A DNA stretch of 48,336 nt from a virus. Shown in pieces: positions 1-48,336 of this stretch. The stretch's first letter is position 1. Each line of letters opens with the position of its first letter. Location: positions 1 to 48,336 of the IMG/VR virus record IMGVR_UViG_3300021376_000100, one strand, 5' to 3'. The notes under the pieces were generated by a model, which worked only from the letters and a program-made list of their open reading frames with translations, was not told the origin of the DNA and ran no database searches. Position numbers and translations under genes: made by a program.

Positions 1-154
1 GAGCCGAGGATTAAAGGGCCCGATTTCAGCAGGGTCCCCGAAACACACTTCAACCCGGTCCATTAGTTCAAGGCGAAGCAGGCTCGGCCATTCCAACTCC
101 GGGTATGTTCCGGGCGAAACTTGAAACCCGGACGGAATGATCGCCGCATTAGCG
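1..154. repeat. Terminal overlap, left copy
   Basis: The first 154 bases are the same as bases 48183-48336 except at one position (C at 127, G at 48309). This is what a circularly permuted or circular genome gives when assembled as a linear contig. The mismatch changes only the third base of a glycine codon of the tail gene crossing the junction, so it looks like strain variation or a read error and not a second functional copy. Confidence 0.93.
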
Positions 155-2382
155 TTTTCGTAAACGACCATTTGAGCGAGGGTCAATGCCTGACTTGTGG
201 AAGACAGGTAGGTTGAAAGCGATTGGGAGCGTTCACCAAAGGCGTCAATCGCCGTTTGGTTGTAATCCGTTTGCGGGTTACTGTCGCTCGTGGAGACGGT
301 GAACGAGTTAATGGTTTGCTCGGCGGTGTAGGTCCAGTCGAGGCCGGAGTAACCGATTCGAGAAACGCCCCAGTAGAGAGGAAGATTGTTAAAGAACGCT
401 TGGAGTTCCCGGGAACGAAGACGGGTCGATTGGGCGTAACGGTCGGTGTAGGTGAGCACTCCGGCGGAGTCGCACCAAAGTTTCGAGTGCTCGCCTTCGG
501 TGATGGTCCGCAAGTGGTTTAGGGCGTTTTCACCTAATGTCCAACCGTCTACGTTTGTGTAGGGCGTCGTGGAGATGCTTCGGTCGGTTGCGTTCCACCC
601 GACAACATCGAGCACCCGGGAAATACGGGCCGACGACGTTTCGGAAAGATTGCCGGTGCCGTAACCGTAAAGTTCTGCGGCGTAACTGGCGAATGGCGAT
701 GTCGCCCCGAAATAGTTAAAGGCGAGGTCTTGAAGGTTCCCGACGAAACCGACCGGGTTAAGGCCAAGTGTGGCGTTGTACCACGATGACGTCACCGACG
801 AGAACGTATTTCCAACGGTAAGGGTGCCGTAAAAGTCAATGCCATCGAAGACGGAAGAAAGGGTGTTTGTAACGCCTGTTTGCCCATCGACAAAGATTTC
901 GATGACGTGTTCAAAACTTATCCCGGTGTTTTGGGTAACGGCGTAAAACGAGATTGTTATGTGGTGCGGGTTCCCGTCAGTAATAACGACAGTCGTTTTA
1001 GACCAACGGAAGTTGCCGCCTGGATCGGCCAACAACGCATTAACTTTCCCGGCAGAGTCAATAAATGCCGTCAGGATGGTTAAAGACGCTACGCCGCCAA
1101 TCGAGTCGGGGGAAACGACGTCGAAGATGACTCGTGCGGCCCCCGAACTAGCGGGGGCCGATGTCTGTACCCAAAAGGACACTTGCCACCATTCGGGGAA
1201 GTTGGTCTTGTCCGAGATGAAGGCTCCACGGGCATACCAGTCGTTTGCGAACAGGGAGGATTGCCCGAGCAGGCCCGCAATAGCGGTGCCGGTCACGGGC
1301 GCGGTGGAGGTCGCCATGTTCTGCCCGAAGTCGCTTGAATCGGTCACTTGTGAACCCGTGTCCCCGAGACGGAAGTATGCGAGCGTGTTGGCCGACGAAG
1401 CGTAGTCCCCTGTGGCGATTGCGGTGAGAACGGGGGTGTCAGGGAGATCAACCGAACCAAGTATTCCAAGACCATCAACAGCGTTAATCGTTACAACGGC
1501 GTCGTTGCCGTTTGCCGGGAAGGAATACGGGAACTCTTGAACGTACCCGGTGAAGAGCGTTTGGGTTGTCGAAGTCTGTTGCGAGGTGGAGGCGTGAGCG
1601 GTCCCGGTCCAAGAGCACCCGGGGATTGAACCGTCGAAATAGGGATTGATGGTGGACGACGCTTCTAACAGGAAGCCGTCAAGATAGACCCCGATTCCGG
1701 CTTGCGCACTCGCAAACGAGACGAATGGTTGAGCGGTGACGGCTCCGACTGGGGCGGTGCCGGTGGCATAGGGGCGCCCCATCTTTAACCCGTACACTTG
1801 CGGCCACGCTTGGCTACTTGTCGAGATCAACGAGCCGCCGCTGTTGTACCAACCGATTCCAACTAAGATTCCGGAGTGAAGATTGAAGTCCGTTAGGAAA
1901 CAACTGAACGAGTATGTGATTCCGGCGGTGATTGAAATACGGGGGCTTGCCTCGATGAGCAGGGTCCCGACTGTTGCTCGTTCGCCTCTTAGACGGTAAA
2001 ACCCGATCATTTCAATACTATCTTCCCGGGTTATCGTTGTTCCGGAACCGGCGGCCCACCCTGTCGTGTTCGTTTCGATGCTTGGATTGGTGATGAGATT
2101 GGTGCGGGTTGTGGTCGAATAGGTGCCACGGATGCGGATGGGAACACGAGGCTTGATGTAGCCGAGGTAGGGCCCTTCCGTATTTGGGTTAAAGATGCCA
2201 TCGGGGTTGCTAAGGGTAACGGTTGCTGAACCGGCTTCGAACGAGCGGAGCGGGTCATTAGAACCACGTCGAATGTTTACCTCTCGGGCGTATGACGTAA
2301 CGTCAGTCCACGAATAACTTGACGGGGCCGTTTTCCACGTTTGGCCGAACCCCATTTCTACGATCATCGACGGGTTCAGCAT
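1..2382 (-). CDS. Minor tail protein with LamG-like domain (5' part, gene continues across the contig ends)
   Basis: The frame is open from ATG at 2382 to base 1 (794 codons) and continues at the other end of the contig to a stop at 48030, giving about 844 residues. The start shares one base with the tape-measure stop (TAATG). The N-terminal part resembles baseplate or minor tail proteins. Residues about 100-240 form a beta-rich, carbohydrate-binding-like segment. A concanavalin/LamG-like region follows, with a typical AYFRLGD entry and an IFVDG motif. The rest resembles the tail-hub proteins that follow the tape measure in siphoviruses. It probably sits at the tail tip and contacts the host surface. 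The family role is inferred from order and fold-like features. Confidence 0.85.
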   Translation of the reverse strand, partial: MLNPSMIVEMGFGQTWKTAPSSYSWTDVTSYAREVNIRRGSNDPLRSFEAGSATVTLSNPDGIFNPNTEGPYLGYIKPRVPIRIRGTYSTTTRTNLITNPSIETNTTGWAAGSGTTITREDSIEMIGFYRLRGERATVGTLLIEASPRISITAGITYSFSCFLTDFNLHSGILVGIGWYNSGGSLISTSSQAWPQVYGLKMGRPYATGTAPVGAVTAQPFVSFASAQAGIGVYLDGFLLEASSTINPYFDGSIPGCSWTGTAHASTSQQTSTTQTLFTGYVQEFPYSFPANGNDAVVTINAVDGLGILGSVDLPDTPVLTAIATGDYASSANTLAYFRLGDTGSQVTDSSDFGQNMATSTAPVTGTAIAGLLGQSSLFANDWYARGAFISDKTNFPEWWQVSFWVQTSAPASSGAARVIFDVVSPDSIGGVASLTILTAFIDSAGKVNALLADPGGNFRWSKTTVVITDGNPHHITISFYAVTQNTGISFEHVIEIFVDGQTGVTNTLSSVFDGIDFYGTLTVGNTFSSVTSSWYNATLGLNPVGFVGNLQDLAFNYFGATSPFASYAAELYGYGTGNLSETSSARISRVLDVVGWNATDRSISTTPYTNVDGWTLGENALNHLRTITEGEHSKLWCDSAGVLTYTDRYAQSTRLRSRELQAFFNNLPLYWGVSRIGYSGLDWTYTAEQTINSFTVSTSDSNPQTDYNQTAIDAFGERSQSLSTYLSSTSQALTLAQMVVYENANAAIIPSGFQVSPGTYPELEWPSLLRLELMDRVEVCFGDPAEIGPFNPRL

Positions 2383-5300
2383 TAGCCAACCTTTATAGGG
2401 ACGGAACCGTTGCGCTTTTGATACGTCTGAAGGGCCGCCACAACCTCTTGGGCGATCTTGTAACCGTCTGCTCCCATTCCGGCGGTCACGTTGATCGTGA
2501 CGTTTCCACCCATAGAGCCCAACGCCGAAAGCGGTACGATGGCCTCGGGGCCCGCTTCACCAACACCGACGATGGCCGGGCCGGTTACGATTCCGCCGTC
2601 GGCCATCCACCCGGAGAAATCAAGTCCGGGCGGGAGATAGACATGATCGGGCCCAACGATTGCGCCGCCATTCGGCAACGGTCCCATGTTCCAGTTCGGG
2701 TACTTTTTCCCGGGGATAAGTTTGTTCGCCTCGGATTCGAGCCATTTTCCGAAGTCTGACCAGTTGATTCCACCAACAGCGGTGTCGTCGATCACCCTTC
2801 CAATCGGAGTGACCGGCACCGTTGAACCTGTTCCTCCACCGCCGATGCTTCGGGAAGGGGGCGGTGTGTACCCGCCGGTCACGGGTCGAGTTACCCCGTT
2901 AAGAGCGTCAGCAATCTGTTGGGCAACAGCCCGCATCGTTGCTTCAAGGTCCGAGATGGCAGTTTCAAGAGCCTGCTGGTTCGCTCGGGCGTTAGCAAGG
3001 TCCGTCGAGGTGGAAGCGAGCACCTGTTGGAAAATGGCATCGACCACCCTGATTTGAGCCTTAAACGCTTGATCGGCGGCGGCGAGGGCCTGATTGTAAA
3101 GGGCATCAACGGCGGAACGTTGCCGATTGAAAGCACTTTCAGCATTACTTATGTCGGTATCGAATAGAACCGATGCGGCGATTTCACCGGCCTGCCCGGA
3201 GATGGCGGCAATCTCTTGTTGAACCGCCATGAGTTGCCCAAGATCAGCGTCCGACATTCCGAGCAGATGCTTCCCAAGGGCGGTGCCTCCTTGAATACCG
3301 GCGGCCACCACTTCGGAAATGATCGAGGGGGGAAAGCCCCGGCTCCGGAGTGAAGCAAGTGTGTCCCGGAAAGTGGTGACCCCCGCAAGCATTTCTCGTG
3401 CTTGGGTTAGAACGTTGCCTTCCGTGTTGAAGGTCATCTTCGCCGTAGATTCGGCGGTACTCCGGGCGTAGTCGGCCCGGGCACCTCGAAGCCTGTCGAG
3501 TTCCGAACGGAGCGATTCGAGGGCATCCTTCTCACGTCCGAGTTGCGCTTCAAGCGAGTTGTCCTCGACGAGCCCCATCGACTCTTGAAACTCCCGGTAA
3601 CCTTCCGCCACGTCATCGAGGGCCCCACGAAGGTCGATAAGTTTACCCTCAGCGTTTTCTAGTTGTTCCGTCGGAGAAAACTCACCAATGCCCTTGAAGG
3701 TCCGATTAAACTCAGCGTACCGTTTCGTAAGATCAGCAAGACCTTTTTCAAGGTCCTTTACAACGGTCTGTTGCGCCTTCAGACGTTCGTTAAGGCCGCC
3801 ACTCCCCTTCAACTGATCGGATGCCGCTTGAAGTTGGCGAGACAGGCCAGAAATGAGTTGTAACGCTTGGGGTCCACCCGCCAAGTTATTGACTCCGAGA
3901 CGGAACGCTTCGTCAATGACGTTGTTTAGAGCATCGGCAATCTGCGGGGCGGTGCCGGAAACGAGACGATCAGCAAAGTCTTTGTCGAATAGTCCAGCGA
4001 CGAATCCCGAAAGGTCCTTAACCCACCCCTCAACCCAATCGAAGTTAGGGGCGTCCGTCTTGGATGAGCCTCCGCCGCCACCCCGTCCGACCTTGCTAAA
4101 CGCTTTCCCAATGTCAATCTGTTGGATGCCATCGAGAAGGTCCTTGACGCTTTTTAGTTCACGGAAGATTGAGCCGTAGAACGCCATGTTCCCGGTCCGC
4201 CGGGCGGCGGCAAGAGCCCCTTCAAGTTGCTTCACCTGTGCTTGAAGTTGCGAAACATCCATTGTCAGGTAGATGGCGATTCGGGGGTCGATTCCGTCGA
4301 GCAGGCCCAGCGATTGAATCAGAGCGTGGGTTTGTTCCCGGGTGTAACCTTGGGCCTCTCCCGCTCGATACATGGATTCCATGAGAAGGCGCATTGTGGG
4401 AATGGCCCCGAACATCTTGTCGGTTGCGCCCTTGGTGGCATACTGAAGTTTTAGAAACTCCGACACTTGGTCAGCGAGAGCACTCTCGAACTGAAGGGCG
4501 GAAACCTTGCCGTCTGACATCGACTCCACGAATGAGATTGCGGCCTGCTCTCCGGTGGCAAGGGCGTTTGCGAAATCGGCGTTCCCGACGTTGGCGGCCC
4601 CGAGCATGGCGAGGCGATACTGTTCGAAGTTTTCGGCGGCACCCGCAAGGGCGTCCGATTGGGAAATGATCGCTTCGGTGGACTCATCGGTGGCCGCCGC
4701 ACTTTCGGCGTTGATGTCGGCGGAGGCGGATGCCGATTCGGTAGCGAGATTAACCCAATGTTGGTATTTCGCAATCTCCTTGACGTTTTCACGGTATGCG
4801 CCGCTGTTGTGATCGAGGGCTTCAGTTTCAAGACGCCACGCATCGAGCAACGCTTGGGCCACAACCGGGGATGATTCAAGCACCTTCTTAAACGCCCGGT
4901 CCACGTCCTCGATGTTGCGGGCCGCCCCTTTGCCTCCGATTTCTAAATCGTCACCGAAATCTTCCCAAAGGTGAGACACCTTAAGGGCGTCGTCCTCTGC
5001 TTTCACCATTGAACGGAAGGCGTCGGTGATGCCTTCGCCAGCATCGTTAGCGGCAATCGTAAGTTGTTGAAGGGCCCGGGACGATTTGCCTGCGATGTCT
5101 TGACTGCTGTTCACCATCGCAAAGACGCCTTCGCTAATGGCGACAGCGCCGGTGGCGATTCCTGCTCCCTTGAACGCCATCCCAAGTTTGGTAACGGATT
5201 CGGTGGCGGTGACCATCGAGATTCCGTATTGAGTCAATGCCCGCTTCGCAAGGAGCAATCCGGCTCCGAGAAGGAGTGCCGTCGAGGTCAAGTCCTTCTG

Positions 5301-6368
5301 CGACTTATCCATCTTATTAAACCCGCCAAGCAACGGGTTAATGACTCCAACGATTTGCTCAACCGCCGGGAGCAGGGCCTCGCCCATGCCCGCCTTCAAG
5401 TCGTCGATTTGAGCGGACAGGGTTCGAGATGCGTTAGCGAGGCCGTCGGCAGTACGGGCGAAGTCACCTTGGGCGTCCGAGGTTTGGGCCATGATGACGG
5501 CGGAAGCCGCCATGACCTTCTGTTGCGGAGTGAGCGCATCCTTGGTGCTCTTCATGATGCCCATTCGAAGGGCCTCTTGCTTCAAGTATGCCTCGTTAAT
5601 CATTACGCCGTAGCGTCTGATCGGTTCCGTTTCACCACGGAGAGCCGCACCGATGGCTTGAATAGCATCCTCGGGTCTCGTGTTTCGGAACGAGGCTAGG
5701 TCGGAGGCGAGTGTCGAGAACTGGATTGCGAAATCCGAGAGGTCACTCCCGGAAAGCCCTGCCGCCTTGCCAAAGGTAGCAAATGTGTTCGCACCGTCGA
5801 GGGCTACCTTGGTCGATTGTCCAATAGAGGTTGAAGCGGTACGGGCGAACGCAATAATGGTGTCCGCACCGTCCTCAAAGATTTCCCGGGTGACGTTCAT
5901 CGCTTCCCCGAGGTCCGAGGCCCCGGAAACTGCCGACTTCGTGAACTGAATGAGTTTGGTGGTTGCGAATACCGTTGCCAGCGTTCCGGCGAGTCCGCCG
6001 AACGCATTGTTCATTCGCCCGGCCTGTTCCTCGCCTTGATCGCCTAACTCTTTAAGCGGACGGTCGGCCTTCTCAATCTCTTTCTTTAGTTCATCACCAT
6101 CGACAGCACCCGCAACATCTTCCAACTGCTTTGCGGCGTCGTCGGCCTCTTTGCCAAGAGTGTCGAGAGACTTCGCCGCCGAGTCTGTCGCTTTCTTTAC
6201 TTCGTCGGTGTGGAGGCTCGTGCCGACTTTCGCAACGTTGCCGGAAGTGGTTTCAGCAGTTTCGGAGAGCGACGTTAGCGAGCGTTGAGCGGTGGCAACG
6301 CCTTTGGTGAAGCCAGCGGTATCGGCGGAGAGTATCGCCTTAATCTTTCCGACGACTGCTTCGGCCAC
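2382..6368 (-). CDS. Tape measure protein
   Basis: At 1328 residues this is the longest gene. It is alanine-rich and largely helical with coiled-coil stretches. It has internal hydrophobic segments (about residues 120-145 and 360-410) and a glycine-rich break near residue 765. The C-terminal VGEAGPEAIVPLS block is a recurring signature of siphovirus tape measures. It sets tail length and is extruded during DNA delivery. It follows the frameshifted tail chaperone pair, as expected. GTG start at 6368 with an AAAGAGGTG ribosome site that overlaps the end of the chaperone gene. Confidence 0.95.
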   Translation of the reverse strand: MAEAVVGKIKAILSADTAGFTKGVATAQRSLTSLSETAETTSGNVAKVGTSLHTDEVKKATDSAAKSLDTLGKEADDAAKQLEDVAGAVDGDELKKEIEKADRPLKELGDQGEEQAGRMNNAFGGLAGTLATVFATTKLIQFTKSAVSGASDLGEAMNVTREIFEDGADTIIAFARTASTSIGQSTKVALDGANTFATFGKAAGLSGSDLSDFAIQFSTLASDLASFRNTRPEDAIQAIGAALRGETEPIRRYGVMINEAYLKQEALRMGIMKSTKDALTPQQKVMAASAVIMAQTSDAQGDFARTADGLANASRTLSAQIDDLKAGMGEALLPAVEQIVGVINPLLGGFNKMDKSQKDLTSTALLLGAGLLLAKRALTQYGISMVTATESVTKLGMAFKGAGIATGAVAISEGVFAMVNSSQDIAGKSSRALQQLTIAANDAGEGITDAFRSMVKAEDDALKVSHLWEDFGDDLEIGGKGAARNIEDVDRAFKKVLESSPVVAQALLDAWRLETEALDHNSGAYRENVKEIAKYQHWVNLATESASASADINAESAAATDESTEAIISQSDALAGAAENFEQYRLAMLGAANVGNADFANALATGEQAAISFVESMSDGKVSALQFESALADQVSEFLKLQYATKGATDKMFGAIPTMRLLMESMYRAGEAQGYTREQTHALIQSLGLLDGIDPRIAIYLTMDVSQLQAQVKQLEGALAAARRTGNMAFYGSIFRELKSVKDLLDGIQQIDIGKAFSKVGRGGGGGSSKTDAPNFDWVEGWVKDLSGFVAGLFDKDFADRLVSGTAPQIADALNNVIDEAFRLGVNNLAGGPQALQLISGLSRQLQAASDQLKGSGGLNERLKAQQTVVKDLEKGLADLTKRYAEFNRTFKGIGEFSPTEQLENAEGKLIDLRGALDDVAEGYREFQESMGLVEDNSLEAQLGREKDALESLRSELDRLRGARADYARSTAESTAKMTFNTEGNVLTQAREMLAGVTTFRDTLASLRSRGFPPSIISEVVAAGIQGGTALGKHLLGMSDADLGQLMAVQQEIAAISGQAGEIAASVLFDTDISNAESAFNRQRSAVDALYNQALAAADQAFKAQIRVVDAIFQQVLASTSTDLANARANQQALETAISDLEATMRAVAQQIADALNGVTRPVTGGYTPPPSRSIGGGGTGSTVPVTPIGRVIDDTAVGGINWSDFGKWLESEANKLIPGKKYPNWNMGPLPNGGAIVGPDHVYLPPGLDFSGWMADGGIVTGPAIVGVGEAGPEAIVPLSALGSMGGNVTINVTAGMGADGYKIAQEVVAALQTYQKRNGSVPIKVG

Positions 6369-6371
6369 GGT

Positions 6372-6626
6372 TCACCTCTTTCGTTTCGCTCGCTGTTGTG
6401 CTTGTTCCCTCTCGCTTGCTTCAATCTTGAAGTAGGCAATCCATTCGGCAAGTTCCCGACTGGACATCCTTTCGGATAACTCCCCAACCGTCATTTTCAG
6501 TTCCCGGGCAAGTGAGAACATGAAACGACGTTCGGGGTGGGTTATCCCGTGCTCGTCGGGGAATCCAAGGAGGATTTTCCCAACTCGTCCGTCGAACCTT
6601 TCAGCACTCCGGAAACCTGAAGGCAT
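6372..6626 (-). CDS. Tail assembly chaperone, frameshift extension (gpT-like)
   Basis: This frame supplies the C-terminal part of a gpGT-type tail chaperone. It overlaps the gpG-like frame in the -1 frame, and a slippery heptamer lies in the overlap. The frame has its own ATG at 6626, but as in other siphoviruses the product is more likely made as a fusion of about 189 residues: gpG to Lys-125 (in 6949 numbering), then 67 residues of this frame (6372-6575). The segment MTVGELSERMSSRELAEW resembles the helical T domains that recruit tail tube subunits to the tape measure. Confidence 0.85.
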   Translation of the reverse strand: MPSGFRSAERFDGRVGKILLGFPDEHGITHPERRFMFSLARELKMTVGELSERMSSRELAEWIAYFKIEASEREQAQQRAKRKR

Positions 6627-6940
6627 CGAGTGGTCACTTTGTCAATGGCCTTAAATGCCTTTTCGGTCAAGACCCAATCCATGTCCTCATCCGTGAACAC
6701 GGGTTCACCCGTCTCCGGGTCATAGCAACAGTTCACCATGAGGAAGGTCCACATAACTTCCTGCTTCGTGGTGAGGCCGTCGGTGTCGTCAGCGATGAGC
6801 GTTTGAAGTGTCGCCCTCTGTTTAGCCGACAACGACCTGATTTCAATGTCCACGTCCCATTCAGCAACGTGGTATTGGACTCGTTCGAGATCGCTCGCCG
6901 CTCGAATCTTGTTGATGAGGTTGTTGTTACTGCCGGGCAC
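6542..6940 (-). CDS. Tail assembly chaperone (gpG-like)
   Basis: Short acidic helical protein of 132 residues directly upstream of the tape measure and downstream of the tube protein, the invariant place for gpG. I chose GTG at 6940 because an AAAGGAG site lies eight bases upstream. An earlier GTG at 6949 abuts that site with no spacing. Most ribosomes would stop at 6542, and a fraction shift -1 at 6575-6581 to make the longer chaperone. Confidence 0.85.
   Translation of the reverse strand: MPGSNNNLINKIRAASDLERVQYHVAEWDVDIEIRSLSAKQRATLQTLIADDTDGLTTKQEVMWTFLMVNCCYDPETGEPVFTDEDMDWVLTEKAFKAIDKVTTRCLQVSGVLKGSTDELGKSSLDSPTSTG
6575..6581 (-). other. Programmed -1 frameshift site GGGAAAA
   Basis: On the minus strand the zero frame reads TTG GGA AAA, giving the heptamer G GGA AAA of the X XXY YYZ type. 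A -1 slip lets the tRNAs re-pair on GGG AAA and continue with ATC in the gpT-like frame. GGGAAAA/GGGAAAG-type sites are the established slip sites in lambda-like and many actinophage G/T gene pairs. Confidence 0.9.
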
Positions 6941-6960
6941 TTGGGCCACTCCTTTGCGGG

Positions 6961-7371
6961 TCAGTAGGTGGTTCGGGTGACGCTTCCGGTGACTTGAAGG
7001 TCGAGGGAGAACGTTACCACGTCGCCAACCGGGTTCGAGATCGAATAGTTGGTAACGATGACCTCACCCGTGTATTTCACGTTTCCGCCGGTGGAACCTG
7101 CGGGGCCATAGATGAACGAGCGGGACGTCGGTTCGGAACCGCCCATGATGTAACCATCGACGGTGGCATCAAAGATTCCGGAAACGGAAATCGTGGCATC
7201 CTTTAAACCGACGATGTACGACTTGGCCGAGGAACCGAAAGCGGTCGTCTCCGCCGTCTCGATGGTTTCCGGGAAATCAACCGAGGTCAGAACATTCGAA
7301 ATGTTCCGGGAAGTACCGGCGGTGTCATCGAGGGCGAAATCGGTGGACTTACCGTGAACGAAAGTGGGCAT
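6961..7371 (-). CDS. Major tail tube protein (shorter paralog)
   Basis: 136 residues beginning MPTFVHGK. The beta-rich composition, TETAETTAFGSSAKSY-type block and ISGIFDATVDGY segment match siphovirus tail tube proteins, which form the hexameric rings of the tube. It is a clear paralog of the next upstream gene, sharing the first eight residues, the AETTAFGSSAKSY.VGL. block and the NYS.S.PV.DVV block. AAGGAGA precedes the start. It lies directly before the tail chaperones. Confidence 0.85.
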   Translation of the reverse strand: MPTFVHGKSTDFALDDTAGTSRNISNVLTSVDFPETIETAETTAFGSSAKSYIVGLKDATISVSGIFDATVDGYIMGGSEPTSRSFIYGPAGSTGGNVKYTGEVIVTNYSISNPVGDVVTFSLDLQVTGSVTRTTY

Positions 7372-7380
7372 GGCTTCTCC

Positions 7381-8136
7381 TTAGAAACGAGCGATTGAAA
7401 CGTTGAATGTGATTGAACCCGAACTTCCGGCGGTGGAGGCGGTTACCCGCAAATAGCGGGCGACGCTTCCGGTTGCGGCCTTCTGTTCGGACGTGGTGGT
7501 TGAAGCGGAAATGGCGGCGAACGTGATGAGGTCTGCCCACGTTGAGTTGTCTGCCGACGCTTGAACCTTGATCGTGGTTGCCCCGCCCGAAATCGAGTTG
7601 GCGGTGACGTGAAGATTGGCAACGGCTCCGGAGGACGTGGCCGCCCCGTTATCAACCGAGGACAGGTTGCCGAGGCTCCCGAAGGCGATTGAGGTTCCGG
7701 CGGTGAGCATAACGCCGGTGTCGATTCCAAGAATCACGTTGCCATCGTTAAAGGCGCAAGCGATGAAATCAGCGGTCACGCTCACAACATCGGCCACGGG
7801 GGAGGACATCGAGTAGTTGGTTTCGTCGGCCCGGGCAACGACAGCCCGATTCCCGATGGTTCCGGCTTCTAAAGCAACCGTAACGATTGGGGTGGTTGCT
7901 GAACCGAGAATGGTTGAGAGTTGATCGTCGCTCCCACCGGAGTCTTGCGAATACAGGCCGGAAAGCGAAAGGGTGCCATCTCGAAGGCCGACAAGGTAGG
8001 ACTTGGCCGATGAGCCGAAGGCGGTCGTTTCGGCGGTTTCAACCGATGAAGCGACGTCGGCGGAGTTGAAGTACCCGGAAAGGTCGTATGCGTTAAGTAG
8101 GACCTTTGTGCCCTTGCCGTGAACGAACGTGGGCAT
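7381..8136 (-). CDS. Tail tube protein paralog with extra C-terminal domain
   Basis: 251 residues. About the first 125 align with the neighbouring tube protein. The remaining 125 or so form an added serine/threonine-rich beta domain (ITVKVQASADNSTW-like strand pattern), resembling discoidin-type or immunoglobulin-like decorations on some tail tubes. It could be a second tube subunit that exposes a surface domain, or the main tube protein with the shorter paralog as the variant. The start overlaps the upstream stop (TAATG), so it is translationally coupled. Confidence 0.82.
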   Translation of the reverse strand: MPTFVHGKGTKVLLNAYDLSGYFNSADVASSVETAETTAFGSSAKSYLVGLRDGTLSLSGLYSQDSGGSDDQLSTILGSATTPIVTVALEAGTIGNRAVVARADETNYSMSSPVADVVSVTADFIACAFNDGNVILGIDTGVMLTAGTSIAFGSLGNLSSVDNGAATSSGAVANLHVTANSISGGATTIKVQASADNSTWADLITFAAISASTTTSEQKAATGSVARYLRVTASTAGSSGSITFNVSIARF

Positions 8137-8345
8137 TATTCATCCTCTCCGGTGATCGTTTCGGGCTCCGGGTCGGCCTTGGTGCCCTTCTTGCTCTTGG
8201 CCTCGACGGGTTCCAAGTAGCCCATGTCCACGAGCCATTCGGCCTTAGTCCCGGGCAGTTCAACGGTTTCACCGGCTTCAAAGCGACGACCAGCAACCTC
8301 GATGCCCGAGATTCCATCCTGTCCGCCTGTCACCTTGTAAAGCAC
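8136..8345 (-). CDS. Small conserved late protein, unknown
   Basis: 69 residues, GTG start with GGGAGAG five bases upstream. The N-terminal half has a small beta-barrel-like pattern (KVTGGQDGISGIEVAGRRF then AGETVELPG). The tail is acidic and lysine-rich, ending GEDE. Such proteins are often encoded between connector and tube genes and may be head fibre or accessory tail proteins. I do not recognise a specific family. Confidence 0.7.
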   Translation of the reverse strand: MLYKVTGGQDGISGIEVAGRRFEAGETVELPGTKAEWLVDMGYLEPVEAKSKKGTKADPEPETITGEDE

Positions 8346-8463
8346 CGAACTCTCCCGTCTTAATGGTAGGTCAGAAAAGTTCGGTCACTTCTCGGACACC
8401 TACGGCGACCAGCGCACTAGGTCCAAGGATACCCTTCAGGAGCCGGGTCACGTTGTAGGCCGA

Positions 8464-8649
8464 ATGATGAACCGGGTAACGGAGTTCCGGGCTCCGGTCC
8501 ACGGCGGCAAATACCATTTGGCAAGGCCGGTCAGCGGAACCGCCGTTTGTAACGGGATGGTGTTGCTCGACGTCTCTCCGGGGGCCCCTCGAATCATCGG
8601 GGCATCTCAACCCATTTGTTGCCGTAGATGCGCTAAGATCGGCGTTTAG
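8464..8649 (+). CDS. Small putative zinc-binding protein (plus-strand island)
   Basis: 61 residues, starting at ATGATG. It has a HLARP motif, a Cys in TAVCNG and a C-terminal ICCRRCAKIGV, which could bind a metal through the cysteine cluster. The His...Cys...CxxC layout is seen in small proteins of unknown function scattered through actinophages. It is read against the late operon between a tail gene and a connector gene, so it is probably an autonomously expressed insertion. Confidence 0.6.
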   Translation: MMNRVTEFRAPVHGGKYHLARPVSGTAVCNGMVLLDVSPGAPRIIGASQPICCRRCAKIGV

Positions 8650-8681
8650 AGCCCAATCCGGGCAACCTAGAAGGAGACGTG

Positions 8682-8879
8682 ATGGCGGAAATCGTTGAAC
8701 GTTTAAGGTCCCGGCACCTATTCGCCATTGGCAACGGCGTCCCGGAACTTTGTGAGGAAGCGGCCCGAGAGATCGAGGACCTTCGAAAGAAACTGGTTCT
8801 GTTTCAGCAGGCTTCGGAATACCTGTCGGGGAATCCCCGCCCCTACGCTTCGGTTGCGGATTGGGATAACGACACCTGA
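8682..8879 (+). CDS. Small helical protein, unknown (plus-strand island)
   Basis: 65 residues. ATG at 8682 has a strong AAGGAG site five bases upstream. A GTG directly before it at 8679 is less well spaced. The sequence starts with an IVERLRSRH amphipathic helix followed by CEEAAREIEDLRKKL, a coiled-coil pattern common in small phage proteins. It converges on the minus-strand zinc-ribbon gene, ending two bases from that stop. Confidence 0.65.
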   Translation: MAEIVERLRSRHLFAIGNGVPELCEEAAREIEDLRKKLVLFQQASEYLSGNPRPYASVADWDNDT

Positions 8880-8880
8880 T

Positions 8881-9063
8881 TCACCACGGTCCCTGTTGGG
8901 AACGGTTATCGCATTTACAACGGGGGCACCGGATTTGCCAAGGGGCGGTGACCATCTCGGCTAACAGTTTGCCGCAATCCGGGTTGGCGCACCGGACCAT
9001 GAGCCGGGTCAGGCGTTCGGCCTCAGCGGTTCCCCGAAGTTCGGCATAAGGGTCAAGATTCAT
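8881..9063 (-). CDS. Com-like zinc-ribbon protein
   Basis: 60 residues with two pairs of cysteines (CANPDC and CPRCKC), then an Asn-Arg tail. The spacing CxxxxC...CPRCK..N resembles the Com family of phage Mu, small zinc-ribbon RNA-binding regulators, though the first pair is spaced more widely than usual. ATGA overlap with the tail-terminator gene couples their translation. A role as translational regulator or small structural zinc protein is inferred only. Confidence 0.65.
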   Translation of the reverse strand: MNLDPYAELRGTAEAERLTRLMVRCANPDCGKLLAEMVTAPWQIRCPRCKCDNRSQQGPW

Positions 9064-9458
9064 AACACTTTCTGAATCTTGAAGTTCTGTGCGAACATGA
9101 TTCGGTCTTGGGAATCACGCTCCATCGGGAACGGCGATTGAATAGCCGTGATCTTGTAATAGAGCGTCGAGGTCAGCGTCTCGTTTAGCACCGCTTCAAG
9201 GGCGTACCAAACGCTTGTTGCTAACGATTGTGCCGTGACGTAGCCGGAGGCTCGGGTTACAACCTGAATCCGTGGTTGCTCGATCACGGGCATCGAGTCG
9301 CCGCCCATCGTCCCAACGGCCTGTTCACCACCGTATTGGTAAACGGCAACGCAAGTGTCCGGGGAGTCAGGGAGCCGACCGTAGAACAGATTAGTTCCAA
9401 GGGTGAGCGTTGCGATTTCGGAGTCGATTCGAGCACCAACATCTTCGAGCAGGCCCAT
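9060..9458 (-). CDS. Tail terminator protein
   Basis: 132 residues. The sequence carries the features of minor capsid/tail-terminator proteins: an N-terminal LLEDVGARI helix, VAVYQYGGEQAV, and EQPRIQVVTRASGY followed by a long helix. It would cap the tail tube and join it to the head. It follows the HK97-gp10-like gene and is preceded by a GAAGGGG site. Confidence 0.8.
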   Translation of the reverse strand: MGLLEDVGARIDSEIATLTLGTNLFYGRLPDSPDTCVAVYQYGGEQAVGTMGGDSMPVIEQPRIQVVTRASGYVTAQSLATSVWYALEAVLNETLTSTLYYKITAIQSPFPMERDSQDRIMFAQNFKIQKVL

Positions 9459-9460
9459 CT

Positions 9461-9934
9461 TTATTTGCCCCTTCCAAGGAGCCGGAAATGAACCCGAATA
9501 CGTTGCGCCATCTTTTCCGGATAGTTAGCGGTTTCCTCCATAAACGGGCGTTCAAGATACTTTGGTCCACGTCCGGTCGAGGGGTCGCTTCCCGGCCCGG
9601 TTCCGGACCGTTTGCCGACGACGCTCTTGCCCGGCGGCTTCGGGGGATGCCAAAAGTCGAGCCGTTCATGTTGAACGAGGGCGTAGGGGGTGGCGGTGTC
9701 TCCGTAACTAACCTCGCCCTCGATCACCTCGCCTTTTCTCCGAATACCGATGTTCTGCGATGAGCGGAGTGCTCCGGTGTCCTCCGGAACCAGTTGGTCG
9801 GCTTCTAGCCCGACATCTGTTGCGGCGGCGGTAATGGCCTGATTAACGGCTTGGCGCATTTGCTCGGGGGCAGAAGAGAATGCCGCAACGATGTCCTCAA
9901 TTCCCGAAAGGGACACCGACTTTGAACCGGCCAT
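9461..9934 (-). CDS. HK97 gp10-like head-tail joining protein
   Basis: 157 residues. The stretch VPEDTGALRSSQNI and the later YALVQHE motif are typical of the HK97-gp10 family, which bridges the connector and tail terminator. A basic proline/glycine-rich loop (about residues 95-125) is followed by an FMEET motif. TAATG overlap with the gene upstream. Confidence 0.85.
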   Translation of the reverse strand: MAGSKSVSLSGIEDIVAAFSSAPEQMRQAVNQAITAAATDVGLEADQLVPEDTGALRSSQNIGIRRKGEVIEGEVSYGDTATPYALVQHERLDFWHPPKPPGKSVVGKRSGTGPGSDPSTGRGPKYLERPFMEETANYPEKMAQRIRVHFRLLGRGK

Positions 9935-10281
9935 TAGGCGGCCCCTACCGTTAGAACGACCCCCTGTTGCCCAAACTCATCCCGGGCGTAGTCGATGGCG
10001 ATGATCGGACGAATGTTCCCGTCGGAGAATGTGATTTGGTCGTCGAGGTTCACCGTTAAGGTCGTGGAAGCGATGTAAGCCGTGTATTGAACCGTATTAA
10101 AACGCTGTTCAAGGTTTGCGGCTAGGTCCTTTCGGCGGGTCACGTAAGCGGGGAAGGACGTGCCTGCTCCGGCGTAAGCGGCTTCGCCGTAGTTGTTCTG
10201 ACTCGATTTCGCCTTGACGGTGACCGTCTCGTTCACCATGCCACGGAACTCGGTTGCGAACTGATCGAGAACCGTAGTCAC
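9934..10281 (-). CDS. Head closure (stopper) protein
   Basis: 115 residues, taking the GTG at 10281 that overlaps the upstream stop as GTGA. A TTG 24 bases earlier is possible. The beta-rich body with VTVKAKS, FPAYVTRRKD and the C-terminal IIAIDYARDEFGQQGVVL pattern fits phage head-tail stopper proteins. Position between adaptor and gp10-like protein supports this. Confidence 0.75.
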   Translation of the reverse strand: MTTVLDQFATEFRGMVNETVTVKAKSSQNNYGEAAYAGAGTSFPAYVTRRKDLAANLEQRFNTVQYTAYIASTTLTVNLDDQITFSDGNIRPIIAIDYARDEFGQQGVVLTVGAA

Positions 10282-10766
10282 GAGTTTGCCCCCGGGCCGA
10301 ACCAATGAACGCCTTGGTTAGTGTTTAACCCGCCGCCATCTCGGACGTCTGCGAACTGGCCCGTCCGGAAATACGGTTGAACCATGTCGTTGTCCCCTAT
10401 GTCAATCTCTTTGTCGGAGTAGGAAAGTCCTCCGGCATAAGGGATTGGGGCGGAATCTCGAAGGGCCTGCGCCTTTAAATCGAGCGACAGTTGCCGGTAT
10501 TGCTCCGCCTTCTGTGAGTATGAAACCGAGAAATCACCAATCGACTTGTCGGCAAGGCGAGTGAACTTTGCGGCGATGCTCGTTGCGGCATCGTGGGCCG
10601 TCGAATACAACTGATCGGTGGACGTCGATGACCCCGTGACTTGAAGGTTTAGCCATGCGATTTCCTCATTGGAAAGAAGTTGGTCGTTAGTGTCGGTGTC
10701 TCCGATTAGAAACCGAATCGCATCGTTTGCCGAACTTGCCGGATTGCCGCTGTAACTCCATGTCAT
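10278..10766 (-). CDS. Head-tail adaptor (connector) protein
   Basis: 162 residues. The N-terminus with DAIRFLIGDTDTNDQLLSNEE is a hallmark of the helical gp6/gp15-like adaptor family that docks below the portal, followed by helices with an AAxxIAAKFTRLADKSIGDFS motif. Strong AAAGGGG site before the ATG. First connector gene after the major capsid gene. Confidence 0.85.
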   Translation of the reverse strand: MTWSYSGNPASSANDAIRFLIGDTDTNDQLLSNEEIAWLNLQVTGSSTSTDQLYSTAHDAATSIAAKFTRLADKSIGDFSVSYSQKAEQYRQLSLDLKAQALRDSAPIPYAGGLSYSDKEIDIGDNDMVQPYFRTGQFADVRDGGGLNTNQGVHWFGPGANS

Positions 10767-10856
10767 CGTTTGCCCCTTTCAAGGACTTCCCCGGTGCGGA
10801 TGGTTGTGGCACCCGCACCGGCCAAGTGCCGTGTTCGATTAGGGCGAAACCTTCGA

Positions 10857-11804
10857 TCAGGCGACGCAGTTAGAAAAGAAGTAACCGAGTGGAGTGGCGA
10901 CGGCCTTGAAGTTCCAAGCCGCCTCGATTTCGAGACGGTCGGCCCGCAAGTGGTCCATCCGGAAGCGGGACACCGCCGAAGCGGTCCCAAGTCCACCGGA
11001 GACGCCGCTCCAAACGAAGTTGTAACCCGCCGAAACGGTCATTAGACCCGCCGAAGGAGCGACGTAGCAAAGCAGGGCGTCCTTGTCGCCCAGTTGAGCG
11101 AAGGTTGCCGATGCGCCTTCCGCCGCCGAGTTGAACACGCCCTTCATCACGAGCACCCGGGGAACATCGACAACCTTGCCGATGAGTTCAGGAGTGATCG
11201 AGTCCGCCGAAGTGTACTTGTAGCGGTCCACGATGGTTTCGTGGTTGCGAAGCGTCTTGTAAACGTTGTAGGACAGCACCAAGGTGTTTGGGATGTACCC
11301 GGTGTCGGTGAGAACGGTGTTAATGCCGGTCTGAATGTCGTCGATGGGCGTTGAGTTGGCCGCACTCCACAAGGTCGCCGGAGTCGAGTCCGTTCCCCAA
11401 ATGCCCGTGTTAAAGAAGTTAGAAGCCCAATCACGCTCTTGACGAATCATCATTTGATGAGTCAGAAACTTGGTGGCGTCCATGTCGGGGTCCAATGGGG
11501 CGTCCGAGTTGGCACGAACGAGATCACCGATGTCTTTGTGAAGGGCCCACACTTGCGCCGAATAGGTGCCGGTCGAAAGGGCGTAACCCGAACCCGCCGA
11601 CTCCACACCGTCGGCCCGAACCCTGACTTGGTCCCTGTAGAAATCGTCTTGGCTATAAGTGAAGTAAAGGTCGCTCTGCTTCGCCACGGGGACGGTTGGG
11701 AACACCTTTGAGGCAACGAAGTTGTCGGCCTCGTTCATGTAGGCGACCGACAGATTCGTCAGAACGGCGTCGATGTGAACCTGATTGTTGGTGGGTTGCG
11801 GCAT
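10857..11804 (-). CDS. Major capsid protein
   Basis: 315 residues. It contains NFVASKVFPTVPVAKQSDLYFTY-like N-arm features and a central LVLSYNVYKTLRNHE helix region. The C-terminal VSRFRMDHLRADRLEIEAAWNFKAV block is characteristic of HK97-fold major capsid proteins of this group. No obvious delta domain or lysine/asparagine crosslink can be asserted. It follows scaffold and decoration genes, has a GAGAGGAAAT site, and about 90 non-coding bases separate it from the adaptor. Confidence 0.92.
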   Translation of the reverse strand: MPQPTNNQVHIDAVLTNLSVAYMNEADNFVASKVFPTVPVAKQSDLYFTYSQDDFYRDQVRVRADGVESAGSGYALSTGTYSAQVWALHKDIGDLVRANSDAPLDPDMDATKFLTHQMMIRQERDWASNFFNTGIWGTDSTPATLWSAANSTPIDDIQTGINTVLTDTGYIPNTLVLSYNVYKTLRNHETIVDRYKYTSADSITPELIGKVVDVPRVLVMKGVFNSAAEGASATFAQLGDKDALLCYVAPSAGLMTVSAGYNFVWSGVSGGLGTASAVSRFRMDHLRADRLEIEAAWNFKAVATPLGYFFSNCVA

Positions 11805-11823
11805 GGCTTATTTCCTCTCTTGG

Positions 11824-12210
11824 TCAGGCCGAACGAGCGTTGCTCGGGTTAAAGAACATGGTGGCGGTTTCACCGGCAGAAGCGGCTTCCAACGCCTGTC
11901 CGACGACGAAAACCGTGGTATCGGTTCCGGCGGCGATGGCATCGGCTTGGGCGTCGCTCGACGTTCCAATCAGGTTCCCGGCGGCGAGGGTGCCGTCGGC
12001 AACCACCTTGGTCACACCGAACACGCACACCTCGGCGGCCTGTCCGCTCGTGGGGGCGTTCTGAAGGACGCCAATCGTCTTGTCGGTAATGGCGGCGGTC
12101 ACGGTCACCGTGTTGTTGCCGGACATCTTCACGAAATGGTACTGCTTTGCCGAGAGGTCAGCGGAAGCGGTAAACGTTCCAATCTTGATTTGCGGGGCCT
12201 CGTAAGCCAT
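11824..12210 (-). CDS. Capsid decoration (cement) protein, DUF2190-like
   Basis: 128 residues rich in alanine, threonine and valine. The pattern AKQYHFVKMSGNNTVTV ... TIGVLQN ... VCVFGVTKVVADGTLAAG is typical of the small beta-barrel cement proteins placed before major capsid genes. It would bind the outside of the capsid lattice as trimers and stabilise it. Confidence 0.85.
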   Translation of the reverse strand: MAYEAPQIKIGTFTASADLSAKQYHFVKMSGNNTVTVTAAITDKTIGVLQNAPTSGQAAEVCVFGVTKVVADGTLAAGNLIGTSSDAQADAIAAGTDTTVFVVGQALEAASAGETATMFFNPSNARSA

Positions 12211-12212
12211 TG

Positions 12213-12845
12213 TCAGATTCCCTTCTCTTGGAGGTAACGGGTGTAAAGATCCATGTTAGAAGTGGCGACCGTGGTGACGGCCTTTGCGAACGAATCAGCC
12301 TTGCCGGTGGCAATCAAGTCGTTGGCGAGGGCCTCGATTTGGGCCCAAGCGTCGCCGGAACCCTGCGGCTCGGACACGGTGCCTGCTTCCTTTAAGATGT
12401 CAGTCTCGGCAAGGGCGGTGGAGGCGGCGGCAAAGATGGCCTCCACTTGGGCGGCGATCTCCGGCGAAGCCTTGCGGAGAGTAACCAGCGAAGGCGCAAA
12501 CTCCTTCGGATTAAATCCCGGCAGGTTGGCCCAAGCGTAAGCGGCCTCAACAGCCTTCTCGATTTCACGCTCCGCCTCGATGGCTTCCTTCTGCTTGCGG
12601 AGGTCGGCTAGTTCTTTTCGAAGGTCGGTCATCTCCTTGCGAATGTCGGTATCCGAGGCGTCCTTCTCAACTTGCTCGTTCACCGTCTCGGGAATCTCAA
12701 GTTCCACGTTCTCTCCTTGGGCCTGTTGATCGGCGGCACTCTTGATTACCAACCAACCTTCGTAGAGGTGGGCAGGGTGGTCCACCCCCGAAGCCTCGTT
12801 CACGACGAGTTCAGCGAGTTTGGTCCTTTGTGCCATTGGGGTCAA
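12213..12845 (-). CDS. Capsid scaffold protein
   Basis: About 210 residues. The N-terminus has the VNEASGVDHPAHLYEGWLV motif that occurs at the start of many actinophage scaffold or protease proteins. The middle (about 70-105) is a strong charged coiled coil (TDLRKELADLRKQKEAIEAE). The C-terminus is helical, a usual scaffold layout. TTG at 12845 has GGAAG eight bases upstream. ATG at 12836 is the alternative. The overlap with the upstream gene suggests coupling. Confidence 0.75.
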   Translation of the reverse strand: MTPMAQRTKLAELVVNEASGVDHPAHLYEGWLVIKSAADQQAQGENVELEIPETVNEQVEKDASDTDIRKEMTDLRKELADLRKQKEAIEAEREIEKAVEAAYAWANLPGFNPKEFAPSLVTLRKASPEIAAQVEAIFAAASTALAETDILKEAGTVSEPQGSGDAWAQIEALANDLIATGKADSFAKAVTTVATSNMDLYTRYLQEKGI

Positions 12846-13275
12846 TGCTAACGCTTCCGGAACCGTTTGTCGTTGTAGGTCGCTTTCCGGGTAACAAGAT
12901 TTCGTCGAGGCGCACGATCAACTCCCACAACTCGGCTTCCTCGGCGGGGCCTCTTGGCGTCACTTTCCGGAGAAAGTCCAGCATGGAACGCATTTCTGCC
13001 TTTGTAAGTTGTTTACTCATGACGGCCTCCGGAGTCAGGTTCACCACTTCCAAGACCATCGGTTTCGGAATGTGGAGTACCGAATCTACATGGCCGTCGA
13101 TTGTCAGGCTTTGCGCTAATGAAATGTGTTTGCGTTTCTGCCCCCTGCCCGGAAAAAGGAGCAGACCGACCGACTGAACTATGTAGGGCTCGTGGTCTCT
13201 TTCAAGATCGTCGAGGTCTGTCCACCCGTCGGCGTCGGAATGGGCATCTTTCCAAATGACCTTTACCGGCTTCAT
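12811..13275 (-). CDS. Hypothetical protein
   Basis: 154 residues, ATGA overlap with the gene upstream. The first 80 residues (VIWKDAHSDADGWTDLDDLERD, then YIVQSVGLLLF) follow a pattern of small phage regulators of unknown function. The rest is a helical segment with MRSMLDFLRKVTPRG and a polar tail overlapping the scaffold start. It could represent two fused small modules. No function assigned. Confidence 0.65.
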   Translation of the reverse strand: MKPVKVIWKDAHSDADGWTDLDDLERDHEPYIVQSVGLLLFPGRGQKRKHISLAQSLTIDGHVDSVLHIPKPMVLEVVNLTPEAVMSKQLTKAEMRSMLDFLRKVTPRGPAEEAELWELIVRLDEILLPGKRPTTTNGSGSVSIDPNGTKDQTR

Positions 13276-13538
13276 GTTTCGTCACTCTCATCCTCATCAA
13301 GCGGGTCGAAATCAGCAACCGGGTAATCGTGAACGAGGCCCAACATTGTGAACGCCATTTCCCCGGCTAACTCCGGCTCCATTAAAAAGTGCTTTTGTTC
13401 GAACTCGTCTCCGGAAAGGAAGGCCACCGAGATCAGCAACGCCCGCCCGGAACCTTCGTCCGTGATGGTGTGAATCGTGTTGATCGCATAGTGAGTAATG
13501 GGACTTACCCACGAAAGATCGAACCATCCTTCATCCAT
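13272..13538 (-). CDS. Hypothetical protein
   Basis: 88 residues, acidic C-terminus (DFDPLDEDESDE). Contains the aromatic start WFDLSWV, then HYAINTIHTIT and a hydrophobic LLISVAFLSG strand. Overlaps the phosphoesterase stop by eight bases and is coupled by ATGA to the next gene. No recognised family. Confidence 0.6.
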   Translation of the reverse strand: MDEGWFDLSWVSPITHYAINTIHTITDEGSGRALLISVAFLSGDEFEQKHFLMEPELAGEMAFTMLGLVHDYPVADFDPLDEDESDET

Positions 13539-14694
13539 TTAGGAAACGATAATCCTTGCCCCGCCAACGGGCTTCGCCCTCCCTGATCGGCACAAGTTCA
13601 AGGTGGAATGGGTTGTCACCTTCTAAGTATTCGACAATGGCGATTCCCTGTTGCCAATCTTCGTAACGGCGGACCGGCCTGCCATCGAGATCGGTTCCGC
13701 CTTTAACGGATGGGACTTCGCCCGAAATCTTTGCGAGACAACCCGGGGAGGCGGCGAGAATCGTCCGGGGCCCATCCCAATCTTGGCGAGTGATTTCCGC
13801 CCATTCCCGGCGGTGAATGTGCCCGTAGAGGACTGACACCTTCTCACGTCCAAGGTATTTAGAAGCGGTGACACCGCTGGAGTTCACTTTGTCGCCGTGA
13901 ATGACTTTCAGTTTGTCGTTTATCCAATACATCGAAGCCGGGTATCCGGGGAGGTATTGAATGCCGTACTCATCGAAGCGGCAAAGGAAAGGGACGGACA
14001 GCACCGGGAATGATTCGGGAATCATTCCCCGCCGAAGTCCAAAGGCGGCGGCGGCATTTGCGGCGATCATCCGGGGGAGTCGTTCCTCGTGGTTACCCGC
14101 AATCCAAACGATCTTTGCTTCGGGAGCGGCGGCCCGCATTTGGGCGCAAAGAAGTGTGGCCCTGTCGATTGAAGCCTGCGTTGTCCGTTGAAACGGGGCC
14201 GTAGTCAAATACTTGGTGGAGAACTCGGGGAAGTCAAGGTTGTCGCCCACGAGCACGATGACGTCGGGGGAAGCGTCTTTGACGAGAGCGAGGGCAACTT
14301 CAATCGCCTGTTCGTCGTGAGTGCTTTCAAGGGTGTCGTCGGCTTCACGAAAGTATCCGATTTGGCAATCGGGGAGGACCACCGCCGTTTTCCAATCGGT
14401 GTCCCTTCGAGGCTTAATCTTTGCGGGCGGCAATTTGACGGTTGGGCCCGCTCGGACAGGTTCCCAAATCGGGCCTTCCTCCCATGTTGGGGCTAGTTGG
14501 ATTGCGGCAAGATCGTGAACCTCTGCTTCGCCTTCATCGTTCTTAATCAGCGATTGGTAAAGGGAGACACGCCGGATTCGGCCTACCTCATCGACGGAAA
14601 TGCCGTTCCGGTCGAGTAGGTCCGCAATGCGGTTCAGCACTTCTTTCTTTACTGCCGGGGGTTGGTTTCGGTCGAGATTGTCCCGGAGGCTCAT
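13531..14694 (-). CDS. Calcineurin-like metallophosphoesterase
   Basis: 387 residues. Metal-binding motifs are visible in order: VVLPDCQIG (Asp-109, with Gln where many members have His), LVGDN (150-152), GNHEERL (200-206), HGDKV (266-270) and YGHIHRR (290-296). These define the two-metal active site of this superfamily. Residues 1-100 are an added N-terminal region with a helix resembling a DNA-binding or adaptor segment. It may cleave phosphodiesters in nucleic acid or signalling nucleotides; the substrate cannot be told. Such genes occur in many actinophages. It is coupled by ATGA to the upstream winged-helix gene. Confidence 0.88.
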   Translation of the reverse strand: MSLRDNLDRNQPPAVKKEVLNRIADLLDRNGISVDEVGRIRRVSLYQSLIKNDEGEAEVHDLAAIQLAPTWEEGPIWEPVRAGPTVKLPPAKIKPRRDTDWKTAVVLPDCQIGYFREADDTLESTHDEQAIEVALALVKDASPDVIVLVGDNLDFPEFSTKYLTTAPFQRTTQASIDRATLLCAQMRAAAPEAKIVWIAGNHEERLPRMIAANAAAAFGLRRGMIPESFPVLSVPFLCRFDEYGIQYLPGYPASMYWINDKLKVIHGDKVNSSGVTASKYLGREKVSVLYGHIHRREWAEITRQDWDGPRTILAASPGCLAKISGEVPSVKGGTDLDGRPVRRYEDWQQGIAIVEYLEGDNPFHLELVPIREGEARWRGKDYRFLNG

Positions 14695-14954
14695 TCAGGA
14701 CACCGACATTCCCGGCGGACGTGGCGACGAATGGTAGTCACCCCAAGGACGTGCCCCTCTGATTTCAGGGCCTCCGCAATCCAAGTGCTCGTGAAGCGGT
14801 TACCCGGTTGGTCCCGGCTTGAACGGACCATTTCGATTGCCTCCTTTAATGCGGCGGCGTCCTCGGGTTCAAGGGTCTTGAATAGCAGAAAGACCGAACA
14901 AGTGTGCGGGCGTCTGTCCGGGTCGAGCCTATTTAATGATTCTTTGAGCGGCAT
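14691..14954 (-). CDS. Putative helix-turn-helix DNA-binding protein
   Basis: 87 residues from the ATG at 14954. Longer ORFs in this frame would read into the divergent promoter and are unlikely. The segment STWIAEALKSEGHVLGVTTIRRHVRRECRC is a winged-helix or HTH pattern repeated in small actinophage regulators. GGAGGG lies close to the ATG inside a 7-bp inverted repeat. It is the first gene of the leftward group that runs to the capsid, and it faces a rightward promoter. Confidence 0.65.
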   Translation of the reverse strand: MPLKESLNRLDPDRRPHTCSVFLLFKTLEPEDAAALKEAIEMVRSSRDQPGNRFTSTWIAEALKSEGHVLGVTTIRRHVRRECRCPE

Positions 14955-14974
14955 GGTCCCTCCGATAAGGGACC
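14955..14974 (-). promoter_or_regulatory. Inverted repeat covering the ribosome site of the HTH gene
   Basis: Perfect 7-bp arms GGTCCCT / AGGGACC separated by six bases sit immediately before the ATG at 14954. On the transcript the second arm contains the GGAGGG ribosome site, so the hairpin would occlude initiation. As DNA it could also be an operator for the gene's own product. Confidence 0.45.
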
Positions 14975-15057
14975 TTACCAAACCCACGTTTCTTTGTAGC
15001 AAAGTGCCTGCTAACGCACCTATTTTGCGGCTATCGCCTGACATCGAGACTAAAGAC

Positions 15058-15134
15058 TTGACACGCTCGTTTTCGGGCCCTATGATTAGGGCATGACAAA
15101 CACACCGACCGAATACCGAGATTGGTCTTTCTGA
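15058..15134 (+). promoter_or_regulatory. Module promoter 1 with leaderless 13-residue leader ORF
   Basis: TTGACA at 15058-15063, 17-base spacer, TATGAT at 15081-15086, six bases, then ATG at 15093. The leader encodes MTNTPTEYRDWSF and stops at 15134, one base before the ATG of the downstream gene, so re-initiation is likely. Upstream lie AAAGA abutting the -35 and a CCTGCTAACGCACC element about 50 bases before it, shared with module promoter 2. Confidence 0.75.
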
Positions 15135-15135
15135 C

Positions 15136-15657
15136 ATGGGATTCGATCTGATTGGGCTCGCTCCCCGGTCCGAACAGGGCGAATACTTCCGGAATAATGC
15201 GTGGTATTGGCGGCCCCTTTGGGCCTACTGCTCCGGGCAACACCCTGACCTTCTGCCACCGAATCCGGAGCGAGGACAATTCAACGATGGGTTCGAAGTG
15301 CCGGAGGACTTAGCGGATGCGCTAAGTGCCGCTCTATTTGCCGACTTAGAGGATGGGACCGTTAAGCGGGCCATAGAGTCGTTCCGGGTCGAACAGGCCG
15401 CCTTGCCGCAAATCAGGTGCCAATGGTGCGAAGGTAGCGGCATCCGCACCGACGACATCGGCCAACAACGGGGGTTTCCAACGATGGAACTCCCGGAGGT
15501 CGAGGCCATTTCCCTCGGGCGAACCCACGGGACTTGTAACGTTTGCCGGGGACTCGGATGGAACCTGCCGCCCTTGGCGGAATACGACTTCGACGCCGAC
15601 AATGTTCGCCGGTTTGCGGAGTTCGCAAGAGAGTCCGGCGGATTTGACATTTGGTAA
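15136..15657 (+). CDS. DnaJ-type zinc-finger motif protein
   Basis: 173 residues. Two CxxCxGxG motifs (CQWCEGSG near 96-103 and CNVCRGLG near 137-144) form a DnaJ-like zinc site. The N-terminal part (WYWRPLWAYC) and the middle (EDLADALSAALF) match a recurring actinophage family of unknown role, possibly a protein-binding or regulatory adaptor. Expressed from the module promoter through a 13-codon leader ORF. Confidence 0.8.
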   Translation: MGFDLIGLAPRSEQGEYFRNNAWYWRPLWAYCSGQHPDLLPPNPERGQFNDGFEVPEDLADALSAALFADLEDGTVKRAIESFRVEQAALPQIRCQWCEGSGIRTDDIGQQRGFPTMELPEVEAISLGRTHGTCNVCRGLGWNLPPLAEYDFDADNVRRFAEFARESGGFDIW

Positions 15658-15711
15658 GTGCCTGCTCACGAACCTATTTCCGATTTATTGGCAGAAACCT
15701 CGACTAAAGAC

Positions 15712-15770
15712 TTGACAGGGGCCGCCCCGTAAGGTATGGTTCTCTCGTGGTACCGATCACCACACCGACC
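15712..15770 (+). promoter_or_regulatory. Module promoter 2 with leaderless GTG start
   Basis: TTGACA at 15712-15717, 17-base spacer, TATGGT at 15735-15740, six bases, GTG at 15747. The leader MVPITTPTTAKAVERTSE runs in frame into the next gene. The Thr-Pro-Thr codons are displaced six bases further from the start than in the other copies, a multiple of three. CCTGCTCACGAACCTATTT upstream matches promoter 1. Confidence 0.75.
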
Positions 15771-15800
15771 ACGGCCAAGGCCGTAGAAAGGACGTCCGAA

Positions 15801-16061
15801 ATGGACTTCACCACCATCCCACCCGGTTGCCTCACCGAAGGCACCGAAACGCCGAAAGGCGTGATCGAAGCGGTGAGCCTCACGGCTTACATGATCGAAG
15901 GGCGTTGGTACCCCTTCGCCGCAATCCACGGAAGGCCGAAGCCGGTCACGCCGCTGGCCGTCCCTGCCGAATGGCTCGAAGCCGTCGAGCCCCTGCGGGC
16001 CGAGATGAACGAGGCCAACCGCCGCAACATCGAGGCCATGCTCAACCGGGGCGGCAAGTGA
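15801..16061 (+). CDS. Hypothetical protein
   Basis: 86 residues from ATG at 15801, which has AGAAAGGACG upstream. A leaderless GTG at 15747 in the same frame would add 18 residues. The sequence includes ALTAYMIEGRWYPFAAIHG-like beta strands and a C-terminal helix AEMNEANRRNIEAML. No family recognised. It starts a tightly coupled four-gene rightward set. Confidence 0.65.
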   Translation: MDFTTIPPGCLTEGTETPKGVIEAVSLTAYMIEGRWYPFAAIHGRPKPVTPLAVPAEWLEAVEPLRAEMNEANRRNIEAMLNRGGK

Positions 16062-16261
16062 CCGGGCTCAACCGGGCCGAATGGTCCGGGTATTCGTGGA
16101 TGATGGTCACCACGTTGGCCGAACTCGGGTACAACGCCACCAACATCCGGCGACTGCTCGACCACGCCGACCGGAACAACAACCACCCCGATTGGTCCGA
16201 AGCGACCAACGATGAAATCGCCGCACACTTCACCGAACTCGACAAGGAGGTTCCTCGATGA
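16058..16261 (+). CDS. Hypothetical protein
   Basis: 67 residues, GTG start overlapping the previous stop as GTGA. Contains NRAEWSGYSWMMVTTLAELGYN and LLDHADRNN, an all-helical small protein of unknown function. Ends in an ATGA overlap with the next gene, so the four genes are translated as a chain. Confidence 0.65.
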   Translation: MTGLNRAEWSGYSWMMVTTLAELGYNATNIRRLLDHADRNNNHPDWSEATNDEIAAHFTELDKEVPR

Positions 16262-16503
16262 TCGACATGAAAGAACGGACCCGGTGGCCCAAGGTGTACC
16301 AAGGCCCGACCGGAGATTTCCTTTGCCTCGATCACCTCGAAGGCGCACCGAACGAGGCAACCACGTCGATCATCCCGCCGAAGGAGATTCGGGTGAACGG
16401 CGAAACGTGGGTGCTCGTGCCCCCGCATTACATTGCCCAGTATGAAGCCCTTGGAATAAAGCAGTTATGCGAGACGTGCGAACAGAAGGAGGTCACTCGA
16501 TGA
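16258..16503 (+). CDS. Small protein with C-terminal CxxC
   Basis: 81 residues with AAGGAGG upstream. The body is beta-rich (WPKVYQGPTGDFLCLDHL) and the C-terminus has LCETCEQ, a possible half zinc knuckle. Coupled on both sides by ATGA overlaps. Function unknown. Confidence 0.65.
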   Translation: MIDMKERTRWPKVYQGPTGDFLCLDHLEGAPNEATTSIIPPKEIRVNGETWVLVPPHYIAQYEALGIKQLCETCEQKEVTR

Positions 16504-17192
16504 GCAACATGACAGAACGGCGGTTAAGGGCCTCACAACGGGCACGGGAACGGAGAGCGTCCGCCGAACGTTATGATCTTCGGATGCCAAACAAGACGAC
16601 CTTCATCCGCCGCCGAATCGTGGTTGGCCTCTTGGCCGGGCTCGGGGTCGTGGCCCTGTCCCGTCTGGACATCCCCCAAGACCAAGAGGAAATCACATTC
16701 GAGTGTTGCCACTCCGAAGATCAGCAACCCGAGGTTCGAACCGTCCCAATGCTCACCCCGGAGCAACAGGCGGACCGGGAAGCGGCACTTCGAGCGGAGG
16801 CCGCCGCCGAAACTTCCACAACCGCCGCACCGACAACCAAAGTCCCGGTGACAATCACCCTGCCGCCGTTAGTGCTCCCCGAGGGAACGCCATGCGCCGA
16901 ATGGGCCCCTCTCGCTCGGCAAGTCGGTTGGGCGGACGGGGACATCCCCCAACTACTCCGAATCCTTTGGAAAGAGTCCCGATGCCAACCCGGGGCATGG
17001 AATGGGGCCGACGCCGGACTAACCCAAATCAACCAAATCCATTCTGAGTGGCTCGCTCAACTCGGATTGTCTCACCCGGACGCCATGTTTGAACCGGCTA
17101 ATAATCTATGGTTCGCCCTCCAACTTTTCGAAGGCCGTGAGAAGGCAGGAAAGTGCGGTTGGAAACCGTGGTCGATCTCATGCGATTCCTAA
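16500..17192 (+). CDS. Membrane-anchored lytic transglycosylase (SLT-like)
   Basis: 230 residues. ATG at 16500 has an excellent AAGGAGGT site. After a basic N-terminus (RASQRARERRAS, then FIRRR) comes a membrane segment, about residues 38-55 (IVVGLLAGLGVVALS). Then follow an acidic alanine/threonine/proline linker and a C-terminal SLT/goose-lysozyme-like domain: ILWKESRCQPGAWN carries the likely catalytic Glu, followed by AGLTQINQ and NNLWFALQLFEG. Four or more cysteines suggest an exported fold. It probably cuts peptidoglycan from the outer face of the membrane. Its plus-strand placement away from the lysis genes suggests a role at entry or in altering the host wall. Confidence 0.82.
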   Translation: MSNMTERRLRASQRARERRASAERYDLRMPNKTTFIRRRIVVGLLAGLGVVALSRLDIPQDQEEITFECCHSEDQQPEVRTVPMLTPEQQADREAALRAEAAAETSTTAAPTTKVPVTITLPPLVLPEGTPCAEWAPLARQVGWADGDIPQLLRILWKESRCQPGAWNGADAGLTQINQIHSEWLAQLGLSHPDAMFEPANNLWFALQLFEGREKAGKCGWKPWSISCDS

Positions 17193-17254
17193 TCGCCGCC
17201 TATCTTTCTCTCACCCTGCTTGTATTGTGGGCATCGAGGGAACACCGACCGTGA
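17180..17254 (+). CDS. Possible membrane micropeptide
   Basis: 24 codons overlapping the end of the transglycosylase gene: a single hydrophobic helix (FLIAAYLSLTLLVLWAS) with charged flanks. Composition strongly suggests a membrane-inserted peptide, perhaps a holin-like helper for the preceding enzyme. There is no clear ribosome site, so expression would depend on coupling. Confidence 0.35.
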   Translation: MRFLIAAYLSLTLLVLWASREHRP

Positions 17255-17258
17255 ACAG

Positions 17259-17405
17259 ATGTCTGCTAACATTCCAAATCTCGGGCCCCGCCTTGGTCGG
17301 TGTGCGGGCTCGAAAGTCGCCCGGGGCGGACCATTCGAGGCCGTCCCGGGCGCACCCTCTCCACAAATAAACCACGACATCGAAAGGAAACCATGTCGTC
17401 CTTAA
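17259..17405 (+). CDS. Possible small ORF before the WhiB gene
   Basis: 48 codons from an ATG at 17259, glycine/proline-rich (NLGPRLGRCAGSK, then EAVPGAPSP), ending inside the start of the WhiB gene. No family and no clear ribosome site. An alternative 39-codon GTG frame at 17251 also exists. Without either, 17255-17392 would be an untranslated leader of the WhiB gene. Confidence 0.25.
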   Translation: MSANIPNLGPRLGRCAGSKVARGGPFEAVPGAPSPQINHDIERKPCRP

Positions 17406-17710
17406 CCACCGACCGTGATTGGCTTTACCGGGCCGCCTGCCAAGGGCTCGATACCAACCTATTCTTTCCGGAGAAAGGGATGGTTGCGAAAGAGGTCAAA
17501 GAGGTTTGCGAACGATGCCCGGTCCATTCGGACTGTTTAGAATACGCCCTGTCCATTCCTCAGTCTCAGGATTTGACCGGGGTGTTTGCGGGGACGTCGG
17601 CCCGGCAACGCCGAAAGATGCGCCTCGATCAGCAGGATGCCGCCGCAACGTCGCCAACGATTCTGATTTGGGACGCCGAAGCCGGTAAATACCGGAGCGT
17701 CAGAGCCTAA
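17393..17710 (+). CDS. WhiB-family regulator (divergent)
   Basis: 105 residues, AAAGGAAA before the ATG. Four cysteines (16, 39, 42, 48) in the Cx22CxxCx5C pattern would hold a 4Fe-4S cluster. The usual G[VI]WGG turn is replaced by GVFAG, followed by the basic SARQRRKMR segment that contacts DNA. WhiB proteins are actinobacterial transcription factors that bind the RNA polymerase sigma subunit. A phage copy likely redirects host promoters or represses host WhiB genes. It ends four bases over the convergent gene. Confidence 0.9.
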   Translation: MSSLTTDRDWLYRAACQGLDTNLFFPEKGMVAKEVKEVCERCPVHSDCLEYALSIPQSQDLTGVFAGTSARQRRKMRLDQQDAAATSPTILIWDAEAGKYRSVRA

Positions 17711-18198
17711 GCAGGCAAACTGCTCCGAGCCCGGTCAAGGGTGTTAATCAACCCGGTCATCGGAGTTGAGTTTAAACGTGACGTGGCATTATCTAAGTGT
17801 CGGCGGGCCGATTGGAAATCTCCCGCCCGGGCAGAATCGGCGGCATCTTTTACGTCGGCCTTAAACTCTTTCATCTCGGAACGCTCGAAGTCACCCTTCG
17901 AGGAATAGTCCTTGATGTTCTGCTTATAATCGGAAACTGCGGATTCGATGTCATCGGCGGCTTTCGCACCAACCGCTCCGCCTGTTCCCGGGCCGGGTGC
18001 TCCACCGCCACGACCGGAAGTGTATTGGTTGCCCCGGAACGGATGGCCGGCAAAATCGCCCTTCTCGACGTTGCCAAAGCGATTCAGCACCGGAGAGCGA
18101 TGACCCGGAGCAGAGGCGGAAAGGGAGATGTGTTGGTTCCCTCGAAACGGATGGCCGGGCGAATCGCCCTTCTCGACGTGAGCATGGTTCAGAATCAT
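17707..18198 (-). CDS. Head-associated protein with tandem GHPFRGNQ motifs
   Basis: 163 residues. Two copies of VEKGD..GHPFRGNQ (about residues 8-23 and 43-58), then a glycine-rich linker and a helical C-terminal half (DIESAVSDYKQNIKDY, DVKDAADSARAGDFQSARRHLDNA). The KGD-GH-F-GNQ motif recurs in many phage head-region proteins and their fusions, but its job is not established. Start overlaps the protease stop. Probably an internal or protease-processed capsid protein. Confidence 0.7.
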   Translation of the reverse strand: MILNHAHVEKGDSPGHPFRGNQHISLSASAPGHRSPVLNRFGNVEKGDFAGHPFRGNQYTSGRGGGAPGPGTGGAVGAKAADDIESAVSDYKQNIKDYSSKGDFERSEMKEFKADVKDAADSARAGDFQSARRHLDNATSRLNSTPMTGLINTLDRARSSLPA

Positions 18199-19463
18199 TA
18201 GGCAGTCCTTTCAATCGGTAGATCGGCTTCAACACGGCGAGCAGAGCCGCCAATCGAGTAACCCCGCAACTGGCCCGACTTCACCATGTCCCACGCCCAC
18301 GGTTTCCAAATGACGCCGAGGAACGGAGTGTTCGCCGGAAACTGGAACTTGGTAACGCCCTGATTCGGAACGGTCAGAGAGGCTTCAAGCGGGAAAGGGA
18401 GGGTCAGCAGTTCAACCATTTCTCCGGCGGCCTTTTCGGAATGTTGAAGGTAGATCGTTCGATCACCTTTGCGGACCCATTCCCACATTGCCTTTTGGAG
18501 CGTTGCGGGGTCGGTGAACTCGCCATGAGCATCTTCACGGTCCGGGACGTAGGCCGGTCCAAGTGTGTACCGATGTTCGGCGGCCTTCGCAATCATGCCG
18601 GATTCAAGGTTTGAAAGCATCTCCACCTTTTCGGCGGTGTCGAACAGGTATGGGGTTGCGAGTTCGTGAACCACCTCCAGTTCGTCGGAGATCAAGTCGT
18701 GAACGTCCTTGACAAGCGGAGTCACCGGAACCGTATGGGCGGCATCATGCCATTCGATTAGGGCCTGCTTTAAAGCGGGGGTCAGCGTCATTGAAGCGAA
18801 CGATTCGATTTGGGCAAGTCGTTCAAGTGCTTTATCACGTTCGAAATAGCATCCGAACGAGCGGCCCGTCTCCGAGCGAACACAGTATTGGCCATCTTGC
18901 TCGATAATCTCCCGACGAACACGCCGAGCCCGATCATCGTTGCTAACGCTAAGAGGCTTGTACGCCGCACCGCTTTCAACATCCTGCTCATCTCCTTCAT
19001 CGGGGAGCATAGCGGACGGCTTCCCGGCGGAATAGAGCATCGTTGCGGCCCGGTCAAGGAGCGCAAGAACCTTCGGGGCCATCGCTCGGGCCTCCGGGAT
19101 GGCAAGGAGCCCAAGGTACGCTTGTGAAAGGCAGGCCACCGGGTTGTAACCGCCCATCTCGCTCCCCTTGGCGTAGCCGTATCGCATTCCCTTGTCGGCT
19201 TCGATCAGCACCGTTTGAAGCCCATGGACCAGTTCCATAATGGCATCGGCCATTTCGGAGTTCCCCATCCGGACGAACGCTTGGTAGGCGTCAAGCATTT
19301 CATCGAGCGGGTCGATTTCACCGTCGCCTTCGCCGTACCCTTCGCCCGCAAACATCGGGGACATCTCCCCTGCCGAATCTGCTTTCAGCACCGGAGGGAC
19401 GTCCTCCGCATCGGGGAAAGTAAACGCTTCGGCAGAGAAATCCTCGCCATCTTTACGCTTCAT
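18198..19463 (-). CDS. Prohead protease, XkdF-type
   Basis: 421 residues. The C-terminal 130 residues match the XkdF-type serine peptidase family: a YVPDREDAHGEFTDPATLQKAMWEW block, GDRTIYLQHSE (probable catalytic His), and LGVIWKPWAWDMVKSGQLRGYSIGG, where the final serine is the likely nucleophile. Residues 40-140 carry a separate helical domain (MLDAYQAFVRMGNSEMADAIMELV). It would cleave scaffold and capsid N-arms during maturation. It stands apart from the scaffold gene because a plus-strand island lies between them. Confidence 0.85.
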   Translation of the reverse strand: MKRKDGEDFSAEAFTFPDAEDVPPVLKADSAGEMSPMFAGEGYGEGDGEIDPLDEMLDAYQAFVRMGNSEMADAIMELVHGLQTVLIEADKGMRYGYAKGSEMGGYNPVACLSQAYLGLLAIPEARAMAPKVLALLDRAATMLYSAGKPSAMLPDEGDEQDVESGAAYKPLSVSNDDRARRVRREIIEQDGQYCVRSETGRSFGCYFERDKALERLAQIESFASMTLTPALKQALIEWHDAAHTVPVTPLVKDVHDLISDELEVVHELATPYLFDTAEKVEMLSNLESGMIAKAAEHRYTLGPAYVPDREDAHGEFTDPATLQKAMWEWVRKGDRTIYLQHSEKAAGEMVELLTLPFPLEASLTVPNQGVTKFQFPANTPFLGVIWKPWAWDMVKSGQLRGYSIGGSARRVEADLPIERTA

Positions 19464-19571
19464 CGCCGCTTTCCGATCATGGTCAAAGAGCCTCCATTAG
19501 AACAACATTAGCAAGACGCTGGCCTTTCGTAACGTATCTTCACCTATTGGGAGAAATCTCAAATAACGCCT

Positions 19572-19642
19572 TGACAAAGGCCGCTCGGTAAGGTATGATT
19601 AAGGCATGACAAAGACACCGACCATCACCCGGCAAGGTTAGC
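19572..19642 (+). promoter_or_regulatory. Module promoter 3 with leaderless 11-residue leader ORF
   Basis: TTGACA at 19572-19577, 17-base spacer, TATGAT at 19595-19600, six bases, ATG at 19607. The leader MTKTPTITRQG ends at 19642, nine bases before the downstream ATG. AGAAATCTCAAATAACGCC precedes the -35, matching the AGAAATC-AATA block of promoters 4 and 5. Confidence 0.75.
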
Positions 19643-19650
19643 GAAGAGAA

Positions 19651-19842
19651 ATGAGCATTCGACTGACGAAGCAACGCCTACACATCATCATTGATGCGTT
19701 GGCGCTTTACGAAACACTCATCGACGACGGCGAGGGTTCCGTTTGGAACACCGATGCCGAGGCCCGTCGTATCGAGCGTGATCGAGAACAGGCGTTCTTA
19801 TGGGCGCATCAGGAACTAGCCAAGAGGAAGGACAAGCGATGA
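19651..19842 (+). CDS. Hypothetical helical protein
   Basis: 63 residues, start preceded by AGCGAAGAGAA. LTKQRLHIIIDALALYETLIDDGEG followed by an arginine-rich helix (ARRIERDREQAFLWAHQEL) looks like a two-helix small protein seen in actinophages. Function unknown. First gene of the second plus-strand island. Confidence 0.65.
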   Translation: MSIRLTKQRLHIIIDALALYETLIDDGEGSVWNTDAEARRIERDREQAFLWAHQELAKRKDKR

Positions 19843-19961
19843 GCCTTCGCCCCACCGGAAACAAGCAAGTCGATGACACCCTTCGGGGGGTCGTCCGGAC
19901 CCTGAAAACCCTCCCGCAAGGGGAGGCCGAAGCGACCGAGGAAGGACAGTCCAATGCCTAA
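19839..19961 (+). CDS. Small hypothetical protein
   Basis: 40 codons, ATGA overlap with the gene before and an eight-base overlap with the gene after. Encodes a polar peptide (TGNKQVDDTLRGVVRTLKTL). The tight coupling on both sides argues that it is translated. No family. Confidence 0.5.
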   Translation: MSLRPTGNKQVDDTLRGVVRTLKTLPQGEAEATEEGQSNA

Positions 19962-20355
19962 TACCAAGACCCCTGCCGCATGGTACTCAGATGCGAACAG
20001 CATCAACAGAGTTGAGAACGGCACAAATCTTGCCGCCGATTTCATCGACAAGATTCCGTGCGAAGTGTTCAAGGCGCGGGGATGGGGTCGCCTCCAAGGC
20101 GAATACTGGGGTATCAAGATGCCCAGTTACGAAAGCGACACCTATGTTCAACAAATCGCCGGGTGCTACGGCGGCTTCAAGACGAAGCGTGAAGCACTTC
20201 AGCACGTCGACGCGTTCCGTGCCGAACTTGTCGAAACCATGGTCATCAACGATGCGGGCCACCTTCTGACTTCCTATGACTCGAAGTTCGTCCGTGACGT
20301 TTGTGAAGTTGTCGATCCTACACATGAGTTGCTCTTCGGATGGGAGCCGACTTGA
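19954..20355 (+). CDS. Hypothetical protein
   Basis: 133 residues, AAGGACAG site upstream. Begins MPNTKTPAAWYSDAN, contains GWGRLQGEYWGIKMPSY and FKTKREALQHVDAFR. No recognised domain. Its codon use looks less GC-biased than its neighbours, which would fit recent acquisition, judged only by eye. Confidence 0.6.
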   Translation: MPNTKTPAAWYSDANSINRVENGTNLAADFIDKIPCEVFKARGWGRLQGEYWGIKMPSYESDTYVQQIAGCYGGFKTKREALQHVDAFRAELVETMVINDAGHLLTSYDSKFVRDVCEVVDPTHELLFGWEPT

Positions 20356-20431
20356 TCGAGCGAGGCAACCAAGCGGTGTTCAACGCTCGAAGAGGGCGCA
20401 AATGAGAACCGACCAACAGAAAGGCAGAAAA

Positions 20432-20653
20432 ATGGCAAAGCGTTACAAGTTTGTCCCGGCGGGAATCGACAGGTTCGACCGTCGCCCGCACCACCCGGCC
20501 CCGGGAACCGTGGTAACACTCACCCCCAAGGGGGACCGAAACATCATCGGGTGCCCGCCGCAAGGAACGATGGGGCACGTCTTTATCTCCGACGCCGAAA
20601 CGGGCCGGTTCATCGGGCTCGTCGCCAAAGTCAGTTTGAAGCCGGTCGAATGA
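20432..20653 (+). CDS. Small basic beta-barrel-like protein
   Basis: 73 residues from ATG at 20432 (AGAAAGGCAG upstream). ATG at 20402 in the same frame is an alternative. The pattern PGTVVTLTPKG ... GTMGHVFISDAETGRFIGLVAKVSL suggests a small SH3- or KOW-like barrel. Function unknown. Overlaps the next gene by ATGA. Confidence 0.6.
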   Translation: MAKRYKFVPAGIDRFDRRPHHPAPGTVVTLTPKGDRNIIGCPPQGTMGHVFISDAETGRFIGLVAKVSLKPVE

Positions 20654-20955
20654 CAACCCCGGTGATCGAGAAGCAGGGCCGGTGGTTGCTCGTTCCGGTG
20701 CTCGATGAGGAAACGGGGCAGGCGTTTCAATGGGATGTCCACGTCGATTGCGGGTCCGATTGGACCGCCTTGGAGCCCGTCGCCACCGGGGGCACCGTCA
20801 AGGATGCCCGGATTGCCCTCTCCCTTGCCCTAAGAGAGGCTCGACAACTCCGGAGGGATGAGAGGGCCCTACGGTTAAAGTCGGGCGATTTGACGCCCTC
20901 GGATTTCTGCGGTTGTGAAGCCTGCCGCCTTTGGTGGCGGACGCTCCCCCGCTAA
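20650..20955 (+). CDS. Hypothetical protein with C-terminal CxCxxC
   Basis: 101 residues, ATGA-coupled. Beta-rich first half (RWLLVPVLDEETGQAFQWDVHVDCG), a basic helix (LALREARQLRRDERALRLK) and a C-terminal FCGCEACRLWW cysteine cluster that could bind metal. Ends one base before the convergent structural gene. Confidence 0.6.
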   Translation: MTTPVIEKQGRWLLVPVLDEETGQAFQWDVHVDCGSDWTALEPVATGGTVKDARIALSLALREARQLRRDERALRLKSGDLTPSDFCGCEACRLWWRTLPR

Positions 20956-21885
20956 TCAGTCCTTCGACGACAGGGGGTGCCCGTCCGGAAGCAGGTCTTG
21001 ATCGAAGGCCGTCCTCGGGAACCGTCCCGTTCGAACCGCCGTCATGAACGCATTAACCCTGCCGTAGGCCCATTGTTCGGCGGACGTAACCGTTGGGCGG
21101 ACCGAACCGGGATTAGTCCGGTATGCGCCGATTCCACGGGCGAACACGGCTTCTAACATTCGGCGGTTCACCCGTTTCGAAGCGGTGCTCCCGTACTTCT
21201 CGTTGTGCTCCGCCACCAGCGTTGAAAGACGACGGCCAACGGCGGCGGAAACCTCTTTCTCGATTCTGTCCTCGATGTTTGGAATCACTCGAAGTTCGGA
21301 AACGTTGCGAACGACCTTTCGGTCCGTCTCGATCAGCGTGTCCCCGTCTCGGGCGAACACTTGAATCGTTGCGGCGGGGTCCACCCGGGAACCGTCCCGT
21401 GTCTCTTGACCAACCTTCACGGTCCCGGACGTCTCAATAGCGGTGACGATTCCGGTGGCATACTGGGTTGAATCGGGTGGCTTCGGAACGGCGTACTGAA
21501 CAGATGTCCCAACGGCGACCCTCTTGCCGTCGGCCTTCGAAAGTTCTCCGGACTCGATCAGCGAATCACGCTTCTGTTCGGCCCAACGCATAGCCCGTTC
21601 CCGGTTGTCGCCGAGGTCCCCGCCCCAAAGGAGCCATGCCACTTGTCCGGCGGTTGGGCGTTCGCTCTTTCCCCGGAGGAAGGCGTTGGCGTCCTCGTTC
21701 CGGAGGTCGGAGGCGTGGCGGGCGAACCATGCGGCCATCCGCATTACCTTGTCCGGGGTGACAGACCCGGCGGCCATCGAACGGGCCTCACGGACCGTTT
21801 TAGGGCGTAATCCGGCCCCGGCGTATTCAAGGAGATCAAGGCCCCGGCGGGCGTTAGCGGCGACGTAATCAGGAACGGCGACCAT
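20956..21885 (-). CDS. Head-region structural protein, helical N-terminal domain
   Basis: 309 residues. Residues 1-95 (VPDYVAANARRGLDLLEYAGAGLRP, then WLLWGGDLG) are a small all-helical domain found at the ends of many phage head and portal-region proteins. A central basic beta region (about 120-200: VAVGTSVQYAVPKPP, then VKVGQETRDG) may be an SH3-like insert. It is encoded between MuF and prohead protease, so it is probably a virion component or injected protein. Exact role unknown. Confidence 0.7.
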   Translation of the reverse strand: MVAVPDYVAANARRGLDLLEYAGAGLRPKTVREARSMAAGSVTPDKVMRMAAWFARHASDLRNEDANAFLRGKSERPTAGQVAWLLWGGDLGDNRERAMRWAEQKRDSLIESGELSKADGKRVAVGTSVQYAVPKPPDSTQYATGIVTAIETSGTVKVGQETRDGSRVDPAATIQVFARDGDTLIETDRKVVRNVSELRVIPNIEDRIEKEVSAAVGRRLSTLVAEHNEKYGSTASKRVNRRMLEAVFARGIGAYRTNPGSVRPTVTSAEQWAYGRVNAFMTAVRTGRFPRTAFDQDLLPDGHPLSSKD

Positions 21886-22015
21886 CGTTCTGCTCCTTTC
21901 GCAACGCTTCTAGTTCCTCATCGGTGAACATCGAGGGGCCCCGCAGAACTTTGCCGTCCGCAATCACGTCATCGTAAGGGTGTTCGAATCGTTCGGTGTC
22001 GGGTTCCGGTTTCAT
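21869..22015 (-). CDS. Small acidic protein after MuF
   Basis: 48 residues, too short for common ORF cut-offs. ATG at 22015 lies three bases after the MuF stop. The sequence ends MFTDEELEALRKEQNDGRRS and overlaps the next gene by 17 bases. The overlap and typical phage composition support translation. No family. Confidence 0.55.
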   Translation of the reverse strand: MKPEPDTERFEHPYDDVIADGKVLRGPSMFTDEELEALRKEQNDGRRS

Positions 22016-22017
22016 GG

Positions 22018-24039
22018 TCACAAGATTATCCCACGGAGGCGGAGCACCCGTTCGAGCAGGGGGCGGATTGCTTGGAACTCAAGTTCGCTCCATTGGTAAC
22101 CGTCCCGCAGACTGGACTTCAGAATCGACGCTTTCATAGCCGGGTTGCCTGTCACTTCGGCGGTCCATTGGGCGAATAGCCGGGCGAACGCCTCATGCGG
22201 GGACGTGGCGTATTCAATCCAATCCCGGGCGGCTTTAGGGGATGAAAAAACGTTGTCGGCGGTGGTGATGAGTCTGCGGAGGCCGTCGGTGTCTTTAACG
22301 GCGTCGATCAGTTCAACGACGGCCTCCGCTAGTTCCTGCCCTTGTTCGTTTACAAGGTCTTGCGCCATTCCCCTTTTAATGAAGTCGGCGGTCGGGTCGT
22401 CCAGCACTTTCATCGCTTCGTAAAGGTCGGTCGTAACCATTTGCCTTCCGCCCGGTTTGTAATCGAGGCGGTGGCCGAACTCGTGAGCAAAAGAGGTTTG
22501 GAACTCCCCCATGGTTCCACCCTCTCTTATGTTCACCTTAATCTCGTTCCAAGGGTCATTAAAGACTTTGCCGCCCGACGTTGAAGTGCCGTTGTATGCG
22601 AACGTGCCGCCGAGCGTTTTCGTTGGCCGGAGGCCAACCTTTACCTCGGTTACGTCGAGAGTGGAATCCGGAACGATGACCCGCTCGTTTAAGCCGTCCG
22701 CAACCTCTTGAATGGCAACGATTCGTTCATCGAGCACCGCCGTCGTGCTTCCGGGAGTCGGCGGCTTTGTGGGCCGGTTTGGAAGGCGGAGGGAGTCGGC
22801 AACCGTTCGGCTTTGGTCGGGGATGGCCTCCGGGCGTCCATTCAACGCCGGAGCCGGTGCGGGAGAGGGTGCCGTTGGAACTGAAGGGGTAAGCGGCGTG
22901 TTCGCCATGTCATCAAACTCGGGTCTTAGGCCACGTCCGCCGGGATTCAAGCGGAACGGGTCCCCCTCGACCCCGGAGCCGGAAACGGAAGGCACTTGGT
23001 ACGCCTCAACATTCGGAACGACGTTAAACGAGCACCGGCAGTTTGGATGAGCGGGTGGAGTCATAAGCCCGTTATCGAACGGCTCTTTGATCGGGGCGAG
23101 TTGCCCATTCAGCGGGACACAAATGGGGCAGACATCGAGCGATGAGGTTTGCCAACGCTTGCGGGCGGTTTCCGGGAGCAGTCCTCCGTCTTGGGCGTTT
23201 CGGAACGTGGCGAGACGGCCTTCGTTGTTGGCTCGGAGTATTTCGGTGCGGGCGATCGTTCGGGAGCGGGCCCGGCGAAGTTTGTCGGCATACTTGGCGG
23301 TTTCCTGCTCGACTCGTTCAACGATCTTTTCAGCAGACACGCCTCGCCCGGCGAGTTCGGTGGCAAGGCTCGTGCCCCTGTTGATAACCGCCTGTTCGTA
23401 ACGGGAGGTCAGGCCGTTCATGTTAGTCCCGAAAAGGCGGGCGAACTCTTGGGCCGCCGGGTTGCTCGGAGACGTTTCCCGGAGGGCATCGAACAGGGTG
23501 CGGGCTGTTGCCTGCGGCGAATTCTGAAAGGTGTAAGCGTCGGTCACGAGTTCCCGCATGATTTCCCGTTGGGAGTCGGTCATGTTGGTGATCAGTTCCC
23601 CGGCCCGGGTGCGGGCGTAGGCGGACGCTTGGAGGTTTCGGCGGTCAAATCGGAACCCCATGAGGGCGACTTCGGAGGGGGTCGGGGTTGTCGCTTTGCC
23701 TACGGCGGAGTAGGCCCGGGAAAGGAGCCGGGCCAGTTCGTCCTCGGCCTGTCGTTGTGAACGGATGAACTGTTGTTGAAGGACATCCTCGATCAGCGGA
23801 CGGAACTGTTGGGCGGTGGCGGTCGCTTCCCGGGTTGCCTGTTGAAGTCCGTCGGCGGCGAACATCTGTTCGATGTTCGAAGGCATCGCTTCGAACAAGA
23901 GTTGAAGCACGTCGGTCATCGACGTCTCGGCTTCCGACAGTTCGTCGCCGGGCTTTCTGAACGCCTGTTGGCCGCTTGTCCGTTTGAAAAGGGGCAGGCG
24001 CCCCCATCCGGTGCGCTTCCCGACTTGAACGGTACCCAC
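22018..24039 (-). CDS. MuF head morphogenesis protein fused to a zinc metallopeptidase-like domain
   Basis: 673 residues, GTG start just after the portal stop. Residues about 100-340 are the MuF/SPP1-gp7 domain, with the ARTEILRANNEG helix, two cysteines in DVCPICVPLNG (304, 307) and the diagnostic PPAHPNCRCSF block (328-338). A proline-rich linker (about 380-430) leads to a C-terminal domain with HEFGH at 519-523 (HExxH zinc site, SFAHEFGHRLDY) and a later helix with ATSPHEAFARLFAQW that could give the third ligand. MuF proteins travel inside the head and are often fused to toxin or enzyme domains, so this one is likely ejected with DNA and cleaves a host target or the virion itself. Confidence 0.85.
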   Translation of the reverse strand: MGTVQVGKRTGWGRLPLFKRTSGQQAFRKPGDELSEAETSMTDVLQLLFEAMPSNIEQMFAADGLQQATREATATAQQFRPLIEDVLQQQFIRSQRQAEDELARLLSRAYSAVGKATTPTPSEVALMGFRFDRRNLQASAYARTRAGELITNMTDSQREIMRELVTDAYTFQNSPQATARTLFDALRETSPSNPAAQEFARLFGTNMNGLTSRYEQAVINRGTSLATELAGRGVSAEKIVERVEQETAKYADKLRRARSRTIARTEILRANNEGRLATFRNAQDGGLLPETARKRWQTSSLDVCPICVPLNGQLAPIKEPFDNGLMTPPAHPNCRCSFNVVPNVEAYQVPSVSGSGVEGDPFRLNPGGRGLRPEFDDMANTPLTPSVPTAPSPAPAPALNGRPEAIPDQSRTVADSLRLPNRPTKPPTPGSTTAVLDERIVAIQEVADGLNERVIVPDSTLDVTEVKVGLRPTKTLGGTFAYNGTSTSGGKVFNDPWNEIKVNIREGGTMGEFQTSFAHEFGHRLDYKPGGRQMVTTDLYEAMKVLDDPTADFIKRGMAQDLVNEQGQELAEAVVELIDAVKDTDGLRRLITTADNVFSSPKAARDWIEYATSPHEAFARLFAQWTAEVTGNPAMKASILKSSLRDGYQWSELEFQAIRPLLERVLRLRGIIL

Positions 24040-24041
24040 CG

Positions 24042-25361
24042 TTACACCGCTTCTGCGTTGCCTGCCGGAAATCCTGCGATGCTTCGAAGGTACGCTTCGA
24101 GATTTTCGTCGGGGAACAGGGGAGCACCCGCTTGGGCGAGGCTCGTGATGAAGCCGCCGATTTGGGCGAGGTCGATGTTCTTTGGCGTTGAATAGGTGAG
24201 GGATGGCGATAGTCGTTCGTTCACCCCGTTGAGGCGCATGAGTCGAGGAATGCCATGCTGGTTAAACACTTCAGCGATTTCGGAAAGGTACGCCTCGATG
24301 CTTCGAACGAACAGGTCGATCTTCGAGACGGAGAGGGCCTGCGTTCCAATGCGTTCGTGACCAAGGAGCAGAAAGTCCGCAAGGACGGTCATGGAAATGC
24401 GTTGGTCGTAGCGGCTAACGATGGCGTCCGTGTCGAACTGGCGGCTTCCTCCGGAGGACAACAGTTTGAGATCGAACGCCGGGTTGCCGGTGTCAGGGTC
24501 GTAAGCAAGGGGGAACACGACGCCCTCTTGCTCATCCCGCTTAATGTTGCGAACGATCTGCTTGATGGCATCGAGGGCGGCCCGCTCTTGGGCGGTGGCA
24601 GAGTTCGAAAGGAGTTGCGGGGGAACGAGCGCAACCGGGAGCCCGGCGAGGTCACGCTCGATGCCGATGGCTTCAATCTCTTGGATGCGCCGTTTATAAT
24701 ACCACGGTACGAAAGCGTTGCGGAGGACAGAACGACCCTGCGGGTTATTCATCTTGGACGTGGTGCGGAAAAGGAGACACTTCTCGATTGGAAGGTAGAC
24801 ATTGCCTTTGCGGGAGTTGTAAGGGTCCATTTGGTAGGCCCCTTGGATACCGCCGGAGGGGTCGAGGTTCCAGCGTTGAATCGTGTCTTGGGAACGCACG
24901 GGCAGTTTCCGCCATCCGATGCGCCCGTCTTGGTATTTCGAGCGGGTGCGGGTGTCGTTTGTGAAGCCCTGTCGCCGCTTGTAAACGATTTCGTGAAGGG
25001 AGAAGCCGTACACAAGGAACGACAGGATTGCGGAAAGCGTGTCGTCCCACGATGAACTCATGTCGGAAATACATTCCGAAATGAACTCGGCCTCTTTAAC
25101 AGCGGCGGGGTCGTTAGCATCGGCAGGCTCGACGGACCAATCGACGGCCCGAATAATCATTTCGATGCTCGAAAGCATTGCTCCGATCACCGGGTCGTTG
25201 TCGGCCATTTCCCGGTAGTTGGCAAACGCCTGCTTCCCTTGGAGTTGCCGGAGGAAGTCGTCCCGGATAATGCCGCCGCTTTGCTGTAGGCCGGAGGACC
25301 CGACTTCCATGAAGTCGGTTGAACTGGCTTTCGCCTTTACAACGGGAGAATCGGGTTCCAC
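24042..25361 (-). CDS. Portal protein
   Basis: 439 residues. MADNDPVIGAMLSSIEMIIRAVDWSVEP and the SFLVYGFSLHEIVYKRR helix, followed by the long clip/crown helices (LADFLLLGHERIGTQALS), match the portal families whose crown ends before a MuF gene. It forms the dodecameric channel for packaging and ejection. GTG at 25361 has no clear ribosome site. ATG at 25310 is another option, 17 residues shorter. Confidence 0.9.
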   Translation of the reverse strand: MEPDSPVVKAKASSTDFMEVGSSGLQQSGGIIRDDFLRQLQGKQAFANYREMADNDPVIGAMLSSIEMIIRAVDWSVEPADANDPAAVKEAEFISECISDMSSSWDDTLSAILSFLVYGFSLHEIVYKRRQGFTNDTRTRSKYQDGRIGWRKLPVRSQDTIQRWNLDPSGGIQGAYQMDPYNSRKGNVYLPIEKCLLFRTTSKMNNPQGRSVLRNAFVPWYYKRRIQEIEAIGIERDLAGLPVALVPPQLLSNSATAQERAALDAIKQIVRNIKRDEQEGVVFPLAYDPDTGNPAFDLKLLSSGGSRQFDTDAIVSRYDQRISMTVLADFLLLGHERIGTQALSVSKIDLFVRSIEAYLSEIAEVFNQHGIPRLMRLNGVNERLSPSLTYSTPKNIDLAQIGGFITSLAQAGAPLFPDENLEAYLRSIAGFPAGNAEAV

Positions 25362-25389
25362 GGTCGGAATGTTAGCGCATTAGAAACCG

Positions 25390-25749
25390 CTAACCCTGTT
25401 GCTCGTTAGAATCGAAAGCGGATCGGAACAGGATGGCCCTCGATGACCCGAAGGCGGTCGTTTGCGGGCCCAAGGTCGGGCGTGGGGTGGAGAGGACGGT
25501 ACCCGGGGTTTCGTCGCTCTTGCGGGCAACGACGTGGTAATGCTCGAACGTTCGGAGGAACGCCTCCACGTCCGGTTTCCAAGCCTCGTGAATGACGGTC
25601 AGGTTTGGGCGGGCCCCAACACGGAACTCCATTGTGAATCCGGTGACGGTGTTGGGGTCGATGCCAAGAGCCCGGAGCACGTCGGCCCCGAAGCGTTCGG
25701 ACCACATTGGTTCCGGAACAGGTTTCTGCTTTCGACGGCGGAGGCGCAT
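25390..25749 (-). CDS. Hypothetical protein
   Basis: 119 residues with a very basic N-terminus (MRLRRRKQK). A beta-alpha region (VTGFTMEFRVGARPNLTVIHEAW, then FEHYHVVARKSDE) is typical of small phage proteins of unknown role encoded before portals. No function assigned. Confidence 0.65.
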   Translation of the reverse strand: MRLRRRKQKPVPEPMWSERFGADVLRALGIDPNTVTGFTMEFRVGARPNLTVIHEAWKPDVEAFLRTFEHYHVVARKSDETPGTVLSTPRPTLGPQTTAFGSSRAILFRSAFDSNEQQG

Positions 25750-25767
25750 GGCCTAACCTTAGCCGGT

Positions 25768-25971
25768 TCAGCAGGCGGCTTCGGCTCTCTCTTGGTCGCA
25801 AAGGGCTTCGGAGTGTGCGACGTTGAGGTAACAGAGGTCGCAACCGAGCCGGTTATGTCTAACGCCGGGCGTTGTGTCGTCGGGGCCCGTGGCCCATTCG
25901 CAATAGGTGTCGCCGGAGACTCCTTGGTATTCCCGGCGAACCCATCCGGTGCCCTTCCGGTATCCGGCCAT
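25768..25971 (-). CDS. Small putative zinc-binding protein
   Basis: 67 residues, start overlapping the upstream stop as TAATG. Contains Cys in TYCEW and a CDLCYLNVAHSEALC stretch, so four or five cysteines plus histidines could hold zinc. No family recognised. Confidence 0.6.
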   Translation of the reverse strand: MAGYRKGTGWVRREYQGVSGDTYCEWATGPDDTTPGVRHNRLGCDLCYLNVAHSEALCDQERAEAAC

Positions 25972-26384
25972 TAGAACCCTGCTCCGCTCTTGGAACGGGC
26001 GGGGCCCATTGGCTCGACGATCATGCCGCCATCTTTCGGGAACAGGTAGGCCACGGTTTGGGCGGCCTCGCTGTTGTAAACCTCGTATTCCTCGGTTCCG
26101 TCGGAGTGGAGCCACGCCCGGACGATTCGCCAATCCCTTTCGGCGGTGGCTTCCACTAAGGCCAAGTCATCTTCGAAGATTGAGATGTCTTTGACGTTTC
26201 GGTTGTTCGGGTCGGGGCGGAGCCGGGTGGCGGCAAGGGCCTTGGTGATGGCGGCGACTCGGCGGGTTGCCCGGTCTGCCGCCAGCGTGTCCCCGGTTCG
26301 GGCGTGTTCGTACCGGCCCAACAGGGCAAGGTCAGTATTAAGGCCGTCCAGTTCTCGGAGGACCCGGGTGATCGAGGCGGTCAC
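25971..26384 (-). CDS. Hypothetical protein
   Basis: 137 residues from a GTG that overlaps the previous stop (GTGA). A helical N-terminus (ITRVLRELDGLNTDLALLGRYEHAR) is followed by a mixed region with YEVYNSEAAQTVAYLFP. Longer in-frame ORFs would read back through the previous gene and are not supported. Unknown function. Confidence 0.6.
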   Translation of the reverse strand: MTASITRVLRELDGLNTDLALLGRYEHARTGDTLAADRATRRVAAITKALAATRLRPDPNNRNVKDISIFEDDLALVEATAERDWRIVRAWLHSDGTEEYEVYNSEAAQTVAYLFPKDGGMIVEPMGPARSKSGAGF

Positions 26385-26764
26385 TTGGCCACCTCCTTTG
26401 CTTCGAGGTTGCCGTACTCGTCGGCCATGACATCGCAGATGTCGGCGGCCCAAAGGATTTCCTGATTCATCCGGGCCGTCTCCGGGAACCACATGATTTG
26501 GACCGCCCGTTCGAAACTGGCGGTCCACCTGTTGAACCTGTTGGCACGTCGCTTGGAGAGGGCCCGAAGGACGTCCCTCGTGTTGGCGATGAACCGGGCA
26601 CTTGGTCCCGCATGATGCTGAAGCGTTCGGTCATCGGTTGCCGGGTCGTAGATTCCGGCCATGACCCACTTTGCGGGCAGGGTTTCGGTTGCCCATTCGA
26701 GTCGCCAAAGGACCTTTTGGTCGGGGTGCTTGACGATCTTGTGGAGTGCGCTAACGTTGCTCAT
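26381..26764 (-). CDS. Hypothetical protein under module promoter 4
   Basis: 127 residues from ATG at 26764, preceded by GAAAGGA. The leaderless ATG at 26797 is in frame and would add MANTPTTERTA. Contains VLWRLEWATETLPAKWVMAGIY and a LRALSKRRANRFNRW basic segment. No family. First gene of a set of small genes leading to the portal. Confidence 0.6.
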   Translation of the reverse strand: MSNVSALHKIVKHPDQKVLWRLEWATETLPAKWVMAGIYDPATDDRTLQHHAGPSARFIANTRDVLRALSKRRANRFNRWTASFERAVQIMWFPETARMNQEILWAADICDVMADEYGNLEAKEVAK

Positions 26765-26779
26765 GGCGGTCCTTTCGGT

Positions 26780-26832
26780 GGTCGGTGTGTTTGCCATGCC
26801 CTAATCATAGGGCGGCCAATGCCGGGTGTCAA
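26780..26832 (-). promoter_or_regulatory. Module promoter 4 with in-frame leaderless start
   Basis: On the minus strand: TTGACA (26832-26827), 17 bases, TATGAT (26809-26804), six bases, ATG at 26797 followed by codons for ANTPTT. Upstream AGAAATCCCGAATAAAGAC abuts the -35 and CCTGCTCA lies further out. Same geometry as the other seven copies. Confidence 0.75.
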
Positions 26833-26887
26833 GTCTTTATTCGGGATTTCTTTCGATAAATCTAAAGTTTATGTCTGAGCAGGGAGT

Positions 26888-27067
26888 TCACGGGGACACT
26901 TTCTTTGCGGGCCTCCGTAAATGGCCTCGACGATAGACGTACCCTTCACCATACATTCGAGCCCGGTACGCCCGTTGGTATTCCCGGTGCCCGTCTCGAC
27001 AGGGTTGGCAACGGCACCCGCTCGAATACCGATTGTGGGCTCCGTGGATGAGACTCCGCCGGGTCAT
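26888..27067 (-). CDS. Small cysteine/arginine-rich protein
   Basis: 59 residues starting at ATG 27067, just after the PP-loop gene stop. The HNRYSSGCRCQPCRDGH motif followed by YQRAYRARMYGEG is a small zinc-finger-like family common in actinophages, possibly DNA- or RNA-binding. Very basic (many Arg). Confidence 0.65.
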   Translation of the reverse strand: MTRRSLIHGAHNRYSSGCRCQPCRDGHREYQRAYRARMYGEGYVYRRGHLRRPAKKVSP

Positions 27068-27070
27068 CGC

Positions 27071-27873
27071 TTACGTCCAACAGAATCCGGAATCGCAACC
27101 GTCTGCCCCGATTTCCGATTGAAAAAGCATTTCGCCCGCAGTAGCAATCACGTCGGACAATCGTTGCCCCGTTTGAGAACCCTTACGGGTGAGGAAAACT
27201 TGGCGATGGCCACGGCTGGCTTTTCGGGCTTGAACGGCATCCTCGATCTCTTGGGCCCTTTGAAACAGGGCAGGGTCATCACGCCTTAACTCTTGCCAAA
27301 CTAACTCGGAGTGAAACGGACAGAAAAAGCACGATGACTTCGGCGGAACCGGCAAGCCGCCTTCCCTAATAACCCGTTCGCAGTCGGTCCTATTCATGCC
27401 AAGTGTCAGTAACGGGTATTCACGGATTTCAACCGCTCCGTCCTTGCCCCGGCCTGCTCGCTCGATCTCATCGGTGGAAATACCTAGTAAAACGGTTGCC
27501 TTTTCGGATTTTGTGGCCCCCTGTTCCTTTAACCACCGATGAATGGTCTTTATCTTAAAATCGGCGGTACAAGATCGACTTAAAGGATTTCCCGCTTCAC
27601 CGAAAAATGGGATAATGTCACGTTCTTTCTCGACGATTTCCCGGACAATGGTAGTACGTTCCCCATTTCTCACCGGGTGAATCTCGTGAACCGGGAACCC
27701 GTGCGCCGCCGCATAAGGAATAGCAATCTCTCGGACGTATCGGAGGGTTGTTGGGTGTTCGGCGTCGTCACCGACATTAGAAAACACGGCGGCATCGGCC
27801 TGTATTCGCCCCGTAACAGCGAGAACAATCAGGGCCGTGGATTGAACACCCCCCCGTATGAAATGACTCTCAT
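27071..27873 (-). CDS. PP-loop (PAPS-reductase-like) protein, frame broken in a G7 tract
   Basis: From ATG at 27873, which has a good GAGGGAG site, the frame reads RVISYGG and then hits a run of seven Gs (27849-27855). With one more G it would continue GVQSTAL, completing the SYGGGVQS PP-loop, and run to the stop at 27071, giving about 267 residues. As written, the ATG frame stops soon after and the rest is open only from a GTG at 27787, which lacks the nucleotide-binding loop. Downstream features include SCTADFKIKTIH, a CFFCPF pair and a C-terminal GADGCDSGFCW. Family members activate substrates with ATP or reduce PAPS. The tract may be a sequence error, a mutation, or a phase switch. Confidence 0.7.
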
Positions 27874-27928
27874 GTTTGCTCCCTCAAACTAGATTGTAGG
27901 AAAAGACACGCTAGGGGTTTCGTGGCCG

Positions 27929-28000
27929 TCAATCTCGAACATTCCAATAGGTCGAGGTTGCGAACCCTGTCAAGATGAGCAAGAGGATGAGTTGCCGCAT
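27929..28000 (-). CDS. Possible hydrophobic micropeptide
   Basis: 23 codons encoding MRQLILLLILTGFATSTYW-type sequence, a short hydrophobic helix like a signal or membrane peptide. No ribosome site is visible, so this is tentative. Otherwise 27874-28009 is an untranslated spacer before the PP-loop gene. Confidence 0.25.
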   Translation of the reverse strand: MRQLILLLILTGFATSTYWNVRD

Positions 28001-28009
28001 GGCGGAAGT

Positions 28010-28180
28010 TTAGCAATCCGGGCTCGATGAGGACGTAGCCGTACATTCGGCGCATTGGGTTCTATTTCGCCGCCTGAGGCCCGCAATCAACGGCGGGATG
28101 TCAGACACCGGGATTTGGAACCATGCCCCGCATTTCGGGCATCGACGTCGAACGTGCGAAGGCGGGAACCATTCTGTCAT
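28010..28180 (-). CDS. Zinc-ribbon protein
   Basis: 56 residues, ATGA overlap with the upstream gene and GGCGAGGA before the ATG. CPKCG near residue 14 and CAEC near residue 43 form a four-cysteine zinc ribbon, with an arginine-rich link between. Probably a small nucleic-acid-binding protein. Confidence 0.65.
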   Translation of the reverse strand: MTEWFPPSHVRRRCPKCGAWFQIPVSDIPPLIAGLRRRNRTQCAECTATSSSSPDC

Positions 28181-28560
28181 TCCTCGCCCCCTTCAACATA
28201 TTCGGCCATAACGTAGAAGCGAACGCTGTCGTAACTGCTGTGCCGCCCCTCCGGGTCCGGGTCGGTGCTTAAAATGATGTCGTACACCCGTTGGATGTCA
28301 CCGGAAAGCGTCACGTCAATCACACCTTCCATGTTCCGGATGGTTTCTAACGTCTCGGCGTACAACTTGGAAGCGCATTTGTGGGCGACGTGAGGCGTAA
28401 CGTGCCGGTGGCCGCAATAGAGACTTGTTCGGACGTCCCCGAAATAGGCCCGGGCCTTGTAGACCGGCCCTTTGATTATCGTGTTGTGGGTTCGCTCCAC
28501 AATCACGGCGAGGGTTTCCGGTGTCGGAGCCGGAACGGCGGGGTATTGGTCGAATCTCAT
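28177..28560 (-). CDS. Hypothetical protein
   Basis: 127 residues from ATG at 28560, which has AAGGAG seven bases upstream. ATG at 28584 overlaps the previous stop and is the alternative. Sequence includes YFGDVRTSLYCGHRHVTPHVAHKCA, a Cys/His cluster, and an acidic end (YVEGGEE). Unknown function. Confidence 0.6.
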   Translation of the reverse strand: MRFDQYPAVPAPTPETLAVIVERTHNTIIKGPVYKARAYFGDVRTSLYCGHRHVTPHVAHKCASKLYAETLETIRNMEGVIDVTLSGDIQRVYDIILSTDPDPEGRHSSYDSVRFYVMAEYVEGGEE

Positions 28561-28580
28561 GTCAGGCTCCTTGTATCCGG

Positions 28581-28838
28581 TCATGAGGGGATAAGCCTCT
28601 TAAGTTCGGACTTTATCCGACGAGCCGTTTCGCCTCGCCAAGTATTGGCATTGGCGAGGAAATACATGACCACGACACGGGCCCTATCCGACCCGTAGTC
28701 ATCGTTAATGCTATCCAAGCAGGACATGGCTTCTAAGTAGGGAACCGCACCGCAGTACGGATTACTCCAATCATCCCAAATCTCACCGGCGATAACGTAG
28801 ATGGGACGGTGTTCCTCCGCTTTGCGGATTGTGGTCAT
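28581..28838 (-). CDS. Hypothetical protein under module promoter 5
   Basis: 85 residues from ATG at 28838; ATG at 28850 is an alternative. Contains YVIAGEIWDDWSNPYCGAVPYLEAM and a helical RGETARRIKSELKRL C-terminus. No family recognised. Follows a leaderless leader ORF that stops at 28873. Confidence 0.6.
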   Translation of the reverse strand: MTTIRKAEEHRPIYVIAGEIWDDWSNPYCGAVPYLEAMSCLDSINDDYGSDRARVVVMYFLANANTWRGETARRIKSELKRLIPS

Positions 28839-28872
28839 TCGGCCATCCATTCGATGATGTTGCGCCCCGGGA

Positions 28873-28943
28873 CTAGGTGACGGCTTCCGGCGTGGTCGGT
28901 GTTGCCATGCTCAAATCATACGGGGGCCGACGGTCGATGTCCA
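28873..28943 (-). promoter_or_regulatory. Module promoter 5 with leaderless 11-residue leader ORF
   Basis: TGGACA (28943-28938), 17 bases, TATGAT (28920-28915), six bases, ATG at 28908 encoding MATPTTPEAVT and a stop at 28873. The leader lacks one codon compared with the MANTPT form, so the conserved part shifts by exactly three bases. AGAAATCCTAAATA lies upstream. Confidence 0.7.
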
Positions 28944-28979
28944 GCGAGTATTTAGGATTTCTTGCGATACCCGAAAACT

Positions 28980-29768
28980 TTATGAAGGAGCAGGGGTTTC
29001 CCGGTCAATCATTTGACTCATCGAGCGGCCACCGAACCTCTTGACGGCTACCGGAATGTTGTTCTGAACGATGCCGATGCGGACCGATGGGGCGACGGCG
29101 GCGAGAAGGTCGTTCACCTCTTGGTTGTAATACCCGGCCTGTTCAAGAGCCTGCTCGGTGGGGAATACGTCGGCGTGTCGTTCCGTGTCCCGGTTAATGA
29201 GGGCATCCTGTTTGCCGCCGAGGGAGAAGATCGGGCGGAAGTTTGCGGGGGCTCCGGGGAGGGCCCGGCGAACCATCTCAACCTCCTTAGTGTAGGCGTA
29301 GAACAGGACTTCGGGGCGGGTGCGGGCGATCTCGAACCAGCGGTTCAAGTAGTCCCGGGTAAAGAAGTCGCCGGAGTCGTGGATTCGAACCGCTCGGCCC
29401 CCGTTCGCAACCCATCCGGCAACCCATCGGTCGGCAGGGTCGTGGTCAAGGTCGTGCGGCTTGAACGTCGGGTCCATTCGGCGGTGACTGATCTCGTGAA
29501 CCATTTGCTCTTGCCAAGCGTCGGGGTGGATTAGGACGTATTCGAGATTCCAAACGTGGCGGTCGATGACGTTCCGAAAGCGGTAGGTGCCGAAGCGGGC
29601 GTAACAGACTCGGGCGCATGGCCCGGCGTTGGGACAGCAGTTGAAGCGGGTTCCGTCGGAGAGGGTCGTTATGAACGCTGGGAGCGTCCAACCAAACACT
29701 CCGGCCTTCCGGAGTTCGCTGTTCTGCGTTAGAAGCCTGTCGGGGGCGAACGGGTGCTTTGTGAACAT
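28980..29768 (-). CDS. Gp88-like cysteine-motif protein
   Basis: 262 residues from ATG at 29768. An N-terminal CCPNAGPCARVCYARFGTY cluster and a later HDSGDFF..DYLNRWFEIA block, then FYAYTKEVE, match the actinophage gene-product-88 family. The family is related in layout to DUF5131-type proteins with CxxxCxxC iron-sulfur-like motifs. It may be a radical-SAM-like enzyme, but no activity is established. It sits directly after the large terminase gene. Confidence 0.8.
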   Translation of the reverse strand: MFTKHPFAPDRLLTQNSELRKAGVFGWTLPAFITTLSDGTRFNCCPNAGPCARVCYARFGTYRFRNVIDRHVWNLEYVLIHPDAWQEQMVHEISHRRMDPTFKPHDLDHDPADRWVAGWVANGGRAVRIHDSGDFFTRDYLNRWFEIARTRPEVLFYAYTKEVEMVRRALPGAPANFRPIFSLGGKQDALINRDTERHADVFPTEQALEQAGYYNQEVNDLLAAVAPSVRIGIVQNNIPVAVKRFGGRSMSQMIDRETPAPS

Positions 29769-29803
29769 GGCCTGATCGTAACCCCTCGAACTTGACACTT
29801 GTG

Positions 29804-31096
29804 TCAAATCCGCCAAGGGGATGTCTGTTCCAACGATGACGGGATGACAATGGGGGCGGCCTGTTTGGTCAGCATCAGTTCGGTTAGGGCCCAAACGAGG
29901 GCGTCGAGACGATCAGGGGAGTCCGCCGGAGGAACCCAAGAGGCCAACTGTTCCTCTAACTCTCGGAAGATGCCACAATGGGTTATCCGGTTCTGTTCGT
30001 AAAGAGAAACGATAGGTTCGGCCCGCAACGCTTTGCCTCTCATGGCGTGAACCTCACGGATTCGGACGGTGGAGTCCACGGTGCGAATAGTCGTTGCGAT
30101 CATGTCGCCACCCTGATTCGTCTCAACGACAATGGCATCCGCTTTCCAACGGTGGTAGGCGGCGACCGCTTTTGCGGCCCAATCGAGCGGGGAAGCCTTC
30201 AGCGAACAATCTTCTAGGACGTAACCCTTGTCCCCGTACTTTCCGGCGACGACGATGCCAGTCTCGTTCGAAGTCTCTTTGGCGGTTGAAGCGGGGTCGA
30301 TGGCGACAACGATACGGTTCAGTTCGGCGGGTACGTCTCCCCTATTGCGGGTTGCCATTTCGTAAGTCCACAATGCGCCTTCGACGTCCTCCAAGAGTTC
30401 GCCCTCTAGTTCCTGTCGTCCGATTCGGGTGCCTTCGTAACGGCGGCGCAACTGCTCGATCAAGAATGGGGGCAGGTTTGCGGCGTTGTCGTAGGTTCGG
30501 CCTCGGGTGAGGTGAACAGTCTGCCCATCGACAAGGCCCATAAGCAGGCGCATGAACGGGACTGGGGCCGGAGTCCCGGTTACAACGATTCGGGGGCTTC
30601 CCAAACGGAGGGCCGGTTGAATGATGTCCCAAAGGGCGAGCCCATACCGAAACGAGGCGGGTTCGTCGAGCCAAGCCCCGTGAAACTGGGGGCCTCGGAG
30701 ACGGTCCGGGGAAGTCGCCGGAAACACTTTCGCCCGGGACCCGTTGCGAAGGGTGACTTCGGTGGTTGTCCGGTTGTAAGAGCGCACCCCTTGATCGAGA
30801 ACGCTTAAAAGGCCGGACTCCCCTTCAACGCAGACGTCTCGGCCATCTCCAAACGTTGGGGCAACGATGGCCCAACGGGTCATCGGTCGAGTAACCATCT
30901 CGTTCGCAAGCCATTCGGCGGCGGTGCGGGTCTTTCCGAATCCACGTCCGGCCACTAGAAGCCACAAATACCATTCCCCGGGGGGAGGCATCTGTTCCGG
31001 ACGGCCAACGATTTGCCATCGAACACGGCCCTGAATCTCGACCGGCAACGCCGCTAACTGTTTGGCGGCCTGCTCTTTAGACAGGGCGGCGGGCAT
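29804..31096 (-). CDS. terL: Large terminase subunit
   Basis: 430 residues. ATPase: GRGFGKT Walker A at 50-56 and WLDEP Walker B at 142-146, then a VVTGTP coupling motif near 171. Nuclease: VVAIDPAS with Asp-267, VVETNQGGD around 340 and a late acidic DRLDAL. This is a Terminase_6-like packaging motor that cuts and pumps DNA through the portal. It follows the small subunit by three bases. Confidence 0.96.
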   Translation of the reverse strand: MPAALSKEQAAKQLAALPVEIQGRVRWQIVGRPEQMPPPGEWYLWLLVAGRGFGKTRTAAEWLANEMVTRPMTRWAIVAPTFGDGRDVCVEGESGLLSVLDQGVRSYNRTTTEVTLRNGSRAKVFPATSPDRLRGPQFHGAWLDEPASFRYGLALWDIIQPALRLGSPRIVVTGTPAPVPFMRLLMGLVDGQTVHLTRGRTYDNAANLPPFLIEQLRRRYEGTRIGRQELEGELLEDVEGALWTYEMATRNRGDVPAELNRIVVAIDPASTAKETSNETGIVVAGKYGDKGYVLEDCSLKASPLDWAAKAVAAYHRWKADAIVVETNQGGDMIATTIRTVDSTVRIREVHAMRGKALRAEPIVSLYEQNRITHCGIFRELEEQLASWVPPADSPDRLDALVWALTELMLTKQAAPIVIPSSLEQTSPWRI

Positions 31097-31099
31097 CGG

Positions 31100-31504
31100 T
31101 CACGACTTCAACGATTCGGCAATCTCGATAATGCTCTTGGCAACCGCTTCGGGGTCGTTAATCGAAACTTCCGCTTGGACCCGATCAGGGGCGTACAAGC
31201 CGAGATACTTCGCCCGGGCGTCGAGAATCCGAAGCACCGTGTTGATCTTGCCGGTGTCCCCCTTTCGAGCCTCCGCCCACACCCCTTGAAGGAGCCGTTC
31301 AAGCCGAGACAGTTCCTCCGCCAACAGGTCCTTCGCCGGAGCCTCCACCAGTTCAGCAAGTGCTTCCTGAACGTCCCGATGAGCATGAGCCCGCCCCGAA
31401 TACTTCAACCGCTCCGCAATCTGTTCGTATGTCAAACCCATCGCCCGGAGTTCAAGAGCCTGCGCCCGGCGTTGGGCCACCTCAACCTGCTTCGGTGTCG
31501 CCAT
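31100..31504 (-). CDS. terS: Small terminase subunit (probable)
   Basis: 134 residues, AAGGAGA before the ATG. The N-terminal RRAQALELRAMGLTYEQIAERL helix-turn-helix fits DNA recognition. The following long helices (LLAEELSRLERLLQGVWAEARKGD) match oligomerisation segments of small terminases. The place directly before the large subunit supports it. Confidence 0.82.
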   Translation of the reverse strand: MATPKQVEVAQRRAQALELRAMGLTYEQIAERLKYSGRAHAHRDVQEALAELVEAPAKDLLAEELSRLERLLQGVWAEARKGDTGKINTVLRILDARAKYLGLYAPDRVQAEVSINDPEAVAKSIIEIAESLKS

Positions 31505-31542
31505 GTCGGTTCTCCTTGTGTTCTGTAAACGAGGTTAGCAAA

Positions 31543-31617
31543 TGGCTGGGGTGAGAGGTTTCGAATCCCTCTTTACGGGTTCAAAGTCCGTTGTCCTGCC
31601 AGTTGAACGACACCCCA
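31543..31617 (-). tRNA. tRNA-Gln (anticodon TTG), CCA encoded
   Basis: The cloverleaf can be folded by hand. A seven-base acceptor stem TGGGGTG pairs with CACCCCA, the D arm is GTTC/GGAC, the anticodon loop CTTTGAA has TTG, the T loop is TTCGAAA, the discriminator is G and the 3' CCA is encoded. Two stem positions are A-C mismatches (31:39 and 53:61), the second at a normally G-C pair. It lies between the ParB-like gene and the small terminase gene. Confidence 0.82.
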
Positions 31618-31621
31618 AGGG

Positions 31622-32440
31622 TTATTTGGTGAGTGCCTGTTGGCAGAGTTCGAGGAGGCGGACGGCGGGTTGGGCTCCGAGTGCTTCTTTGACGATGTTT
31701 GCTTCGTCGTTGGTGAAGGTGAGGTTGAGCCGGTAGATGGCCCGCTCTTTCTGAATCTGCTCTCGTTCCTCTTGGGTCCGGGCTTCTGCGATTCGCTTCT
31801 CTTGGACTCGGGCGGCTTCGATAGCGGCGGGGGTAAGGGCGTCTTGTTGGGTTCCTCCGGTGACGGCGGAGATTTCGCCTTTCTCTTGGAATACGGCGGC
31901 CTGCGGTTCCCATGCTTGGGTGAAAGCGGCGGCGGCCAAGGCTTCGGGGGCAGGGATGTCCTCCAACAGACGGTTTAACTCGTCGTCAGTTAGTCGGAGG
32001 GAATCTTGGGCCCAATCGAGTGCGCCGAGACGTTCAAGGTCACGAAGGACCTCGGTTGCGAGTTCGATGTCTTCGGAGCCTCGGGCTCGGTTGTGGCGGA
32101 GGGTGGCGATTCGGGCCTGCTCCAAGGTCATTGGGACGACAGCAAGGGGTACTTCGGTGAAGCCAAGATGGTTTGCGGCCCGCCAACGGTGTTCACCATC
32201 GACAATCGTGAACGGGTAGGTCTTGGCCTCATCCGGGTCGGCGGTTCGAACGGCAACGATGGGTTGAGTGAAACCGTCCTCGGAGATTGAGCGAAGCAAC
32301 AGGTCGAAGTCGGCGTCGGATTGCCGGTTCGGGTTGTAACTGTTCGGTTTGATCGCCGTGACTGGGGCGTAAACGATTTCCAGTTTTTCGAGGGCCTGAT
32401 TCTTCTTGGCGATGACCGCCTTACCCTTGTTGTTTGCCAT
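31622..32440 (-). CDS. ParB-fold protein 1
   Basis: 272 residues. Has the ParB/sulfiredoxin-fold N-domain: PNSYNPNRQSDADFDLLLRSISEDGFTQPIVAV, then IVDGEHRWRAANHLGF (box with GEHRWRA). The C-terminal half is helical with a glutamate/arginine coiled coil (EEREQIQKERAIYR). Not a plasmid-partition ParB in context. Such phage copies resemble IbrB, which pairs with a PAPS-reductase-like IbrA. A PP-loop gene lies nearby. AAGGAGA precedes the start. Confidence 0.85.
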   Translation of the reverse strand: MANNKGKAVIAKKNQALEKLEIVYAPVTAIKPNSYNPNRQSDADFDLLLRSISEDGFTQPIVAVRTADPDEAKTYPFTIVDGEHRWRAANHLGFTEVPLAVVPMTLEQARIATLRHNRARGSEDIELATEVLRDLERLGALDWAQDSLRLTDDELNRLLEDIPAPEALAAAAFTQAWEPQAAVFQEKGEISAVTGGTQQDALTPAAIEAARVQEKRIAEARTQEEREQIQKERAIYRLNLTFTNDEANIVKEALGAQPAVRLLELCQQALTK

Positions 32441-32465
32441 GGTTCTCTCCTTGTTCGTGTTGGGT

Positions 32466-33068
32466 CTAGTGGTTGGAAGGGGGGTTAGGAAAGTGTTCGT
32501 ATTCGGGCTCTTGGAAGGTGAGGGACACCCGGGCCGATGAACGTTTCGGGCTTACAATGGAGCGGCTTCGTTGATGGTCCACGAGGGAAGGGACGTGGAG
32601 AAAGTATTTACGTCGTTGGACACGGAACATTTCCCTCATCATTGAATCATCTTCGGTGTCGGGATGAGCCTCGAAATAGGGGGCCCAAGCCGGGGACCAA
32701 AAGAACTCGATGATGTCCTTCGAGACACCTGCCGGGAGATAGAAGCATTGGTTCATAAGGTAGGTCGAGCCAAGGCAATACCGGGAACCGACCGTGAGAT
32801 CATCTTTCCTCATTGAAAAGAACTGGATTACGTCATCGGGGCGGTCTGCGATTACTTTCTCGACTTTGGCCACAAAGTCCTTGGTCAGGATGATGTCGTC
32901 TTGAAGCCGGATTACGGGGTCATTACCGGCCATTTGGCAGGCTCTTAGAAAGGTGTCGATCAGCGATCTTTTCTCATCCCAACAGATTTCTAAGTTTGGA
33001 ATGTGATGCTGAAGGTACTCGACGGTCGGAGTCCTCTCCGGAACGGCGGTAACGATCACCCTAGTCAT
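32466..33068 (-). CDS. Glycosyltransferase-like protein
   Basis: 200 residues from ATG at 33068 with GGGAGGTGG upstream. VIRLQDDIILTKDFVAKVEKVI contains a DxD-like motif (QDDI). Later GSTYLMNQCFYLP, EDDSMMREMF and PSLVDHQ follow the order seen in small GT-A-type transferases of phages. It may add sugar to DNA bases or to virion proteins. The acceptor cannot be told from sequence. Confidence 0.65.
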   Translation of the reverse strand: MTRVIVTAVPERTPTVEYLQHHIPNLEICWDEKRSLIDTFLRACQMAGNDPVIRLQDDIILTKDFVAKVEKVIADRPDDVIQFFSMRKDDLTVGSRYCLGSTYLMNQCFYLPAGVSKDIIEFFWSPAWAPYFEAHPDTEDDSMMREMFRVQRRKYFLHVPSLVDHQRSRSIVSPKRSSARVSLTFQEPEYEHFPNPPSNH

Positions 33069-33408
33069 TGAGCCACCTCCCACTCTTTGCCACGTCTGTC
33101 CTTTGGCGGTTAATGACGTAGTTGTCCGACGGGTCGAAGTCCTGTTCCCAATCGGGGAGCAACCACTTCGGCATTATCCAATAGGTGTACCCGTCGGGGG
33201 AGTCGAGATACTTCCAAACCTGCTTCGATTTGTAGAAAGGCCGGATGACCCCGAAGTCCCGTGAGGCAAGACGTACACGGTGCCAAACAGCGAGCCCGTT
33301 CGGAATGGATTTGCTCATTAGGTACTCGTGCGGTGGGTCATACGTCATGGTGGCCCGGAACGTTAGGCGTGACAGTTCAGCAAAGAGGTCATCGAGCGGG
33401 TCGGTCAT
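33061..33408 (-). CDS. Hypothetical protein in the ParB/PP-loop cassette
   Basis: 115 residues, ATG at 33408 five bases after the PP-loop gene stop. Aromatic-rich (VWKYLDSPDGYTYWIMPKWLLPDWEQDFD). No recognised fold. It overlaps the glycosyltransferase-like start, so the two are probably translated together. Confidence 0.6.
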   Translation of the reverse strand: MTDPLDDLFAELSRLTFRATMTYDPPHEYLMSKSIPNGLAVWHRVRLASRDFGVIRPFYKSKQVWKYLDSPDGYTYWIMPKWLLPDWEQDFDPSDNYVINRQRTDVAKSGRWLND

Positions 33409-33412
33409 CGTT

Positions 33413-34567
33413 TCACCATGTTGGGGAACCGCCCCACGTCCCGGACCCGGGACGAAAGAACTCGGGTTCGACGTAGGACAACATTCCGCCTGTTGCGGCG
33501 GCAAACGGGTCCCCAAGGTACATTGTCTCGGCGGCCTTTTTCCATGAGCCAATCACGGCGTGGCATTGGTAGCACTTGTTCGCTTGCGGGAATGGGGTTG
33601 AAGCGTGACGGGAGTGCTGAGCCAACACCGTCTTAATGACCTTCTCGGCCCGTTCCGCAATCCATTCCGGAGCCTCGTGGACACACTCCCGCCAAAACGT
33701 TTGCTCCCACGATTCGCCCAACATCCGGCGAGGGGTCACCGCCCGGCGGCCAAACTGGGCCACGGTTCGAACACCCGGGAGGCGTTGCTCCAACTTGTCG
33801 AACCATTGTGGCCACGCTGTTCGGGCAATAGCGAGGTTCGAAGCCCCGTGGATGTTCATGGTCGGCGGGCCGATTCGCAACTGTCCGGGTTTAACCCCGT
33901 GACGGTGGAGAACGTCATAGGCCGAGTTGTAATCCCATTGGTTTTCGAGGATGGCCTTCCAAACGTCGCCATCCTCCCAATCGTAAATAGGACGGATGCG
34001 GCGCACCCCGTACTTCTGCGGCTTTGTAATGTGCCCCTTAGAGGCAAATAGGCCACGTCTCCGGGAGAACGATTCCGAAATGCGGAGTCCGATCACCGTA
34101 AACAGTTCCTTACCTTCGGCGGGTGGGAAGCGGTTCGGTGTTACCATCGAGTCAATGTTCTTTTCGGGGATTTCGTAGGCGATGCCCGGCGGTTGTCGAA
34201 GCCAGTCGGAGGGGTCGAGCAACGGGTCGAATACCCAAAAGTACGGTTGGCGACGGTTGAAGCAGTTGATGACAGGTTGCCGGGCGTAAATCCAATGAAA
34301 GTCGATCTCGGGTCGAGCGGCGATACGTTCGGCGTATTCGTAAGAGCCGGGGAACATCACTTCCTCGTCCCTCATGATCACTTCGACGGGCAGGCGGTTG
34401 GTGATCGTGGCCGCAATCACGGCGAGTTCAACACACACTCCGGAATCTTTGCCGGTTGAGAACGAGACAACGACCCGATGTCCGTGTTCATACACTTCTA
34501 CAAGCCGGTTAATGGCCTCGTTAAATACGTCTGTTCCAAGGTCCCGGCGGCGGGTCGGTGCGTTCAC
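33413..34567 (-). CDS. PP-loop ATPase, PAPS-reductase/DndC-like
   Basis: 384 residues. GTG start overlapping the methyltransferase stop, with GGAAGGAAA upstream. The PP-loop SFSTGKDSG (35-43) binds ATP. RDEEVMFPGSYEYAERIAAR and VIGLRISESFSRRRGLF follow as in phosphosulfate reductase-like enzymes. The C-terminal CYQCHA pair may bind metal. Relatives include IbrA and DndC, which act in sulfur or adenylation chemistry. The neighbouring ParB-fold, methyltransferase and glycosyltransferase-like genes suggest a nucleic-acid or small-molecule modification pathway. Confidence 0.85.
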   Translation of the reverse strand: MNAPTRRRDLGTDVFNEAINRLVEVYEHGHRVVVSFSTGKDSGVCVELAVIAATITNRLPVEVIMRDEEVMFPGSYEYAERIAARPEIDFHWIYARQPVINCFNRRQPYFWVFDPLLDPSDWLRQPPGIAYEIPEKNIDSMVTPNRFPPAEGKELFTVIGLRISESFSRRRGLFASKGHITKPQKYGVRRIRPIYDWEDGDVWKAILENQWDYNSAYDVLHRHGVKPGQLRIGPPTMNIHGASNLAIARTAWPQWFDKLEQRLPGVRTVAQFGRRAVTPRRMLGESWEQTFWRECVHEAPEWIAERAEKVIKTVLAQHSRHASTPFPQANKCYQCHAVIGSWKKAAETMYLGDPFAAATGGMLSYVEPEFFRPGSGTWGGSPTW

Positions 34568-35268
34568 GGTTTCCTTCCAATGACTACGGCGTGGTAATGA
34601 TAACGGGCCGGGATGAACCTTGTCGCCCGCATGAGTCGAGAAATCACCTTTTCGGGGAGGACCCTGCTCAACCAGTCGGGAACCGCATTACAACCGATTA
34701 GCCGGACCCCTTGGAAACCTGCCAGTTTCATGGCCTCTTTCATGGCCTTAGCCGTACAAGCGGCGTTGTAATCGTCGGTCACGTTGCCGGTAGCCCCCGG
34801 AGCCCGAAATCGTCGGAGCGGAAGATTTCCGTGGAGGAGGGCATACCCGTTTTCGGTCAGGATTTCGAAGGCCATGTTGTAAACGGCTTGATCGTGGAAG
34901 GCGTGGAGGGCCCAAAGAGCAGTTACGGTTTCAGCAGAACCGAGATAGGTGGAGTGTTCAACGACCCGCTTGCGGCCTTCAAGAGTGTTTAAGTCGGCCT
35001 CAACTTGGGAAACGTGGCCCGGTTCAATGCGGGACGATGACGATACAAGGTCCGACATCATTTGTGAGGATTGATCGACGGCAACGTAAATGAACGGTTC
35101 GCAAAGGTGTTTTATGAGTCCAGTCCCGGCACCAAGATCAACGACAACCGCCGATCTTGCGAACGGGCGAAAGATGGACTTGATTACCTTGTCCTCGGAC
35201 CGCCCAATCTTCGTATCATAAAAGGCGTTATAGGTTTCCGCTACTTGCTTCCCGTATCCGTTCACCAT
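34564..35268 (-). CDS. SAM-dependent methyltransferase (class I)
   Basis: 234 residues, GGAGGAA before the ATG. VVVDLGAGTGLIKHL (41-55) is motif I for S-adenosylmethionine. AVDQSSQMM and VEADLNT are motifs II and III, and ALWALHAFHD follows. No DNA-methylase catalytic motif such as DPPY or PC is visible, so the target may be a small molecule, sugar or protein. Overlaps the ribbon-helix-helix gene by 41 bases. Confidence 0.82.
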   Translation of the reverse strand: MVNGYGKQVAETYNAFYDTKIGRSEDKVIKSIFRPFARSAVVVDLGAGTGLIKHLCEPFIYVAVDQSSQMMSDLVSSSSRIEPGHVSQVEADLNTLEGRKRVVEHSTYLGSAETVTALWALHAFHDQAVYNMAFEILTENGYALLHGNLPLRRFRAPGATGNVTDDYNAACTAKAMKEAMKLAGFQGVRLIGCNAVPDWLSRVLPEKVISRLMRATRFIPARYHYHAVVIGRKP

Positions 35269-35422
35269 TCTGTTCCTCCCAAACGGCTATTGCCCACCTT
35301 ACAACGTCCGAGAGGGTGACGCTTTCAAAGGCGGCCACCCGGTTGAGAATGTCACGGTCGATTTGTGAAACACGGACGGCGATTACAACCGTTTGTTCCG
35401 GGTTAATGCCACGCCTTTTCAT
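35228..35422 (-). CDS. Ribbon-helix-helix protein
   Basis: 64 residues. TVVIAVRVSQIDRDILNRVAAFESVTLSDVVRWAI fits the MetJ/Arc ribbon-helix-helix fold: an N-terminal strand, then two helices. Likely a repressor of the cassette or of its ParB-like neighbour. ATGA overlap with the upstream gene. Confidence 0.75.
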   Translation of the reverse strand: MKRRGINPEQTVVIAVRVSQIDRDILNRVAAFESVTLSDVVRWAIAVWEEQNGERIREASSGNL

Positions 35423-35895
35423 GTTGGGCCTCCGGTTTGCCAACGGTGGCCGCACTCCGGGCATCGGTGAGTGAACGGGGTCGGTTCAGCAAAGTCCGGT
35501 GGCACTCGATTAGCGGAGCGAAGCAAAGCGTCGATGTCGTCCCCGTCGTAACCTGTTCCATCGAGGTTTCCTGTTAGGGCCATGTCTTTCAGCAAATCGC
35601 CTAACGTTTCGATGTCGTAGGTGGCGAGGTCCGACGTCCGATTATCCGCTAAAAGGATACGTTTGGCCGTGGAGTCGTCGCAATCAACCCAATAGACGGG
35701 AACACTCTTAAATCCGAGAAGCCGAGCGGCTTCAAGCCGATGGTTTCCGGCGAGAACATGACCGGTCGAGCGTTGCGCTACAACAGTTCCAAACCATCCG
35801 TTCATTTGGATACTTTCCGCAATCGCCCCAATGTCACCCTCTCGTGGGTTAAAGGGGTGTCGGGTTAGATCACCAACGTTTACGTCCTCGATCAT
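35419..35895 (-). CDS. ParB-fold protein 2 with zinc-ribbon tail
   Basis: 158 residues. HPFNPREGDIGAIAESIQMNGWFGTVVAQ and VLAGNHRLEAARLLGFKSVPVYW form the ParB-like domain (box GNHRLEA). LADNRTSDLATYD follows. The C-terminus has CPECGH, with HRCPECGHRW as a half zinc ribbon. First gene of the modification-like cassette and divergent from a WhiB gene with only 21 bases between starts. Confidence 0.82.
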   Translation of the reverse strand: MIEDVNVGDLTRHPFNPREGDIGAIAESIQMNGWFGTVVAQRSTGHVLAGNHRLEAARLLGFKSVPVYWVDCDDSTAKRILLADNRTSDLATYDIETLGDLLKDMALTGNLDGTGYDGDDIDALLRSANRVPPDFAEPTPFTHRCPECGHRWQTGGPT

Positions 35896-35916
35896 TCTGC
35901 GTTTCTCCGGTCGGTA

Positions 35917-36249
35917 ATGTACCGTTCTATTGTGGACCGAATAGATTATGAGTTACCGGAGCCTCCTCCGCCGATAGGCCCGTGGATAACCGAAGCGGTC
36001 TGCTCGGGAATGGACATTTCTCTGTTTTTTCCGCCTTCAGGGCACCGGCCAATCGAGGCTTTGGAAGCCTGCTCCCGGTGTCCGGTCCGTCAAGAGTGTC
36101 TCGATTATGCCATTGACAATAATCAACATTGGGGCGTTTGGGGCGGCCTAACGGAACGTCAGCGATTCAGTTACAAACGGAAGCGACGATTATTCCGGGA
36201 CTTAATCGAGTTCGGTAACACGGTGCTCATCCGTTTCGACAATCCTTAA
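35917..36249 (+). CDS. WhiB-family regulator (canonical)
   Basis: 110 residues. Cysteines 29, 52, 55 and 61 (Cx22CxxCx5C) bind an iron-sulfur cluster. GVWGGLTERQR (73-83) and the basic KRKRR tail are the classic WhiB signature. Unlike the WhiB at 17.4 kb, all motifs are intact. It is divergent from the ParB/PP-loop cassette, so it may regulate that cassette or host genes. The start has only a weak ribosome site. Confidence 0.95.
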   Translation: MYRSIVDRIDYELPEPPPPIGPWITEAVCSGMDISLFFPPSGHRPIEALEACSRCPVRQECLDYAIDNNQHWGVWGGLTERQRFSYKRKRRLFRDLIEFGNTVLIRFDNP

Positions 36250-36369
36250 AGCGGAGAAGCAGGGGTCCCCTTCGGCATCGACCTGTTCAAACTCGTCGGG
36301 GAAAAGTCCGGTTCCATGAGTGAGACAGAACGATTTAACCCATCCCCGACTAGCCCTAGTTAAAGCCAC
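36202..36369 (-). CDS. Possible small gene overlapping the WhiB 3' end
   Basis: 55 codons from a GTG at 36369, converging on the WhiB gene and overlapping its last 48 bases. It reads GWVKSFCLTHGTGLFPDEFEQ and ends in an acidic stretch. Composition is protein-like with a Cys-His and a later Cys. A ribosome site is not convincing. Without it, 36250-36409 would be a non-coding spacer. Confidence 0.35.
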   Translation of the reverse strand: MALTRASRGWVKSFCLTHGTGLFPDEFEQVDAEGDPCFSALRIVETDEHRVTELD

Positions 36370-36409
36370 GCTTCACGTTCTGCCGTTTCGGAATCGAGGG
36401 GCCGGTCAT

Positions 36410-36631
36410 TCACGAACGGTAGGTGTAGAAGTCTTCGGTGATCTTGGTCATTCGAACTCGCTTGTCCACCTTCACCAAGTCACCGATGAAACTGCGGGCG
36501 TGGTCGAGGGTGCGGAATGCCCAAACGCCAATCGGACGGTTGGTGGCGATCTCATCGTTCTGAACGGTGTGGTTGGCCTGAACGAGCCATCCTCCGCCGG
36601 GCTTTCCGGTCTTTCGGACTTCGAAAATCAT
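36410..36631 (-). CDS. Hypothetical protein
   Basis: 73 residues, ATGA overlap with the gene before. A WLVQANHTVQNDEIATNRPIGVWAF beta pattern and a helix (LDHARSFIGDLVKVD) make a compact alpha/beta protein. Unknown function. Confidence 0.65.
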   Translation of the reverse strand: MIFEVRKTGKPGGGWLVQANHTVQNDEIATNRPIGVWAFRTLDHARSFIGDLVKVDKRVRMTKITEDFYTYRS

Positions 36632-36948
36632 CGTGTTACTCCTTGTCGGTGTCGGTCGGTTGAGACGACAGTTAGAACCCTATCACCGTTAAAGCGGGTC
36701 ATCCACACATTATGGGAATCTTTCCATTCAATGAGGGAGCCGGGTTGAACCCGGGAATGGTATTGGCGGAGCAGGGGGATGACTTTCTCGATGAACTGTT
36801 GAAATGTTAGGTGGGACTCGAACCCGCCGATTGTGCCGTCGTCGAGCAGTAGCGGTTCAAGCCCGGCGTTTTTAAAGTCGTCGAGCACCTTTGGGAAATC
36901 CGTTTCCCCTTGGAGCCGGTAAAGTCGGAACCGTTGGCGGGTAATCAT
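36628..36948 (-). CDS. Hypothetical protein
   Basis: 106 residues, coupled by ATGA on both sides. RFRLYRLQGETDFPKVLDDFKNAGLEPLLLDDG and HLTFQQFIEKVIPLLRQYH are alpha/beta segments. No family recognised. Confidence 0.65.
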   Translation of the reverse strand: MITRQRFRLYRLQGETDFPKVLDDFKNAGLEPLLLDDGTIGGFESHLTFQQFIEKVIPLLRQYHSRVQPGSLIEWKDSHNVWMTRFNGDRVLTVVSTDRHRQGVTR

Positions 36949-37181
36949 TTGATACGTCCCGCAAGAGTCAAATCAGCACGAACGGCATTTACTAAACCCC
37001 GTGTTTCGATGTCCGGCAGTTGAACCCGGCCCATGATTTCGAGCAACATGGCGACGGTTTCCGTCAGTTCCTTGATTTCAGCATGAGCAAGGTCGAGTTC
37101 TTTCTCCCGAAGCCGGAGCAGGTTCCCGGTGTCCCACGTTTCCGAATGGGACTCATCGAGCGGGTTAGAAGTTTGGGGCAT
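36945..37181 (-). CDS. Small coiled-coil protein
   Basis: 78 residues. Central helix NLLRLREKELDLAHAEIKELTETVAMLLEIM is a predicted coiled coil. Overlaps the previous gene by 17 bases. Could be an adaptor of the replication region; role unknown. Confidence 0.65.
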   Translation of the reverse strand: MPQTSNPLDESHSETWDTGNLLRLREKELDLAHAEIKELTETVAMLLEIMGRVQLPDIETRGLVNAVRADLTLAGRIK

Positions 37182-37497
37182 TGTGGATTTCCTTTATGAG
37201 TTTGATTGTGGCGTTTCGACTTTTCGGATGTTCGTGGCCGAGAACGCAAAGGTGGTTGAGGAAGTGTTGCCAAGCCTCCCGGAGTGGCTTGTATTTCGGT
37301 CCCTTAGCCGTGGCGATGACGTTGGAGTGTGCTAGGCGGATGGCCCCAAGGATGCCCTCGTTGGCATAAGTTTGGTGGAGATCGAGGGAGTCCACGAAGA
37401 TCGTTCCGGCAGGCAACTTTGCCCGGACTGCTTCAATCCACCAAAAGAACCCGGCTTCCGGGTTGATGGGGTGAAACACCGGGTCGTCCGTTATCAC
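37165..37497 (-). CDS. Hypothetical protein, possible nucleotide-handling fold
   Basis: 110 residues from a GTG overlapping the zinc-finger gene stop (GTGA). FFWWIEAVRAKLPAGTIFVDSLDLHQTYANEG resembles the start of RNase-H-like or resolvase-like folds, but I cannot name the family. C-terminal HFLNHLCVLGHEHPKSRNATIKLI. Confidence 0.55.
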   Translation of the reverse strand: MITDDPVFHPINPEAGFFWWIEAVRAKLPAGTIFVDSLDLHQTYANEGILGAIRLAHSNVIATAKGPKYKPLREAWQHFLNHLCVLGHEHPKSRNATIKLIKEIHNAPNF

Positions 37498-37646
37498 GGT
37501 TTGGGGAGTCTCTTTGCTCGTTGGCGGGACGGGCAGGCTAACAGGGGGCCTGGTTGAGAAACCCCGTGGCGGCGGCACCATTCACCAACCGTTGCCCCGC
37601 ACGATGGACAGGGCACCGAATCGGGCGACGTTGCGGGGTGCCTCAT
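37494..37646 (-). CDS. Small zinc-knuckle protein
   Basis: 50 residues, ATGA overlap with the upstream gene. CPSCGATVGEWCRRHG then CPSRQRAK resembles the CxxC...C...H...C zinc finger found in actinobacterial and actinophage DNA-binding proteins. Missed by usual length cut-offs, but coupling on both sides makes translation likely. Confidence 0.65.
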   Translation of the reverse strand: MRHPATSPDSVPCPSCGATVGEWCRRHGVSQPGPLLACPSRQRAKRLPKP

Positions 37647-37969
37647 GCCGCCGAACCTTTTTCGACAGTTTCGGACTTCGGAGAATCGTTGTCAAACCTT
37701 GGGCCCATCTTTACCTCGTGGTAGTTTGATACGAGACAGAATGTTTCCAAACTGAGCCAATCGGAGAGATGGACCATGTTCATCGTAAGGTCTTGGTAGA
37801 CCTTCGAAAGTCGGTGTCGGTCGTAGGCGTCTTCGGGGCCCTGCCGGTCACGCTCATCGCCAATCAGTTTCAGCAGTTTGGCCGTGTCGAGAGCAAGCCG
37901 GGCGGTTTCCTCGGCATTAACTCGACAAGTCTGAAGCCTTTCGGCATTGGTCGGTGGTCGGTTTATCAT
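37643..37969 (-). CDS. Hypothetical protein under module promoter 6
   Basis: 108 residues, AAAGGAAAA before the ATG. Helical: NAERLQTCRVNAEETARLALDTAKLLKLIGDERDRQ. Follows a leaderless 35-codon ORF whose stop lies just upstream, and a strong stem-loop. Function unknown. Confidence 0.65.
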   Translation of the reverse strand: MINRPPTNAERLQTCRVNAEETARLALDTAKLLKLIGDERDRQGPEDAYDRHRLSKVYQDLTMNMVHLSDWLSLETFCLVSNYHEVKMGPRFDNDSPKSETVEKGSAA

Positions 37970-37982
37970 GGTTTTCCTTTCA

Positions 37983-38125
37983 TTATCGGGAGGGGGTGCC
38001 GCTCCGGGGTATTGGGGGTGGTCCCGGAGCGGCGAACGGTTCGGCGTAGGCAACGGTGTTGGCTGTGCCGAAGATGAGTCGGTCGGTCATGTTCTAAGTA
38101 TGCCTTAAAGATTGCCCATAGTCAA
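37983..38125 (-). promoter_or_regulatory. Module promoter 6 with leaderless 35-codon leader ORF
   Basis: TTGACT (38125-38120), 17 bases, CATACT (38102-38097), six bases, ATG at 38090. The start is followed by ACCGACC, as in the other copies but in a different frame and position. The leader ORF (MTDRLIFGTAN...) ends at 37983, 14 bases before the downstream ATG. Most diverged copy of the module. AGAAATC lies about 20 bases upstream of the -35. Confidence 0.6.
37998..38033 (-). promoter_or_regulatory. 11-bp perfect stem-loop in a leader transcript
   Basis: Arms GCCGCTCCGGG and CCCGGAGCGGC pair perfectly around a 14-base loop. The element lies between promoter 6 and the gene starting at 37969 and inside the 35-codon leader ORF. 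There is no following T run on either strand, so it is more likely an attenuator or RNA-stability element than a simple terminator. Confidence 0.6.
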
Positions 38126-38535
38126 GGTCTATCCGGAAGATTTCTAAATAAATCATGAATCGGATGCTTTGGCCCCGCTATCCGGAGGCAAAGCCCTTCG
38201 GAACCGATGACTTCGGGGGCCATGAAAACGAGCCCGATGAGGTGCTTCGGTAAATCGTTCGGAATGACCCCGGCATCAACGATTCCGTCGATGGCGGCCT
38301 TCACCGTCGGGAAACAGGCGGCGACGTCGGGCATCGAGCGGCGATCTTTCCGGAACGGTTGAGCGATCACCACTATTCGGTCGAGCGGCGGAATCCCTGC
38401 TTTGCGGGCGAAATAATAAAAGCGGGTGCGGCAGGCTTTAACTTCGGCGGCTCGTTTGTAATGATGCCAAGTCCTTTCGGCGTTTGCGGTCCACGGTTTC
38501 GTCGGGTCGAACAGGCTCCAAAGATCAGTTGTCAT
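38122..38535 (-). CDS. RusA-like Holliday junction resolvase
   Basis: 137 residues. The pattern N.ERTWHHYKRAAEVK, VVIAQPF, then RRSMPDVAACFPTVKAAIDGIVDAGVIPND is the RusA layout, with acidic residues (Asp in MPDVAAC and DGIVDAG) for metal-dependent cleavage of four-way junctions. It resolves recombination intermediates before packaging. Overlaps the HNH gene by 11 bases. The promoter 6 region follows immediately. Confidence 0.85.
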   Translation of the reverse strand: MTTDLWSLFDPTKPWTANAERTWHHYKRAAEVKACRTRFYYFARKAGIPPLDRIVVIAQPFRKDRRSMPDVAACFPTVKAAIDGIVDAGVIPNDLPKHLIGLVFMAPEVIGSEGLCLRIAGPKHPIHDLFRNLPDRP

Positions 38536-38875
38536 AGTTCGACCTTAGAAGCCCGATCTCTTTAGCCGCCGCCGGATGTTGGTGAATCCAGTCGTGACAG
38601 GCTCGGCACACCGCCAAGGCATTGTCAGGGTCGAGGATGCTTCCGCCTCGGGCCCGGGTGAGCGGTTCGTGAACATCGACCGGCGTGATTTGGCAACGGT
38701 GCTCCGGGTTGTTGGAGACGATCAGCAAACCGGCTTCGCATCGGAGTCGCCGTTCCATAATGTCTTTCACAAAGGCACTTCGCAAACGTTGTTCTTTAGC
38801 CCGCTTTGCGGACTGCTTTCGAATCGGTGTCCGGCGGAGGGGGGTCGAGGAACGTTTAAGCGGTGAACGTTTCAT
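38525..38875 (-). CDS. HNH endonuclease
   Basis: 116 residues from ATG at 38875 (ATGA overlap with the replication gene). Lysine/arginine-rich N-terminus. CQITPVDVHEPLTRARGGSILDPDNALAVCRACHDWIHQH is an HNH domain with H, N and H and two zinc cysteines. It could be a homing-type or packaging-related nuclease. Its place between replication and RusA suggests DNA processing. Confidence 0.87.
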   Translation of the reverse strand: MKRSPLKRSSTPLRRTPIRKQSAKRAKEQRLRSAFVKDIMERRLRCEAGLLIVSNNPEHRCQITPVDVHEPLTRARGGSILDPDNALAVCRACHDWIHQHPAAAKEIGLLRSNYDN

Positions 38876-39714
38876 GAGCGGCATCGGCAGGGGTGGGCCC
38901 GTTCGTATCCGTCTTTGCCCACTTTGATGAGCCACCCGTCCCGGCAACCGTTCTTTCCGCAGGGCTCCCATTTAGGAATCGACTGTTGAATCTCTTTGGC
39001 CCGGTGTTGAACTCTTAGGTCCCGGAAGCGTTCGATGTTAGCGGAGTCCCGGAGAATGAGGGTGAGGTCGTTGTAGATTGTTCCCCGCTCGTTTTCCCCG
39101 TTGTGAAACGGTGAGTGTTTCCACCCTTCGACGGCCTCGATCACCTCACGGACCGGGTAGGTCTTCAGGGCATCGACAATCTTTCGCCGTCGTTTGTCGT
39201 CGAGTCTCGTGCGCCCCGGGTCTTTGCCGGTTGCCGCTACCCATGCCTCGAACACTTTCACCACTTCGCTCTTGGTAGGTGGGTCTAGGTCAATGGTTAT
39301 CGTTTGGGCCGCATCCTTGCGGCTACCGGTGGCCGTACCGTTGCGGCTAGGGGTAGCCGTATCGTTGCGGCTACCCTCATCTTTGCGGCCCGCCGGAGAA
39401 ATGCGGAGCACCCGGTACAGGTTTGTGATGTTTCGCACGTTCCCGGTCTGCCCGGTGCGAATACGTCTCTCGATGAGCAGACACTTAGCCGCAACGAGTT
39501 CGGCGGCCCAACGATCAACGCTGTCGGTGGAGCATCGGAGCCTTGTGGCGAGGGTCTGACGGCTTGGAAAGGCGGTGCCGTCGTTCCAATCGGCGTACCG
39601 GGAAAGGACGGCGTAGAGGCGGAACGCCCCTGTTGAGACATCGAGGTCAATGACCCATTCGGGAATCAGGGCAAATGGCCCGATGTCGCTTGTAACGGTG
39701 ATGTCGGCGTTCAT
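38872..39714 (-). CDS. Replication initiator-like protein with N-terminal HTH
   Basis: 280 residues. N-terminal winged helix: GAFRLYAVLSRYADWNDGTAFPSRQTLATRLRCSTDSVDRWAAEL is the pattern of phage replisome organisers. Residues about 115-135 are encoded by tandem 24-base repeats. A helical domain follows (EVVKVFEAWVAATGKDPGRTRLDDKRRRKIVDAL), and a C-terminal CGKNGCRDGW...CRC cysteine cluster could bind zinc. Likely binds the origin in its own gene and recruits host helicase. Confidence 0.75.
   Translation of the reverse strand: MNADITVTSDIGPFALIPEWVIDLDVSTGAFRLYAVLSRYADWNDGTAFPSRQTLATRLRCSTDSVDRWAAELVAAKCLLIERRIRTGQTGNVRNITNLYRVLRISPAGRKDEGSRNDTATPSRNGTATGSRKDAAQTITIDLDPPTKSEVVKVFEAWVAATGKDPGRTRLDDKRRRKIVDALKTYPVREVIEAVEGWKHSPFHNGENERGTIYNDLTLILRDSANIERFRDLRVQHRAKEIQQSIPKWEPCGKNGCRDGWLIKVGKDGYERAHPCRCRS
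39311..39379. repeat. Tandem 24-base iterons inside the initiator gene (candidate origin)
   Basis: Three imperfect units (39311-39334, 39335-39358, 39359-39379) share TTGCGGCTA, and a fourth partial TTGCGGC follows. The second contains a perfect CGGCTA-gggg-TAGCCG inverted repeat. They encode eight-residue repeats (RNDTATPS-like). Iterons in the middle of an initiator gene are how lambda's origin is arranged in gene O. Confidence 0.6.
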
Positions 39715-39725
39715 AGTGATCGATT

Positions 39726-39772
39726 TGGCCCGTGATACCGTTGGGCCATGAACAGCCCCCCTCCCTGTTCAT
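39726..39772. promoter_or_regulatory. Two adjacent inverted repeats before the initiator gene
   Basis: TGGCCC (39726-39731) pairs with GGGCCA (39743-39748), and ATGAACAG (39748-39755) pairs with CTGTTCAT (39765-39772). They fill the 98-base gap between the RecT gene stop and the initiator start. Possible operator, attenuator or terminator. No T run follows either stem. Confidence 0.45.
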
Positions 39773-39812
39773 CGGTGTTAGTGGTGGCGGCGGAGTCCGC
39801 CACCCTACACCG

Positions 39813-40730
39813 TCATTCGCTAAGTGTCTCGACACCCGGGAAAGCATCCTTAAGGTGATCGAGGGCTTGTTCAACGAGAGTCAGATTCTCCACCACGAGA
39901 GTCAGATTGTCCACCACCTCAATTTCCTTGCCGTCTGCGGGTTCCAAAGGTGCCGGGGTGACCGTAGGAGCCTTAGCCTCGGGTTCGACGATCTCGGCGT
40001 CAATCACGGTGTCGTCTTGGTCAATCTGCTGAAGGATGGCTTCGAGTGCCGACAGCGAAAGAGGGTTGGTCCCTCGATCTCCCCAATAGCGTCGGGCTTT
40101 GTCCTTGTCCCCTTCGCAAGCCTCGATCAGTAACCGCTTCGCTTCGGCGGACCGAATGAGAGGGTCATCGAGGGGGTCATCGTCAGAAGGGACTTCGACA
40201 GACATCGTTTCGCCGCCTAGTTCCTCGGGGACGTATCCGGCCCCTAGCACCACGTCGGGGAACAGTACCCGGCAGAGGCTTGAAACGGCCCGCCATTGGA
40301 GCATGGCCGATTCGTACTGCTTCCAGTTGTTCTTTCCAAGCAGGTTAGCGGCTTTGGCGTCGTCGGTGGAGAACGTGGCGGTGTGTTCGTCCCCGGTGTC
40401 CTTTCGGATACCTTGCGCCACCGCCACCCGTTTGCCGGGCCGGTCGGGAATCTCGACGATGGAAAGCATAACCGAGTGCCCTGCTTTTCGCACGAGTCCG
40501 AGCATCGCTTCGGGCCGCAACGAGGCTGTTCCTTCGATGACGTGATAGTTCCGAAGGCTTGTCATCACGTCCCACCCGAAAGCGAGCCCGGCGAGGCCGG
40601 AGGCCACAATGTCGGCGGACCGATTTTGGTAGGCCCTTGGGATGATTCGAGATTGGGCGAGAATGTCCGCTTGGCGGAGGATGTCGTCGAACGTCAGGTT
40701 CGGGGCGTTTGACACGGGCACGAGACTCAC
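39813..40730 (-). CDS. recT: RecT-like single-strand annealing protein
   Basis: 305 residues from a GTG overlapping the upstream stop. TFDDILRQADILAQSRIIPRAYQNRSADIV followed by AGLAFGWDVMTSLRNYHVIEGTASLRPEAMLGLVRKAGH is the RecT/Bet core. It continues with WKQYESAMLQWRAVSSLCRVLFPDVV. Acidic C-terminal tail. Promotes annealing in recombination-dependent replication, with RusA downstream. No exonuclease partner is recognised beside it. Confidence 0.88.
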   Translation of the reverse strand: MSLVPVSNAPNLTFDDILRQADILAQSRIIPRAYQNRSADIVASGLAGLAFGWDVMTSLRNYHVIEGTASLRPEAMLGLVRKAGHSVMLSIVEIPDRPGKRVAVAQGIRKDTGDEHTATFSTDDAKAANLLGKNNWKQYESAMLQWRAVSSLCRVLFPDVVLGAGYVPEELGGETMSVEVPSDDDPLDDPLIRSAEAKRLLIEACEGDKDKARRYWGDRGTNPLSLSALEAILQQIDQDDTVIDAEIVEPEAKAPTVTPAPLEPADGKEIEVVDNLTLVVENLTLVEQALDHLKDAFPGVETLSE

Positions 40731-41245
40731 AACCCCACCGCCTTGCTCGTCTTGATCGCCCGCTTCCAAACGGTCGAAGCGTATTCGTCGGCGGTTATGC
40801 CGAACTTTTTAAGGTCAGTCCAACGAGGTTCAAGCCGGAAGCAGGTCTTGAACAGGCGCACCCTCATCTCGAAGGGGTCCACCATTTCACCCGTAGCCGG
40901 GTCGAGTCTCACCTTCGGGTCGTTTGCGGCCCGCTCGACAGCGGAAATAAGTTCGTCACGCTTGACGTCGGAATGTGTTGCTCGATTCGACACCTCGACA
41001 ACGAGCATCCCTTCCATTCCCTCGATTGTGACCTGCTTCAACCCCTTGTCCTGAATGACCCGAGCGTTCATGTCATCCGCAAGATTCAGCAGGTCGGCCA
41101 GTCTCTTGCGCCGTTCCCCAAGAGCCGCACAAATGGCGATTCGGTCCTCGGCCTCCATGTCCTCGATTGTCTGTTCGAGCCATGAAAGGCGTTCGTCGAA
41201 CTGCGCTATCCATTTGGAAGCGAGTTCTCTGTTGTCTTGTTTCAT
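40727..41245 (-). CDS. Recombination-region protein, unknown
   Basis: 172 residues, AAGGAAAGGG site before the ATG. Helical N-terminus (FDERLSWLEQTIEDMEAEDRIAICAALGERRKRL), then QVTIEGMEGMLVVEVSNRATHSD and a conserved-looking C-terminus FRLEPRWTDLKKFGITADEYAS. Coupled to recT, so a recombination partner is plausible. No nuclease motifs are visible. Confidence 0.65.
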   Translation of the reverse strand: MKQDNRELASKWIAQFDERLSWLEQTIEDMEAEDRIAICAALGERRKRLADLLNLADDMNARVIQDKGLKQVTIEGMEGMLVVEVSNRATHSDVKRDELISAVERAANDPKVRLDPATGEMVDPFEMRVRLFKTCFRLEPRWTDLKKFGITADEYASTVWKRAIKTSKAVGL

Positions 41246-41260
41246 GTTTCCCTTTCCTTG

Positions 41261-41593
41261 TTAGAGACTTTGCCAAATGGTCAGGCGTTGCCCGTGACCA
41301 TGTTCGTTGTCCCGTTTGCTGATTCGGGTCCGGTCGGTCGCCCGGATGAGTCCCTTTCGAGCAAACGAGTTGAGACGGGAGCCGATTCCTTTGGTGACCG
41401 GAAACTCCTTAGGGAGTCGGGCCCAAACATCGTCGGTGGTGAACTCGGGGCAGAACTTCGCACAGTCTCGAATCGCTTGGTCCACCTGTTGAACCTGATC
41501 GTCGGTCCACTTGCGGGCGGCCTTCTCGCTCCCGGCCATCCCCCGTTCGAAGGGGGTCGGTTCGGGAGGGTCAAACAGGGTCGGTTGGTTCAT
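41261..41593 (-). CDS. Winged-helix-like DNA-binding protein
   Basis: 110 residues. FTTDDVWARLPKEFPVTKGIGSRLNSFARKGLIRATD is a winged-helix pattern repeated in small actinophage proteins encoded near recombination genes. The N-terminus MNQPTLFDPPEP resembles a sliding-clamp-binding peptide (QPTLFD), as seen in DNA-repair proteins. That reading is inference. Confidence 0.65.
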   Translation of the reverse strand: MNQPTLFDPPEPTPFERGMAGSEKAARKWTDDQVQQVDQAIRDCAKFCPEFTTDDVWARLPKEFPVTKGIGSRLNSFARKGLIRATDRTRISKRDNEHGHGQRLTIWQSL

Positions 41594-42054
41594 GCCGTCT
41601 CCTTCATACTCGGCGGGTGTGGCAAAGTTGTTTGCGGCGTCGGCAGAACCTCCGGGCCGATGTCGAGCCCGAGATCAGCAAACGCTTTGCGGAGTCCGTC
41701 AGCCGTGTCGTCGCCCAACACGATTCGCACGAGACAGGCGTAGCGGCCCCGGAAAGCGGCGTTGTGCTTGTCGGTGGCCCTCCCGTACCCGTGAGCGATT
41801 TCGTGAAGCACGAGCCACGTTTGGGCCATGCCGCCAATCTTGATTTCTCGCCGGTCCCAACAGCAGTAGGCGGTTCCGAACCCCTTGCTTCGGGTGACGG
41901 TGTAGTCAGGGAGAAACCGTTTGGTGATCTCGTTGGCGTGTTCGACTGTCACTTGCCGCCGGGCCTCATGTTCGAGCGGGAGGTTTCGCCAATAGACGGC
42001 CTCCGCTTCGTAAGTCTTGTTGGCCCATCGGCGGCGGTGCGGGCTTCGACTCAT
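41590..42054 (-). CDS. HExxH metallopeptidase-like protein (SprT/ImmA-like)
   Basis: 154 residues from ATG at 42054. LVLHEIAHGYGRATDKHNAAFRGRYACLV carries HEIAH, with a likely third zinc ligand in DKHNAAF. It resembles SprT or other minimal zinc proteases of phages. It may clear a host protein or a DNA-protein adduct, or counter a host repressor. Early-operon place supports takeover or replication support. Confidence 0.75.
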   Translation of the reverse strand: MSRSPHRRRWANKTYEAEAVYWRNLPLEHEARRQVTVEHANEITKRFLPDYTVTRSKGFGTAYCCWDRREIKIGGMAQTWLVLHEIAHGYGRATDKHNAAFRGRYACLVRIVLGDDTADGLRKAFADLGLDIGPEVLPTPQTTLPHPPSMKETA

Positions 42055-42374
42055 TCGGCCACGTCCGACCAACGATTGTCGATGACGTGGGGGTAAGAGA
42101 TGAAGCACGACGCCCCGTAACAGGCTTCGGACAGTTCGTCGGCGTAGATGTCGGTCAGGGTGCCCTTGTTCCACTCTTTCCCGGCCCGACGAAACAGGCG
42201 TTCCACGGTGTAAAGGTCCGGGCAGGCGTTGTAGGTTACCCGAACGGTGTAGCCCTTCCCGACGGGGAGTTCGAGCACGTTCTCCGAAACGGCCACCCGC
42301 CTCCCGCCGGAGACGGCCAACAGGGTCATTCTCCCGATCTGTTCGCTCATGGTGTTGAGGATTGCTGTATTCAT
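42051..42374 (-). CDS. Hypothetical protein under module promoter 7
   Basis: 107 residues from ATG at 42374, preceded by GAAAGGACCC. The leaderless ATG at 42410 is in frame and would add MANTPTTERTPA. Beta-rich (VAVSENVLELPVGKGYTVRVTYNACPDLYTVERLF). First gene of the leftward early operon. Unknown function. Confidence 0.65.
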   Translation of the reverse strand: MNTAILNTMSEQIGRMTLLAVSGGRRVAVSENVLELPVGKGYTVRVTYNACPDLYTVERLFRRAGKEWNKGTLTDIYADELSEACYGASCFISYPHVIDNRWSDVAE

Positions 42375-42392
42375 GGCAGGGGTCCTTTCGGT

Positions 42393-42445
42393 AGTCGGTG
42401 TGTTTGCCATACCTTAATCATAGGGGAGAGAAACGGCGGTGTCAA
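42393..42445 (-). promoter_or_regulatory. Module promoter 7 (leftward early promoter)
   Basis: TTGACA (42445-42440), 17 bases, TATGAT (42422-42417), six bases, ATG at 42410 then codons for ANTPTTERT. AATAAAGAC abuts the -35, and CCTGCTAAC sits upstream in the gap shared with promoter 8. It probably drives the replication operon. Confidence 0.78.
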
Positions 42446-42547
42446 GTCTTTATTTGAGAAATCAGCAAACATTTCTGAAATACGTCTGTTAGCAGGCGTT
42501 TCATTTCGAGAAACCTCCCGCTATCGGCCATTTCGGGAAATAAAGAC

Positions 42548-42615
42548 TTGACAGGCCGGAAACCATCGACTATGATTGGGGTATGGCAATCACACCGACC
42601 GACAGAAAGGGAGCC
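42548..42615 (+). promoter_or_regulatory. Module promoter 8 (rightward early promoter)
   Basis: TTGACA at 42548-42553, 17 bases, TATGAT at 42571-42576, six bases, ATG at 42583 then codons for AITPTD, in frame with the next gene. It is back-to-back with promoter 7, with about 100 bases between the two -35 boxes, where a shared activator or repressor could act. Confidence 0.78.
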
Positions 42616-42954
42616 ATGACCACAACCACCTACCGGAGAAAGCAGATTCCTCCGCCGAATCTGCCGCACCGGGCAACCGCCGTTCTCGACGGCAAGGACA
42701 TCGAACGAGATTCCTTGATCGCCGTGGACAACGAGCCCGGCCTTTGGAAGTTCCGCTATGTCTACGAGCCCGACGGGGCAATCGTCGTGTTCGGCGGACT
42801 GCCGGGCCGGGAACACATCCGGAGTTTCCGCCCGCACCGGTGCCACCCGGCTAAGACCCGGAAGCCTCGGAAGCAGATGACGGAGGAACAGCGTGAAGCC
42901 GCCGCAATCCGGATGGCCCACGCCCGCCGATTCCTAGACCGAAAGGAGGTATGA
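42616..42954 (+). CDS. Hypothetical protein under module promoter 8
   Basis: 112 residues from ATG at 42616 with GAAAGGGAG upstream. A leaderless start at 42583 would add 11 residues. Beta-rich middle (LIAVDNEPGLWKFRYVYEPDGAIVVFGG), a basic link and a C-terminal helix with TEEQREAAAIRMAHARRF. Possibly DNA- or RNA-binding. Unknown family. Confidence 0.65.
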   Translation: MTTTTYRRKQIPPPNLPHRATAVLDGKDIERDSLIAVDNEPGLWKFRYVYEPDGAIVVFGGLPGREHIRSFRPHRCHPAKTRKPRKQMTEEQREAAAIRMAHARRFLDRKEV

Positions 42955-42955
42955 G

Positions 42956-43153
42956 GTGAAAGTCCAAGTGACCTTTAACCGATCACCCCGTTACCGGGCT
43001 CTCGACATCCTCGCCCGAATCGGGAGCCGAGAATGGTTCCGGTATGGCGGCGGCCTTTGGGCCGGGTATGACCCGAAGGAGAAGGGGATTCACCACTTCG
43101 AGACGTCGGCCCGGCTCGCCCGGTACCTCATTACGGGCAACGCCTCCAAATGA
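42956..43153 (+). CDS. Hypothetical protein
   Basis: 65 residues, GTG start with a strong AAAGGAGG site. VTFNRSPRYRALDILARIGSREWFRYGGGLWAGYD resembles small phage proteins of unknown role. It is followed by a GC-rich hairpin and then by the convergent lysis genes. Confidence 0.65.
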   Translation: MKVQVTFNRSPRYRALDILARIGSREWFRYGGGLWAGYDPKEKGIHHFETSARLARYLITGNASK

Positions 43154-43201
43154 GGATGCTCCACCACGCCGGACAGACTTCGGGTGCCCGTTCAGGTGTT
43201 G

Positions 43202-43219
43202 CCGGGCCCTACGGCCCGG
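43202..43219. terminator. Hairpin between convergent gene groups
   Basis: CCGGGCC-ctac-GGCCCGG forms a perfect 7-bp stem in the gap between a rightward group ending at 43153 and the long leftward late operon ending at 43295. A second weaker stem (GACGG...CCGTC, about 43231-43257) lies beside it. No T run is present. Position suggests a bidirectional stop of transcription. Confidence 0.45.
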
Positions 43220-43294
43220 AAGGGACCGCCGACGGTAAAGCGGGATGCTCCGCCGTCGAGAGGAACGGCGTTAGCGGGCGGAAGCGTGGTGATC

Positions 43295-43507
43295 TCAGCC
43301 CCCCGCCCAAAGGAAACGGTCGATCTCCCCGGCTAGTCGTTCGTAATCGGTCCGGATTGGCTTGTATTTGCCCCAAGGAGCCCCGCAAACCCAACAGCCC
43401 TCCCCGAGTGCCCCGGCATCCCAAAGGACATCGCATTGGGCACAATAGGCATTAGGCCACGAAGGGCCCCTTCTCGTGGTTTTCGACGTGGCTAAAGATT
43501 CGGTCAT
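43295..43507 (-). CDS. Zinc-ribbon protein at the end of the late operon
   Basis: 70 residues. CAQC near residue 22 and CWVCG near residue 38 are a four-cysteine zinc ribbon, followed by KYKPIRTDYERLAGEIDRF. ATG at 43507 lies inside the previous gene, with AAGGTAG 11 bases upstream. Last leftward gene before the hairpin. Function unknown. Confidence 0.6.
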   Translation of the reverse strand: MTESLATSKTTRRGPSWPNAYCAQCDVLWDAGALGEGCWVCGAPWGKYKPIRTDYERLAGEIDRFLWAGG

Positions 43508-43697
43508 CGAGATTGTCTACCTTGGCCTCCAACTTGTCCACCTTCGAATCTACATTTCCAACAAGGGTTCGAGTTTCCTCCAAGACCGTGAGCGAGGCTT
43601 GATGTTGGCTAGTGTTTCTCCGGTCAAGCCGGTTCAGGAACCACATAACGGGCCCGCCGATTACCGCAACGGCAATAGCAACCCACCACGGGTCCAT
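43452..43697 (-). CDS. Small membrane protein with coiled coil (lysis region)
   Basis: 81 residues: an N-terminal membrane helix (WVAIAVAVIGGPVMWFL) and a polar coiled coil (VLEETRTLVGNVDSKVDKLEAKVDNLDDRI). This layout occurs in lysis cassettes of actinophages as an accessory to holins. Start overlaps the previous stop. Confidence 0.72.
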   Translation of the reverse strand: MDPWWVAIAVAVIGGPVMWFLNRLDRRNTSQHQASLTVLEETRTLVGNVDSKVDKLEAKVDNLDDRIFSHVENHEKGPFVA

Positions 43698-43933
43698 TAC
43701 GCACCCTTTGTCCCGTTAAACGCTTCGTCGATTTCGGCTTTGGTGATCTTTCCGTCGTCGGCGTAGGCGGAAGCAAGTTTCTGAATCACTTGGGCGGCGG
43801 CGGTAATGCCAGCGAGGACCGCCGCCTTCCAAACGGGGATGCCGCCGAGAATGGAGGCCCCGCCGATAATGGCCATCGAGGAATAGGCGAACACGGCTCC
43901 GATTCGCAATGAGAGAGTTCTAAACATTGTCAT
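43697..43933 (-). CDS. Putative holin (two membrane segments)
   Basis: 78 residues from ATG at 43933 (CCGGAGA upstream). Two hydrophobic segments (IGAVFAYSSMAIIGGASILG and VWKAAVLAGITAAAQVI) are followed by a polar tail with DDGKITKAEIDEAF, similar to phage holin families that carry an EF-hand-like end. It would permeabilise the membrane to release the endolysin. Confidence 0.75.
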   Translation of the reverse strand: MTMFRTLSLRIGAVFAYSSMAIIGGASILGGIPVWKAAVLAGITAAAQVIQKLASAYADDGKITKAEIDEAFNGTKGA

Positions 43934-44087
43934 TCTCCGGGAAAACATAGGAAAGGGCGTGGAGCACGACGGCGGCCCCGGACATCCAAAGGCCCCAAGT
44001 GCGGGTTTGGCCGGAGAGGGTGATGAGAACAATGCCCGTTCCCGCAAGCGTCCACGCTTGATCGGAAAAATACTTTACAAGTTTCAA
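43920..44087 (-). CDS. Small two-segment membrane protein (holin-like)
   Basis: 55 residues, TTG start overlapping the previous stop, with AAAGGGG upstream. Two hydrophobic stretches (WTLAGTGIVLITLSG and WGLWMSGAAVVLHALSYVF). Too short for usual cut-offs, but the ribosome site and tight overlaps support it. Could be holin or antiholin alongside the next gene. Confidence 0.65.
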   Translation of the reverse strand: MKLVKYFSDQAWTLAGTGIVLITLSGQTRTWGLWMSGAAVVLHALSYVFPENDNV

Positions 44088-45130
44088 CCCTGCCCCTTTC
44101 TCCTAATGCCCGTTACGCCGGACATCGTGGAAAGAGTCGCCGCAACCGCAATAAGTGTACGCCGTTCGGCCACCGTGACGTTGGAGCCCGCCGCAACGTA
44201 GTCGTCAAATCCGCCACCAAAGACGTTCACCTCAGATTCGAACTCTCGTTTCTCATCTTCCGAAGCGTCGAGCGGCGGAGCGGTCGGGGTGGCGAGGTCA
44301 GGCCCCGACGAATCACTTATGGTTTCGAAGTCGTCCGGAGCGGCGGCGAAGGTGGTTTCGGAACCGTTGGAAAGTGTGGAAGTCGTTTCCGAGGTCGTCG
44401 GGCTCAACGTCGATGTCGTCATCGTTGTCGTGGCAGGCACATTCGGAATGAGGGCAATAGTAGAAAGCGTCGTCGTCGGGTTCGTGGATTCGGCCCATGT
44501 CGTCGTTACCCCTGTTGTCTCCGGTACAAGCGTAGTTGAAGGGTCGGTCGTTGGAATGGAGCCCACCGTTTCAGCAACCGTCGTTGCCGGGGAGTCGGTG
44601 CTCGTGGGATTCTCCGGTTCGGTCGGGGCAACCTCGGCAACGGTTGTGGTGATCTCGATGACGGTGGTTGATGTTTCCGGTTCCGGGACGGTGGAAACGG
44701 GTGGGACGTATTCGGTCCCGGAAAGGACGAATCCGGTGCCGGTCGTGTTGCCGTAACGGGTAAACCGAAGGGTGTAGGTCCCGGCGGGCGGGGTCAAATG
44801 GAGTTTGGCCCCAACGCAGTTTTCAGCAGAATGATTGCCGTCATCATCGAAAGCGACGGTTCCGCCAGTCTGATCGAGCAGAAAGAGCATCGGGTCAAGC
44901 CCGTATTGGGAACAGGGCCGATTGCTATTGAACTCGACGTGGAGCAAAGTATTGCCATCGAGCCCAATGACGTAATCAACCGCCGGTTGCTCGTTGGTGA
45001 TGTCGATGAGTTCCGGGAGGGCCCGAGCCGGGCTACTCATCCAAGCGAGTATTAGAAACCCAACAAAGATGACCCGGGAGAAGCGGCGGAGCGTCCTTCG
45101 AATGTTCAGGCGGGGAACATGACGGACCAA
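44084..45130 (-). CDS. Secreted or surface protein with mucin-like region
   Basis: 348 residues from a TTG with GGGGAAGC upstream, overlapping the endolysin gene. A basic N-terminus and signal peptide ([18 protein letters not shown]) lead to a beta-sandwich domain, about residues 45-135, with YTLRFTRYG, resembling pre-peptidase C-terminal domains. Then come roughly 130 residues of threonine/serine/proline/glutamate-rich sequence and an acidic stretch. The C-terminal hydrophobic segment ([17 protein letters not shown]) ends in RRKGQG. The end looks like a membrane anchor. Possibly displayed on the host surface late in infection or used in lysis. Confidence 0.75.
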
Positions 45131-45864
45131 GTTTGCTTCCCCACGATTCCGTCAGCGGGTCCCGCCGAAGGATTAGCGGCCTGCCACTTCACCACGGCGG
45201 CTTTCGTCACCGGACCAAACTTGCCGTCCGCCGTGAGGCCAAGGACTGCTTGAACGAGTTTTACGGCGTCTCCACTCGACCCGACTTTTAGAGCCTTGCC
45301 GGGATAGTTAAACTTCATAGGGCCGGGATTCGGGGCCGGAGCGGGCTTCGGTGCCGGAGCGGGAGCAGGGACAACCGCACCCGGCTTGATCGTGCCGTTA
45401 GCAATCTCCCGAAACACCCGGTCGTAATAGCCGGGGTCATTAGCGTAGGTTGGCGCAATCTCAATGTGCCACCAGTCGCCACCCGGGGTTCCGATGCTCG
45501 GCTTGTCGTAAATCTTCCAAGCGGCCCGGTCACAACGCCACCCTCGACCGTAAGGCATTAGGTAATAGTCGTGAAGTTCCTCGATCAGCAAAGGTTCGGC
45601 GTAGGCCACGAGGAAGTCGAGAACGGCCTTTGCCTTTTCATAATCCCCGAAACCTTTGTAACCGTTCTTTCGCCAAGAGACGTCGGCGGCTCGGCCTGTC
45701 CCGTGAACGCTCGGCTTCTCGGAGCCTCTCATGTTGCGAACATTCCAAGTGCCGTTGTTCCACACGCCATTCCCGAAACGGGCGGAAAGGAGTTGAACGA
45801 ACTTTTCGGTGCCTGCTCGACGGCCCGAAGCGTTGCCGTCCCAACCCGTGTATTTACGTCCCAT
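45106..45864 (-). CDS. Endolysin: M15-type peptidase with peptidoglycan-binding domain
   Basis: 252 residues from ATG at 45864, which has AAGGTGG six bases upstream. A TTG 18 bases earlier is less likely. Zinc ligands of an M15/VanY-like peptidase are visible: [13 protein letters not shown] (His-54, Asp-61) and WWHIEI (His-133). [16 protein letters not shown] linker joins a C-terminal domain with [37 protein letters not shown], a standard PG_binding_1 repeat. It cuts peptide links in the host wall at the end of infection. Confidence 0.92.
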
Positions 45865-45906
45865 GAGTGGCCACCTTATCAAACCGGGTGGCCTTCGTAA
45901 TGGAGG

Positions 45907-46623
45907 CTAACGGTAACCGTAGACTCGAATCGAACCACCTGTAACTGTTCCGGTGTCCACTCCGAGCACAAAGCCGTTGTAAGAGACTGCTACACGGTGT
46001 TCGCCGTTGAAGTTGCCGTATTCGTTACTGGACTGATACGCCCCGTTGGTGATCTTTGTGTAAGTGGCACCAAATGGATTGTAAAGCGTAGCCTGAGCGT
46101 GGGTTAGTTGGCCGCCGAGCGCACCGCCCATCCAACTCCAACGGGTCTCGTTATTGCGGGGCGAACCTAGAACTGTTGACGAACCGACGTTGCCGTAAAC
46201 TAGGAAGCCGTAATAGCCGGTTGTCGAGGCGGTGCCTCCCGTAGCAAGCCTCATCCAAATGTCGGTTGATGCCGAAACTGTGCCACCTGTCATCTGAACA
46301 AGATAGTTGGAATAGTTACCTGTGAATACACCGTTCACCGTTACTGATGAAACGCTAGTTCCAACCGTCACCACGTTCCCGGAGATTGAACCGTTTGTTA
46401 CCGACGTTGGCTTGATCGGTTGGAGTCCGGTGGCGGGCATCCATGTTGCCCCGTCATAAAACCAAAGGTTGTCGGTGTCCGTTTGGTAAATCGTCATTCC
46501 CTCGATGAGCCCGGTCGTTGGCCGGGTGGCCGCCGTACAAGTGATCACCGACTGTTTCCCAAGGTAAGTATTGACATCGCTCGACGTGAGCGTTTCAGCA
46601 CTATTCCACAACTTGAACGGCAT
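45907..46623 (-). CDS. Receptor-binding or tail fibre protein 2
   Basis: 238 residues from ATG at 46623, with AGAAGGGGG upstream. Reading further upstream would run over the coiled-coil gene. The first 60 residues (LTSSDVNTYLGKQSV, then GMTIYQTDTDNLWFYDGATW) match the start of the S74 protein encoded upstream and are probably a tail-anchoring module. The rest is beta-rich and glycine/threonine-rich, like a jelly-roll receptor-binding domain. Confidence 0.78.
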   Translation of the reverse strand: MPFKLWNSAETLTSSDVNTYLGKQSVITCTAATRPTTGLIEGMTIYQTDTDNLWFYDGATWMPATGLQPIKPTSVTNGSISGNVVTVGTSVSSVTVNGVFTGNYSNYLVQMTGGTVSASTDIWMRLATGGTASTTGYYGFLVYGNVGSSTVLGSPRNNETRWSWMGGALGGQLTHAQATLYNPFGATYTKITNGAYQSSNEYGNFNGEHRVAVSYNGFVLGVDTGTVTGGSIRVYGYR

Positions 46624-46750
46624 CGGGAGCCCCCTTCTGTTCCGGGCCCTGATTGAGCAGGGCTTCAAGGACGGCGATCTTTCCGGCCATTTCAGCAATC
46701 TGCCGGGTGAGCGAGTCGATCACTTTCTGAGCGTCAATCTGTCGTTCCAT
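46601..46750 (-). CDS. Small coiled-coil protein between fibre genes
   Basis: 49 residues, start sharing one base with the upstream stop (TGATG). IDAQKVIDSLTRQIAEMAGKIAVLEALLN is a heptad helix. It overlaps the next fibre gene by 23 bases. It may be a trimerisation or assembly helper for the fibres. Confidence 0.6.
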   Translation of the reverse strand: MERQIDAQKVIDSLTRQIAEMAGKIAVLEALLNQGPEQKGAPDAVQVVE

Positions 46751-48030
46751 CACGATTCCTCCAATGCCGTAATACGGTTATCAAGATTCTTTACCACTTG
46801 GGTCAGAATAGCGATCAGATGAGCCTCTTTCCAATAGTAAGGAACGTAACTCGCAAGGTCGGTTGCTCGGGCTCGTTGTTGGTCCTCAGTCATGCCCTCA
46901 GTAATGTCCGGCTTGTATTCAAGCATCGAGAACGGGAGACTCGTTTCCGCTATTTCCTCAACGATGAAACCCGCTTGAACCGAGATCGACTTAAGCCGGG
47001 AAAGGTATTCGCTGTCATCAGGCTCCGGCTTCCAAGTGAACGTTCGAGGCCGTAATGAGCGGACAATCGTTAGGGCCTGATCGTCTGCCAAATCAGTAAT
47101 GTTGTCTTTGCTAACTCTTGTCGATGTCGGGGTTCCTAAGCGGTTGAAGGTGTCCACTCTCCACGTCACCGTTGAAGTAGTTGTGTTCGTAGCAAAGAAT
47201 GCGCCGCTGGTCGTGAACGTCACCATACCGGAGCCGCCGCAAGTGATGTTCAACCAATCGGCAAACGCTCTGTAGATTCCCGTGTTAGTGTCATTCTGAA
47301 AGGTCAGCGAGGGAGTACCGGCGGAGCCATCCAACAACTGCCCTTGGGTTGAGGAAACGGCAATGGTGTTACTAGCCTCGGTTCCAATGTAAACCACACC
47401 GTAAATCGACCTTAAATAAACGTTTAGGTCAAACGACTGCCCGAGAAGCAGATAGCCCCAATCCGTTCCGATTGCGGAATAGGCCGGAATGTTAGTCCAG
47501 TCACCTATTCGAATGTTGCTACTAGAGGCCCCATCAACATTTAAGACTCCATTAACTGTTGCCGTGCCGCTGATCGAGAGGGACGTGAGGGTTCCAACAG
47601 CCGTGATTCCGGTGTACGACCCGGAAAGACGGGCGGAGGCAACGGTCCCGGTCAGAAGTGTTGCGGGGATGCTTCCGGAGGTCAGGGTTCCAACGGCGGT
47701 GATGCTCGAAAGGTTGCCGGTAGTGATGACCGTTCCGGAGACATCGGGGAGCGTGAAACTGCGGTTAGCGGTGATTAACGCAGGGGAGAACGTGCCTTCG
47801 GCGGTGCTCCCATTCCAAACACCAATCGTGGCAGGCCAATACCATCCGCCGCCGTGGTAAGTCTTGTAACGGTCGAGATCACTCTCATAAATGGTCATTC
47901 CATCTTGGGGAGACGTCGGGCGAAGCGACGACGTTGAATAGATGACCGTCTGCTTCATGAGGTAATCGTTTACGTCGGAAGCGGTGAGAACGGTGGCCCC
48001 GACGAACGTCTTGATGTTCGGAGTCGGCAT
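46750..48030 (-). CDS. Tail fibre with S74 intramolecular chaperone domain
   Basis: 426 residues. N-terminal anchor module (VLTASDVNDYLMKQTV, then GMTIYESDLD) shared with the next fibre gene. The middle is repetitive beta-helix-like sequence (ITAVGTLTSGSIPATLLTGT). The C-terminal about 110 residues form a peptidase S74 domain: RVSKDNITDLADDQALTIVRSLRPRTFTW, VQAGFIVEEIAE and a final helix with LIAILTQVVKNLDNRI. This domain drives trimer folding and then cleaves itself off. Main receptor-binding candidate. Confidence 0.87.
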   Translation of the reverse strand: MPTPNIKTFVGATVLTASDVNDYLMKQTVIYSTSSLRPTSPQDGMTIYESDLDRYKTYHGGGWYWPATIGVWNGSTAEGTFSPALITANRSFTLPDVSGTVITTGNLSSITAVGTLTSGSIPATLLTGTVASARLSGSYTGITAVGTLTSLSISGTATVNGVLNVDGASSSNIRIGDWTNIPAYSAIGTDWGYLLLGQSFDLNVYLRSIYGVVYIGTEASNTIAVSSTQGQLLDGSAGTPSLTFQNDTNTGIYRAFADWLNITCGGSGMVTFTTSGAFFATNTTTSTVTWRVDTFNRLGTPTSTRVSKDNITDLADDQALTIVRSLRPRTFTWKPEPDDSEYLSRLKSISVQAGFIVEEIAETSLPFSMLEYKPDITEGMTEDQQRARATDLASYVPYYWKEAHLIAILTQVVKNLDNRITALEES

Positions 48031-48336
48031 TAGAAACCCAACACTTTCGTAGAGTCATCGAGGGCGTCGATGTCGAGCCGGAAATAGTTTGTCGGTTCGG
48101 TGCGGCCTGTGGTGGACAGATTCCAAATCCATTGGGAAGGGGTTGCGTTGATCTCGATGGTTTGAAGCAGACTCGTGACATCGAGCCGAGGATTAAAGGG
48201 CCCGATTTCAGCAGGGTCCCCGAAACACACTTCAACCCGGTCCATTAGTTCAAGGCGAAGCAGGCTCGGCCATTCCAACTCCGGGTATGTTCCGGGCGAA
48301 ACTTGAAAGCCGGACGGAATGATCGCCGCATTAGCG
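48030..48336 (-). CDS. Minor tail protein, 3' part (same gene as 1-2382)
   Basis: This is the C-terminal end of the tail gene that begins at 2382. Bases 48183-48336 duplicate 1-154. Only 48030-48182 (50 codons plus stop) are new, ending in the residues STKVLGF. An internal ATG here gives an apparent 82-residue ORF, but that is not a separate gene. The stop overlaps the start of the next leftward gene by one base (TAATG). Confidence 0.85.
   Translation of the reverse strand, partial: ANAAIIPSGFQVSPGTYPELEWPSLLRLELMDRVEVCFGDPAEIGPFNPRLDVTSLLQTIEINATPSQWIWNLSTTGRTEPTNYFRLDIDALDDSTKVLGF
48183..48336. repeat. Terminal overlap, right copy
   Basis: Right copy of the 154-base overlap. Joining 48182 to base 1 gives a unit of 48182 bases and restores one uninterrupted reading frame through the junction, which supports circular closure and argues against short true terminal repeats placed by chance in a gene. 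Confidence 0.93.

Follow-up and report, generated by a model that had tools for sequence, protein, structure and literature searches.

What modification, if any, do a PP-loop ATPase, two ParB-fold proteins, a methyltransferase and a glycosyltransferase carry out when a phage encodes them side by side? The question is raised by a cassette at 31622-35895 of a virus record from IMG/VR; the whole record, 48,336 bases long, is referred to here as the window. The window genome is that of a tailed phage and encodes a terminase, a portal, RecT, RusA, HNH and an O-like initiator.

The cassette and its proteins

The cassette consists of seven ORFs, all on the minus strand and mostly overlapping or separated by gaps of a few bases, which follow one another in the order ParB1, RHH, methyltransferase (MT), PP-loop, Unk, glycosyltransferase (GT), ParB2. 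Downstream of ParB2 lie a tRNA-Gln gene and then the terminase genes. The features are as follows.

35917..36249, plus strand: WhiB-family regulator, divergent from the cassette and 21 bases away (Pfam Whib E 3e-21)
35419..35895, minus strand: ParB1, ParB/Srx-fold (phrog_723 E 4e-40; ParB_N E 1e-4)
35228..35464, minus strand: RHH-like small DNA-binding protein (weak family matches)
34564..35268, minus strand: class I SAM-dependent MT (alignment profile E to 4e-17)
33413..34567, minus strand: PP-loop ATPase, IbrA-like, the catalytic core (PF01507 E 7e-11)
33061..33408, minus strand: Unk, a new family of ~100 aa (39-member alignment; motif PHxY ... YWxM ... INR)
32466..33068, minus strand: GT-A-fold glycosyltransferase (AlphaFold2 and Foldseek; 60-member alignment)
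31622..32440, minus strand: ParB2, IbrB-like ParB/Srx-fold with a GEHR motif (Pfam ParB_N E 1e-12)
32466..33408, minus strand: Unk+GT block, exchanged relative to contig L002 (identity drop and dS)
31100..31504, minus strand: probable terminase small subunit flanking the cassette, named from its place before TerL
29804..31096, minus strand: terminase large subunit (Terminase_6N E 6e-23)

All seven genes proposed in a preliminary description of this DNA were confirmed, and their order was kept in the related contigs L002, L003/L004 and L012. As corrected, GT probably starts at the ATG at 33068; the 39-member alignment places the Unk start probably at 33408, giving 115 aa, and RHH perhaps begins at an internal ATG near 35422. 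Family searches were clear for both ParB proteins, the PP-loop protein and WhiB, and weak for MT, RHH and GT when these were searched singly; the identities of MT and GT became clear with alignments or models.

The two ParB-fold assignments held, with phrog_723 as the match for ParB1 and ParB_N for ParB2. ParB1 carries a GNHR motif and a C-terminal CPxCG knuckle, and its dN/dS relative to L002 was 0.02. The ORF of the proposed ribbon-helix-helix protein was confirmed, its family matches being weak (RelB_antitoxin, ORF56 and DUF6290), and homologues of it were found in L002, L003/L004 and L012 only. WhiB keeps the same divergent position in these four related contigs (L002, L003, L004 and L012); RHH and WhiB would regulate the cassette.

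MT matched Pfam at E 8e-4 as a single sequence, and its alignment profile matched many class I SAM methyltransferases, including small-molecule methyltransferases, at E values down to 4e-17, bearing out the class I assignment. A motif check of MT found no NPPY/DPPY or PC motif, and we rejected a DNA methyltransferase on these grounds. In most close relatives the gene immediately precedes the PP-loop gene; a single-protein scan with MT returned only a near-identical contig.

The AlphaFold2 model of GT (pLDDT 94, pTM 0.90) matched GnT-I, POMGNT1 (TM 0.61), KfiA and Mimivirus R655 in the PDB with a Foldseek probability of 1.00, as well as RmlA-type sugar nucleotidyltransferases, which have a related fold. 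By its model GT, earlier described as "glycosyltransferase-like", is a GT-A-fold enzyme. From sequence alone it matched the glucosyltransferase family phrog_854 (E 3e-6). The 60-member alignment has a conserved (Q/E)DD motif in which D57 and D58 are kept, and which is similar to the metal motif found in GnT-I-type enzymes.

Unk was modelled with a pLDDT of 90, and P26, H27, Y29, Y76 and N100 are invariant in its 39-member alignment. We obtained nothing convincing from Pfam, PHROGs, NCBIfam or a PDB fold search, the last giving no match below E 0.4, and the one BFVD match (A0A516LRX9, 93 aa) is unnamed. Unk represents a new small family without a solved structural relative. It is fused to MT-like domains in loci L029/L033, L028, L067, L073, L095 and L189, in Hendrix gp156 and in Leaf gp158.

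In the PP-loop protein, the SxGKDS motif (S37, G39, K40, D41, S42) was conserved at 100% across 142 homologues, and D67, E69, G160, E165, R169, D196, D201, Y217 and R231 were essentially at 100% as well. No cysteine was conserved, with no Cys column above 51% in the same 142 sequences. The closest solved relatives by profile were CysD and FAD synthase, followed by PAPS reductase; CysD and FAD synthase are enzymes of adenylyl-group transfer. These residue patterns suggest that the protein probably functions as an ATP pyrophosphatase and adenylates its substrate, and that it probably does not pass sulfur through conserved cysteines of its own. The missing cysteines argue against PAPS reductase and against DndC-type sulfur transfer, both of which we rejected, as the curated cut-offs were missed too (cysH, 19.6 bits against 165; DndC TIGR03183, 12 bits against 290). 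No DndA/D/E partners were present among the cassette proteins or the recurrent neighbours. Iterated profiles seeded from the window recovered the IbrA and IbrB proteins of L038 (E 2e-97 and 1e-56). The label "DndC/IbrA-like" therefore stands for IbrA but not for DndC in the sense of sulfur transfer.

Conservation and exchange of the genes across phages

By tblastn, the order ParB1-RHH-MT-PP-loop-(DNA methylase)-Unk-GT-ParB2-TerS-TerL with a divergent WhiB was found in L002, L003/L004 and L012, at per-gene identities of ~40-98%, indicating that the cassette is not a chance arrangement. The inserted gene, which is DPPW methylase-like, is present in L003 and L012.

A GT profile search of viral contigs yielded 117 relatives, of which 80 were kept; with loci from bacterial assemblies included, the GT loci formed 68 groups at 90% nucleotide identity. 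Among the 45 non-redundant loci with at least 3 kb on either side of GT, the PP-loop gene was present in 45, ParB in 43, Unk in 33, OG4 in 20 and MT in 12. All 67 PP-loop genes in the GT-seeded loci were on the GT strand, and Unk was typically directly upstream of GT with a 4-base overlap. Since tblastn matches to the PP-loop protein occurred in just 199 of 50,697 phage records, its adjacency to GT at every locus is not background. PP-loop genes likewise adjoin each of the five GT relatives from bacterial assemblies, the PP-loop score being weak for one of them (L128).

Seeding with the PP-loop protein and pooling gave 142 non-redundant loci, 89 of them with at least 2.5 kb on either side. A same-strand ParB gene lay within 3.5 kb in 89 of 89. 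GT accompanied the PP-loop gene in 47 of these, Unk in 45, MT in 24, OG4 in 21 and a DNA-methylase-like gene in 12, fractions skewed towards GT, through which many of the loci had been identified. In 24 loci a cupin gene lay a short way upstream of the PP-loop gene, and in 13 a gene for a GNAT acetyltransferase did. In OG4 an HxD...H pattern is invariant (H78, D80 and H123 in the numbering of alignment A7), as in Fe(II)/2-oxoglutarate oxygenases, and the protein may be oxygenase-like. Across the 142 loci, terminase clusters (54+11+9+9 loci) were near the PP-loop gene, at medians of 2.5-3.6 kb downstream. The preliminary description had expected a gene set conserved as a unit, for which PP-loop beside GT in 45/45 loci and ParB in 89/89 PP-loop loci give strong support; its pairing of an IbrA/IbrB-type PP-loop protein with ParB is strongly supported too, by the intact motif, the constant ParB partner and the shared families in L038.

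The genes around the pair were far less constant. A quick maximum-likelihood tree of the PP-loop proteins implied at least 13 changes in the presence of GT and 7 in that of MT; PP-loop identity between GT-positive loci was as low as 19%, and most loci had GT upstream of PP-loop, others downstream. PP-loop and ParB thus form an obligate core, around which GT, Unk and MT are parts that have been exchanged, lost and gained, as one would expect of a modification pathway whose tailoring steps are interchangeable. When GT was tested on the tree against Unk, OG4 or MT by independent pairs, the tests had low power and were not significant (median p 0.25-0.5), so that the evidence for coupling among the tailoring genes is their adjacency, the fusion and a block swap.

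That swap was apparent when the window was compared with its closest relative, L002. Nucleotide identity was 92-98% on either side and 72-89% across Unk and GT (~33.42 to 32.47 kb). The dS of these two genes was ~1.0-1.2, compared to 0.08-0.34 in neighbouring genes, and their dN/dS was 0.05-0.09. Because the identity drop, the high dS and the low dN/dS span both genes, Unk and GT were most likely exchanged together by recombination and maintained by purifying selection as a functioning pair. We rejected positive selection on GT as the source of its low identity to L002, which reflects the recombination block (dN/dS 0.09).

A core of PP-loop and ParB genes is common to many unrelated phages, often beside a swappable sugar transferase or methyltransferase.

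Possible roles of the cassette

On balance, we consider that the cassette probably encodes a modular phage hypermodification pathway, acting most likely on phage DNA and after replication. A co-conserved set of tailoring enzymes is present, and its neighbours would point to a base as the target: DNA is the likeliest substrate in view of the ParB partners, of relatives whose sets include DPPW N6/N4 methylase-like genes, and of a location ahead of the terminase. No phage polymerase or nucleotide-pool enzyme was recognised among ten selected window proteins, so a mark on DNA would be post-replicative. The multi-step modification suggested earlier gains support from the interchangeable tailoring enzymes on a fixed PP-loop/ParB core, but a surface glycan as its target is disfavoured by the lack of membrane segments in the cassette proteins.

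More tentatively, and with somewhat less confidence than in the general reading, we propose an undescribed class of DNA hypermodification, in which a ParB/Srx-guided IbrA-type PP-loop enzyme would install a sulfur-free handle on DNA bases and exchangeable modules (GT with Unk, methyltransferase, iron oxygenase, cupin, acetyltransferase) would decorate it, yielding different base chemistries per phage from one core. In the general reading, ParB1 and ParB2 would attach to the target nucleic acid or open it, in the way that DpdB is presumed to serve DpdA. The PP-loop enzyme would adenylate a target oxygen, allowing its replacement by a nitrogen- or carbon-linked handle (an amine or similar) with no sulfur passing via a protein cysteine; MT would alter the handle or the sugar, Unk would position the acceptor and GT would transfer a sugar to it, with an NDP-sugar as donor. 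DNA modified in this way would be shielded, once packaged, from host nucleases, which may give protection against restriction.

It is unlikely, though not negligibly so, that the cassette instead makes a modified nucleotide, a signal or a modified tRNA, for instance to blunt a nucleotide-based host defence or to adjust translation. Nucleotides and tRNA are frequent substrates of PP-loop enzymes, the best profile matches include the adenylyl transferases CysD and FAD synthase, and a tRNA-Gln gene adjoins ParB2. However, that gene is found only in the window and near-identical contigs, and none of the more distant relatives examined has it, for which reason we rejected tRNA modification; moreover, DNA suits the obligate ParB and the DNA-methylase neighbours better than a nucleotide or tRNA does. 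Slightly less likely again is that PP-loop and ParB regulate genes, a role implied by the naming of IbrA/IbrB (activator of eib genes), or form a superinfection or defence module. The homology and adjacency do match annotated IbrA/IbrB, RHH and WhiB are nearby, and the PP-loop protein has a weak similarity to the defence-system proteins BrxP and DndC. A regulator, however, would not need invariant catalytic residues together with a glycosyltransferase and a methyltransferase, and no nuclease effector was recognised in the cassette.

Alteration of a host surface glycan, leading to seroconversion or receptor masking, would account for a glycosyltransferase and a methyltransferase, which are typical of surface-glycan islands. 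We regard it as improbable and rejected it, as no cassette protein has a membrane segment (maximum KD19 1.39), leaving the cassette without the membrane flippase or anchoring proteins of a gtr island; moreover, no GtrA/GtrB-like partners occurred among the recurrent neighbours, and in 45/45 loci GT is accompanied by PP-loop. Least probable of all is a sulfur-assimilation auxiliary metabolic gene encoding a PAPS reductase. The Pfam family name suggests one, several phage records label PP-loop matches in this way, and phage genes of this type are often so annotated (PMC8879888), yet the cysteine profile and the distance from the cysH cut-off described above speak against it, as does the ParB gene at every qualifying PP-loop locus.

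Phage "PAPS reductase" genes are common and often read as sulfur metabolism (PMC8879888; PMC10434257), and they have been called deserving of further investigation (PMC11437467). The cassette may explain many phage genes now labelled "sulfur metabolism". With ParB at every qualifying locus and rotating tailoring enzymes, an annotation puzzle becomes a concrete DNA-modification hypothesis, for the testing of which a cultured phage, Hendrix, is available. Phage DNA hypermodification with glycosylation is already known; the combination of PP-loop, ParB, GT, MT and Unk was not found in the open-licence papers searched. A new glycosylated base and a new acceptor-binding family, Unk, would, if real, be of use in phage biology and in the enzymology of nucleic acids.

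Comparison with known systems

The right end of the Microbacterium phage Hendrix record encodes gp154 (GT family, 32% identity), gp155 (glucosyltransferase), gp156 (Unk-MT), gp157 (acetyltransferase) and gp158 (PP-loop), and its left end encodes three ParB proteins, an RNase E-labelled protein and TerL. If the genome is circularly permuted, the two ends join into a single array laid out as in the window. Leaf has a similar arrangement. Both phages share with the window the PP-loop gene and, as a fusion, Unk and MT; Hendrix also shares ParB (three copies), the terminase and the GT family. They differ in this fusion, in their extra glycosyltransferases and acetyltransferase, and in a PP-loop protein that is ~28% identical. 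The left end of Pipefish-type mycobacteriophages (Obutu genes 1-6) has the window's layout of ParB, two small genes, PP-loop, ParB and terminase, but the PP-loop protein is 26% identical and no GT, MT or Unk homologue was detected there. IbrA/IbrB of Streptococcus phage CHPC1230 belong to the same PP-loop and ParB families and are adjacent in the same order as in the window, without a glycosyltransferase, methyltransferase or Unk. Such PP-loop/ParB pairs standing alone have no known chemistry, which counts against the modification reading.

Among characterized modification systems, T4-type glucosylated hydroxymethylcytosine likewise has a phage glycosyltransferase decorating a handle. T4 makes this handle in the nucleotide pool, whereas no enzyme for a nucleotide-pool handle was recognised among the ten selected window proteins. 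In Dpd systems, the ParB-like DpdB serves the base-modifying enzyme DpdA (PMC12839542, PMC6884629). This 7-deazaguanine modification pairs a ParB-like ATPase with a base-modifying enzyme, as the window may do; unlike Dpd, the cassette showed no TGT-like DpdA or preQ0 genes and has a PP-loop enzyme instead. The ParB fold is known to bind various NTPs (PMC12704722), and ParB proteins are often found near the CmoX/CmoY genes for carboxymethylcytosine hypermodification (PMC12783734). CmoX/CmoY systems have different enzymes of their own (a C5-MTase, a Cx-SAM synthase and an asparagine-synthetase-like ligase), but the cassette would resemble them in combining a handle with ATP-dependent tailoring of phage DNA.

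Cupin version of the cassette and an amide-forming module

Twenty-four loci have a cupin gene that separates ParB from PP-loop, and they make up a distinct, second form of the cassette. The L180 cupin (253 aa) gave a Cupin_2 match with an E value of 2e-10. In approximately 18 loci, we observed an Amidoligase_2 gene together with a gamma-glutamyl-cyclotransferase-like gene on the strand opposite to the cassette; the two form a separate amide-forming module, which may or may not be linked to the cassette.

Features in related loci
Upstream of PP-loop in L144, L151, L170, L173 and L180: cupin gene
L020:3723-5249, L007 and L023, all minus strand: Amidoligase_2 gene, E 2e-34

Genes flanking the cassette and other window proteins

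Window features
31543-31617: tRNA-Gln (ttg), with ParB2 on one side and TerS on the other
28980-29894: member of the GP88 family (E 2e-43)

The tRNA-Gln beside ParB2 was found only in contigs near-identical to the window. The GP88 family gene, which overlaps the TerL end, is kept in the related contigs L005 and L012 and, split by an approximately 750-base interruption, in L002.

Elsewhere in the window, 17710-18198 encodes one protein with the repeated peptide GHPFRGNQ(H/Y), of which two copies are visible. The C-terminal third of the 18198-19463 product shares a domain with PHROGs whose labels differ: some are named for an RNA ligase, some for a DNA methyltransferase and some for a head maturation protease.

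Interrupted ParB2 homologue

The ParB2 homologue of L139 (2648-4366), another related locus, is split by an insertion directly ahead of the conserved TQPVV motif. The insert looks like an intein; inteins usually insert at functionally critical sites.
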